Source: Spirochaetota bacterium (GTDB lineage: Bacteria > Spirochaetota > Spirochaetia > Treponematales > Rectinemataceae). Taken from it: DNA of 38,224 nucleotides. Numbering within the stretch: position 1 is the first letter of the stretch; each line of letters begins with the position of its first letter. Made by a program: the position numbers and the translations under genes. The notes beneath the pieces were generated by a model. It was not told where the DNA came from. It did not search any database and was given only the letters and a program-made list of their open reading frames with translations. Shown here in pieces: positions 1 to 38,224 of the stretch. Location of the stretch: NCBI GenBank assembly GCA_029265615.1, contig JAJUIB010000023.1, positions 1 through 38,224 of the forward strand, read 5' to 3'.

Positions 1-41
1 CCCCGCCCCCGCTCTTTGTGCCGGGGGTGGGGCTCGTCTTT

Positions 42-63
42 AAAAAAACCCGGGGGCGCCGGG
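42..63 (-). terminator. Intrinsic terminator of the decarboxylase gene
   Basis: Read on the minus strand, just past the decarboxylase stop, CCCGG and CCGGG arms enclose a 5-nt loop and are followed by seven T (A42-A48 on plus). The stem is short but all G/C. Between it and the stop codon lies a run of ten C (67-76), which could be a sequencing or assembly weak point. Confidence 0.6.
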
Positions 64-107
64 CAACCCCCCCCCCGCCCCGTGTGTCGTCTTGTGAGCC
101 TTGGGGC

Positions 108-1289
108 CTATTTTAGGATGTAGGCTGCAAGGGGCGGGAAGCCGTTAAAGTAGATCGATGAATAACTCTGCGTGTAGGCACCCGTCGTGAGGATGTACAC
201 GCGTTCGCCGATCTTGGTCTTCTCGGGCATCGTGTAAGTCCATTTCTCGTAGAGGATATCCATCGAGTCGCAGGTGGGGCCTGCGATGATGATCTCGACC
301 GCCTTGCCCTGACCCTCGAAATAGATCGGGTACTTAATTGCCTCGTCGAGCGTTTCGATGAGGCCGCCGAACTTGCCGATGTCGAGGAAGACCCAGGGGT
401 AGCGGTCGTGGACCGACTTTTTGGCGATGTTGACGATTTCCGAGACGATCACCCCCGCGTCGCCCGCCATGGAACGGCCGGGTTCGATGATGATCTCTTC
501 GGGCCATTTGCCCGCACCGAAGGTGTTGTCGAGGAAGCGGCGGATGTCTTCCGCATACATCTGGAGGCTGTCGGTGGGCTCGACATAGTTGGCGGGAAAG
601 CCGCCGCCCATGTTGATCATCTTGAGCTCGACGTGCGCCTCTTCGCGGGCCCAGCGCCAGAGCTGGCCGACCTGGGTGAGCGAGGTGGACCACTGGCCGA
701 TGTCGCGCTGCTGGGAACCGGGGTGGAAGGAGATGCCGTAGGGCTCAAGGCCGAAGCGCACCGCCGTCTTGATGAGCTGGCGGGCAAGGTCGGGGTGGCA
801 GCCGAATTTCTTGGACAGAGGCCAGTCGGCGCCAAGACCCTCCGTGAGCAGGCGGAAAAACACCTTGCAACCCGGGGCTGCACGCGAAAGCTTGTCGAGA
901 TCGGACAGGGAGTCGGTCACGAAAAGGCGGACGCCCTTTTCGTAGAAATAGGCGATGTCTTTCTCTTTTTTGATGGTGTTGCCGAAGCTCATACGGTCGG
1001 GGCTCACGCCGAGGCGGAGAAGCTGATCGAGCTCATAGCGCGTCGCCACGTCGAAGTTGGAGCCAAGGTCGCGGAGGAGCGCAACCACTTCGTCGTTGGG
1101 GTTTGCCTTGACCGCGTAGAAGACCTTCGCAAATGGCAGATGCTGCCTGAGCGCCTCGTAGTTCGACTTGATCACGTCGAGATCGAGCACGAGGCAGGGA
1201 GTCTCAAGGTCCTTGGCGAAGGCCTTGATCCGCTCGAACTTCTCGCGTGGCATGAAGTTCTCAAGCGGAAAACGGTACTGTTCGTCCAC
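108..1289 (-). CDS. PLP-dependent ornithine/lysine decarboxylase (fold III)
   Basis: Predicted cytoplasmic enzyme of 393 aa that decarboxylates ornithine (possibly also lysine) to putrescine or cadaverine, the entry step of polyamine synthesis. Visible family marks are the PLP lysine in FYAVKANP (K61), SFHPGSQ (H189), the phosphate-binding MGGGFP (about 227-232), EPGR (269-272), the catalytic-site GPTCDSMD with C340-D341, and GAYTQSYSS near the end. GPTCDSMD and the compact length fit the bacterial ornithine/lysine decarboxylase group better than diaminopimelate or biosynthetic arginine decarboxylases, but substrate choice cannot be read off with certainty. The start is GTG (1287-1289) preceded by AGAGG (1296-1300). 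It stands alone, divergent from the membrane protein gene at 1414, with its own promoter and terminator. Confidence 0.92.
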   Translation of the reverse strand: MDEQYRFPLENFMPREKFERIKAFAKDLETPCLVLDLDVIKSNYEALRQHLPFAKVFYAVKANPNDEVVALLRDLGSNFDVATRYELDQLLRLGVSPDRMSFGNTIKKEKDIAYFYEKGVRLFVTDSLSDLDKLSRAAPGCKVFFRLLTEGLGADWPLSKKFGCHPDLARQLIKTAVRFGLEPYGISFHPGSQQRDIGQWSTSLTQVGQLWRWAREEAHVELKMINMGGGFPANYVEPTDSLQMYAEDIRRFLDNTFGAGKWPEEIIIEPGRSMAGDAGVIVSEIVNIAKKSVHDRYPWVFLDIGKFGGLIETLDEAIKYPIYFEGQGKAVEIIIAGPTCDSMDILYEKWTYTMPEKTKIGERVYILTTGAYTQSYSSIYFNGFPPLAAYILK

Positions 1290-1360
1290 TCTGTACCTCT
1301 TTATCGAGGATGATAGCTGTACGCGCGCCCTTGGGTGAGGCCGCTACCGGCTCCAGGGCA

Positions 1361-1390
1361 AACATAGGTGCACGGTTGCCAATTTGTCAA
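1361..1390 (-). promoter_or_regulatory. sigma70-like promoter of the decarboxylase gene
   Basis: On the minus strand TTGACA (1385-1390), an 18-nt spacer and TATGTT (1361-1366) give a good sigma70-type promoter. The expected start point near 1354 leaves a leader of about 65 nt carrying the AGAGG ribosome site. It overlaps the opposite-facing promoter at 1376-1404, so the two may interfere. Confidence 0.6.
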
Positions 1391-1404
1391 GGATAGGCTA
1401 TACC
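1376..1404 (+). promoter_or_regulatory. Promoter of the membrane protein gene, nearly leaderless
   Basis: TTGCCA (1376-1381), a 17-nt spacer and TATACC (1399-1404) point right. The predicted start point (about 1411) lies only about 3 nt before the ATG at 1414, so the mRNA would be leaderless or almost so. The -35 box overlaps the divergent decarboxylase promoter. Confidence 0.5.
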
Positions 1405-1413
1405 GCAAGGCCT

Positions 1414-2190
1414 ATGACCGCGTTTTTTATCAAGAAGGCCTTTTTCGACGGCTGGGATCATCTCTTCGGGCTTGTCCTCCTCAACCTCGGCTTTTCGTGC
1501 CTCTTTGCGCTTTCCCTGCTTCTGCCTTCCGTGGCCGCCTCAGGCAGTACAGTTCTCGTGGTCGCGCTCGGCGCCCTCCTTGCGCTCCTTGCCGCGGTCT
1601 GGTTTTCGGCCTGCGTCCATGCGCTTACACGGGTCGCCGATTTTGGCGCGCTGTGTGCGCGTGACGTTCTTGTGGCCTTCAAGGCAGGCTTCTTCCCCGG
1701 CCTGCAATACGGGCTCATGCTCCTCTTCGCGTATGCCGCTATCAGCGCTGGCCTGCCCTTCTACCTATCGCGGGGCGGCTTTTTCGGAGCCCTCGCTGCG
1801 GGACTCCTCCTTTGGACCGCCGTTGTGCTCGTGTTGGCGCTCCAGTGGTATCTGCCCCTCCATGCCCGCCTCGGCGGCGGGTTTGCGAAGAATCTCAAAA
1901 AGAGCTTCATTCTCTTTTTCGACAATGCGGCCTTTTCGCTCTTTTTGTTCGTGTACAACGCGCTGTCGCTTGCGCTCTCGGTTGTGCTCGCCTTTCTCGC
2001 TCCGGGTGCCGCAGGCGTCGCTCTTGCGCTTGCCGATGCGCTCCGCCTTCGCCTCTATAAGTATGACTGGCTCGAGACGCACGCAGGGCAAGGGCGCGCC
2101 GATATCCCCTGGGGGGAGCTCCTTGCGGAGGATCGGGAGCTTGTCGGCAAGCGGACGCTCCGTGGCATGATCTTTCCCTGGAAAGAGTGA
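1414..2190 (+). CDS. Polytopic membrane protein of unknown function
   Basis: 258 aa from ATG 1414, with about five or six hydrophobic segments separated by short loops and a charged C-terminal tail (about the last 45 residues, after LRLYKYDW). The layout loosely recalls DUF624/YesL-type membrane proteins, but I do not recognise it firmly and assign no function. An in-frame TTG at 1384 would add ten residues, but it falls inside the promoter spacer. The ATG lacks a proper Shine-Dalgarno sequence and sits about 10 nt after the -10 box, which argues for leaderless translation. It is followed by the PilZ gene, which has its own promoter. Confidence 0.7.
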   Translation: MTAFFIKKAFFDGWDHLFGLVLLNLGFSCLFALSLLLPSVAASGSTVLVVALGALLALLAAVWFSACVHALTRVADFGALCARDVLVAFKAGFFPGLQYGLMLLFAYAAISAGLPFYLSRGGFFGALAAGLLLWTAVVLVLALQWYLPLHARLGGGFAKNLKKSFILFFDNAAFSLFLFVYNALSLALSVVLAFLAPGAAGVALALADALRLRLYKYDWLETHAGQGRADIPWGELLAEDRELVGKRTLRGMIFPWKE

Positions 2191-2256
2191 AATTTTCTTG
2201 TCGCGCAAAAGGAGGGTCTTAGGCGGCGTTTCTCTGTTTGCGCTCGCTCACCGTCG

Positions 2257-2285
2257 TTGACCAAGAGCGCCCAATGACCTATTAT
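2257..2285 (+). promoter_or_regulatory. Promoter of the PilZ-TPR-phosphatase unit, short leader
   Basis: TTGACC (2257-2262), an exact 17-nt spacer and TATTAT (2280-2285) form a strong sigma70-like promoter. The start point near 2292 leaves about 8 nt before the ATG at 2300, and those bases contain no ribosome site. Confidence 0.6.
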
Positions 2286-2299
2286 TTCCCGCGAAGCCT

Positions 2300-3259
2300 A
2301 TGTCGATCACCACGAGCCAGCAGATACTGAAATGGTACGACCTCTATAAGGCGATCGACGTCACCTATACCAAGGAAATCATCAAGACGGTCGGCCTTGA
2401 CCCCCGGCACGTCTACCTCAAGTGTGTCGGGGAGCAGTGGCCCTGCGTGATTTATTCGACGTCCTTTCTGGGCGCCAAGGTCATTGCGAGCGCCAAGCCC
2501 ATCCTCAACGAGAAGATCAAGCGCGCCAACAACCTCGTTTCCCTGCGCTTCAGCTTTCTGGTCGAAGGCAAGCAGGACCCCGTGAGCTTTTTTGTGACCG
2601 GCCGCGCGACGGGCTTCTCCCCCTACACCCAATCGGGGGGTGACCTCCAGTTCATGACCATCGAATACACCCAGCGGCCGCCTGACGACCTTATCGAGAT
2701 CATGGGGCGTCTTCTCGATGCCAACATGAATTCTGCGCGGCGACGAGACGAGCGCATTTTGCTCACCCCCGATGCGATGCGCAAGCTCTGTCTCGTCTCG
2801 CGGGATACGGTGCTCTATGTTCAGGGTGTGCCGCGTAAGTGCATTTTGCGTGACCTTTCCTTTTCGGGCGCCAAGATCATCATCGTCGGTCTTGCAAAAT
2901 TCCTTGTCGGCAAAGACTGCGTCCTCCGCCTCGAGATGGAGGAGCCGCGCGAGCTCCTCGAGATACGGGGGTCCATTGTGCGCTACGAGGATGTCGAGGG
3001 CCGGAAAGACCTTGCGGCGCTTGCCTTGCGCTTTGACGAAGCCTCCATACCCATGACCTATAAGCTCCACATCAACGATTACCTCAGTCAGGTGCGCCAA
3101 TCGCGCGTTGAGGAACCCGCCGCTTCCGCCCAAGGCCCATCTGGGGCCGCAGCGTCCTCGGCGCCGCCGTCCTCGGCGCCGCCCCCAGTTTCGCCTGAGT
3201 CACGCGCATCCGCGACCGCCACACCCACTTCCTCAGGAGGAGGAGTCCCCCATGCCTAG
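2300..3259 (+). CDS. PilZ-domain c-di-GMP receptor protein
   Basis: 319 aa, cytoplasmic. The N-terminal half (about 1-135) resembles the PilZN-type domain seen before PilZ in spirochaetes. The PilZ domain (about 145-260) carries both c-di-GMP-binding motifs: R148-x3-R152 in ARRRDERI and (D/N)xSxxG as DLSFSG (185-190). Borrelia PlzA is a two-domain relative that links c-di-GMP to motility and gene expression; a similar receptor role here is inferred. The last 45 or so residues are a low-complexity Ala/Pro/Ser tail encoded partly by two perfect 15-bp repeats. The 3' end contains the ribosome site of the TPR gene and overlaps that gene by 8 nt, so the two are translationally coupled. Confidence 0.88.
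   Translation: MSITTSQQILKWYDLYKAIDVTYTKEIIKTVGLDPRHVYLKCVGEQWPCVIYSTSFLGAKVIASAKPILNEKIKRANNLVSLRFSFLVEGKQDPVSFFVTGRATGFSPYTQSGGDLQFMTIEYTQRPPDDLIEIMGRLLDANMNSARRRDERILLTPDAMRKLCLVSRDTVLYVQGVPRKCILRDLSFSGAKIIIVGLAKFLVGKDCVLRLEMEEPRELLEIRGSIVRYEDVEGRKDLAALALRFDEASIPMTYKLHINDYLSQVRQSRVEEPAASAQGPSGAAASSAPPSSAPPPVSPESRASATATPTSSGGGVPHA
3153..3182 (+). repeat. 15-bp tandem repeat x2 inside the PilZ gene
   Basis: Two perfect copies of CGTCCTCGGCGCCGC. Read in frame they encode the SSAPP pentapeptide repeat of the PilZ C-terminal tail. Nearly the same unit, on the other strand and in another frame, builds the lipoprotein signal peptide at 34981-35055. Confidence 0.85.
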
Positions 3260-4391
3260 TTCCGCCAGTCGCGATGCTGCCGCCGAAGCCGCCCTCGCGC
3301 GCCTTGTGTACATCGAGTTGCCGCCCGCCCTCGCGCGGGAGATCGGATCGTTCCGTCCGGATCCCGCGGTTCCCATACCCGTCGAACCAGGGGTCGATCC
3401 TGAGCGTTTCGACCCCCGAACGCTCAGTTGGGAGGCGATCGTCGCCGGCATGCTTCGTCTCCTTGCCTGGGCTCCCGATCACGAACACGCCGCCTATTAT
3501 CGGGCCTTCGTCAAGGCGGTGAAGCCCAAGATTCTCGCCGAGCTGTCGGAGGCGGGCATCGCGAAAGCGCGCAACAAGGACTGGGAGGTCGCCGAGGAGA
3601 TTTTTCGGGCCCTGCGTGGCCTTTATCCCGAGGCGCCCGAGCCTCTTATCGATCTTGCTGTGATGTACGAAGACCGCGCTGAGGCGCTTTCGCAGGCGGG
3701 CAGGGAGGATGCCGCCGAGGAGTTCGACGGCAAGGCCTTCGAGAGTTACAAGCTCCTCCTTGCGATGGAGCCGCCCTTTCCCGAGGCGTATTTCAATGCG
3801 GGCTTTTTCTTTCTGCGGAAACGCAACTACGACCGTGCGCGGAGTCTTTTTGAAACCTACGCAAAGATCGGCGACAACGAGGAACGCAAGGCCAAGGCTC
3901 AGGAGATCGTCAAAATGCTTGGCGCTCAGGGGTACCTCGACGAGCTCTTTAAGGAGGCCTACGACGCCATACGTCTCGGGCGTGATGTCGAAGGGCTCGA
4001 AAAGGCCCGCGCCTTCCTTGACAAAAACCCGCGCGTCTGGAACGCCTGGTTTCTCGTCGGCTGGGCCTGCCGACGGCTCGGCCGGTGGGAGGAGGGCCGC
4101 ACCGCTTTTGAAAAAGCGATCGAGCTTGGTGCCGAGGGCGCGGACGTGCAGAACGAGCTGTCGATCTGCCTTATGGAGCTCGGACGGCTCGGCGAAGCCA
4201 AGGCCGCGCTCGAGGCGGCCCTCCGCGCAGAGCCTGAAAACGTGAAGATCATCTCGAATCTCGGCGCGCTTGCGCTCAAGCGCGGCCGCCCCGAGGAGGC
4301 TGCGGGATTTTTCCGCACCGCCCTCGAGATCGAGCCAGAGGACCAGGCCGCACGGCGCTGGCTTGCACAGCTCGAGGGGGGCGAGGCCTAG
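3252..4391 (+). CDS. Tetratricopeptide repeat (TPR) protein
   Basis: 379 aa from ATG 3252, preceded by an ideal AGGAGGAGG ribosome site (about 3235-3243). After an N-terminal globular part (about 1-95) comes a chain of TPR-like helix pairs: degenerate units around 100-215, then clear ones from about 290 to the end (WFLVGWACRRLGRWEEG, VQNELSICLMELGRLGEA, IISNLGALALKRGRPEEA). There is no signal peptide, so a cytoplasmic scaffold is likely. It overlaps the PilZ gene by 8 nt and is followed 11 nt later by the phosphatase, so the three probably form an operon. The partner and function are unknown; coupling to a c-di-GMP receptor suggests a complex but does not prove it. Confidence 0.85.
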   Translation: MPSSASRDAAAEAALARLVYIELPPALAREIGSFRPDPAVPIPVEPGVDPERFDPRTLSWEAIVAGMLRLLAWAPDHEHAAYYRAFVKAVKPKILAELSEAGIAKARNKDWEVAEEIFRALRGLYPEAPEPLIDLAVMYEDRAEALSQAGREDAAEEFDGKAFESYKLLLAMEPPFPEAYFNAGFFFLRKRNYDRARSLFETYAKIGDNEERKAKAQEIVKMLGAQGYLDELFKEAYDAIRLGRDVEGLEKARAFLDKNPRVWNAWFLVGWACRRLGRWEEGRTAFEKAIELGAEGADVQNELSICLMELGRLGEAKAALEAALRAEPENVKIISNLGALALKRGRPEEAAGFFRTALEIEPEDQAARRWLAQLEGGEA

Positions 4392-4402
4392 GAAAGCGGG
4401 CA

Positions 4403-5443
4403 ATGGACGAAGGCGATCCCCGGTCGGCATCCTGCGCGCTTCTTGCTCGCGCCACTATGCTTGCGCGGCGCGAGGGGCTTCCTGCGGCACAGGAATTTGC
4501 CGAGCTCGTCGCTGCGGCCACCGCCATTCTCGATACCGAGCCCCGAGAGCTGCGTCCTTGTGACTCACGGGGCTTACCCGGTGGCTTAGTCGAGCTTCCG
4601 GATATGCTGACCGTTCTTGTGCCCGATCTTCATGCCCGGGTCGATTTTCTCGCCGCCGTTCTTGCCTGGCGTCCGGCGTTTGATGGCCGTCCGGAGGCTC
4701 CATTTGCGGAGCTTCTTGCGCGGGGCAAAGCCCAACTTGTGTGCCTGGGCGATGCGTTCCATTCCGAGGGCCCGGGTGCCGCGGAGCGCTGGAGCGCCGC
4801 CTACGAGGAATATCTCGGCGGCTGGGCGAGCCATGCGGCCATGGATGCCGAAATGGCGCGCACGCTGGCAACGGTCGAGCTCGTTCTTGATTTGAAGTGC
4901 ATCTTTCCCCGCAGGGTGCACTACCTCAAGGGCAACCACGACAACATTACAAACGAAAACGCCCATGGCGATCACCCGTTTTACAAGTTCGCCGCCGAGG
5001 GGGAGATGGTCGTCTCCTGGTTCGCGCAGCATTATGGTTCCTCTCTGCTTGCCGCCTATCGCGCGTTTGAGCGCGCCCTTCCGATTGCGGTGCGCGGCGC
5101 CCGCTTCGTCGCAAGCCATGCGGAGCCGGCCGTGCCGCTTTCCCGCACGGACATCGTCGAGTGCAGGCACAGGCCTGAGGTCGTGGAGGCGCTTATCTGG
5201 ACCCCGAACGGCGCGGCAGAGGAGGGCTCGGTCGAGGCGGGGCTTACTGCGCTCTTTGGCGCTGCGGCGCCGGGCGCGCTCTGGTTCGGTGGACATCGCC
5301 CGGTTTCGGGGCGGTATGCGCTCAGGCAGGCAGGCCGTTTTGTCCAGTTCCACAATCCCGTGTCGTGGCCCGTTGTGGTGCTTATGCCCGGCGCCGATCC
5401 CGACCCTGAGCGCTGCGTACACACTCTGGCCATGCGCGCTTGA
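4403..5443 (+). CDS. Calcineurin-like metallophosphoesterase
   Basis: 346 aa, cytoplasmic. The metal-binding motifs of the calcineurin-like phosphoesterase fold appear in order: PDLHARVDF (D75, H77), CLGDAFH (G116-D117), KGNHDN (N178-H179-D180), SHAEP (H239) and FGGHRPV (H298). The family hydrolyses phosphomonoesters or diesters with two metal ions; the substrate cannot be inferred. The variable segment between GD and GNHD (about 118-175) is helical and long. GGAAAG-type bases precede the ATG, 11 nt after the TPR stop. The -35 box of the next gene's promoter overlaps this gene's TGA stop. Confidence 0.87.
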   Translation: MDEGDPRSASCALLARATMLARREGLPAAQEFAELVAAATAILDTEPRELRPCDSRGLPGGLVELPDMLTVLVPDLHARVDFLAAVLAWRPAFDGRPEAPFAELLARGKAQLVCLGDAFHSEGPGAAERWSAAYEEYLGGWASHAAMDAEMARTLATVELVLDLKCIFPRRVHYLKGNHDNITNENAHGDHPFYKFAAEGEMVVSWFAQHYGSSLLAAYRAFERALPIAVRGARFVASHAEPAVPLSRTDIVECRHRPEVVEALIWTPNGAAEEGSVEAGLTALFGAAAPGALWFGGHRPVSGRYALRQAGRFVQFHNPVSWPVVVLMPGADPDPERCVHTLAMRA

Positions 5444-5469
5444 CCCCCCCGTGCCTACGCGGCTAGTAT
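5440..5469 (+). promoter_or_regulatory. Promoter of the GerMN gene, leaderless
   Basis: TTGACC (5440-5445, overlapping the upstream TGA), an 18-nt spacer and TAGTAT (5464-5469). The start codon lies 10 nt after the -10 box, so the transcript should begin at or just before the ATG at 5480. The bases between contain no ribosome site. Confidence 0.5.
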
Positions 5470-5479
5470 CCTTTCGCAT

Positions 5480-6349
5480 ATGGCTGACCGAAGGCGTTCC
5501 TCCTCCCGGTCCGGCGGCGGCTCAGGCTGTGTCGTCTGGCTTATCCTCCTCTGTGTCGTTTTTTTGCTCTTTCTCGCGAACCTGAACAAGATTCGCGAGA
5601 CCCTGGAGCGGACGAATTTTACCGAAATCATGAAAACCGAGCGCGGCAAAGGAAAGGATTCGCCGCGTGCGCCGCAATCAGGCCTTCCCTCCGCCAGAGA
5701 ACCGGCGCCGCCGTCGGCATTGCCGTCGTTGGTATCGCCAACGCCGGCGGCTTTGCCGGGAACAGGCACCCCCGTCGAAGCGCCGCCGGCGACGTCGCCC
5801 TCGGCGCCAGGTGAGCAAACGCAGGACAAGTCCGCGGCCTTGCGGCCGCGCGCAGACGCTAAAGGCGGGCGATCCGAGCCGGCAAAGCCCGCGCCGAAGT
5901 CTCAGGAAGTGCGGCCGTCGGTAGCAAAGACGCGAAGCGCGCGCCTTTATTTTGTGCGCATTGACGAGGATGGTGTTATTTCCCGCCACGAGGTTACACG
6001 GGTCATACCTGCTTCCGATGCGCCCCTTTCCGACGCACTTGCGGCGCTCCTCAAAGGGCCGAGTGAGGAGGAACTCAGGCGCAATCTCATTTCGCTCATC
6101 CCCCAAGGGACGGTGCTACTTTCCGCCCAGGTACGCGGCTCAACCGCCGTTTTGAATTTCAACGAGGCCTTCATGTACAATCGCTATGGCGTCGAAGGCT
6201 ATGCCGGACAGCTTAAACAGATCGTCTACACCGCGACCGCCTTTTCGACGGTTCATGATGTGCAAATTCTCATCGAAGGGCAGAAGCACGATTATCTCGG
6301 CGGCGAAGGGGTCTATATCGGGGCGCCGCTATCTCGCAATAGTTTTTGA
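5480..6349 (+). CDS. Membrane-anchored GerMN-domain protein
   Basis: 289 aa. A short basic N-terminus, one transmembrane anchor (about 17-34, rich in V, L, F), a Pro/Ala/Ser/Lys-rich linker (about 50-150), then a GerMN domain (about 155-289) with the typical run from ARLYFVRIDEDG through LLKGPSEEE to VEGYAGQLKQIVYT and VQILIEGQ. GerMN domains occur in spore-germination GerM but also in non-sporulating bacteria as extracytoplasmic, envelope-associated modules. The predicted topology is N-in with the domain in the periplasm. Spore germination is not implied here. The linker is GC-rich and repetitive, so its length may vary. It is transcribed from its own promoter. Confidence 0.85.
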   Translation: MADRRRSSSRSGGGSGCVVWLILLCVVFLLFLANLNKIRETLERTNFTEIMKTERGKGKDSPRAPQSGLPSAREPAPPSALPSLVSPTPAALPGTGTPVEAPPATSPSAPGEQTQDKSAALRPRADAKGGRSEPAKPAPKSQEVRPSVAKTRSARLYFVRIDEDGVISRHEVTRVIPASDAPLSDALAALLKGPSEEELRRNLISLIPQGTVLLSAQVRGSTAVLNFNEAFMYNRYGVEGYAGQLKQIVYTATAFSTVHDVQILIEGQKHDYLGGEGVYIGAPLSRNSF

Positions 6350-6478
6350 GCCTTGGACTCTTTTGTGTATTTTGATAGTTGAACCACTATTTTTGATTTG
6401 CAAGACGCCCTTTACGCTCTGAAATTTCTATTGTAGACTCCCTAGGGTAATCGCAGTGCTATCGCAAGGAGGCTTATC
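6350..6478 (+). promoter_or_regulatory. AT-rich leader region of the glycine cleavage operon
   Basis: This 129-nt gap is clearly more AT-rich than its surroundings and should hold the operon promoter, but no -35/-10 pair with good spacing can be fixed. The paired aptamer pattern of a glycine riboswitch was looked for and not seen. It ends with AAGGAGG (6466-6472), a near-perfect ribosome site 6 nt before the CTG at 6479. Confidence 0.4.
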
Positions 6479-7573
6479 CTGAACTCCACCCGTCTCCATG
6501 GTTGGCATATCGCGGCAGGAGCCAAGATGGCTCCCTTCGCCGGGTACGATATGCCTATTTCGTATCCAACCGGCGCAGTCGAAGAGCATCTCATCACGCG
6601 CCGCTCCGTCGGGCTCTTTGACATCGACCACATGGGCCAGATCGAGGTCTCCGGTCCTGGTGCGGACGAGTTCGTTTCGCGGATGGTCTCTGCGACCGTC
6701 CTCGACATGAAGGACTGGGATGCCCGCTACTCCCTCCTCCTCGATGACAAGGGGCTCGTGCTCGACGATCTTTTTATCTACAAGCTTCCCGGCCGCTGGT
6801 GGATAGTCGTGAACGCCTCGAACCGCGAGGCCGACTACGCCTGGTTTACGCGCCATGCGCCTCAGGGACTCAAAATCGAGGACAAGTCCGATGCGACCTA
6901 CATGATCGCCGTCCAGGGACCTCGCGCGATCGAGCTCATGGATCTGGTGGCGGATCGCAAGGTCTCCGAGTTCCCCCGCTTTACCGCAGGCGAGATCAAG
7001 GTCGAGGGCATTCCTATTCTCTTTGGTCGCACCGGCTACACGGGCGAGGACGGCGGCGAGCTGTTTTTCCCCGCGGAAAGCGCCGAGCGGCTGTGGACTC
7101 TTCTTCTCGAGCGCGGGGAGAAGGCGGGCATCGAAACGCGGCCGATCGGGCTTGCCGCGCGCGATTCACTCCGCTTCGAAGCGGGGATGCCGCTTCATGG
7201 CCACGAGATTAGCCCGACGATCAACCCCATCGAGGCGGGCTTTAAGTGGGCCTGCGGCCTTGAAAAGGACTTTGTCGGCAAGGCCGCGGTTGAGGCGGTG
7301 ATCGCCGCAGGTCCCGCGCGGAAGCTTGTCGGCCTCGAGGTGTCAGGCGGCGTCCCCCGCGAGGGCTACGAGGTGCTCGCCGAATCCGGGGAAAAGATCG
7401 GCGTCTGTGTCGCGGGCATGTTCTGCCCGACGGTGAAGAAGTACGCCGCTAACGCGTTCGTCCTTCCCGCGTTCGCCAAGGCCGGGACAAAGGTTCAGGT
7501 GCTTATCCACGGCAAGACGAAGGAGGCGCTTGTGGTGAAGCGCCCCCTCTACGTTCCCGCCTACCGCCGGTAG
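6479..7573 (+). CDS. gcvT: Glycine cleavage T-protein (aminomethyltransferase), CTG start
   Basis: About 364 aa. Transfers the methylene group from lipoyl-bound aminomethyl to tetrahydrofolate, releasing ammonia. Family marks include KMAPFAGYDMPISY, GLFDIDHMGQIEV, LDDLFIYKL, VNASNREADYAWF, IAVQGPRA, GRTGYTGEDGGELF, RDSLRFEAGMPLHGHEI and the C-terminal KRPLYVPAYRR. Homologues begin about 15 residues before the first ATG (6527). The matching segment here (NSTRLHGWHIAAGAK) is encoded in frame from a CTG at 6479 that follows AAGGAGG by 6 nt; the only other start-like triplets in frame back to the TAG at 6443 are ATC codons. An ATG start at 6527, with AGGAG just upstream, is the alternative but would remove conserved residues. 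First gene of gcvT-H-PA-PB. Confidence 0.93.
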   Translation: MNSTRLHGWHIAAGAKMAPFAGYDMPISYPTGAVEEHLITRRSVGLFDIDHMGQIEVSGPGADEFVSRMVSATVLDMKDWDARYSLLLDDKGLVLDDLFIYKLPGRWWIVVNASNREADYAWFTRHAPQGLKIEDKSDATYMIAVQGPRAIELMDLVADRKVSEFPRFTAGEIKVEGIPILFGRTGYTGEDGGELFFPAESAERLWTLLLERGEKAGIETRPIGLAARDSLRFEAGMPLHGHEISPTINPIEAGFKWACGLEKDFVGKAAVEAVIAAGPARKLVGLEVSGGVPREGYEVLAESGEKIGVCVAGMFCPTVKKYAANAFVLPAFAKAGTKVQVLIHGKTKEALVVKRPLYVPAYRR

Positions 7574-7603
7574 GCACGCCTACTGTTCGTAGACGGCACA
7601 GCC

Positions 7604-7631
7604 CCGGGCGCCGGCCGTGAAGGCCGGCCCG
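7604..7631 (+). ncRNA. Intercistronic GC hairpin between gcvT and gcvH
   Basis: GCCGGCC (7610-7616) and GGCCGGC (7622-7628) form a perfect 7-bp stem around GTGAA; CGGG (7605-7608) and CCCG (7628-7631) can lengthen an alternative form. No T-run follows, so it is not a terminator. It probably acts in mRNA processing or stability, or in setting the T:H protein ratio. AAAGGAG (7635-7641) for gcvH follows directly. Confidence 0.6.
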
Positions 7632-7648
7632 TATAAAGGAGTTTAGAC

Positions 7649-8032
7649 ATGAAGATCGATACGAATGCGCGCTACAGGACCAGCCACGAGTTCGCCCGCA
7701 AGGAGGGCGCTGAAATCGTAGTCGGCATTTCCGATCACGCCCAGGAATCGCTTGGCGACATCGTGTTCGTCGAGCTACCTGAAGTGGGTAAGACCCTCAA
7801 GCAGGGCGAGGCTTTCGGCGTCGTTGAATCCGTCAAGGCCGCGAGCGACCTGTACATGCCCCTTTCGGGCAAGGTCATCGCCGTCAACGAAGCGCTTCAG
7901 GGCGATCCCGCCCTTGTCAACAGGGACTGCTACGGGAAGGGCTGGATGATTCGCATCGCCCCGACCGCTCCCGCCGAGTGGGACGGCCTCCTCGACGCGG
8001 CCGCCTACGAAAAGGAAGCGGGTAAGGAGTAA
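7649..8032 (+). CDS. gcvH: Glycine cleavage H-protein
   Basis: 127 aa, the usual size. The lipoylated carrier that shuttles the aminomethyl group between P-, T- and L-proteins. The lipoyl lysine is K63 in VESVKAASDLY. The surrounding fold motifs are intact: VGISDHAQESLGDIVFVELP, PLSGKVIAVNEAL and the C-terminal GWMIRI. ATG 7649 is preceded by AAAGGAG. Its last codons contain the AAGGAG ribosome site of gcvPA, which begins 3 nt after the stop. The enzymes that attach lipoate are not in this window. Confidence 0.96.
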   Translation: MKIDTNARYRTSHEFARKEGAEIVVGISDHAQESLGDIVFVELPEVGKTLKQGEAFGVVESVKAASDLYMPLSGKVIAVNEALQGDPALVNRDCYGKGWMIRIAPTAPAEWDGLLDAAAYEKEAGKE

Positions 8033-8035
8033 GTC

Positions 8036-9355
8036 GTGCCCTTTGTCGCTAATTCCGACGCCGACCGCGCCGCGATGCTCGCCGCCGTCGGCGCGGCCAG
8101 CATCGAGGAGCTCTTTGCGGACATTCCCGCGGCTCGGCGCTTTCCGAAGCTCGATCTCCCCGAGCCCCTCTCCGAGCTTGAGGCGCTCCGCGAGGCCGAG
8201 GCGATGGCCGCGCGCAACGTCACGGCCGCCACCTGCGCCTGGTTTCTCGGCGCTGGCGCCTACAACCACTTCATCCCCTCCGTTGTGCCTGCGCTCGCCT
8301 CGCGCGGTGAATTCCTCACCGCCTACACTCCCTACCAGCCCGAGGTCTCCCAGGGCACCCTCCAGGCCATTTTCGAGTATCAGTCGATGGCCGCCGCTCT
8401 TCTTGGCATGGAGGTGGTCAACGCCTCGCACTACGACGGCGCCACCGCCCTCGCCGAGGCGGCGCTCATGGCCTACCACAACGCCTCGGGTCGTGCGCGC
8501 CTTCTCCTTCCTGCGGCCCTCCATCCCGAGTACAAGGATGTTGTCCGCACCTATTTCGCCGCCTTCCCGGTGCAGATCGAGGAGTATGCAGGCGATCCGG
8601 CAAAGGCCGCGCTCGATGACCGCGTCTTCGCCCTCATCGCGGCCTACCCTGAGTTCGAAGGCGAGCTCCGCGACCTCTCCCCCGCCGCCGAAAAGGCGCA
8701 CGCCGTCGGTGCGCTCTTCATTATCCAGGCCGATCCCATCATGTGCGGCTTTTTGAAGAGCCCTGGTGAGCTCGGCGCCGACATCGTCGTCGCCGAGGGA
8801 CAGTCCCTCGGAAATCCGATGAACTACGGTGGCCCCTTCCTTGGCATGCTCGGTTGCACCCAGAAGCTCGTCCGCAAGCTTCCCGGGCGCATCGTCGGCG
8901 AGGCCAAGGACCACGAGGGGCGCAAGGGCTTTGTCCTCACGCTTTCTGCGCGCGAGCAGCACATCCGTCGCGAGAAGGCGGTTTCGAACATCTGCTCGAA
9001 CCAGGGCCTTGTTATGCTCCAGGCTTGCATCTATCTTGCGGCGATGGGGAAGGGCGGCCTTAAGACCGTCGCCGAGCTCTGCTGGGATAAGGCGCACTAC
9101 GCGGCCGAGCTCATCGGCGCGATCCCCGGCTTCCGGGTCGAGAACAAGGAGTTTTTCAAGGAGTTCCGCGTGGCGACGCCGATCCCCGCCGAGGAGATTT
9201 CCGAGCGGCTTTCGCGCCGTTGCGTCGTTCCGGGGCTTCCGCTCTCGCGCTACTACCCCGAGCGAAAGAATGAGCTACTCGTCTGCGTCACGGAGACCTG
9301 CACGCGGGCGCAAATTGAGCTCCTTGCGGCATCCCTCCGGGAGGTGACCCAATGA
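8036..9355 (+). CDS. gcvPA: Glycine dehydrogenase (decarboxylating) subunit 1
   Basis: 439 aa. N-terminal half of the two-subunit P-protein found in many Gram-positive, thermophilic and spirochaetal bacteria; with GcvPB it decarboxylates glycine using PLP and loads H-protein. Typical motifs are FLGAGAYNHFIPSVV, FLTAYTPYQPEVSQGTLQAIFEYQ, ASHYDGATALAEAA, EGQSLGNPMNYGGPFLG and GRIVGEAKD. The start is GTG 8036 with AAGGAG (8024-8029) inside the gcvH end. The stop overlaps the gcvPB start as ATGA (9352-9355), so synthesis of the two subunits is coupled. There is no PLP lysine here; it lies in GcvPB, as expected. Confidence 0.95.
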   Translation: MPFVANSDADRAAMLAAVGAASIEELFADIPAARRFPKLDLPEPLSELEALREAEAMAARNVTAATCAWFLGAGAYNHFIPSVVPALASRGEFLTAYTPYQPEVSQGTLQAIFEYQSMAAALLGMEVVNASHYDGATALAEAALMAYHNASGRARLLLPAALHPEYKDVVRTYFAAFPVQIEEYAGDPAKAALDDRVFALIAAYPEFEGELRDLSPAAEKAHAVGALFIIQADPIMCGFLKSPGELGADIVVAEGQSLGNPMNYGGPFLGMLGCTQKLVRKLPGRIVGEAKDHEGRKGFVLTLSAREQHIRREKAVSNICSNQGLVMLQACIYLAAMGKGGLKTVAELCWDKAHYAAELIGAIPGFRVENKEFFKEFRVATPIPAEEISERLSRRCVVPGLPLSRYYPERKNELLVCVTETCTRAQIELLAASLREVTQ

Positions 9356-10785
9356 ACCTGCGACCCGAACCCCTCGTCTATGAGCTCTCCTCCCCAGGCC
9401 GGACTGCGGTTGCGCTCCCCAAAAGCGATGTACCTGCCTATTCCCGGCCCAGCGCCCTCGTGCGGACGGAGCTCAGGCTTCCTGAACTCGACGAGCTCAC
9501 CGTTGTGCGTCATTTTACCCGCCTTTCGCAGAAGAACTTCTCGATCGACACGCACTTCTATCCCTTGGGGTCCTGCACGATGAAGTACAACCCGAAGGTG
9601 AATGAGGCTGCGGCCGCGAATCCGGGTTGGACGCGCACCCACCCCCTTGTCGGCGAGGCTTTCAGCCAAGGCGCGCTCGAGCTCATCTACAGGCTCCAAG
9701 CGATGCTCGCGGAGATCGGCGGCTTTGAGGCGGTAAGCCTGCAGCCGGCGGCGGGTGCGCATGGCGAGCTTGCGGGCGTCTTTATGATTCGCGCCTATCA
9801 CCTTGCGCGGGGCGATGCCAAGCGGACGAAGATGCTCATCCCTGACTCCGCCCACGGCACGAATCCCGCGTCCTGCACGATGGCCGGGCTTGAGACCGTC
9901 ACCATACCCTCGAACGCCGAGGGCGGCGTCGATATGGAGGCGCTTAAGGCGGCGCTCGGCGATGATGTCGCGGGCATCATGATCACTAACCCGAATACGC
10001 TCGGCCTCTTCGAGCGCAATATCGAGGAAATCGCCCGCCTTGTCCATGAGGCAGGCGGCCTCGTCTATGGCGACGGCGCGAACATGAACGCCGTTACCGG
10101 TGTTTTCAAGCCGGGCGAGGCGGGCATCGACGTGATGCACTTCAACCTCCACAAGACCTTCTCGACCCCCCATGGCGGTGGCGGTCCCGGCGCCGGCATG
10201 GTGGGCGCAGGCAAGCTGCTTGCGGACTTCCTCCCGGGTCCCATCGCGGTGAAGCGCGGCGAAGCCTACGCCCTTGCCACCCCATCCAAAAGCATCGGGC
10301 GGATGAAGGCCTTTTACGGCAACTTTGGCGTTCTTGTCCGGGCCTACGTCTATGTACGCATGCTTGGGGCCGCAGGCCTTAGACGTGTCGCGGAAAACGC
10401 CGTGCTCAACGCGAACTACCTCAAGGCGCGGCTTGAAAAGGCCTACCCGGTGAAGTATCCGCGCCGCTGCATGCACGAGTTTGTCGCGATGGGCAACCTC
10501 GCCGAGGGTGTCCATACCCTCGATGTTGCCAAGCGGCTCATCGATTACGGCATTCATCCGCCGACCATCTATTTCCCCCTCATCGTCCCCGAAGCGCTCA
10601 TGGTGGAGCCGACGGAAACGGAGGACAAGGAAGCGCTCGACGAATTTGCCGAGGCGATGCTCAAAATCGCCGAAGAGGCGCGGACCAATCCGGTTCTCCT
10701 TCACAATGCGCCGGTGACGACACCGATCGGCCGCCTCGATGAGGTCGCGGCCGCACGCTGTCCCGTGCTCTGCTATCGCGGGTAG
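9352..10785 (+). CDS. gcvPB: Glycine dehydrogenase (decarboxylating) subunit 2
   Basis: 477 aa. C-terminal, PLP-binding half of the split P-protein. The PLP lysine is K268 in HFNLHKTFSTPHGGGGPG; other family marks are HFYPLGSCTMKYNPK, QPAAGAHGELAG, PDSAHGTNPASC, ITNPNTLGLFE and YGDGANMNA. GGAGGTGA (9340-9347) precedes the ATG and lies in the gcvPA end. The gene closes the operon, followed by a strong terminator. Lipoamide dehydrogenase, needed to reoxidise H-protein, is not in this window and must come from elsewhere, perhaps shared with other 2-oxoacid dehydrogenases. Confidence 0.96.
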   Translation: MNLRPEPLVYELSSPGRTAVALPKSDVPAYSRPSALVRTELRLPELDELTVVRHFTRLSQKNFSIDTHFYPLGSCTMKYNPKVNEAAAANPGWTRTHPLVGEAFSQGALELIYRLQAMLAEIGGFEAVSLQPAAGAHGELAGVFMIRAYHLARGDAKRTKMLIPDSAHGTNPASCTMAGLETVTIPSNAEGGVDMEALKAALGDDVAGIMITNPNTLGLFERNIEEIARLVHEAGGLVYGDGANMNAVTGVFKPGEAGIDVMHFNLHKTFSTPHGGGGPGAGMVGAGKLLADFLPGPIAVKRGEAYALATPSKSIGRMKAFYGNFGVLVRAYVYVRMLGAAGLRRVAENAVLNANYLKARLEKAYPVKYPRRCMHEFVAMGNLAEGVHTLDVAKRLIDYGIHPPTIYFPLIVPEALMVEPTETEDKEALDEFAEAMLKIAEEARTNPVLLHNAPVTTPIGRLDEVAAARCPVLCYRG

Positions 10786-10805
10786 GCCTCCTCGGTATCC
10801 CTCGT

Positions 10806-10840
10806 AAAAAGGCGGCGCCCGGTGTGGGTGCCGCCTTTTT
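10806..10840 (+). terminator. Intrinsic terminator of the gcv operon
   Basis: GGCGGCGCCC (10811-10820) pairs with GGGTGCCGCC (10826-10835) with a single G-T wobble around a GGTGT loop. A5 lies upstream and T5 (10836-10840) downstream. It cleanly separates gcvPB from the chemoreceptor gene. Confidence 0.93.
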
Positions 10841-11022
10841 ACTAAAATTTAAAAAAAATATTTCCGCTTTCCGGATTTGTATGCCTCCTCGGTGCTATAT
10901 TTTTTTATCCCAAAACTCCGCCTTCCGGTCCTTTGTCGGCCGGACCTCAATGACAAAACCCCCCTAAAGCGGGGAGTCAGCATGCGACTCCCTTACGGAC
11001 AACGAGGAAGCGAGGCAGAGGC
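10841..11022 (+). promoter_or_regulatory. Structured leader of the chemoreceptor gene
   Basis: The first 80 nt are AT-rich and presumably hold the promoter; TATATT (10896-10901) is a candidate -10, but no -35 fits. The second half can fold into GGTCC/GGACC (10927-10931 with 10942-10946), then either CCCC/GGGG (10961-10964 with 10971-10974) or GGGAGTC/GACTCCC (10972-10978 with 10986-10992). The last two share GGG and exclude each other. The loop of the third stem contains the palindrome GCATGC. It does not match the c-di-GMP (GEMM) riboswitch consensus. Confidence 0.45.
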
Positions 11023-11026
11023 ATGA
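10982..11026 (+). CDS. Possible 14-codon leader peptide coupled to the chemoreceptor
   Basis: ATG 10982 opens [14 protein letters not shown] and stops at TGA 11024-11026, which overlaps the chemoreceptor ATG (11023) as ATGA. GGGGAG (10971-10976), 5 nt before the ATG, is a plausible ribosome site and is buried in both alternative stems of the leader. The chemoreceptor itself has only a weak ribosome site (GAGGC), so its translation may depend on ribosomes finishing this short frame. A frame this short can arise by chance; the ATGA overlap and ribosome site are the support. Confidence 0.4.
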
Positions 11027-13203
11027 AGCAACGCAGGTCCCTCAAGACAAAGCTTGTACTCAGTTTGAGCGCGGTATTGATCGCAGGCTTTGCCACGATC
11101 ATTGTAAGTCTGTTTGCCAATTCCCGTCGGGTTGCCGAAGGGCTCGTGTACACCTTGTCGGCGGAAATGGCCGGCAAGGAAATGAAGGTGGTCGCCGACC
11201 GCCTTGAGCGCGCCGCGGCAGGCGCCGAGGACCTTGCGATCATGCTCGGCGCTGCCGTTTTTTCCGCCGAGTCGCCCGAGGCGGTCATCTTGAGCCTTGA
11301 AGCGCTCTTCGATGCCCGGACCGAAGTGGGCGGAGCCTGGCTTGTGCTCGAGCCGGGTGTGCTCCGACAAAGACGGTCCGGCGAGCGCGGTTTTGCCCCC
11401 GATGGGCGCTTTGCACCGTATTGGAACCGCTTTTCCGGTGCGAAGGTGTTCGAGCTCGCAGTTGATTACGATGCCGAGGATGACCGGGGTCTTTATTACC
11501 GTGAACCCTTCCGTTCCGGCTCCCCCTATGTCACCGAGCCGACCACCTACGAGATCGCGGGAAAACCCACCACCGTTGTCTCCTTTTGCGTTCCGGTGAA
11601 GGTCGGCGGGAAAACTGTCGGTGTCGCGGGACTCGACCTTTCGCTTGCGGCCATCGCCCAGGCGGTTCTGGAGGTCAAACCCTTCGGCTCAGGCTATGCC
11701 TACCTTTTGTCGGGGAGGGGCGTATTTCTCGCACATCCCAAGGCCGAGCTTGTGGGTAAGAACATCGCCGACTACACCCTGCCTGAAAGGCGGGCCGCGG
11801 TGCTCGAGGCGATTTCCTCGGGCCGCGTGTACACCGAAGTGAAGGCCTCGGCTAAGGACAACAAGACCTCGTATATTGTGTTTGCGCCCTTACGGCTTCC
11901 CGGCGCGCTCTGGAGTTTCGGCCTCGTTTCGCCGCTGTCCGACCTTCTTGCGCCGGTATACCGGCTCGGCCTTTTCGCGCTACTCATCGCGGCGGGAAGC
12001 TTCCTTGTTTTCGTCCTCGTTCTCGTCCTCATCGTCGGGGCGATGCTCAAGCCGCTTGCCCGCGCGGCGGAGGGCTTCCGCAAAATCGCCGAGGGTGAGG
12101 CGGATCTTTCGGAGCGCCTTTCGATCGAGCGCAACGATGAAATTGGCGAGCTCGTTGCCGATTTCAACCTCTTTTTGGGGCGGCTTCGCGACATTGTTGC
12201 CAGCCTCAAGGAGGCGCAGGACGAGCTCGTCGGCATCGGCGACGAGCTCGGCGCGAGTGTCGCCGAAACGGCGGGAGCAATCACCCAAATCAACGGAAGT
12301 CTCGATCATGTCCGGGCGCGGACCGAGGTTCAGGCGGCGAGCGTCGACGAATCCTCGAGCGCCGTCGCACAAATCGCCAAGAACATCGAGGGGCTCGAGG
12401 GGCTCATCGCCGACCAGGCGGCAAGTGTCACCGAGGCCTCGGCTTCCATCGAAGAGATGGTCGGCAACATTGGCGCAGTGACCGCCTCGATTGAAAAAAT
12501 GGCCGAACGCTTCGCCGAACTTGCGGGCGCCTCGGAGGAGGGCAAGGCGAAAGAGTCCGCGGCCGGCGAGCGCATCACCCAGATCGCCGAACAATCACGC
12601 TCGCTCCTCGAGGCAAACGCGGTGATCGCGAACATCGCGAGTCAGACGAACCTCCTTGCGATGAACGCCGCGATCGAGGCGGCTCACGCCGGCGCTGCGG
12701 GCAAGGGGTTCTCCGTCGTCGCAGACGAAATCAGGCGTCTTGCCGAGACCGCGGCCGAACAGTCACGCAGCATCGGTGCCGAGCTTAGGCGCATCGAAGC
12801 CTCCATCGCCGAGGTCGTGAGCGCCTCGCGCGACTCCGAGGCGGCCTTTTCGATCGTGGCTGCGCACATCAGTGCGACCGACGCACTTGTGCGCGAGATC
12901 AGGCAGGCGATGGCCGAGCAGCGCGAGGGCTCGGCTCAGGTCCTCGAGGCACTTCGCGCGATGAACGACATCACGGCGCAGGTGCGTTCTGGCTCGTCGG
13001 AGATGAGCGCCGGCAACCGCACCATTCTCGAGGAGATGGGCAAGCTCCGCGAATTGTCCCGCGAGATCAAGGCGAGCGTTGAGGAGATGGCGCAAGGGGC
13101 GAAAGGCATCGAAGAGAGCGCGCGCCGCGTCTTTCTGACTGCGGAACAGACGCGGCGCACGATTGGCCGGATGGACGCGTCCATCGGCAAGTTCAAGGTC
13201 TAA
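11023..13203 (+). CDS. Methyl-accepting chemotaxis protein with dCache sensor
   Basis: 726 aa inner-membrane receptor. TM1 about 10-31; a large periplasmic dCache-type sensor about 40-305, with [10 protein letters not shown] (130-139), [16 protein letters not shown] (168-183) and GVAGLDLSL (200-208); TM2 about 316-341; HAMP about 341-395; then the cytoplasmic signalling coil. The hairpin tip that contacts CheA/CheW is the highly conserved stretch 540-575, around [15 protein letters not shown] and [16 protein letters not shown]. There is no CheB/CheR-docking pentapeptide at the C-terminus. The ligand is unknown; the residues I can see do not match the amino-acid-binding dCache motif clearly. 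It is monocistronic, with a structured leader and a short coupled ORF upstream. Confidence 0.94.
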
Positions 13204-13207
13204 AGTC

Positions 13208-13915
13208 TCAGCCCTTTTTAAAGTAGCGCCTATAGGCGATGAGGCCCATTGCGACGTAGGCGACGGTTTTCGGAATCATGAGTAGGCCGAGCGCTGGAAC
13301 CGTGGCGGCGAAGAGGATGACCGGCGTGTAGAAAGCGTAGGAGGCGAGCATAGCCCAGCCGATACCTGCCCAGGCCCGATCGTTCGTCTTCTGCCCTTCG
13401 GCGACGAAGAGGGTCGCCATGAGGAAACCGGCGGCAGCAAGGGGGAGGTTCCGGACGAGGCCCATCGCAAAGGGCGGCACTGCGGATTCCCAGGCATTGC
13501 CGGGGAGCGCCATGATGATGAGGCGGAGGCCGAGAAGGACTTCCATGATCCAGAAGGCCGTGTCGGCTCTGCCCTCATGGCGCATCCTGCGGGCATCGGC
13601 GAGCACCATGTAAAAGATCGTCATCGTGTAGGCGGTCGCAAGCATGCCAAGGCCGAGGAACGAGGCAGGCACCCCGCCAAGCGGCAGTGTGGCGCGTTCG
13701 GGACCGATAAGGGCGGTGACAACCCGCGCGCCGACATGGAATGTGTCGCCCGAGGCAAGGAGGATAAAGGCGAGGAGGAAGCGGGCGGCATACGGGCGGT
13801 CGGCCTGCGCTACCCGATCCCGACCGCGCGCCATGAGCGCGACGAGCACCCAAACCGTGCTAAGATACGCAACATTGAAGAGGTTTTCCATGATGGTCAC
13901 CATGAGAGTGTTCAC
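13208..13915 (-). CDS. Small polytopic membrane protein, TetR-controlled
   Basis: 235 aa if translation starts at GTG 13913-13915, which follows AAGGAG by 7 nt; later ATGs (13901-13903, 13889-13891) are alternatives. About seven hydrophobic segments span almost the whole length, ending in a short basic YRRYFKKG tail. I do not recognise a family and assign no function. It is divergent from the TetR-family regulator, and its start region lies next to the regulator's palindromic operator, so it is the likely main target. Small TetR-flanked membrane proteins are often involved in export or in the stress that the regulator senses. It is convergent with the chemoreceptor, 4 nt apart. Confidence 0.75.
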   Translation of the reverse strand: MNTLMVTIMENLFNVAYLSTVWVLVALMARGRDRVAQADRPYAARFLLAFILLASGDTFHVGARVVTALIGPERATLPLGGVPASFLGLGMLATAYTMTIFYMVLADARRMRHEGRADTAFWIMEVLLGLRLIIMALPGNAWESAVPPFAMGLVRNLPLAAAGFLMATLFVAEGQKTNDRAWAGIGWAMLASYAFYTPVILFAATVPALGLLMIPKTVAYVAMGLIAYRRYFKKG

Positions 13916-13935
13916 TGGCTTGCTCCTTGCAGTGT

Positions 13936-13975
13936 GTAGTGCTATATTGCACTTGTGAGTGCAATATAGCACTAC
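13936..13975. promoter_or_regulatory. Dual palindromic operator between the TetR gene and the membrane protein gene
   Basis: A perfect 18-bp inverted repeat, GTAGTGCTATATTGCACT (13936-13953) with its reverse complement (13958-13975), around TGTG. Each arm is itself a near-palindrome of the form AGTGCnATATnGCACT, so the element can also be read as two TetR-type operators in opposite orientation. Such sites usually bind two regulator dimers. It lies between the two divergent start codons and contains the only TATA-like hexamers there, so binding should repress both genes. Confidence 0.85.
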
Positions 13976-14005
13976 GAGGTGAATGTGTCAAGCTGAGGAG
14001 GCGCA

Positions 14006-14605
14006 ATGGACGGGGCCGAAGGGCGAACGGAGAAAAAAAAGCGCAAGGCGCGGGAGCGCATTGTTGAGGTGGCGGCCGAGCTCTTTATGGAGCGGGGGGC
14101 GAAGTCCGTCTCCATGGACGAGGTCGCCCTGGCGGCCGACGTGGCGCGGCGCACCTTGTTTAACTACTTTGCGAGCAAGGAGGAGCTTCTCTATGCGGCG
14201 GCTGCGCCGGTTCTTACGACCGCGATAGAGCTCGCCGAGGCACGCATGGCGGCGCCGGTTCGGTCGCCTGAGGAGCTCGTCGAGCTCTGCCTCGCGCTCT
14301 GGGATGCTTGCGGCCTCCGGCTCGGCCTCATTTATGCGGTCGAGCTCGATGAGTCGCCACGTCTTGCCGCGCTTCACGCCCGCTTTCTCGAAGCGCTTAC
14401 GCACCTTATTGCCTCGCTTGCCGACAGCAATCCCCGCTTTGCGGCACAGAGGCGCCTTATCGGGAAGCTCCTCTACCGCTGCTTTCTGCCGCTGTTACTC
14501 GCCCTTGAGGGCGAAGAAGACGCGCGGGAGCGATTTTCTCGAGGGCTTTTAGCCCTGCTCGAAGGGGCGGGGGCGCCGTTTAGCCCCGCGCCGCCATGTA
14601 CGTAA
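14006..14605 (+). CDS. TetR-family transcriptional regulator
   Basis: 199 aa. The N-terminal TetR helix-turn-helix is clear: IVEVAAELFMERGAKSVSMDEVALAADVARRTLFNYFASKEELLYAA (about 19-65; recognition helix about 47-55). The C-terminal ligand-binding and dimer domain is helical and family-specific, so the inducer cannot be guessed. GAGGAG (13995-14000) stands 5 nt before the ATG. The dual operator immediately upstream suggests autoregulation and control of the divergent membrane protein. The 3' end overlaps the convergent histidine kinase gene by 26 nt with no terminator between. Confidence 0.92.
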   Translation: MDGAEGRTEKKKRKARERIVEVAAELFMERGAKSVSMDEVALAADVARRTLFNYFASKEELLYAAAAPVLTTAIELAEARMAAPVRSPEELVELCLALWDACGLRLGLIYAVELDESPRLAALHARFLEALTHLIASLADSNPRFAAQRRLIGKLLYRCFLPLLLALEGEEDARERFSRGLLALLEGAGAPFSPAPPCT

Positions 14606-16532
14606 AGCGGAATTCCGCGCAGAGGCCGGGAGGTCCTCTATAGCTGAGCCGACCTCCAAGCTGGGCGCTGAGATTGCGGACGATGGTGAAGCCCATCGAG
14701 TCACAGCGGAGCGGATCGATCTGTGGCGGGAGTCCTTTCCCCTCGTCGCGAACCCGAAGCACGAGCTCGGCTTCCTCGCGCGTAAGCGTTACCTCGATGC
14801 TGCCGTCGCCCGCATCGTAGGCGTACTTGATCGCATTGAGGATGAGCTCGTTTGCGATGAGGCCGAGGGGAACTGCTTCGTCAATGGAGAGGCTCGCTGT
14901 GTCGCCTGAAAAACTCAGGCCGGTAAAGCCGTAGCCAAGCGCAAGTTCTTCCGCCATCGCGTGGAGGTATGCCGCCGCCTCGATCGAGGCAAGATCGGGT
15001 GAGCGGTAGAGGAGCTCGTGGACATTGGCCATGGCGCGGATGCGCGCCTGCGTTTCGCGGACGAGCTCCCGGTCGTGTTCATCACGGAGGGCGTAGGACT
15101 GAAGCTGAATGAGGCTCGAGATCACCTGGAGGTTATTTTTGACCCGGTGGTGCACTTCCTTGAGGAGCACTTCCTTCTCCGCAAGCGAGGCCTTAAGTCG
15201 CGCCTCCTGCAAGCGGCTTTCGGTGATGTCCCGGGCGACGAGGACAACGCGATCGGCACCGAGGGGGACGATGCGCCCCTCGAAGTGCCGCGTGCCCAGG
15301 ATGGGGATATTTAGGTCATATTCGTAGAAGGCCATGCGGCCAGACTCACGGGCCTCTTTCGCCTTGTCGAGAAAGCCCTGGACGAGTGGCTCGGGCATGC
15401 CAAGTTCGTCCATGCGCCTGCCGAGAAAGCGCTCAGGTGGGAGGGCGAGCAGTTCCGGCTGGGCAGTGTGCACCTCGAGATAGCGGCCCTCGCGGTCGAG
15501 GGTGAAAAAGAAGTCGGGAAGGGCGGCGATGAAGGCCTTGGTCTTCGCCTCGCTCTCCGCAAGGTGCGCAAGCTCCTCGCGCAGGCGCATCGTCGCCGCC
15601 CGAACCTGGCGGCGCAAGGTCCAGGCGACAAAGGCGAGGAGCCCGAGGAGGGCGAGCGCGCCGCCGCCAGAGAGGGCGATGATGCGCAGATCGATGCCGC
15701 GCGCGAGCTCCGTGCCGAGCCATGTGCGGTCGATCGCCTCGAGTCGTCCGCGCGGGAGCGAGGCGAAGCCGTGCTCGATGAGGGCAAGGAGCTCCTCGTC
15801 GCCCGAACGAACCGCGCGGTGAAAGGCGCCTTTCCCGAGTTCGAAGGCGACGCGGAAGTCGCGGTCGATGCCCCGGCGATACAGGAAGAAGAGCGCAGGC
15901 GGCGCATCGACGCAGAATACGCGGATGTCGAGCCGCGCTGCGGCATCGATGATCGCCTCGTAGCTTGGGTAGAGGGCAAGTTCCGTGACGCCCCGGCGGA
16001 CGAGCTCCTGGATCGCGGCATCACTGTCCTTGACGCCGACCTTGAGCCCGCGGAGTTCGCGCGCATCGGCAATGCCCGAAAGCGATTTATGGATGAACAC
16101 CGGTACCCGGATGTCGGCATAGGCGGACGTAAAACGATAGCCGTGCCGGATGCGATCCTCGGTTTCGAAGACCGTATCGAGCACATCGACGCGCCCCGAT
16201 TCGAAGGCGTTTATCGCTTCCGCCCAGGGAAGCCCCTCGAGTTCCACGCGTATGCCCATTGCCGCCGACCAGGCCGCCCAGTGGTCAACGACGATGCCCT
16301 TAAGTTCGCCGTTCGCGCCGCGAAATGCATAGGGAGGGTAGTTGTCGTCGCAGGCGACCCGGAGTGGTGAAGGCGCCTTTGCCGCTTTCTGCGGCACGCT
16401 GTGGCCGCCCCCTGTGGCCGCGTGTGCGACAGATCCCGCAAGGAGCCCCATCGCGACGAGGGAAAAAAACGCCGCGACGAGGATGTGCGGCCCTCTCCGC
16501 GGGGCGGCACCCCGTAGGCGCGTAAAGTTCAC
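14580..16532 (-). CDS. Sensor histidine kinase with SBP_bac_3 and PAS domains
   Basis: 650 aa from GTG 16530-16532. Order: basic N-terminus and signal peptide ending near SVAHA; periplasmic solute-binding (SBP_bac_3) domain, about 55-280, with VACDDNYPPYAFRG; one TM about 285-305; coiled linker; PAS about 330-440 (ALPDFFFTLDREGRYLEVH); HisKA_2 dimerisation/phosphoacceptor helix with EVHHRVKNNLQVISSL (phosphohistidine about 462); HATPase_c with NELILNAIKYAY (N box) and RDEGKGLPP (G1). It should sense a small periplasmic solute, perhaps an amino acid, and phosphorylate a response regulator not encoded nearby. An upstream ATG (16574) precedes the promoter, so GTG is preferred; it has no ribosome site. 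Confidence 0.9.
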   Translation of the reverse strand: MNFTRLRGAAPRRGPHILVAAFFSLVAMGLLAGSVAHAATGGGHSVPQKAAKAPSPLRVACDDNYPPYAFRGANGELKGIVVDHWAAWSAAMGIRVELEGLPWAEAINAFESGRVDVLDTVFETEDRIRHGYRFTSAYADIRVPVFIHKSLSGIADARELRGLKVGVKDSDAAIQELVRRGVTELALYPSYEAIIDAAARLDIRVFCVDAPPALFFLYRRGIDRDFRVAFELGKGAFHRAVRSGDEELLALIEHGFASLPRGRLEAIDRTWLGTELARGIDLRIIALSGGGALALLGLLAFVAWTLRRQVRAATMRLREELAHLAESEAKTKAFIAALPDFFFTLDREGRYLEVHTAQPELLALPPERFLGRRMDELGMPEPLVQGFLDKAKEARESGRMAFYEYDLNIPILGTRHFEGRIVPLGADRVVLVARDITESRLQEARLKASLAEKEVLLKEVHHRVKNNLQVISSLIQLQSYALRDEHDRELVRETQARIRAMANVHELLYRSPDLASIEAAAYLHAMAEELALGYGFTGLSFSGDTASLSIDEAVPLGLIANELILNAIKYAYDAGDGSIEVTLTREEAELVLRVRDEGKGLPPQIDPLRCDSMGFTIVRNLSAQLGGRLSYRGPPGLCAEFRFTYMAARG

Positions 16533-16538
16533 AGGGTA

Positions 16539-16566
16539 AGTATAGCGTAAGCCTGTTTTCGCACAA
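16539..16566 (-). promoter_or_regulatory. Promoter of the histidine kinase gene, leaderless
   Basis: On the minus strand TTGTGC (16561-16566), a 16-nt spacer and TATACT (16539-16544). The GTG start lies 6 nt after the -10 box, so transcription should start at the G of GTG. Confidence 0.5.
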
Positions 16567-16639
16567 GCGCGCACAAGAGCGGGGAGTGTTTTTACAACGC
16601 CGCGCAGCGGAAAGCCCGGCCGACATCGTCCGTAAGGCT

Positions 16640-16662
16640 GTTTTTTTCATGTGTGAAAAAAC
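16640..16662. repeat. AT-rich inverted repeat upstream of the ABC operon promoter
   Basis: TTTTTTCA (16642-16649) and TGAAAAAA (16654-16661) flank TGTG: an 8-bp perfect inverted repeat just before the -35 box of the sugar transporter promoter. It could be a curved-DNA upstream element or a protein-binding site. Confidence 0.45.
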
Positions 16663-16665
16663 ACC

Positions 16666-16706
16666 TTGACAAGGGTCCAATATCGCATAAAATGAAAGCG
16701 CTTACA
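16666..16706 (+). promoter_or_regulatory. Promoter and LacI operator of the sugar ABC operon
   Basis: TTGACA (16666-16671), a 16-nt spacer and TAAAAT (16688-16693) form the promoter. Directly over the start point lies TGAAAGCGCTTACA (16693-16706), one base off the perfect palindrome TGTAAGCGCTTACA found by the LacI gene. Both sites have the same offset (27 or 28 nt) from their TTGACAAGG boxes. The regulator encoded at 22988-24067 is the expected repressor. Confidence 0.85.
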
Positions 16707-16738
16707 TTTCATGTCGAAGGCTTTTGAGGAGGCAGTTG

Positions 16739-17974
16739 ATGAAACGCGTTATTGCCATCGCGTGCGCGGTGCTTGCCGCCACGACGCTCTTTGTTGCCTG
16801 CGGAAAAAAAGGCTCGAACGAACTCGTCATCCAGTCCTACATGTCCGACGAGGCGCCGAAGCAGGCCTTTCAGGCTCTGGTCGATGACTTCATGAAAAAG
16901 AACCCCGGCATCAAGGTGACGGTGAACACCACGGCGCACGAGCAGTACAAGACCCAGCTCATGAACTACCTCACCGCCAAGGAGGCGCCTGATGTCCTCA
17001 CCTGGTTCGCAGGCTTCCGCATGCAGCAGTATGCCGCAAAGGGCCTGCTTGAGCCGATCGACGCGGTGTGGAAGGACGCCGACTTCCCCGCGGCCTTTAA
17101 GACCGCCTCGAGCTACAATGGCAAGGTGTATTTCATGCCGCAGTCTTGGTACTGGTGGGCGGTGTACTACAACAAAGACGTCTTCGCAAAGCTCAATCTG
17201 AAGACGCCGAACACCTGGGATGAGTTCCTCGCCGTGTGTGCGGCCCTCAAAAATGCCGGCATCGAGCCCATCGCCATCGGCGCCAAGGACACCTGGACCG
17301 CCGGCGGCTGGTTCGACTACATGAACGTCGCGGTCAACGGCGGCGCCTTCCACCAGGATGTGACCGCGGGCAAGGTCGCCTACACCGATCCCAGGATCGT
17401 GAAGACCTTCGACTACATCGCCGACCTCGCGAAGAAGGGCTACATCATGAAGAACGCGGCGAGCTACTCCTGGCAGGAGGCCGCCACGCTTATGTTCGAC
17501 GGCAAGGCCGGCATGTACCTCATGGGTCAGTTTATCAAAGACGTCGCGCCCGCCGACAAGAAGGACTCCATCGACTGGTTCAAGTTCCCCATCGTCGAGG
17601 GCAATGCCGCCTACGGTGTGGATACGCCCTTCGACGGCTATCTTGTCCCCGCCAAGGCCAAAAACAAGGAGAACGCGCTTAAGTTCATGGCCTATCTTGG
17701 CACGAAGGAGGCGCAGGAGTTGTTCTGCAAGCCGCTTGGCCGCCTCGCCGCCAATCAGAACGTGCCTGTCCCGAACGCCGACGCCCAGCGCGGTCTCGAC
17801 ATGATGAAGGGTGCGGCCACCGCTATGCAGTTCTACGACCGCGACGCGCCCGAGGAGATGGCCGCGAAGGGCATGAACGCCATCGTGGAGATCATGGGCG
17901 CCCCCGACAAGGCCGCCGAAATTCTTGCGGCTCTCGACAAGGAGCGCGAGCGGATTTACGCTGAACTCAAGTAA
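16739..17974 (+). CDS. Sugar ABC transporter substrate-binding lipoprotein
   Basis: 411 aa. Binds a sugar or oligosaccharide outside the cytoplasmic membrane and delivers it to the two permeases. The N-terminus is a lipoprotein signal with a lipobox-like FVAC (lipidated C21 after MKRVIAIACAVLAATTL). The rest matches the family-1 extracellular solute-binding fold: AFQALVDDFMKKNPGIKV, APDVLTWFAG, GKVYFMPQSWYWWAVYYNKDVF, NTWDEFLAVCAALK and GKAGMYLMGQF. ATG 16739 follows GAGGAGG by 6 nt; an upstream in-frame TTG lies in the ribosome site. Substrate is inferred from the neighbours to be an alpha- and/or beta-galactoside. Confidence 0.93.
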   Translation: MKRVIAIACAVLAATTLFVACGKKGSNELVIQSYMSDEAPKQAFQALVDDFMKKNPGIKVTVNTTAHEQYKTQLMNYLTAKEAPDVLTWFAGFRMQQYAAKGLLEPIDAVWKDADFPAAFKTASSYNGKVYFMPQSWYWWAVYYNKDVFAKLNLKTPNTWDEFLAVCAALKNAGIEPIAIGAKDTWTAGGWFDYMNVAVNGGAFHQDVTAGKVAYTDPRIVKTFDYIADLAKKGYIMKNAASYSWQEAATLMFDGKAGMYLMGQFIKDVAPADKKDSIDWFKFPIVEGNAAYGVDTPFDGYLVPAKAKNKENALKFMAYLGTKEAQELFCKPLGRLAANQNVPVPNADAQRGLDMMKGAATAMQFYDRDAPEEMAAKGMNAIVEIMGAPDKAAEILAALDKERERIYAELK

Positions 17975-17999
17975 ACACCGTCTTAGGCCTGGTTTCCCC

Positions 18000-18042
18000 G
18001 GGGCCCGCCGGCTCCATCTCTCCGGTCGGCGGGCCCTTTTCT
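18000..18042 (+). terminator. Attenuating hairpin after the binding-protein gene
   Basis: GGGCCCGCC (18001-18009) pairs with GGCGGGCCC (18028-18036), followed by TTTTCTC. The T-run is short, so readthrough to the permeases is likely. Such elements commonly raise the amount of binding protein relative to permease. Confidence 0.75.
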
Positions 18043-18071
18043 CGACCCGAATGAAAAGGGAGGCGAACGCG

Positions 18072-18959
18072 ATGCCCGCACGACGACTTAAAAAAAGCGC
18101 CCTCGCGCCCTGGGCCTTTCTCGCCCTGCCGCTTGCGATGTATGTGGTATGGGTCATCGTGCCCATTTTTGAGAGCTTCGCCTTCGCCTTCACCAAGCGC
18201 GACTCGATCATCTACGGCCCCGTCTTTCACGGCCTTGCCAATTTCCGAAGGCTCGCAGGTGACGGCCAGTTCTGGCTCGCGATCAAGAACAATCTGCTCT
18301 GGCTCGTCTTTTTTGTAGGCATCCCTGTGCCGCTTGGCCTTCTCGTCGCCATGCTGTTCAATGGAGGCCGTCCGGGATCGCGGCTCTATAAGACGCTCTT
18401 CTACCTTCCGATGACGCTTTCATTCACGATCATCGGCACGATCTGGATGTGGATCTACAATCCGGATTTCGGCGCGCTTAACACTTTTCTCCGCTCGATC
18501 GGCCTCGATGCCCTCGCTGTGCAGTGGCTCGGGGACAAGCGCTACATGACGGGCGCGCTCATCGCGGTCGGCGTCTGGCGCCAGGTGCCCTATGTGATGA
18601 TCCTCTACCTTGCGGGGCTCCAGGGTGTGCCGACCGAGCTTGTCGAGGCCTCGCTCATCGACGGGGCGAGCTGGTGGCAGCGCTTTCGCAAGGTGATCCT
18701 GCCGCTCCTCCTCCCCGCTACGATCGTTGCGGTGACGATCTCCGTTATTGACTCGCTCCGCTCTTTCGACATTGTCTACGTCATGACGAACACCAAGGCT
18801 CGCGCCGCAGAAGTGCTCGCAAGCTACATGTATTCGAGCGCCTTCCAATACGCTGACTTCGGCTACGGTTCGGCGATCGCCGTCATCCAGTTCCTCATAA
18901 CGCTCGTGTTCATCCTTGTGTATGTCGGCGACGTACTCAAAAAGGAGTCCGAGCGCTAG
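18072..18959 (+). CDS. Sugar ABC transporter permease (MalF/UgpA type)
   Basis: 295 aa integral membrane protein with six predicted transmembrane segments. The cytoplasmic EAA loop that docks the ATPase is clear: EASLIDGASWWQRFRKVILPLLLP. ATG 18072 is chosen because GGGAGG (18057-18062) precedes it at good spacing; ATG 18051 lies upstream and lacks one. It forms the channel with the second permease 21 nt downstream. No ATPase gene accompanies the pair; in many such operons a shared MsmK/UgpC-type ATPase serves several transporters. Confidence 0.94.
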   Translation: MPARRLKKSALAPWAFLALPLAMYVVWVIVPIFESFAFAFTKRDSIIYGPVFHGLANFRRLAGDGQFWLAIKNNLLWLVFFVGIPVPLGLLVAMLFNGGRPGSRLYKTLFYLPMTLSFTIIGTIWMWIYNPDFGALNTFLRSIGLDALAVQWLGDKRYMTGALIAVGVWRQVPYVMILYLAGLQGVPTELVEASLIDGASWWQRFRKVILPLLLPATIVAVTISVIDSLRSFDIVYVMTNTKARAAEVLASYMYSSAFQYADFGYGSAIAVIQFLITLVFILVYVGDVLKKESER

Positions 18960-18980
18960 CTCGGGTGTGGAGACATTTTC

Positions 18981-19832
18981 ATGACCAAGGTTGCAAGCTC
19001 CCGGTGGAGGGCCTTCCGCGCTGCCGCCTTCTATGTAACCGCCACACTGCTCGTGGCCGTCTGGCTTCTCCCCCTCGTGATAGGGGTTTTCACGTCCCTT
19101 AAATCGATGGACGAGATCATGGCCAATCCCGTGATGTGGAAGCCGCCTAAGGCGCTCCGCTTCGAGAACTTCGGCGAAGCATGGAACCGCGCGGGGATGG
19201 GGCGCTACATTGTCAACACGTTTATCGTCACAATTCCATCGGTGGCTGGTGCTCTTGCGGTTTCGAGTCTTGCCGCATTCGCCCTTGCGTTTTACCGCTT
19301 CAGGCTCAACAAGGCGGTGCTCGTGCTCTTTGTCGCGGGCATGCTCGTGCCCTTCCAGATGCTCATGATTCCCGTGTTCCGGATGTCAAACGGGCTCGGC
19401 ATCGACGACAGCTTCGGCGGGCTCATCCTGTTCCACATATCGTTCCAGCTCGGCTTCTGTACGTTCTTCCTGCGCAACTTCATGAAGCAGATCCCCTATT
19501 CGCAGATCGAGGCGCCGCGCATCGACGGCGCAAGCGATTTCACGATCTACGCGCGGATTATCATGCCCCTCGCCCTGCCGAGCATCGCCGCTCTCGCCGT
19601 GCTCGAGTTCACCTGGATATGGAACGACCTTTTATGGTCGCTCGTCCTCCTCCGTTCGGACGCTATCAAGACGGTGACGCTGGGGCTTGCAAACATGCAG
19701 GGCGAGTTTATCACGACCTACAATCTCACCGCAGCCGGCTCGATCCTCGCGGCGATCGCGCCGGTGGCAGTATTCCTTGCCTTCCAGCGCTACTTCATCG
19801 AGGGCCTCACGATGGGCGCGGACAAGGGATGA
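18981..19832 (+). CDS. Sugar ABC transporter permease (MalG/UgpE type)
   Basis: 283 aa, six predicted transmembrane segments. The EAA loop is IEAPRIDGASDFTIYARIIMPLALPS, and the C-terminus YFIEGLTMGADKG is typical of MalG/UgpE-like subunits, whose GLTxGAxKG tail reaches the ATPase. GGAG lies before the ATG. The stop overlaps the start of the hydrolase gene as ATGA (19829-19832), making the hydrolase part of this operon. Confidence 0.95.
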   Translation: MTKVASSRWRAFRAAAFYVTATLLVAVWLLPLVIGVFTSLKSMDEIMANPVMWKPPKALRFENFGEAWNRAGMGRYIVNTFIVTIPSVAGALAVSSLAAFALAFYRFRLNKAVLVLFVAGMLVPFQMLMIPVFRMSNGLGIDDSFGGLILFHISFQLGFCTFFLRNFMKQIPYSQIEAPRIDGASDFTIYARIIMPLALPSIAALAVLEFTWIWNDLLWSLVLLRSDAIKTVTLGLANMQGEFITTYNLTAAGSILAAIAPVAVFLAFQRYFIEGLTMGADKG

Positions 19833-20752
19833 GCGCCATCCGGGTCGCTGTCGCGCTCTCCGTCGCGCTTATGGCCCTGGCCGCGCTTTTGGGACTCGGG
19901 CTCGGCGCCGTTGTCGTCTTTCCGCGGCGGTTTAAGCTCGCACAGACCGAGGCGATAGAGCGCTCAAAGGGCTTTCTCGCGCACGCTGGCTGGGATGCGC
20001 TGCCGCGGCGCGAGGTGTCGATCGCCGCGCCGGACGGTAGGAGGCTCTATGGAACCTACGTGCCCTGCGAGGGCGCGCGAAAGACGGTCATCATCGTCCA
20101 CGGCATCACCTACACGCGTTTCGGCTCGGTTAAATACCTCCGTGGCTTTCGTGACCGCGGCTACAACGCCCTCCTCATTGATCAGCGGGGGCATGGCGCC
20201 TCTGGTGCGGGGGCCGTGACTTTCGGCTTCCGGGAAAAGTTCGACCTTCGCGCCTGGGTGGACTGGGCCCTTGCGGAAGCGGGTGAAGGCGGCCTTGTCG
20301 GTCTCCACGGCGAGTCCTTGGGCGCGGCCGTCGTCATCCAAGAGGCGGTCATCGATCCGCGCGTGTCCTTCGTGGTCGCCGACTGCCCCTTTTCGGATCT
20401 GCGTGCGCTTCTTTCCTACAGGCTGCGCGTTGAGCTTCACCTCCCCGCTCACCCCTTTCTGGGGCTTGCCGAACGCGGCGCCGCTCTCCTTTCCGGCGGC
20501 TTTCGCTTCGGCGAAGCCTCGCCGATACGCGGCGCCGCGAGCTTCCGCGCGCCGCTCTTACTCGTGCACGGGCTTTTAGACGATTACATACCCCCCGCCA
20601 TGTCGCAGGAGCTTGCGGCGGCGCGCGCCTCCGCGGGGCTTCCCGTCGCGCTTAAGCTCGTGCCTGGCGCGGCCCACGCGCGGTCCTTCGAAACGGATCC
20701 TGTTGGCTACGAGCGGAGCATCGCCGAGTTTCTGGATGCCCACGGGCTATAG
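19829..20752 (+). CDS. Membrane-anchored alpha/beta hydrolase
   Basis: 307 aa. One N-terminal hydrophobic segment (about 5-31) and then an alpha/beta-hydrolase domain. Oxyanion motif IIVHGITYTRFG (about 88-99), nucleophile elbow GLHGESLG (S163), acid D251 in VHGLLDDYIPP and base H283 in GAAHARS complete the triad. The S33/DUF-type hydrolase group covers esterases and peptidases. Its ATGA overlap with the permease places it in the sugar operon; an acyl-esterase acting on an acetylated or acylated sugar is one idea, but the substrate is unknown. The domain probably lies outside the cytoplasmic membrane, judging from few positive charges before the segment and RR after it, but this is weak. Confidence 0.85.
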   Translation: MSAIRVAVALSVALMALAALLGLGLGAVVVFPRRFKLAQTEAIERSKGFLAHAGWDALPRREVSIAAPDGRRLYGTYVPCEGARKTVIIVHGITYTRFGSVKYLRGFRDRGYNALLIDQRGHGASGAGAVTFGFREKFDLRAWVDWALAEAGEGGLVGLHGESLGAAVVIQEAVIDPRVSFVVADCPFSDLRALLSYRLRVELHLPAHPFLGLAERGAALLSGGFRFGEASPIRGAASFRAPLLLVHGLLDDYIPPAMSQELAAARASAGLPVALKLVPGAAHARSFETDPVGYERSIAEFLDAHGL

Positions 20753-20756
20753 CCCG
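20743..20756. other. Small palindrome over the hydrolase stop codon
   Basis: CGGGC-TATA-GCCCG is a perfect 5-bp hairpin covering the hydrolase TAG, between convergent genes whose stops are 9 nt apart. There is no T-run, so a terminator role is doubtful. Confidence 0.35.
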
Positions 20757-20761
20757 GCCTC

Positions 20762-22975
20762 CTATGCAGAAAGCCGCTCGATGTCGAAGGACGCGGCCGC
20801 GGGGTCCTCGCCGAGGGGCGGTGCGAAGAGGATCCCGCGCGAGGAAAGTTCGGAGCCCGTCGCCTCAAAGGGCTGAAAGCCCCCAATGTCTTGTGTCGAA
20901 ACGCGGTAGACCGCTCTGTCTTCGAGGCCGGGGATTCTGAGCGCAACCGGCGCGGGGTTCGGTAGCGCGCGCAATCGGAGCCACACGGCAAAGGCCCGCG
21001 ACCGATCCTGCGCCACCGAGGCGAAGGCCGCGTCCCCGCCCTCGTAGGGCGACAGAAGGCGTCGTTGCTTCCCGAACTGGATGAGGGCGCGGCGCGCCTT
21101 GTAGCGTTCGACGAACTCACGGGTCTTTCTTTGGTCTTCCTTACTCATCCTCTCTGGGTCGAGCTCGAGCCCGAGCGAGCCGCCAAAGGCGCACAACGCG
21201 CGCGAGGCAAGGCTTGCATGCCGCCCCGTTTGATGGTTGGGCGACGCCGAAATGTGTGCTCCCAGTGCGGCGGGTGGGAAGAGTAGCGAGCTTGCGTGCT
21301 GGATTGAAGCGCGGAACGCCGCGTCGGTGTTGTCGCTCGCCCAGAACTGGGGGAAGAAGGGAATCATGCCGAAGTCCATGCGTCCACCGCCTCCCGCGCA
21401 GCCTTCGAAAAGGGTTTCAGGGTGGTCGCGCGTTATGCGGCGCAGAATGCCGTACAACGCAAGGAGGTAGCGGTGCCTGAGTTCCCCTTGCATGCTCACG
21501 CCGCCAGAACGGGAGAAGGGGCGGTTCATGTCCCACTTTACGTAGTCGGGCTTCGCCTCCGCAAGGACTGAGCGCACAGCGTTCTCGATGAAGGCCGCGA
21601 CTTCGGGCCGCGAAAGATCGAGGATGAACTGGTTCCGACCTTCCGCGGGTTCCCTTCCCGGGAGGGCGAGCGCCCAGTCCGGGTGCGTGCGGAAAAGGTC
21701 GCTGTCGGGAGAGACGGCCTCGGGTTCGATCCACAGGCCGAATCCGAGGCCGAGCGCGCGTACCTTGTCCGCAAGCGTGCCGAGGCCGCCGGGGATCTTC
21801 CGCGGGTTGGCGCGCCAGTCGCCGAGGCTCGAGCAGTCGTTGTCCCGCCGTCCGAACCATCCGTCGTCGAGGACGAAGAGCTCCGCGCCGAGTTCTTTTG
21901 CGCCGCGCGCAAGCTCAAGGAGCCTTTTCTCGTCGTAGTCGAAGTAGCAGGCCTCCCAGCTGTTGAGGAGGACGGGCCGCTCGCGGTCCCGCCAGGATGC
22001 GGGCATGAGGCGGCGCGCGGCGCGATGAAAGACCTCTGAGATGCCGCCGAGCCCCACGGTCGAATGCGCAAGGAGGGCGGCCGGGCTTGCGAAGGTCTCG
22101 CCGGGTAAAAGGTGCCAGGCGAAGAGCTCTGGGTGGAGCCCCCCCTGGAAGCGCACCGTCTCGTCCTCGGCGCGCTCGACGGCCATGATCCAGTCGCCTG
22201 AATAGAGGAGAGTCGCCCCGATGACCTCACCGCTATCCTCGCCTGAGCCCGCCTCTGCGAGGAGGAGTGCGGGGCTTCCGCCATGGCCCGAAACGCCCCG
22301 GCGCGAGCCGAATTCAAGGCGGCCGCGCCCAAGCGGCCGCCGCTCGAGAACGCGCTCCCGCGCCCAGCCCCCCTCGGTCGCGAGGACTTCGAGCCCGGGG
22401 CCGCGGAGCGGGAGGTCGAGGCTGAAGGATAGCGCGCGACGTATGATGAGCGGTTCGGTGCCTCCGTTAGAAAATCGCGCCGCGCGCAAAAAGGCGCCGC
22501 CCGTCGGAAAAGGCGTGTAGAGGAGCGTCACCGAAAGCCCCGTCACGGGATCCTCAAGGTCGAGTTCAAGCGTTTCCACCTCCTCGCCGCTTTCAGGATC
22601 GGGGAGCGGAAGCCCGTCGAGATCGGGCCAGGAGCGCGTTATGCGATGTCTGCGATAGGCGAGCTCCATGCACGGCGCGCCGCGAGGGGTTTCCGCCGCA
22701 AAGGCGGGCGAGCGGAAGTCGCCGCCTAAGCCCCAGGGATACTCCTGGGCAAGGCGGTGGAGGCTGTAGGAGGTGTCGCCGCGCTCCTCGGCGACGCCAA
22801 AGCCCTGGGGTGGCGCAAGGGGGACGGGGCCCGCGGCGCAGGGAGTGAAGGCGGCACCGAAGTGGTAATGTGAAAGAATCCGGCCCTTGTGGAGGGAGAT
22901 GATGTAGCCAGCCTCTTTCGACGCAAGGACGAAGTAACGTATTTCGCCCCGCGCGTCGCGGATGATCGTGATCAT
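20762..22975 (-). CDS. Alpha-galactosidase, glycoside hydrolase family 36
   Basis: 737 aa, cytoplasmic (no signal peptide), the usual GH36 length. Removes terminal alpha-galactosyl units from melibiose, raffinose-type sugars or galactosyl-glycerol. An N-terminal beta-sandwich (about 1-320) is followed by the TIM barrel: VLLNSWEACYFDYDE (335-349), FVLDDGWFGRRD (367-378), LWIEPEAVSPDSDL, nucleophile D482 in YVKWDMNRPF, EGCAGGGGRMDFGM, and acid/base D548 in FWASDNTDA. AAAAGGAGC precedes the ATG and overlaps the TAA of the LacI gene, which lies 12 nt upstream. The two are therefore co-transcribed and translationally coupled from the LacI promoter. Confidence 0.95.
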   Translation of the reverse strand: MITIIRDARGEIRYFVLASKEAGYIISLHKGRILSHYHFGAAFTPCAAGPVPLAPPQGFGVAEERGDTSYSLHRLAQEYPWGLGGDFRSPAFAAETPRGAPCMELAYRRHRITRSWPDLDGLPLPDPESGEEVETLELDLEDPVTGLSVTLLYTPFPTGGAFLRAARFSNGGTEPLIIRRALSFSLDLPLRGPGLEVLATEGGWARERVLERRPLGRGRLEFGSRRGVSGHGGSPALLLAEAGSGEDSGEVIGATLLYSGDWIMAVERAEDETVRFQGGLHPELFAWHLLPGETFASPAALLAHSTVGLGGISEVFHRAARRLMPASWRDRERPVLLNSWEACYFDYDEKRLLELARGAKELGAELFVLDDGWFGRRDNDCSSLGDWRANPRKIPGGLGTLADKVRALGLGFGLWIEPEAVSPDSDLFRTHPDWALALPGREPAEGRNQFILDLSRPEVAAFIENAVRSVLAEAKPDYVKWDMNRPFSRSGGVSMQGELRHRYLLALYGILRRITRDHPETLFEGCAGGGGRMDFGMIPFFPQFWASDNTDAAFRASIQHASSLLFPPAALGAHISASPNHQTGRHASLASRALCAFGGSLGLELDPERMSKEDQRKTREFVERYKARRALIQFGKQRRLLSPYEGGDAAFASVAQDRSRAFAVWLRLRALPNPAPVALRIPGLEDRAVYRVSTQDIGGFQPFEATGSELSSRGILFAPPLGEDPAAASFDIERLSA

Positions 22976-22987
22976 GGAAAGCTCCTT

Positions 22988-24067
22988 TTAGGCATGCAGA
23001 TTCGTCGCGTGCGACGGCGTCGCGTGCGGCGGCGCCGTGTGCGGCGATGGTGGGGCCGCGGAATCGCGGATGACGAGCTCTGGTTCGATCCGCACGGTCC
23101 GAGGCGGTCGGGAACCTTCGTCGTGGAGCGCTGAAAGGAGGAGCTCCGCCGCCGCCGCACCAACACTTCGCATTTTGAGGTCGACCGAGCTTAGCTGTAT
23201 TCGCCCCGAAACCGCGAGGATCGTGTCGTCGTGGCCAATGATCGAAAGATCCTCAGGGATGCGCAAGCCGGCCTTGGTCGCGGCGTTGACGGCGCCGCGC
23301 GCCATGAGGTCGTTACAGGCAAAGAGCGCGGAAGGGAGGCGCCCTTCGCGGATGGCGGCGCCGACCGCCTCCTCTGCAAGGGGGATCGCGTCTTCCGTGT
23401 TGCCGTCCGCGATGCGAAAGACAAGCTCGGGCCGCTCAGGTAGCCCTCGCTCGGAAAGCCACTTTGCGCGGGCTGCTTCCTTGACGTCGTAGGAGAAGCC
23501 GCGCTCGCCGCGGAGCAGGGCGACCTCGCGGTGCCCGAGGCCCACGAGGTAGTCCATCACGCGACGCATGCCGAGCCGCTGGTCGACATAGACCTGGTCG
23601 AGCGGTGAAGCAGTGATCGCGGCGTTCGAGTGGATGAGGACGAGTGGGCGCCGCGTGGCTTCGCGGGCAAAAAAGCCGTCTGAGAAGTTCTCTTCCGAGG
23701 CGTCGATGACGATAATGCCGTCCGCGCGGCGCGCGGCGAATTCCCGGATGTAGGCGCGCTCGAGCTCCGGTCGATCGTCGGTCGCCGCGAGGAGCATCAT
23801 GAGCCCTGCATCGCGGAAGCGGCGCTGCATGGCCTCGGTGATCTCCATGTAGTACGCATTCGTGATCGAGATGATGAGGACGCCGACGGTTTTCGATTTT
23901 TTCGTCATGAGTCCGCGCGCTAGAGAGTTCGGCGTGTATTCGTGGCGGCGCACCACTTCGAGGACGCGCTCCCGCGTTTGAGGCTTGACGAGATCTGGAT
24001 TGTTGAGCACCCTTGAGACGGTGGCGGTTGATACCCCGGCCTCAAGGGCGATATCTTCAATACGCAT
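22988..24067 (-). CDS. LacI-family transcriptional repressor of the galactoside locus
   Basis: 359 aa. The N-terminal LacI helix-turn-helix and hinge are plain (MRIEDIALEAGVSTATVSRVLNN, about 1-23; hinge about 45-58), followed by the periplasmic-binding-protein-like effector domain (about 59-335: VGVLIISITNAYYMEI, RRADGIIVIDAS, ALFACNDLMARGAVNA, LSIIGHDDT). Presumably a galactoside or galactose relieves repression. A perfect operator lies 11 nt before its ATG, so it should repress itself, the alpha-galactosidase, probably the beta-galactosidase, and the transporter operon. The last 20 or so residues are a His/Ala/Pro/Thr pentapeptide repeat encoded by a 15-bp minisatellite, not normal for the family. 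Confidence 0.95.
   Translation of the reverse strand: MRIEDIALEAGVSTATVSRVLNNPDLVKPQTRERVLEVVRRHEYTPNSLARGLMTKKSKTVGVLIISITNAYYMEITEAMQRRFRDAGLMMLLAATDDRPELERAYIREFAARRADGIIVIDASEENFSDGFFAREATRRPLVLIHSNAAITASPLDQVYVDQRLGMRRVMDYLVGLGHREVALLRGERGFSYDVKEAARAKWLSERGLPERPELVFRIADGNTEDAIPLAEEAVGAAIREGRLPSALFACNDLMARGAVNAATKAGLRIPEDLSIIGHDDTILAVSGRIQLSSVDLKMRSVGAAAAELLLSALHDEGSRPPRTVRIEPELVIRDSAAPPSPHTAPPHATPSHATNLHA
23003..23047 (-). repeat. 15-bp tandem repeat x3 in the LacI gene 3' end
   Basis: Three units (23003-23017, 23018-23032, 23033-23047) of the form CGTCGCGTGCGGCGG with a few substitutions. In the protein they give HTAPP, HATPS and similar pentads. Copy number can change without breaking the frame. 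Confidence 0.8.
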
Positions 24068-24077
24068 GGCAGTCCTT

Positions 24078-27627
<3,550 letters not shown>

Positions 27628-27649
27628 AGGCGGTCGTAGAAAGCCGCAG

Positions 27650-27686
27650 AAAAAAGGCGCGCGGCAATTTGCCGCGCGCCTTTTTT
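27650..27686. terminator. Bidirectional intrinsic terminator between lacZ and the carbamoyltransferase gene
   Basis: A6 then GGCGCGCGGCA pairs perfectly with TGCCGCGCGCC followed by T6: arms 27650-27665 and 27671-27686 with a loop of about 5 nt. T-runs on both strands let it stop lacZ (plus) and the convergent carbamoyltransferase (minus). Confidence 0.93.
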
Positions 27687-27720
27687 ACGGCCACCATGAC
27701 GCGCCCCGGTGGCCGTAAAA
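27683..27720. repeat. Second inverted repeat sharing the terminator T-run
   Basis: TTTTACGGCCACC (27683-27695) and GGTGGCCGTAAAA (27708-27720) are a perfect 13-bp inverted repeat with a 12-nt loop. Its left arm begins in the T-run of the preceding terminator. Confidence 0.8.
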
Positions 27721-27812
27721 TGGTGATTAAAGATCCCCGATCGTCGCGACCATGACTCGTCATGGTCGCCGTGACATGGCGATCAAAGATCCCCGATCGT
27801 CGCGACCATGAC
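27693..27812. repeat. 56-bp imperfect tandem repeat reaching into the carbamoyltransferase 3' end
   Basis: Unit 1 is 27693-27748, unit 2 27749-27804, with the first 8 nt of a third to 27812. The best-matched part is 27708-27756 against 27764-27812, differing at five positions. The right copy contains the last codons and stop of the carbamoyltransferase ([12 protein letters not shown]); the left copy repeats the same codons with a TAA but out of frame. Within unit 2 GCGACCATGA and TCATGGTCGC also form a hairpin. Confidence 0.85.
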
Positions 27813-28784
27813 GGCCTTGATCGTGTGCAGGCGGTTTTCGGCCTCGTCGAAGACTTTGGAGTTCCGGGAGCGGAAGACCTCGTCGGCGACTTCCATTTCC
27901 TTGAGGCCGTACTTCTTCTGGATGTCCTTGCCCACCTCCGTCTCCGTGTCATGGAAGGCGGGGAGGCAGTGGAGAAAGAGGCAGTCGGGGTTGCCGGTCT
28001 TCTTCATAAAGTCCATCGTCACGCGGTACTTCTCAAGCTGCTTGATGCGCTCCTCGAACTTGGCCTCCTCGCCCATGGACACCCACACATCGGTGTAGAG
28101 GGCGTCGGCGCCCGCGAGGGCCTTGTCGGCATCGTCGATCGTGTAGAACTCGATCTTTCCGCCGGTTTCGGCGGCGACCGCCTTCATCTCTGCAGTGAGC
28201 TTCTCGTTCGGCCAGAGCTCCCTGGGGGCGAGGGCGACGAAGCTCATGCCCATCTTGGCCGAGCCGATCATGAGGGCGTTGCCCATGTTGTTGCGGGCAT
28301 CGCCGCAGTAGACGAGTTTGCACTTGGACAGGGGCTTTGAGACGTTTTCCTCGATGGTGAGGAGGTCGGCGAGAATCTGCGTGGGGTGATCGTCATCGGT
28401 AAGGCCGTTCCAAACAGGAACGCCCGCGAACTTAGCAAGGTCCTCGACGAGCTTCTGGGAAAAGCCGCGGTACTGGATGCCGTCATACATGCGCCCGAGG
28501 ACCTTCGCGGTGTCCTCGATGGACTCCTTTTTGCCCATCTGGGAGTTGGTGAGGAAGGTGACGTTGCCGCCCTCGTCCCAGCAGGCGGTCTCGAAGGCAC
28601 ACCGTGTGCGGGTCGATGCCTTGTCGAAAATGAGGACGATGTTCTTGCGATAGAGCAAGTTGCCCTTGATTCCCGCGCGCTTTTTGTTTTTGAGGTCGCG
28701 GGAGAGGTCGAGAAGGTAGCGGATTTCCTCGGGCGTGAAGTCCTTGAGCGTGAGGAACGAGCGTCCCTTAAGATTGATGGGCAT
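27783..28784 (-). CDS. argF: Ornithine carbamoyltransferase
   Basis: 333 aa from ATG 28782-28784 (preceded by AAGGAG). Transfers carbamoyl from carbamoyl phosphate to ornithine to give citrulline, or the reverse in the arginine deiminase pathway. Carbamoyl-phosphate motif STRTR (57-61), HPTQ in [13 protein letters not shown], ornithine-side [10 protein letters not shown] and the [22 protein letters not shown]-terminus are all intact. The N-terminus and the long C-terminal helix resemble catabolic ArcB enzymes as much as anabolic ArgF; no arcA or arcC lies nearby to decide. It has its own promoter and shares a bidirectional terminator with lacZ. An ATG 13 codons upstream is discarded because it precedes the ribosome site. 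Confidence 0.94.
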
Positions 28785-28826
28785 GACGGTCTCCTTTTTG
28801 CGCGGAAGCTTGCGCGCATACAACGT

Positions 28827-28855
28827 GTATAACGCACAAGGGGGTAATTAGTCAA
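28827..28855 (-). promoter_or_regulatory. sigma70-like promoter of the carbamoyltransferase gene
   Basis: On the minus strand TTGACT (28850-28855), an exact 17-nt spacer and TTATAC (28827-28832). The start point near 28820 leaves a leader of about 35 nt with AAGGAG. Confidence 0.7.
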
Positions 28856-28871
28856 GGAAATGTCGCGTGTA

Positions 28872-28904
28872 TAAGTACTTACGCATAGTGAATAAATATG
28901 CGTA
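28872..28904. promoter_or_regulatory. Palindromes upstream of the carbamoyltransferase promoter
   Basis: TAAGTACTTA (28872-28881) is a 10-bp palindrome, and TACGCATA (28880-28887) with TATGCGTA (28897-28904) is an 8-bp inverted repeat around GTGAATAAA. They lie just upstream of the -35 box and could bind an arginine/ornithine-responsive activator. The TGAATAAA in the loop recalls half an ArgR box, but the full box is not there. Confidence 0.4.
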
Positions 28905-28912
28905 TCTCGGGC

Positions 28913-28952
28913 GCTCGCCTTAAGGGCTCGCCTTAAGGGCGCGCCCCGCGCC
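28913..28952. repeat. 13-bp tandem repeat and GC hairpin behind acyl-CoA synthetase 1
   Basis: GCTCGCCTTAAGG occurs twice in tandem (28913-28925, 28926-28938), followed by the hairpin GGCGCG-CCC-CGCGCC (28938-28952). It lies in the gap after the acyl-CoA synthetase stop on the minus strand and may help end that transcript, but no T-run is present. Confidence 0.5.
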
Positions 28953-29000
28953 AGCTCTTCGTGCCTTTGCCCCTAGATGCGCCCTTTTTACGTCCCCACT

Positions 29001-30767
29001 TCAGGATTGACGTTGCGGGTTTTGGGGATAGAGAAAGCGCTTTATTTTCTGCGTCGGCGTCTTTTCGAAGGGTTCGCGCTGGTGCTCGACCCTGCGGATG
29101 CGCGAGAACGCGGCGAGCTTTTCATTTGCTTCCTTTTTGATGCGTTCAAGGAGCTCGGAGGTCGCTTTTTCGGCAAGATGGAAGGCTTCGCCTGCGCCTT
29201 GAGCGGCGGCGCCTGCAGTGCGGCTGGCGGCTTCGACCGCGTGGTGGAGGGCCTGGGCTACCGCCTGCCCCCAGCGAGCCGCGGTTGCTTCGGCGCTCTC
29301 AAGGCCGTCCTTGGCGATGCGCGCAAGCTCCTCAAGAATTTCCGGCTTGAGCTGCACTAAGGCGGTGAGTCCCTCCTCGTCACCATAGACCAAGGATTCG
29401 GCGACGAAGGGCGAGGCATTGAGGAGCGCTTCGACCTCTTCAGGGTAGATGTTCTCGCCCGAGGCGCCGAGGATCATCGTCTTGGAGCGGCCGCGGATGT
29501 AATAGCGGCCCCGCCGATCCTGGTAGCCGAGGTCTCCTGTCTTAAACCAGCCGTCGGAGGTGAAGACCTCTGCCGTGCGTTCAGGGTCGCGATAATAGCC
29601 TGGGCTGACCATCGGCCCGCGCACCTCGAGTTCGCCGACAAGGAGTTTAGGCGCGTCCGCCGCGGGCTTCAGGCCCGAAAGGCGGATTTCCGCCCCGGGG
29701 AGCGCGGCTCCCGCCATTCGCGGCCGGGTTTTCCCGACGGCGCTTGCCGCGATGATCGGCGCGGTTTCGGTGAGTCCGTAGCCGATCGCGTAGGGGAAAC
29801 GCGCGGCGAGGAGAAAGCGCTCGGTCTCAGGCTCGAGCGGCGCGCCGCCGATGCCGAAAAAGCGGATTCTTCCGCCGAATGAGCGTTTGAGCTTGCGCCC
29901 TGCGATCCATGCAAGGAATGGGCGGAGGGGCGGAATCCGGTACAGCGGGATTTTTTCGAGGCCCGGTTTCACGCCGGACTTGTAAACCTTTTCGATAACG
30001 AGGGGCACGGAGAGGACGATAGTCGGTCGGATCGCGGCGAGGGCCGGAAGGAGCACCGAGGCCGAAGGAGGGCGCTCGAGGTAGCGCACCTGCGCCCCCG
30101 ACATCATCGGAATGAGGAAGCCGATCGTATACTCATAGGCGTGAGCGAGGGGCAAAATTGAGAGGAGAACGTCGTCCGTTCGTAGCTCGATGATGACCCG
30201 GCAGGCGAGGGCATCCGCGATATAGTTTCGGTGCGTTAACTGGACACCCTTTGAGCGCCCCGTCGTGCCCGAGGTGTAGACGATCGCGGCAAGGTCGTCG
30301 GGCTCGACAAGCGGGTCGATAAAGGTGGCCGCTGCCTCGTCCAGGGCCGGATCCTCACGGGCAAGCTCTTCGATGGGGAGGAGGGTGAGCCCCGTCCCCT
30401 CGAGCTTGTGGGCAAGCTTTTCCGAGGCGATCGCGGCACAGGCGCCTGAGTGCGCGGCGATGTTGCGCACCTGCTCGGCGGGAAAGTCCGTGAGAATGGG
30501 CACCGCGACAACTCCTGCGCGCGCCATGCCGATCGAGGCGAGGCCCCATTCCGGGCGGTTCTCGGAGAGGAGGATGACGCGCTCCCCTTTGCCGACGCCC
30601 AGTGCGGAAAGCCGCGCGGCAAGGCGGCGCGTCAGGCGTTCAAGGTCGGTATACGAAAGCGGCTCGCCCTTTGCCATCGCAAGCGCGGGGAGCCCGCCAA
30701 AGTCGCGTGCACCGTAGCGGGGGATATCAGCGAGCGTATCGCGGTCGTAGTCGTACACATGGGGCAT
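29001..30767 (-). CDS. Long-chain acyl-CoA synthetase (AMP-forming), paralogue 1
   Basis: 588 aa. Activates a fatty acid through an acyl-adenylate to acyl-CoA. The P-loop is IVYTSGTTGRSKGVQLTH (162-179); further ANL motifs are GYGLTETAPII, GELEVRGPMVSPGYY, DGWFKTGDLGYQDRRGRYYIRGRSK and LGASGENIYPEEVE. The C-terminal domain contains a long helical, Ala-rich segment (about 490-550) before KIKRFLYP, where the usual catalytic lysine region lies. GAGGAG precedes the ATG at 8 nt. It is a tandem paralogue of the next gene upstream; a terminator and a 115-nt gap separate them, so the second copy may be transcribed separately. Probably membrane-associated on the cytoplasmic face. Confidence 0.93.
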   Translation of the reverse strand: MPHVYDYDRDTLADIPRYGARDFGGLPALAMAKGEPLSYTDLERLTRRLAARLSALGVGKGERVILLSENRPEWGLASIGMARAGVVAVPILTDFPAEQVRNIAAHSGACAAIASEKLAHKLEGTGLTLLPIEELAREDPALDEAAATFIDPLVEPDDLAAIVYTSGTTGRSKGVQLTHRNYIADALACRVIIELRTDDVLLSILPLAHAYEYTIGFLIPMMSGAQVRYLERPPSASVLLPALAAIRPTIVLSVPLVIEKVYKSGVKPGLEKIPLYRIPPLRPFLAWIAGRKLKRSFGGRIRFFGIGGAPLEPETERFLLAARFPYAIGYGLTETAPIIAASAVGKTRPRMAGAALPGAEIRLSGLKPAADAPKLLVGELEVRGPMVSPGYYRDPERTAEVFTSDGWFKTGDLGYQDRRGRYYIRGRSKTMILGASGENIYPEEVEALLNASPFVAESLVYGDEEGLTALVQLKPEILEELARIAKDGLESAEATAARWGQAVAQALHHAVEAASRTAGAAAQGAGEAFHLAEKATSELLERIKKEANEKLAAFSRIRRVEHQREPFEKTPTQKIKRFLYPQNPQRQS

Positions 30768-30819
30768 GATCGAATCTCCTCAGGACAATATAGACCGAAG
30801 AGCCCCGGGAGGGGTTGCG

Positions 30820-30855
30820 AAAAAGGCGCGGTTCGGTGGGCTTCCGAATCGCGCC
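30820..30855 (-). terminator. Intrinsic terminator after acyl-CoA synthetase 2
   Basis: On the minus strand GGCGCGATTCGG pairs with CCGAACCGCGCC (one A-C mismatch) around AAGCCCA and is followed by T5. It falls between the two synthetase genes, so paralogue 1 would need its own promoter or readthrough; TATATT (30787-30792, minus) is a possible -10. Confidence 0.75.
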
Positions 30856-30882
30856 GTAAAGCGCCGCCTTAAGGGAATGAGG

Positions 30883-32694
30883 CTACTTTTTCGGATAGAG
30901 GAAACGCTTAATCTTCTGCGTCGGTGTTTTTTCGAAGGGTTCGTCCTGGCGCTCGACCTTTTGCACCCGCGAAAAGGCGGCGAGCTTTTCATTCGCCTCC
31001 TTTTTGATGCGGTCAAGGAGGTGGCCTACGGCAAGCTCAACGCTCTTTGCCGCTTTTTCGATGCGGCCCGACTCGCGCTCGTCCGCGCCCGTCTGAGGGA
31101 TCCCGCCTGCGGGAAGCGCCCGGTGACCGCCTTCGATGCGCTCAAGGGCGTGGCGGATCGCCTCACCCACGGCATGGCCGAATTTCTCCGCCGCGATCTC
31201 CGCCCGCTCAAGGCCGTCGTGAACGCCTGCGGAAAGTTCTTCGAGAATTTCCGGTTTGAGCTGGACGAGCGCGGTGAGCCCCCCCTCGTCGCCGTACACC
31301 AAGGATTCCGCAACATAGGGTGAGCGGTTCAAGACCGCTTCGACCTCTTCGGGGTAGATATTCTCGCCCGAGGCGCCGAGGATCATCGTTTTAAGGCGTC
31401 CGCGGACGTGCACCATGCCGCGTTCGTCCACAAAGCCAAGGTCGCCCGTCCTAAACCAGCCGTCTTGCGTGAAGGCCTCCGCCGTGCGGACGGGATCCTT
31501 GTAGTAGCCGGGAAAGACGTTCGGGCCGCGCACCTGGATTTCTCCCTCACCCGAGTCCGGGCGGGGATCGGCAATCCTGAGTTCTACGCCGCGCATCGCG
31601 GGCCCAGTGGAGCGCGGCGCGCCCCGAAATGGGTGAAAACCCGCCACCATCGGTGCCGTCTCGGTGAGACCGTAGCCGATCGCAAAGGGGAAGCGCGCGC
31701 GGCGCAGGAAGGCTTCGACGTCCGCAGCGAGGGGCGCGCCGCCCACGCCGAAGAAGCGGAGCTTGCCGCCGAAGGTTTTGTAGAGCTTTGCGCCCGCAAG
31801 CCGCTCCAAGAGGGGCTTGAAGGCCTTCACCTTATAAAGGCCGATTTTCTCAAGGCCGGGGATGACACTCGCGCGGTAGACCTTTTCGATGACAAGCGGT
31901 ACCGAGAGCATGATGGTTGGCCGGACCGCCTTGAGCGCGGGGAGGAGCGCCGTCGCCGAGGGCGGACGGTCGAGGTACCAGATCCCGGATCCCTGCATCA
32001 TGGGGATGAGGAAGCCGATCGTGAATTCATAGGCATGGGCAAGGGGGAGAATCGAGAGAAGCCGATCGCGGCGTCTTAGGACGATGATAGAACGGCAGGC
32101 GTAGGCGTCCCAAACTAAGTTCTTGTGGGTGAGCATCACGCCCTTTGAAAGGCCCGTCGTGCCCGAGGTGTAGACGATCGAGGCAAGCTCATCCTCGCCG
32201 ACAGGGGGCGGTGAAAATGCGGCGGCCGCCGCATCGATCTCCGCCTCCGAAGGGTAGGAGGGCGCGCCGGAACTCGCTGTGGCGATGATTCCGAGGTCCT
32301 CCACGTCGAGGATGAGGCGCTTTCCGCGCTCGCCTTCGAGCTTGGGCAGAAACTTCTTCGAGACGATGACCGCCTTGGCCTCCGCATGGGCGAGGATGTT
32401 GCCCATCTGCTCGGCGGTGAAGTCGGTGAGGATGGGGACGGCGATGGCACCCGCGCGCGATATGCCGAAATACGAAAGCCCCCATTCGGGACGGTTCTCC
32501 GAGACAAGGGCGACGCGGTCACCTTTTTCGATACCGAGGAGCCCAAGAAGCGCCGCGCGACGCCGCGACAGCGGCTCAAGCTCTTCGTACATGACGGGTT
32601 TGCCGCCGATCATCGCAAGGGCAGGGCGGCCCTTGTAGGTCGCCGAGCTTCGCTCGACGAGCTCGGGTATGGTGAACGTTCGCGGTTCGTACAC
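30883..32694 (-). CDS. Long-chain acyl-CoA synthetase (AMP-forming), paralogue 2
   Basis: 603 aa, starting at GTG 32692-32694 with AAGGAG 8 nt upstream. Same enzyme class and domain order as paralogue 1: IVYTSGTTGLSKGVMLTH (173-190), GYGLTETAPMV, GEIQVRGPNVFPGYY, DGWFRTGDLGFVDERGMVHVRGRLK, LGASGENIYPEEVE. The two share long identical blocks, for example around LLSILPLAHAYE and KKEANEKLAAFSR, and the TPTQKIKRFLYP tail. Between about 500 and 560 it carries a helical insertion that differs strongly from paralogue 1. Spirochaetes that cannot make all their fatty acids rely on such enzymes to use host or environmental fatty acids; that role is inferred. Confidence 0.93.
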   Translation of the reverse strand: MYEPRTFTIPELVERSSATYKGRPALAMIGGKPVMYEELEPLSRRRAALLGLLGIEKGDRVALVSENRPEWGLSYFGISRAGAIAVPILTDFTAEQMGNILAHAEAKAVIVSKKFLPKLEGERGKRLILDVEDLGIIATASSGAPSYPSEAEIDAAAAAFSPPPVGEDELASIVYTSGTTGLSKGVMLTHKNLVWDAYACRSIIVLRRRDRLLSILPLAHAYEFTIGFLIPMMQGSGIWYLDRPPSATALLPALKAVRPTIMLSVPLVIEKVYRASVIPGLEKIGLYKVKAFKPLLERLAGAKLYKTFGGKLRFFGVGGAPLAADVEAFLRRARFPFAIGYGLTETAPMVAGFHPFRGAPRSTGPAMRGVELRIADPRPDSGEGEIQVRGPNVFPGYYKDPVRTAEAFTQDGWFRTGDLGFVDERGMVHVRGRLKTMILGASGENIYPEEVEAVLNRSPYVAESLVYGDEGGLTALVQLKPEILEELSAGVHDGLERAEIAAEKFGHAVGEAIRHALERIEGGHRALPAGGIPQTGADERESGRIEKAAKSVELAVGHLLDRIKKEANEKLAAFSRVQKVERQDEPFEKTPTQKIKRFLYPKK

Positions 32695-32826
32695 GGATAG
32701 GGCTCCTTACTCGGGCTTTGACTAGACGCTCGTGGAACGAAAAAGGTTGCAAGCGTCACCAAAAACATAGCAAAAAAGCGCTCGTCCGTCGACAGTCGCG
32801 GTAGGAGTGTCAAAATCCGCCCTTTC

Positions 32827-32892
32827 CCGTCTTGGAGCCTGAGCCCTCCTTGGGATCCCTTCATGGTGCCCTCCTTGGGACCCCGTCTTGGG
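32827..32892. repeat. Imperfect direct repeats downstream of the lipoprotein gene
   Basis: GCCCTCCTTGGGA occurs at 32843-32855 and 32868-32880 (period 25), flanked on both sides by CCCGTCTTGG. In the minus sense each copy reads as CCAAGGAGGGC, a ribosome-site-like sequence; one precedes an ATG at 32862-32864. No gene of its own is apparent there. Confidence 0.5.
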
Positions 32893-32900
32893 CGCGAAGC

Positions 32901-35132
32901 TTAGGGCGAGCCTCGCGGCCCAAATATGGCGATACGTTTGCTGTTTCCACCCGCCACCACAAGCCAATCCCCACTGAAGGCGGCGCCCGCAGCTCCTTCG
33001 AAGCTGAAGACCGGGCTTCCTGGCGCTGTGATGAGTTCTGCCAGGCTTGGGCTACCCGAGGCGGGATCGAGCGTATAGAGCGCAAGGGCACCACCTGGTG
33101 CGCCAAGGACCGCAAGGCGCGACTCGCATTCGTCGAGCTCGAGGATGCTTGCGCCAGAGGCCACATCGGGGAGGGGGTAGCCTGCGGCCGCGACAAAGGC
33201 CTCAGCTTGCGAGGCTCGACGGAGAAGGAGGATGCTCGAGCCATTACACAGAACGTAGAGTCTAAGGCCGTCCGCCGAAAGGGCGAGGGAGCCGGGTTTT
33301 GTGAGCTCTGCGCCGAGCACTGCCTGGTCGTATGTCCGTAGAAGGCTGAGTTCTCCCTCACGGCTACCGAATTCCAGGAGTCTGTTAATTCCGCTTGCGC
33401 TTGCGATAAGACTCTCAGTCCCTGCGGCGATGTCCGCAAGGCCGAGCGCCTGGCCGGGAAAGGCGAGGTCGAGGTCAAACCGTGCGACGGGCGCTGCGTC
33501 GAGGTCCGCTCCGGGCGCGGAAGCAAAGGCGTAGAGCTTTGCGGGGCTGTTTGCGAGCGCAAAGAGCCTTTCCCCCGAGGGCGAAAAGGCAAGGCCGCGG
33601 ATTTGGCTAAAGTTTGCAAGCCCCGCATCGCCCTGTTTCCGGTCGTGGTTGCGCGTGGGTATGCCTTCTTCGCCAAGCTCGATGAGGCGAAGATAGCTCG
33701 AAGCGGAGCCCGAGGCGGCAAGGAGGCGGCCATTGGGGCTTGCCGCAAGGCGATCGGCGCTTCTAGGCGTGCCCGCAACGCGGATTTCGGTGGAAAAGCC
33801 TGCAAAAAGCGCGCCCTCGCGTTCGCTAAAAAGGTGAAGCTTTGTCTCGGCATCGAGGCCTGAAACCGCAAGAAGGCGCTTTCCGCCTGAAAGGCTCACG
33901 CGCGTAACCGCTTTGACCGCCGCACCGGGGATAGGATCGCCGAGCCCCAGGGCGACGGAGCGTGGGCTGAGCGCCGCCGCGTCGTAGCTTGCAAGCCATG
34001 CGGAGCTCAGGCCGCAGGGGCCGTCAAGGCGCGTGAACCAGAGGCCGACACTCCCCGCCGCGCCCGTTTCCGGATCGTGGACCCGGGCGTCGAGCCTGAG
34101 GGGACCGCGAAGGCCGCCTTGCGGAATGACCGCGACCTCCTCGGGGATCGCGCCTTGGAGCGGCATGCCATTGAGGTAAAACGTAGCCTCTGCACCCGCC
34201 TCAAGGCCGAGAAGCGGAAGGCGCAAGGCGGCTTCGCGGTTTACAAGGCAAGGCGCCGGGAGCCGTAAGCCCGTGAGCGCGGCAAGCGGCAGAAGCCTGA
34301 GCGAAAGGCTGAGCGTTGGCTCTGCAATGTTGAGGAGGACACTTCCTGCCGTGGCGTAACCTGCGAGGATGAGGACATCCTCGGCGAGGCCCGAAAGGAC
34401 GTTTCCTTCTTTTTCGAGTCTGAGCTCAAGGATGTATCTCCCCGCCGCAAGTTCCGTAAACGCAAGGCTCCCCGCGCCGGGGTCGAGCCTTATGCCCATT
34501 TCGCGCGGCGCCTCGGTGGGTGGCCCGCTCTCCCGCATAAGCCGCCCCACAAGAACCGAACCCTCAGGCGGCGGATAAGCGTACTGCAGGTTCACGGAAA
34601 AGGATCCTGTACCGGCTAAGGGGGTAAGCGCAAGGCAGAGGGTTTTGTCGTCGCCCGCCTCGAGACGGATCGCGGCCTCGCCCCGTTCAAGGATGCCGCC
34701 AGAGGCATCGAGAGCTTCGACTACAAGGCGCCAGTCCCCGGGCTTAAACTCGATGCTCGCGCCTGGGCCTGAAAGGACGCAGGACAGGCTTTCGCCGCTC
34801 TGTTCTTGAGCCACAAGGCGAAAACTCGCAGGCACGGGACTCACCGGGGGGAGGAGGCTCCGAGCGCGCTCGTTGTGGGCGTTTTGGGGAGCTTCAGCCC
34901 GCTTCCATGCCGCGCCGCTTGAGACATCGAGCCTGAGCCGTGCTCGCCCCTCTCCGTGAGGGACAAGCGGGCCCTTGCAAGCGCCGAAAACGGCGGCGCC
35001 GAGGACCGCGGCGCCGAGGACCGCGGCGCCGAAGACGGCGGCGCCGAAGACGGCAGCGCCGAGCAGGCCTGGATGCCCCGAAACGCCATATCGCTGTGCG
35101 CTTTTGCCCCTCAGCGTAGATTCTGTGCGCAT
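32901..35132 (-). CDS. Lipoprotein with beta-propeller-like C-terminus and repeat-built signal peptide
   Basis: 743 aa from ATG 35130-35132, which has an excellent AAGGAGGTG 5 nt upstream. Residues 1-52 form a lipoprotein signal: basic start, then five GAAV(F/L) pentads and the lipobox FGAC (C52). The mature part has beta-rich, Ig-like regions (about 60-330) and a C-terminal half with repeated propeller blades of the YVTN/WD kind (RLAASPNGRLLAASGS, GLAFSPSGERLFALANS, SLALSADGLRLYVLCNG). No catalytic residues are evident. It is predicted to sit on the outer face of a membrane and to bind a partner or ligand. It is divergent from the giant adhesin, 203 nt away, so both may be controlled together. 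The family is not recognised. Confidence 0.82.
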   Translation of the reverse strand: MRTESTLRGKSAQRYGVSGHPGLLGAAVFGAAVFGAAVLGAAVLGAAVFGACKGPLVPHGEGRARLRLDVSSGAAWKRAEAPQNAHNERARSLLPPVSPVPASFRLVAQEQSGESLSCVLSGPGASIEFKPGDWRLVVEALDASGGILERGEAAIRLEAGDDKTLCLALTPLAGTGSFSVNLQYAYPPPEGSVLVGRLMRESGPPTEAPREMGIRLDPGAGSLAFTELAAGRYILELRLEKEGNVLSGLAEDVLILAGYATAGSVLLNIAEPTLSLSLRLLPLAALTGLRLPAPCLVNREAALRLPLLGLEAGAEATFYLNGMPLQGAIPEEVAVIPQGGLRGPLRLDARVHDPETGAAGSVGLWFTRLDGPCGLSSAWLASYDAAALSPRSVALGLGDPIPGAAVKAVTRVSLSGGKRLLAVSGLDAETKLHLFSEREGALFAGFSTEIRVAGTPRSADRLAASPNGRLLAASGSASSYLRLIELGEEGIPTRNHDRKQGDAGLANFSQIRGLAFSPSGERLFALANSPAKLYAFASAPGADLDAAPVARFDLDLAFPGQALGLADIAAGTESLIASASGINRLLEFGSREGELSLLRTYDQAVLGAELTKPGSLALSADGLRLYVLCNGSSILLLRRASQAEAFVAAAGYPLPDVASGASILELDECESRLAVLGAPGGALALYTLDPASGSPSLAELITAPGSPVFSFEGAAGAAFSGDWLVVAGGNSKRIAIFGPRGSP
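34981..35070 (-). repeat. 15-bp minisatellite x5 encoding the signal peptide core
   Basis: Five units from 34981 to 35055 (GCGCCGAAAACGGCG, GCGCCGAGGACCGCG twice, GCGCCGAAGACGGCG, GCGCCGAAGACGGCA) and a decayed sixth to 35070. On the coding strand they give GAAVF or GAAVL. Some adjacent units are identical, which suggests recent expansion. Confidence 0.92.
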
Positions 35133-35335
35133 GAGCACCTCCTTATCCCCCAAGGAACGCCTCCGTCTGGGCATGGCGCTTTAGGGAGGAGGCTTATGTC
35201 TTAGGGGGAAGCGGTTTAACCTCCAGGAAACAAGCACCGATAGAGAAAGATGCGGGAAGCTCTGACATGGGGATTTTTCGCGTCCACTTAGCACCGACAA
35301 GCGATATAATGAAAGGAACAGAGGAGGCTGCCTCA
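35133..35335. promoter_or_regulatory. Divergent control region of the lipoprotein and adhesin genes
   Basis: Rightward, TATAAT (35305-35310) is a consensus -10 for the adhesin; its -35 is poor, so an activator may be needed. GAGGAGG (35321-35327) is the adhesin ribosome site, and GCCTC just before the ATG can pair with it, possibly damping translation. Leftward, no clear promoter for the lipoprotein was found. GCCTCC and GGAGGC, and CCCCC and GGGGG blocks, form loose inverted repeats around 35145-35205. Confidence 0.5.
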
Positions 35336-38224
35336 ATGATCCACATCCGCGCCAATCCCGCCATCACGAGATTGTCCCTGTGCGCAAGGCCTGCCCCTCG
35401 TTTCCTGTTTATGGTGCTTGGGTTTATTGCTCTTGTTGCCGCGACCTGGCCTCAGAGCAGGATGCCTAAGGAATCTACCAACTGGCTCAGTGTCACAAGC
35501 GCGGCGGGTTTAGGCGACCACGATGGTATATTTGTAGCTTTTTTTGAGGTGCCTGATACGCTCTCAGGCCCCATCTTTTTTGCCATAAACGATCCAGGTT
35601 GTGATAATTCGACAGTCTATTCGCCTGACCTTAATAGCGGCACCACATACTTTTATCTTTTTGGCGGATCAGGTGCCCTAAGCGACTCCCGTTCGCGCCA
35701 AGTAGACTATTCAGGCGCTCCAAGTAACTCCACGGCGGCAGGAACACTTCTTTCAACAATAACTGCCAATGCGACGGCACCATTTAACGGACAGTGGGTG
35801 TATTTCACTGGCGTAGATCCTGCGGAAGGCGAGCACATCGGCAATAAGTACTATTTCCGCATCGTTGCGTATGCAAACGGCCAGGCGGGGAACTATAAAA
35901 ACGCTTTCCAGATCGACGCATCTCTCGGCAATACAGGCACTCCCACGGGGATTAGCGGTGTCCGCTCATTTGCGTTTAATTGGTCTGTTGTATTTCAGAA
36001 TACCAACACTTGGAACCTTTATCCCTTTGTCCCCGATGGCACAACAGGCAATTTCGACTTTTATAGCTGGGACATGGATTCAGGTGAGACGACGACGGGA
36101 CCTGTGCTTAAGGACATTGCGGGAGATACTCGTCTTAACGATGCAGCGACGAGTGGTGAAGGAACGAGCTATACCTATGGCACAGTAAACTCGAATCTCG
36201 TTAATCAAATATCTGTCGCACAGACAGCGATTTCCGACGGTGACGGCGACACCGCCGATGATAGCAACGGAACCTGGCAGCTTGTAGTTACCGAGGATAG
36301 TGCAGGGGGGGCGGGGGACAACAACCCTGCGGAGCTCTGGTTTGGCCAATATAATGGGACTTCAATTTTTAGAATCTATGCAGACCACTATGTGCCGCCC
36401 CCAGCAGATCATGTTGTCATATCCTTACAAGATGGGCTTGCCCGCGCCGATGGAACCGATACTGAAACGGTAACGCTCCAGCTCGTTGATGCAAGTGGAA
36501 ACCCCGTGCCCTATGTCAGGAAAATATACGTCACGGTATCAGGATCGGCGATCATCACGCCGGACACGCTCCCTGTTCAAGGCAATGCCGAGCTTCTTAC
36601 AACAAATGGCGATGGCTTTGTAAGCTTTACGATAAAAAACAGTACAGCGGAAACGGTGACTATAAGCCTTGAAACCGATGGCACGTCGGGGGCATACTCA
36701 GGCGATGATCTCTTACCCGGCGAGAACGCCAATGAAACAAAACAGGTCGTTTTTTCAACCCTGACGCCGCCGACCCTGGTCTCGCAGGCAAACAGCACGC
36801 TCAACATCAACACAGCCACAGCTGGCCCTCTTGCAAATATCGTTATCACCGAAAAAGAAGCGGGTAATATCACCGCTTCAAATGATATACGCATTCGCCT
36901 TCCTGCATCGCTTTCTGACACCTATTTTGACACCACGGCTTCAGTTACCGCCGTTGCGACCGATTCAAACGGCGGGACGGGAGGCACATCGTCGGTTAGT
37001 GCAACGGTGAGCTATGAAGGAGGAACCGGCACCGAGAAGGTTCTTGTGGTGACCGTGAATGCCGATGGAGATCCTGATGCCGGTGATTTTGATGCCAATA
37101 GTTATGTGACGATCTCCGGCGTCCGGCTCAAAACCGGTTCCGTCCAGGGATCTGGGCGGCTTTCGCTTTCGGTGGACGGCGGTACGAGCTATCCCGTGCT
37201 TGATACCAAGCTTATAACAGTTACCGATACGAGCGCACATATTTGGTACGGAACAGTAAGTAGCGACTGGAACAATCCTGGTAACTGGAACCTGGGCTCC
37301 GTGCCGGGCAATGGTGCTGCAGTCGTTATAAAACCCGCCGCGAATCAGCCAGCGCTTTCCGCAAACACCGCGAACCTTGCATCTCTTATTATTGAGACAG
37401 GTACGACGCTTACGGCCAATTCATATGCTATTTCGGTTACAGGGGATTTACGTTTGGCGGGAACGCTTGTGTCAAATGCGGCCATTACAGTGGACGGATC
37501 TCTTTTTTATAATGGGGGAAGCATTACCGCCAATGGATCGACTATCACGATAGCTGGCAACATCGTCATTGCCGATGGGGTGAACGCAACTATTAGCACC
37601 GACGCAGGAGTAGGTGGTGACGTACTCATTGGTGGCACTATCAATGGAACCACAGGAGGCGCTCAGGAGTACCTTACCATCAACGCAGGGACAGGAAAGG
37701 TGAGCATTGGAGGCGCAGTCGGCGTGAGCGCTGCGCTTGCAAGCATATCTGTGACTTCTACGAATACTGACCTTGATGCGATTACGATACAGAGCGTGAC
37801 GACAACGGGAAGTCAGACCTATACGGGGAATGTGGTGCTGGGAGCGGACACGACGCTCGATGCGGGAACTGGGAACATAACGCTAGGTGGTACGGTCAAC
37901 GCTGACAATGCCACCAATAATCGGACGCTGACGCTGAACAGTACGGGAACGACGACGATAGGTGGAGTGATAGGAGGAAGCCAATCCTTACTCAGCCTCA
38001 CTACTAACGTAGGAGGTACGACGCAGATTAATGGTGGTACTGTTACCACCACAGGGGCGCAGACATACAACGATGCGGTGGTGCTGGGTGCGAATACGAC
38101 GCTCGATGCGGGAACTGGGAACATAACGCTAGGTAGTACGGTCAACGCTGACAATGCCACCAATAATCGGACGCTGACGCTGAACAGTACGGGAACGACG
38201 ACGATAGGTGGAGTGGTAGGAGGA
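35336..38224 (+). CDS. Giant repeat surface adhesin, 3' end outside the window
   Basis: 963 codons without a stop, cut by the window edge. ATG 35336 follows GAGGAGG by 8 nt. A signal or anchor segment (about 22-38, RFLFMVLGFIALVAATW) leads into a beta-rich N-terminal region (to about 355). Next is a Big-1/invasin-type Ig-like domain (about 360-450: VVISLQDGLARADGTDTETV, LQLVDASGNPVP, TNGDGFVSFTI), a further beta domain (470-630), the motif SSDWNNPGNWNLGSVPGNG (about 643-661), and then short-period beta-strand repeats rich in Thr, Gly, Asn. From residue 821 these become an 82-residue unit repeated almost exactly. This is the pattern of filamentous-haemagglutinin-like adhesins. Codons such as ACA, ATA and GTA are much commoner than in the neighbours, suggesting horizontal origin or relaxed composition. 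Confidence 0.85.
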   Translation, partial: MIHIRANPAITRLSLCARPAPRFLFMVLGFIALVAATWPQSRMPKESTNWLSVTSAAGLGDHDGIFVAFFEVPDTLSGPIFFAINDPGCDNSTVYSPDLNSGTTYFYLFGGSGALSDSRSRQVDYSGAPSNSTAAGTLLSTITANATAPFNGQWVYFTGVDPAEGEHIGNKYYFRIVAYANGQAGNYKNAFQIDASLGNTGTPTGISGVRSFAFNWSVVFQNTNTWNLYPFVPDGTTGNFDFYSWDMDSGETTTGPVLKDIAGDTRLNDAATSGEGTSYTYGTVNSNLVNQISVAQTAISDGDGDTADDSNGTWQLVVTEDSAGGAGDNNPAELWFGQYNGTSIFRIYADHYVPPPADHVVISLQDGLARADGTDTETVTLQLVDASGNPVPYVRKIYVTVSGSAIITPDTLPVQGNAELLTTNGDGFVSFTIKNSTAETVTISLETDGTSGAYSGDDLLPGENANETKQVVFSTLTPPTLVSQANSTLNINTATAGPLANIVITEKEAGNITASNDIRIRLPASLSDTYFDTTASVTAVATDSNGGTGGTSSVSATVSYEGGTGTEKVLVVTVNADGDPDAGDFDANSYVTISGVRLKTGSVQGSGRLSLSVDGGTSYPVLDTKLITVTDTSAHIWYGTVSSDWNNPGNWNLGSVPGNGAAVVIKPAANQPALSANTANLASLIIETGTTLTANSYAISVTGDLRLAGTLVSNAAITVDGSLFYNGGSITANGSTITIAGNIVIADGVNATISTDAGVGGDVLIGGTINGTTGGAQEYLTINAGTGKVSIGGAVGVSAALASISVTSTNTDLDAITIQSVTTTGSQTYTGNVVLGADTTLDAGTGNITLGGTVNADNATNNRTLTLNSTGTTTIGGVIGGSQSLLSLTTNVGGTTQINGGTVTTTGAQTYNDAVVLGANTTLDAGTGNITLGSTVNADNATNNRTLTLNSTGTTTIGGVVGG
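37796..38224 (+). repeat. 246-bp near-identical tandem repeat inside the adhesin
   Basis: Unit 1 is 37796-38041; unit 2 starts at 38042 and is cut at 183 nt. From 37850/38096 onward the copies differ at only two positions, while the first 54 nt of the unit are more variable. The unit is 82 codons, so copy changes keep the frame. More copies probably follow beyond the window. Confidence 0.9.

Follow-up and report, generated by a model that had tools for sequence, protein, structure and literature searches.

The window, by which we mean the whole stretch of 38,224 nt that was analysed, contains three genes in the plus orientation whose start codons lie so close behind a promoter that the question arises whether their mRNAs have leaders at all. 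Gene 1414 (1414-2190) encodes a 258-aa protein, which gave no Pfam match and has orthologues in 28 of 30 relatives, with residue 1 of the query aligned to an ATG in most of them. Gene 2300 (2300-3259) encodes a PilZN3-PilZ protein, a PlzA-type c-di-GMP receptor (Pfam PF20424, 1.5e-57; PF07238, 2.5e-9), and its translation contains RRDER and DLSFSG, corresponding to the motifs RxxxR and DxSxxG described in PMC8323883. Gene 5480 (5480-6349) encodes a protein with a Germane domain (PF10646). Our analysis suggests, with a probability of nearly nine in ten, that all three are leaderless or near-leaderless transcription units and that this mode is used genome-wide, alongside Shine-Dalgarno (SD)-led initiation.

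In the preliminary description a promoter had been assigned to each of the three genes, and direct reading confirmed the hexamers and their distances. Gene 1414 is preceded by TTGCCA (1376-1381), 17 nt, TATACC (1399-1404) and 9 nt before the ATG, gene 2300 by TTGACC (2257-2262), 17 nt, TATTAT (2280-2285) and 14 nt, and gene 5480 by TTGACC (5440-5445), 18 nt, TAGTAT (5464-5469) and 10 nt. A consensus scan of 20 kb for sigma-70-type promoters with a spacing of 16-19 nt yielded 9 promoter-like sites (3.7 +/- 1.9 expected from shuffles) and independently picked up those at 2257-2285 and 5440-5469. The promoter at 1376-1404 is absent from its output because TATACC lacks the final T, which makes it the weakest of the three by consensus; the motif TANNNT, at a distance of about 5-14 nt from the start codon, precedes genes 2300 and 5480 but, read strictly, not gene 1414. 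With the usual gap of 6 nt between the -10 box and +1, the predicted leaders are about 3 nt (gene 1414), 8 nt (gene 2300) and 4 nt (gene 5480) long. As had been noted before, the sequences upstream of the three ATGs contain no SD site, while neighbouring genes have strong ones, namely AGGAGGAGG (3235-3252, plus strand) before the ATG of the TPR protein gene 3252-4391 and AAGGAGG before 6479, so that both kinds of gene are indeed found side by side.

The consensus scan also detected a putative promoter on the minus strand at 1361-1390 (TTGACA at 1390-1385, 18 nt, TATGTT at 1366-1361), which would serve the divergent gene 108-1289 and has its -35 box within the spacer of the gene 1414 promoter. 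Inspection by eye shows that many relatives retain its hexamers, which read GTCAAG and AACATA or ACCATA on the plus strand. A CTTG...CAAG operator before gene 1414 was considered and dropped; the GTCAAG is the -35 box of the divergent promoter. A fourth candidate for a near-leaderless gene lies on the minus strand at 24067-24106 (TTGGCA at 24106, 17 nt, TACATT ending at 24078, 10 nt before the ATG at 24067), but its mode is ambiguous, since AAGGA is also present in the gap between the -10 box and the ATG. An Rfam scan of the window returned nothing at gathering thresholds, and thus no known leader RNA was overlooked at this threshold. Promoters located further upstream could add leadered mRNAs.

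The arrangement recurs in orthologues. In 22/22 orthologue rows of gene 2300, which represent five families, there is a promoter whose -10 box ends 5-14 nt ahead of the start codon. For gene 5480 such a promoter is found in 18/21 rows and in 3/3 rows added later (21/24 together), and for gene 1414 in 1/25 rows under strict and 16/25 under strict-or-relaxed matching; relatives of family f1 keep the geometry TTGCC...TATACC, and those of f4 do so in part. At random positions of these loci such a promoter occurs in 0.5-1.0%. Judged by this comparison, the three promoters are not chance, and their description as recurrent holds. SD matches of 5 or more occur in 1/22 (2300), 0/25 (1414) and 1/21 (5480) rows. 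The 25 rows of gene 1414 are 29 places minus four (L042, which lies at a contig edge, and the partial L049, L050 and L051). For gene 5480, L065, L071, L072, L074, L075, L076, L078 and L079 (partial, with the match beginning deep inside the protein) and L081 were left out; the rows added later are N-terminal pieces from three genomes (L081, and inside L071 and L079), all positive. The partial places L065, L072, L075, L076 and L078 have no clear start, with a GTG candidate preceded by a promoter in L075. In genus g10 (L060, L061) the orthologue of gene 5480 directly follows the upstream stop codon, the promoter is gone and a G-rich, SD-like sequence is found instead. Once operon-internal, this gene seems to switch from a leaderless to an SD-linked mode, and the switch would provide a natural test of the two ways of initiation.

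The short distances could be misleading if the promoters were real but the assumed ATGs wrong, with ordinary leaders reaching to true starts further downstream. Indeed, some rows offer alternative in-frame starts, and for gene 5480 our gene finder places the coding onset 30 nt into the ORF. However, the orthologues align from residue 1 with the ATG kept at the aligned start in 21/22 (2300), 24/25 (1414) and 20/21 (5480) rows, and the conservation of the proteins begins at or near this ATG. Moreover, in the genome-wide scan described below the -10 box stands at a fixed distance of 6-7 nt from the called start, a peak that mis-called starts would blur. Downstream starts are therefore a very improbable explanation.

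A search for -10 boxes shortly before starts without SD sites had been proposed in the preliminary description, and we performed it on 784,124 of 2,704,066 bases (29% of the genome). With starts called by a simple purpose-made gene finder, this part comprises 604 genes, 259 without and 345 with SD. The predicted enrichment was found: TANNNT is located 5-11 nt before the start in 63/259 non-SD genes, compared to a mean of 16.4 and a maximum of 29 in 1000 mononucleotide shuffles of the 40 nt preceding the start. The motif ends 6 nt before the start in 19 and 7 nt before it in 16 of the non-SD genes, with a baseline of 2.1 per position, and the total at 5-11 nt is 69 in these genes (14.9 expected) vs 11 in the SD genes (23.1 expected). 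The genes with TANNNT tend toward ATG starts and toward the heads of transcription units; only 5/63 follow a co-directional gene at a distance of 25 nt or less, compared to 77/204 SD genes. When the scan was centred on promoters, 22 ATGs at 6-11 nt were in frame, and the two out-of-frame counts were also raised (11 and 6). On the best reading, the excess over the baseline would mean that roughly 9% of the genes, about one in ten, have leaderless or near-leaderless mRNAs.

Enrichment of A and T before non-SD starts is known more widely and has also been ascribed to binding of S1 (PMC5397173). The hexamers near the ATGs could thus be due to chance or reflect an AT-rich, weakly structured start suited to S1-type initiation, with expression from promoters further upstream. 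Such a start would not account for a TTG at fixed spacing, which is found 17 or 18 nt upstream of the -10 box in 25/63 cases vs 1/63 at 12/13 and 1/63 at 22/23, nor for the conservation of the hexamer together with its -35 box in every orthologue row of gene 2300, nor for the avoidance of operon-internal genes by the hexamer signal. We regard this explanation as highly unlikely. A point against the promoters is that matches of at least 4/6 to the -35 box are only marginally commoner near starts (26/63) than at far sites (64/217; P=0.055). An initiator-like base stands out at position -1, which is C in 84% of 31 ATG genes with the motif at 5-7 nt vs 49% of 171 SD genes and 37% of 123 others; a pyrimidine is found in 28/31 of the former vs 111/171 SD genes (P=0.003). 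This bias is consistent with transcription starting at the A of the ATG.

For genes 1414, 2300 and 5480 we infer that RNA polymerase, directed by a housekeeping-sigma promoter close to the start codon, would start at the A of the ATG or at most about 8 nt before it. Since leaderless and near-leaderless mRNAs cannot hold an SD site, translation would most likely begin at the 5'-terminal or near-terminal AUG, probably by the undissociated 70S ribosome, a pathway established for other leaderless mRNAs. This mode may serve mainly the first genes of transcription units, parallel to SD-led initiation. Because its -10 box ends 14 nt before the ATG here and 10-13 nt in many relatives, the mRNA of gene 2300 would be short-leadered and not strictly leaderless. 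It may be asked whether the 5'-UTRs are ordinary ones of 3-8 nt, with translation relying on a downstream element or another signal in place of true leaderless initiation. In most relatives of families f1 and f4 gene 2300 keeps a distance of 10-14 nt, which would suit such a model, as would an AAGCCT-like stretch seen by eye before the ATG of several of its relatives. On the other hand, three orthologues of the same gene have a distance of 6 nt, and gene 5480, most orthologues of gene 1414 and the genome-wide peak all lie at 6-9 nt, a distance that leaves almost no leader. We consider this alternative improbable, and initiation at or next to the 5' end is preferred.

An excess at 5-11 nt was also detected in the genomes G021, G027, G023 and G035. 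For G021 (70% GC) it is model-dependent, with P=0.03 under its own gene model, which found too few genes (130), and P=8e-20 under that of the window genome, which was applied as well. E. coli has no peak at 6-7 nt (4 and 4 genes) and a weak excess at 5-11 nt (27 vs 17.3). In a pattern contrast across the phylum, ATGs near to and far from TTGAC-type promoters numbered 264 and 135 in the order (11 genomes), and 85 and 43 among 6 other genomes of the class. In 103 other genomes the numbers were 2214 and 2237, and the near-leaderless excess of the TTGAC type is therefore not phylum-wide, although lineages that use a different type of promoter, perhaps Leptospira among them, would escape this contrast. 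A pattern with the spacing fixed at 18 matched 1/30 genomes and was too narrow to be informative.

In the literature searched, we found no report of leaderless expression in free-living relatives of Treponema, to which the present data would extend it with clear promoters and deep conservation. Gene-start annotation is affected as well, because gene finders trained on SD sites may misplace leaderless starts. It is a rather doubtful speculation that the order of this genome, probably Treponematales, harbours an ancient, selectively maintained leaderless regulon, with the plzA-type gene near-leaderless throughout its 22/22 rows, and that initiation is split, SD-less mRNAs favouring a 5'-terminal ATG and SD-led mRNAs tolerating unusual starts, for example CTG and ACG (gcvT). 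If true, such a split could make translation selective, either under stress or through altered ribosomes.

Actinobacteria and Deinococcus are the classical bacteria with leaderless transcripts, in which the -10 box abuts the start codon and both initiation modes coexist in high-GC genomes. Compared to them, the leaderless share is lower here and SD-led genes are the majority. Their leaderless genes are also tabulated in the survey of Zheng et al. 2011, which predicted such genes in 6/18 spirochaete genomes with a mean of 3.9% (1.8-6.9; PMC3160421). Our share of about 9% is above this range, but was obtained by a different method. The TA-led genes of the survey resemble those described here in having TANNNT without SD, at about 10-12 bp before the start in the survey, while TATACC of gene 1414 is outside their motif. 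PlzA of Borrelia burgdorferi matches gene 2300 in PilZN3-PilZ architecture and c-di-GMP motifs (PMC8323883); in the same-class genome G101 the plzA-type start has AAGGAG 5 nt upstream and not a near-leaderless promoter. The view that leaderless mRNAs are not a standard feature of spirochaetes, expressed in the preliminary description, is contradicted by this survey, by the high frequency of leaderless transcripts reported for B. burgdorferi (PMC10618245) and by dRNA-seq of Leptospira interrogans, where about 440 leaderless mRNAs were termed a common feature (PMC5243855). L. interrogans belongs to a different order, its leaderless set was mapped experimentally while ours is predicted from sequence, and its promoters, as characterized in that work, show no general motif except that of sigma-54, unlike the classical TTGAC/TATxxT found here. 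Like the present genome, however, this spirochaete combines leaderless genes, whose 5' ends map 0-10 nt from the start, and leadered ones (PMC5243855). Leaderless expression in spirochaetes is thus already known, and this genome is a well-supported further case.

All three promoters and start codons lie exactly where the preliminary description had placed them, as direct reading of the sequence showed. They belong to genes named after their start positions: gene 1414, encoding a 258-aa protein with no Pfam match, gene 2300, encoding a PilZN3-PilZ protein, and gene 5480, encoding a Germane-domain protein (the latter two according to Pfam). The distance d between the end of the -10 box and the start codon is 9, 14 and 10 nt, respectively. 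A consensus promoter scan picks up 2257-2285 (gene 2300) and 5440-5469 (gene 5480), but not 1376-1404 (gene 1414), because its TATACC lacks the last T. The genome containing the window comprises 2.70 Mb in 47 contigs; among its named relatives, metagenome-assembled Spirochaetaceae and further Spirochaetes are close, and a Treponema sp. is more distant.

Gene 2300 has orthologues in 22 of 30 relatives, which represent five families. With the starts aligned, all 22 upstream regions contain a strict sigma-70-type promoter with the -10 box ending 6-14 nt before the start, against a pass rate of 0.6% for positions drawn at random from these loci. By eye, TTGAC begins the -35 box in 21 of the 22. 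Among eight loci from the named collection, five were sequences already counted and three were new; in two of these, TTGACC recurs together with a TA-box close to the ATG, and the third (L089) has a weaker TTGCTA/TATACT, all judged by eye. Beyond the order, which is probably Treponematales, the signals upstream of PilZN3 genes vary: two genomes of the same class (G035 and G076) retain TTGACA-18-CATAGT at d=11, AAGGAG lies 5 nt upstream of the ATG in the small genome G101, and other classes mostly show Shine-Dalgarno (SD)-like or no clear signals.

For gene 5480, the promoter test was passed by 18 of 21 orthologous upstream regions (random positions, 0.6%), and by all three further N-terminal pieces examined later. 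In two of the three failing cases (L060 and L061, from one genus), the gene follows an in-frame stop codon at a distance of 6-9 nt, and G-rich, SD-like sequence is present. It looks as if the promoter of the Germane gene was lost there on joining an operon, this gene apparently having changed its mode of initiation. For gene 1414, only one of 25 regions passed the strict test and 16 passed the strict or the relaxed one (random, 0.5%); several failing regions still have TTGCGT...TATACC or similar by eye.

Upstream of gene 1414, the consensus scan also revealed a divergent promoter (TTGACA 1390-1385, TATGTT 1366-1361) driving the decarboxylase gene 108-1289. The two promoters overlap face to face (1361-1404), the -35 box of the decarboxylase promoter lying inside the spacer of the 1414 promoter. 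The decarboxylase gene has space for an SD-bearing leader of about 65-71 nt, and AAGAGGT precedes its GTG by eye. Thus, one intergenic region would give rise to both initiation modes, an SD-leadered transcript (108-1289) and a near-leaderless one (1414).

The proposed genome-wide check for near-start -10 boxes in genes without SD sequences was carried out on 40 stretches plus the window (784,124 bases, 29% of the genome). A simple hexamer gene finder, which picked starts solely from the coding signal and the type of codon and was blind to upstream signals, yielded 680 genes, 604 of them usable (closed 5' end, enough upstream sequence). In 345 genes the SD match reaches 4 or more, leaving 259 below. 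In these 259, the -10-like motif TANNNT ends 6 nt upstream of the start in 19 genes and 7 nt upstream in 16, against a baseline of 2.1 for each position from d20 to d59. Over d5-11 the total is 69 versus 14.9 expected (Poisson 2e-24), an excess corresponding to 9% of all genes in the sample; the SD genes show a deficit (11 versus 23.1). When the upstream 40 nt were shuffled gene by gene, the mean was 16.4 genes and the maximum 29 in 1000 trials, compared with 63 observed. A count made from the promoter points the same way, with 22 in-frame ATGs at d6-11 versus 2 at d12-17, although out-of-frame ATGs are also increased at d6-11 (11 and 6).

The 63 candidate genes start with ATG (52), GTG (10) or TTG (1). 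A -35 TTG is spaced by 17/18 nt in 25 of them, by 12/13 in one and by 22/23 in one. Only 5 of the 63 lie within 25 nt of a co-directional upstream gene, versus 77 of 204 SD genes. C occupies position -1 in 84% of the 31 ATG genes with d5-7, compared to 49% of SD genes and 37% of other non-SD genes, as expected if transcription starts at the A of ATG. Pfam matches (E<=0.001) were obtained for 18 of 20 candidates scanned, including methionyl-tRNA synthetase, a Mur ligase and a penicillin-binding protein. In 70 divergent pairs less than 400 bp apart, both genes are candidates in 8 and one gene in 16. The eight compact pairs with both genes leaderless-looking have gaps of 68-370 bp (e.g. L115 8554/8623, L094 2837/2920, L090 6711/6834). 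In the window, the protein encoded at 24067-22988 (minus strand) looks like a LacI-type regulator by eye, and the palindrome TGTAAGCGCTTACA covers the -10 box of its candidate near-leaderless promoter (24067-24106, minus strand), which suggests possible self-repression.

The same pipeline gave d5-11 totals of 54 versus 29.2 expected in G027, 61 versus 37.8 in G023 and 26 versus 7.5 in G035. G021 reached 6 versus 2.3 under its own gene model and 26 versus 2.1 under that of the window genome. Escherichia coli K-12 gave 27 versus 17.3, with no peak at 6-7. When a fixed pattern (TTGAC, TATNNT, then ATG near or 20 nt further) was counted, all 11 genomes of the order (264 versus 135) and 5 of 6 others in the class favoured the near position; there was no such preference across 103 further genomes from the phylum (2214 versus 2237).

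A separate observation concerns gcvT (6479-7573, plus strand), which has an apparent CTG start with AAGGAGG 6 nt upstream (6465-6481). A family pattern search matched 22 of 30 genomes; in every one of them GGAGG is followed 5-7 nt later by the start codon, which reads ACG in 15 genomes, CTG in four and ATG in three. A conserved ACG start would be very unusual in bacteria, and a literature search for one in bacteria found nothing.

Taken together, the near-leaderless organisation is real, conserved and genome-wide; the exact 5' ends of these genes and the ribosome mechanism are what we infer. Searches of the available literature for leaderless mRNA and for dRNA-seq with Treponema listed no transcript map for this group; PMC9481697 gives one Treponema denticola transcription start, determined by RACE, 14 bp from a start codon. 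Leaderless mRNAs were mapped in Leptospira (PMC5243855), their frequency in Borrelia is stated by PMC10618245, and leaderless genes were predicted in 6 of 18 spirochaete genomes (PMC3160421). Therefore, the suggestion that such mRNAs are not a standard feature described for spirochaetes does not hold: the organisation is of a known kind, and is newly shown, computationally, in this lineage.

Follow-up and report, generated by a model that had tools for sequence, protein, structure and literature searches.

How does a bacterial lipoprotein come to have a signal peptide whose hydrophobic core is little more than one pentapeptide written five times over, and would the number of copies matter to the cell? 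The question is raised by a gene within a stretch of 38,224 nucleotides (positions 1-38224 of contig 12; hereafter the window), from a genome of 2.70 Mb with a G+C content of 63.5% in the stretches sampled. An earlier note on this DNA saw in the repeat a possible device for switching or tuning export. I argue below that the switch is impossible, that tuning is unlikely, and that a history of duplication probably accounts for the repeat.

The signal peptide and its array

The features of the window needed for the argument are these:

32901..35132, minus strand: gene for a lipoprotein of 743 amino acids, with a signal peptide, N-terminal beta domains and a C-terminal beta-propeller
35138..35144, minus strand: strong Shine-Dalgarno sequence AAGGAGG, as read from the sequence, 5 bases upstream of the ATG at 35132
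34977..35132, minus strand: predicted signal peptide, MRTESTLRGKSAQRYGVSGHPGLL(GAAV[F/L])5GA plus the lipobox cysteine, Cys52
34981..35062, minus strand: tandem array of 15-bp units, coding for the hydrophobic core
34977..34988, minus strand: lipobox F-G-A-C, made of the end of the last unit plus TGC, from the sequence and the alignment described below

Residues 1-52 of the protein read MRTESTLRGKSAQRYGVSGHPGLLGAAVFGAAVFGAAVLGAAVLGAAVFGAC. Tandem Repeats Finder (TRF) gives the array 5.5 copies with 91% matches and a score of 122, and on the minus strand its units are GGCGCTGCCGTCTTC, GGCGCCGCCGTCTTC, GGCGCCGCGGTCCTC twice and GGCGCCGCCGTTTTC, followed by GGCGCT TGC. The translation, GAAVF GAAVF GAAVL GAAVL GAAVF GA-C, bears out the earlier note's description of a core of five GAAV(F/L) pentads ending in the lipobox FGAC. 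The span that it marked, 34981-35132, is that of the signal peptide up to the start codon, while the repeat itself ends at 35062. The array is a minisatellite by structure only, that is, a tandem array of similar units.

The units differ at just four of their 15 positions, three of them silent third bases and the fourth a T/C difference between Phe and Leu codons, which is what one would expect had hydrophobicity been maintained after the duplications. Only units 3 and 4 match each other exactly. The outer GGCGCT sequences, first and last, differ from the inner GGCGCC, a pattern that would fit growth of the array from the inside. The lipobox residues just before the cysteine stand at the end of every unit, and because of this units can be gained or lost without harm to the lipobox or the cleavage site. 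Nor can such a change shift the frame, since 15 bp is exactly five codons. The earlier note was right that gain or loss of units within this coding region keeps the frame, and the same arithmetic rules out its suggestion of on/off switching, as in classical phase variation, from an array that lies inside the coding region.

An antisense open reading frame (34956-35204) that overlaps the array was rejected as mechanical and without support, and the predicted mRNA fold of the 5' region is no better than that of its own shuffles (z -0.31). The divergent gene at 35337-38224 on the plus strand is long, probably encodes a secreted product, runs off the window and has near-identical repeats toward the window's end (about 37840-38224). 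A 56-bp repeat of 2.2 copies lies at 27693-27813.

As for the protein that the signal would deliver, a Pfam search returned only a sub-threshold WD40 match, and the pentapeptide-repeat family model did not match. The AlphaFold2 model (mean pLDDT 72.9) consists of N-terminal beta domains and then repeated beta-sheets. The PDB structures that match this C-terminal part are WD40 and lactonase-type beta-propellers, for example 7qdr_C and the phosphogluconolactonase 6nau_A.

Length and hydrophobicity of the core

The earlier note judged the core to be about twice the normal length, and the comparison agrees. The uncharged run before the cysteine is 31 residues long, against 12-17 in ten plausible lipoproteins from 438 kb of the same genome, where a few looser matches on the list are unlikely to be lipoproteins. 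In the fourteen homologues with a recognized lipobox it is 12-18. These fourteen belong to a set of sixteen from genomes of the same family, aligned with the window protein at 20-28% identity. A single-protein scan of the genome collection found no relatives, and the same-genus genome G001 shows no orthologue. None of the sixteen homologues has pentad repeats, their signals being ordinary, and the alignment shows the array as an insertion directly preceding the invariant cysteine. The array must therefore have expanded, and the expansion is, to judge from this alignment, lineage-specific.

In other respects the signal resembles those handled by Sec and signal peptidase II (SPII). It has a positively charged n-region, a hydrophobic core running directly to the cysteine, small residues before it, and a cysteine at the cleavage site that is invariant across 17 aligned sequences (the window protein and the 16 homologues). 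It departs from the usual type in its doubled core, in the tandem pentads and in Phe at position -3, which falls outside the strict E. coli lipobox, [LVI][ASTVI][GAS]C. The homologues are also relaxed at that position (W-G-C in L007), and I take the window protein to have a predicted Sec/SPII lipoprotein signal, with the phenylalanine as a point that speaks against it.

I propose, with a probability of about 0.6, that this is an ordinary Sec/SPII signal whose core was rebuilt as a 15-bp unit was duplicated again and again in frame, by replication slippage or unequal recombination. GAAV[F/L] is only weakly hydrophobic, and length would compensate for the low density of hydrophobic residues, about three units sufficing to reach the hydropathy of the relatives. 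Since each unit supplies the residues just before the lipidated cysteine, the lipobox would survive at any unit number. If this is right, then export should cross a threshold at about two to three units and level off beyond, extra units should be nearly neutral, their number should drift by slippage, and the signal should work at its length of 31 residues.

Calculated hydropathy, a proxy for export, behaves in this way. Taken over 19 residues, the best Kyte-Doolittle mean for one to six units is 0.96, 1.59, 2.08, 2.22, 2.27 and 2.33, a steep rise from one unit to three and a flat course thereafter, and the cores of the homologues fall between 1.64 and 2.79. Because the plateau begins at about three units, small changes around five should do little. 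On this modeling, loss of several units should weaken export and gain of one should hardly matter. On the biological insertion scale, also a proxy, the core is weaker than those of all the relatives at every length tried, and its insertion energy is weak, near zero.

A core so long could act instead as a poorly cleaved membrane anchor, which is a further counterpoint to the proposal besides the phenylalanine. On that account the length has been kept for an uncleaved or slowly cleaved anchor and not for a normal signal. Thirty-one uncharged residues would be long enough to span the membrane, as would the single continuous helix of 25 residues (26-50) that AlphaFold2 predicts at low confidence, a helix that also agrees with the account of a long signal core. 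But the cysteine is kept, the homologues look like ordinary lipoproteins, and the calculated insertion energy is weak. I consider an anchor very unlikely.

The unit elsewhere in this genome and others

The pentad is not confined to one gene, and two further features enter here:

3153..3183 of the window, plus strand: two copies of the array's 15-bp unit in another frame (97% over 30 bp), in the SSAPPSSAPP tail of a PilZ-like protein
G000 contig C25, L050:648-1253, minus strand: second pentad lipoprotein, P0002, 201 amino acids, unrelated to the window protein

A GntR-like regulator (G000 contig C28:58964-59014) also has the unit, in another phase, in its tail, which reads GSAENGGAENGGAEG. The PilZ-like and GntR-like labels are my presumption from reading the sequence only. 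The same or a similar unit is thus found in two protein tails and the signal of P0002, in three reading phases, and one might suppose it to be a DNA element able to start arrays in many genes, in any frame. Under an order-5 Markov model, an exact match to the 21-base word consisting of the unit plus flank is expected 0.008 times per genome, and the array word with at most one mismatch 0.26 times, versus two seen outside the array. Two matches in G001 lie in true 15-bp arrays. Against this, most of the G001 matches are ordinary Ala/Val-rich coding sequence, and several other GC-rich genomes of the order contain the word, with at most two mismatches, about as often (33 matches in G001 and 20 in each of G002, G032 and G043). 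GC-rich codon use therefore explains much of the pattern. A mobile or dispersed repeat family is unproven, and I regard an element of this kind as highly improbable.

Better supported is a general tendency of this genome toward 15-bp duplication. In 438 kb (twenty 20-kb stretches plus the window) there are 44 tandem arrays, and 15 bp is the commonest period (11 of the 44), as would suit such a tendency, though coding constraint and the TRF thresholds favor periods of this sort. Markov sequences of the same composition and extent gave 7 arrays (order 2) and 2 (order 5), with a 15-bp period in 1 and 0, respectively. A hairpin plan common to the 15-bp units was considered and rejected, since it is not clearly present in the genome's other arrays. 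Two instances of the period may be recorded in passing: a duplication in the apparent Rossmann motif of an FAD oxidoreductase (G000 contig C5:132358-132388; AVIGAAVIGAGPAG) and a perfect C-terminal array of 4.9 copies in an ABC-transporter-like protein (L066:13225-13297; APHGAT repeats).

Signals made of pentads are rare. The motif (GAA-x-[L/F])2-G-x-C, in short form (GAAxx)2Gx-Cys, occurs twice in this genome. A scan of 392 other genomes of the phylum gave no match, and one of about 85,000 species gave six, four of which resemble export or lipoprotein signals and have two or three units. The remaining two are unlikely genes, one of them a six-unit GAATF array in Comamonas that is probably coding in another frame, and in none of the six do four or more units stand in a plausible lipoprotein. 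The second occurrence here is P0002, whose signal, KHGAAILGAAILGAAALGSC, contains three pentads (GAAILGAAILGAAALGSC); the signal of its L092 homologue was not recoverable. (Contig C25 begins with 94 consecutive C, positions 1-94 of L050, probably an artefact of assembly.) Two pentad signals in one small genome, versus about one per 14,000 genomes elsewhere, are unlikely to be chance, even as GC-rich composition raises the background. A second lipoprotein of the same construction counts in favor of a core rebuilt by duplication.

Repeat length in known signal peptides

Slipped-strand, phase-variable surface genes are an obvious comparison. In them, too, a gene whose product is exported has a short tandem repeat close to its 5' end. 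In such loci the units within coding regions usually shift the frame and turn expression on or off, which a 15-bp unit cannot do.

Closer parallels are human. The signal peptide of carnosinase-1, encoded by CNDP1, contains a (CTG)n repeat, and five leucines lead to less secretion than six or seven (PMC13116943). PCSK9 has a variable (CTG)n leucine repeat in its signal core, for which a tuning role has been suggested (PMC2034530), and the APOB signal has an insertion/deletion of Leu-Ala-Leu (PMC4201729). Short repeats of order-promoting residues in human proteins are mostly located in signal peptides (PMC9581044). CNDP1 shares with the window gene a tandem repeat inside the signal core whose in-frame changes alter the core's length, but its signal is a eukaryotic ER signal with a 3-bp unit, varying among people, whereas here a bacterial lipoprotein has a 15-bp unit in one genome. 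PCSK9 and APOB likewise differ in core length, in frame, between species or individuals. They are eukaryotic, with a homopolymer or a change of a single unit and no lipobox, where the present signal joins a 15-bp array to a lipobox. No example of repeat-length tuning of a bacterial lipoprotein signal was found in the literature searched, a search from which subscription journals were largely absent.

Might the unit number, then, change often and set the amount of lipoprotein in the envelope, giving a mixed population with no on/off switching? This is what survives of the earlier note's reading of phase or dosage variation. An in-frame array does sit in the core, each unit regenerates the lipobox, CNDP1 offers a precedent, and the same genome has a second pentad signal. 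Because units 3 and 4 do not differ, the last duplication may have taken place recently. However, no other units are identical, which means that turnover is not extremely rapid; the predicted hydropathy is flat above three units; and there is no sign of selection for variation. I judge dosage variation unlikely. Bolder still is the idea that 15-bp minisatellites in at least two lipoprotein cores serve as heritable length dials that set the amount exported, a graded and frame-preserving alternative to phase variation; I would count that quite improbable.

Nature has here supplied a core that consists of a single pentad repeated, and with it a ready means of testing the trade-off between length and hydrophobicity in lipoprotein export. 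Should the unit number vary naturally, the bacterial array would parallel the signal-repeat polymorphism of human CNDP1, and its variation would be of a graded sort that escapes scans for phase variation based on frame.
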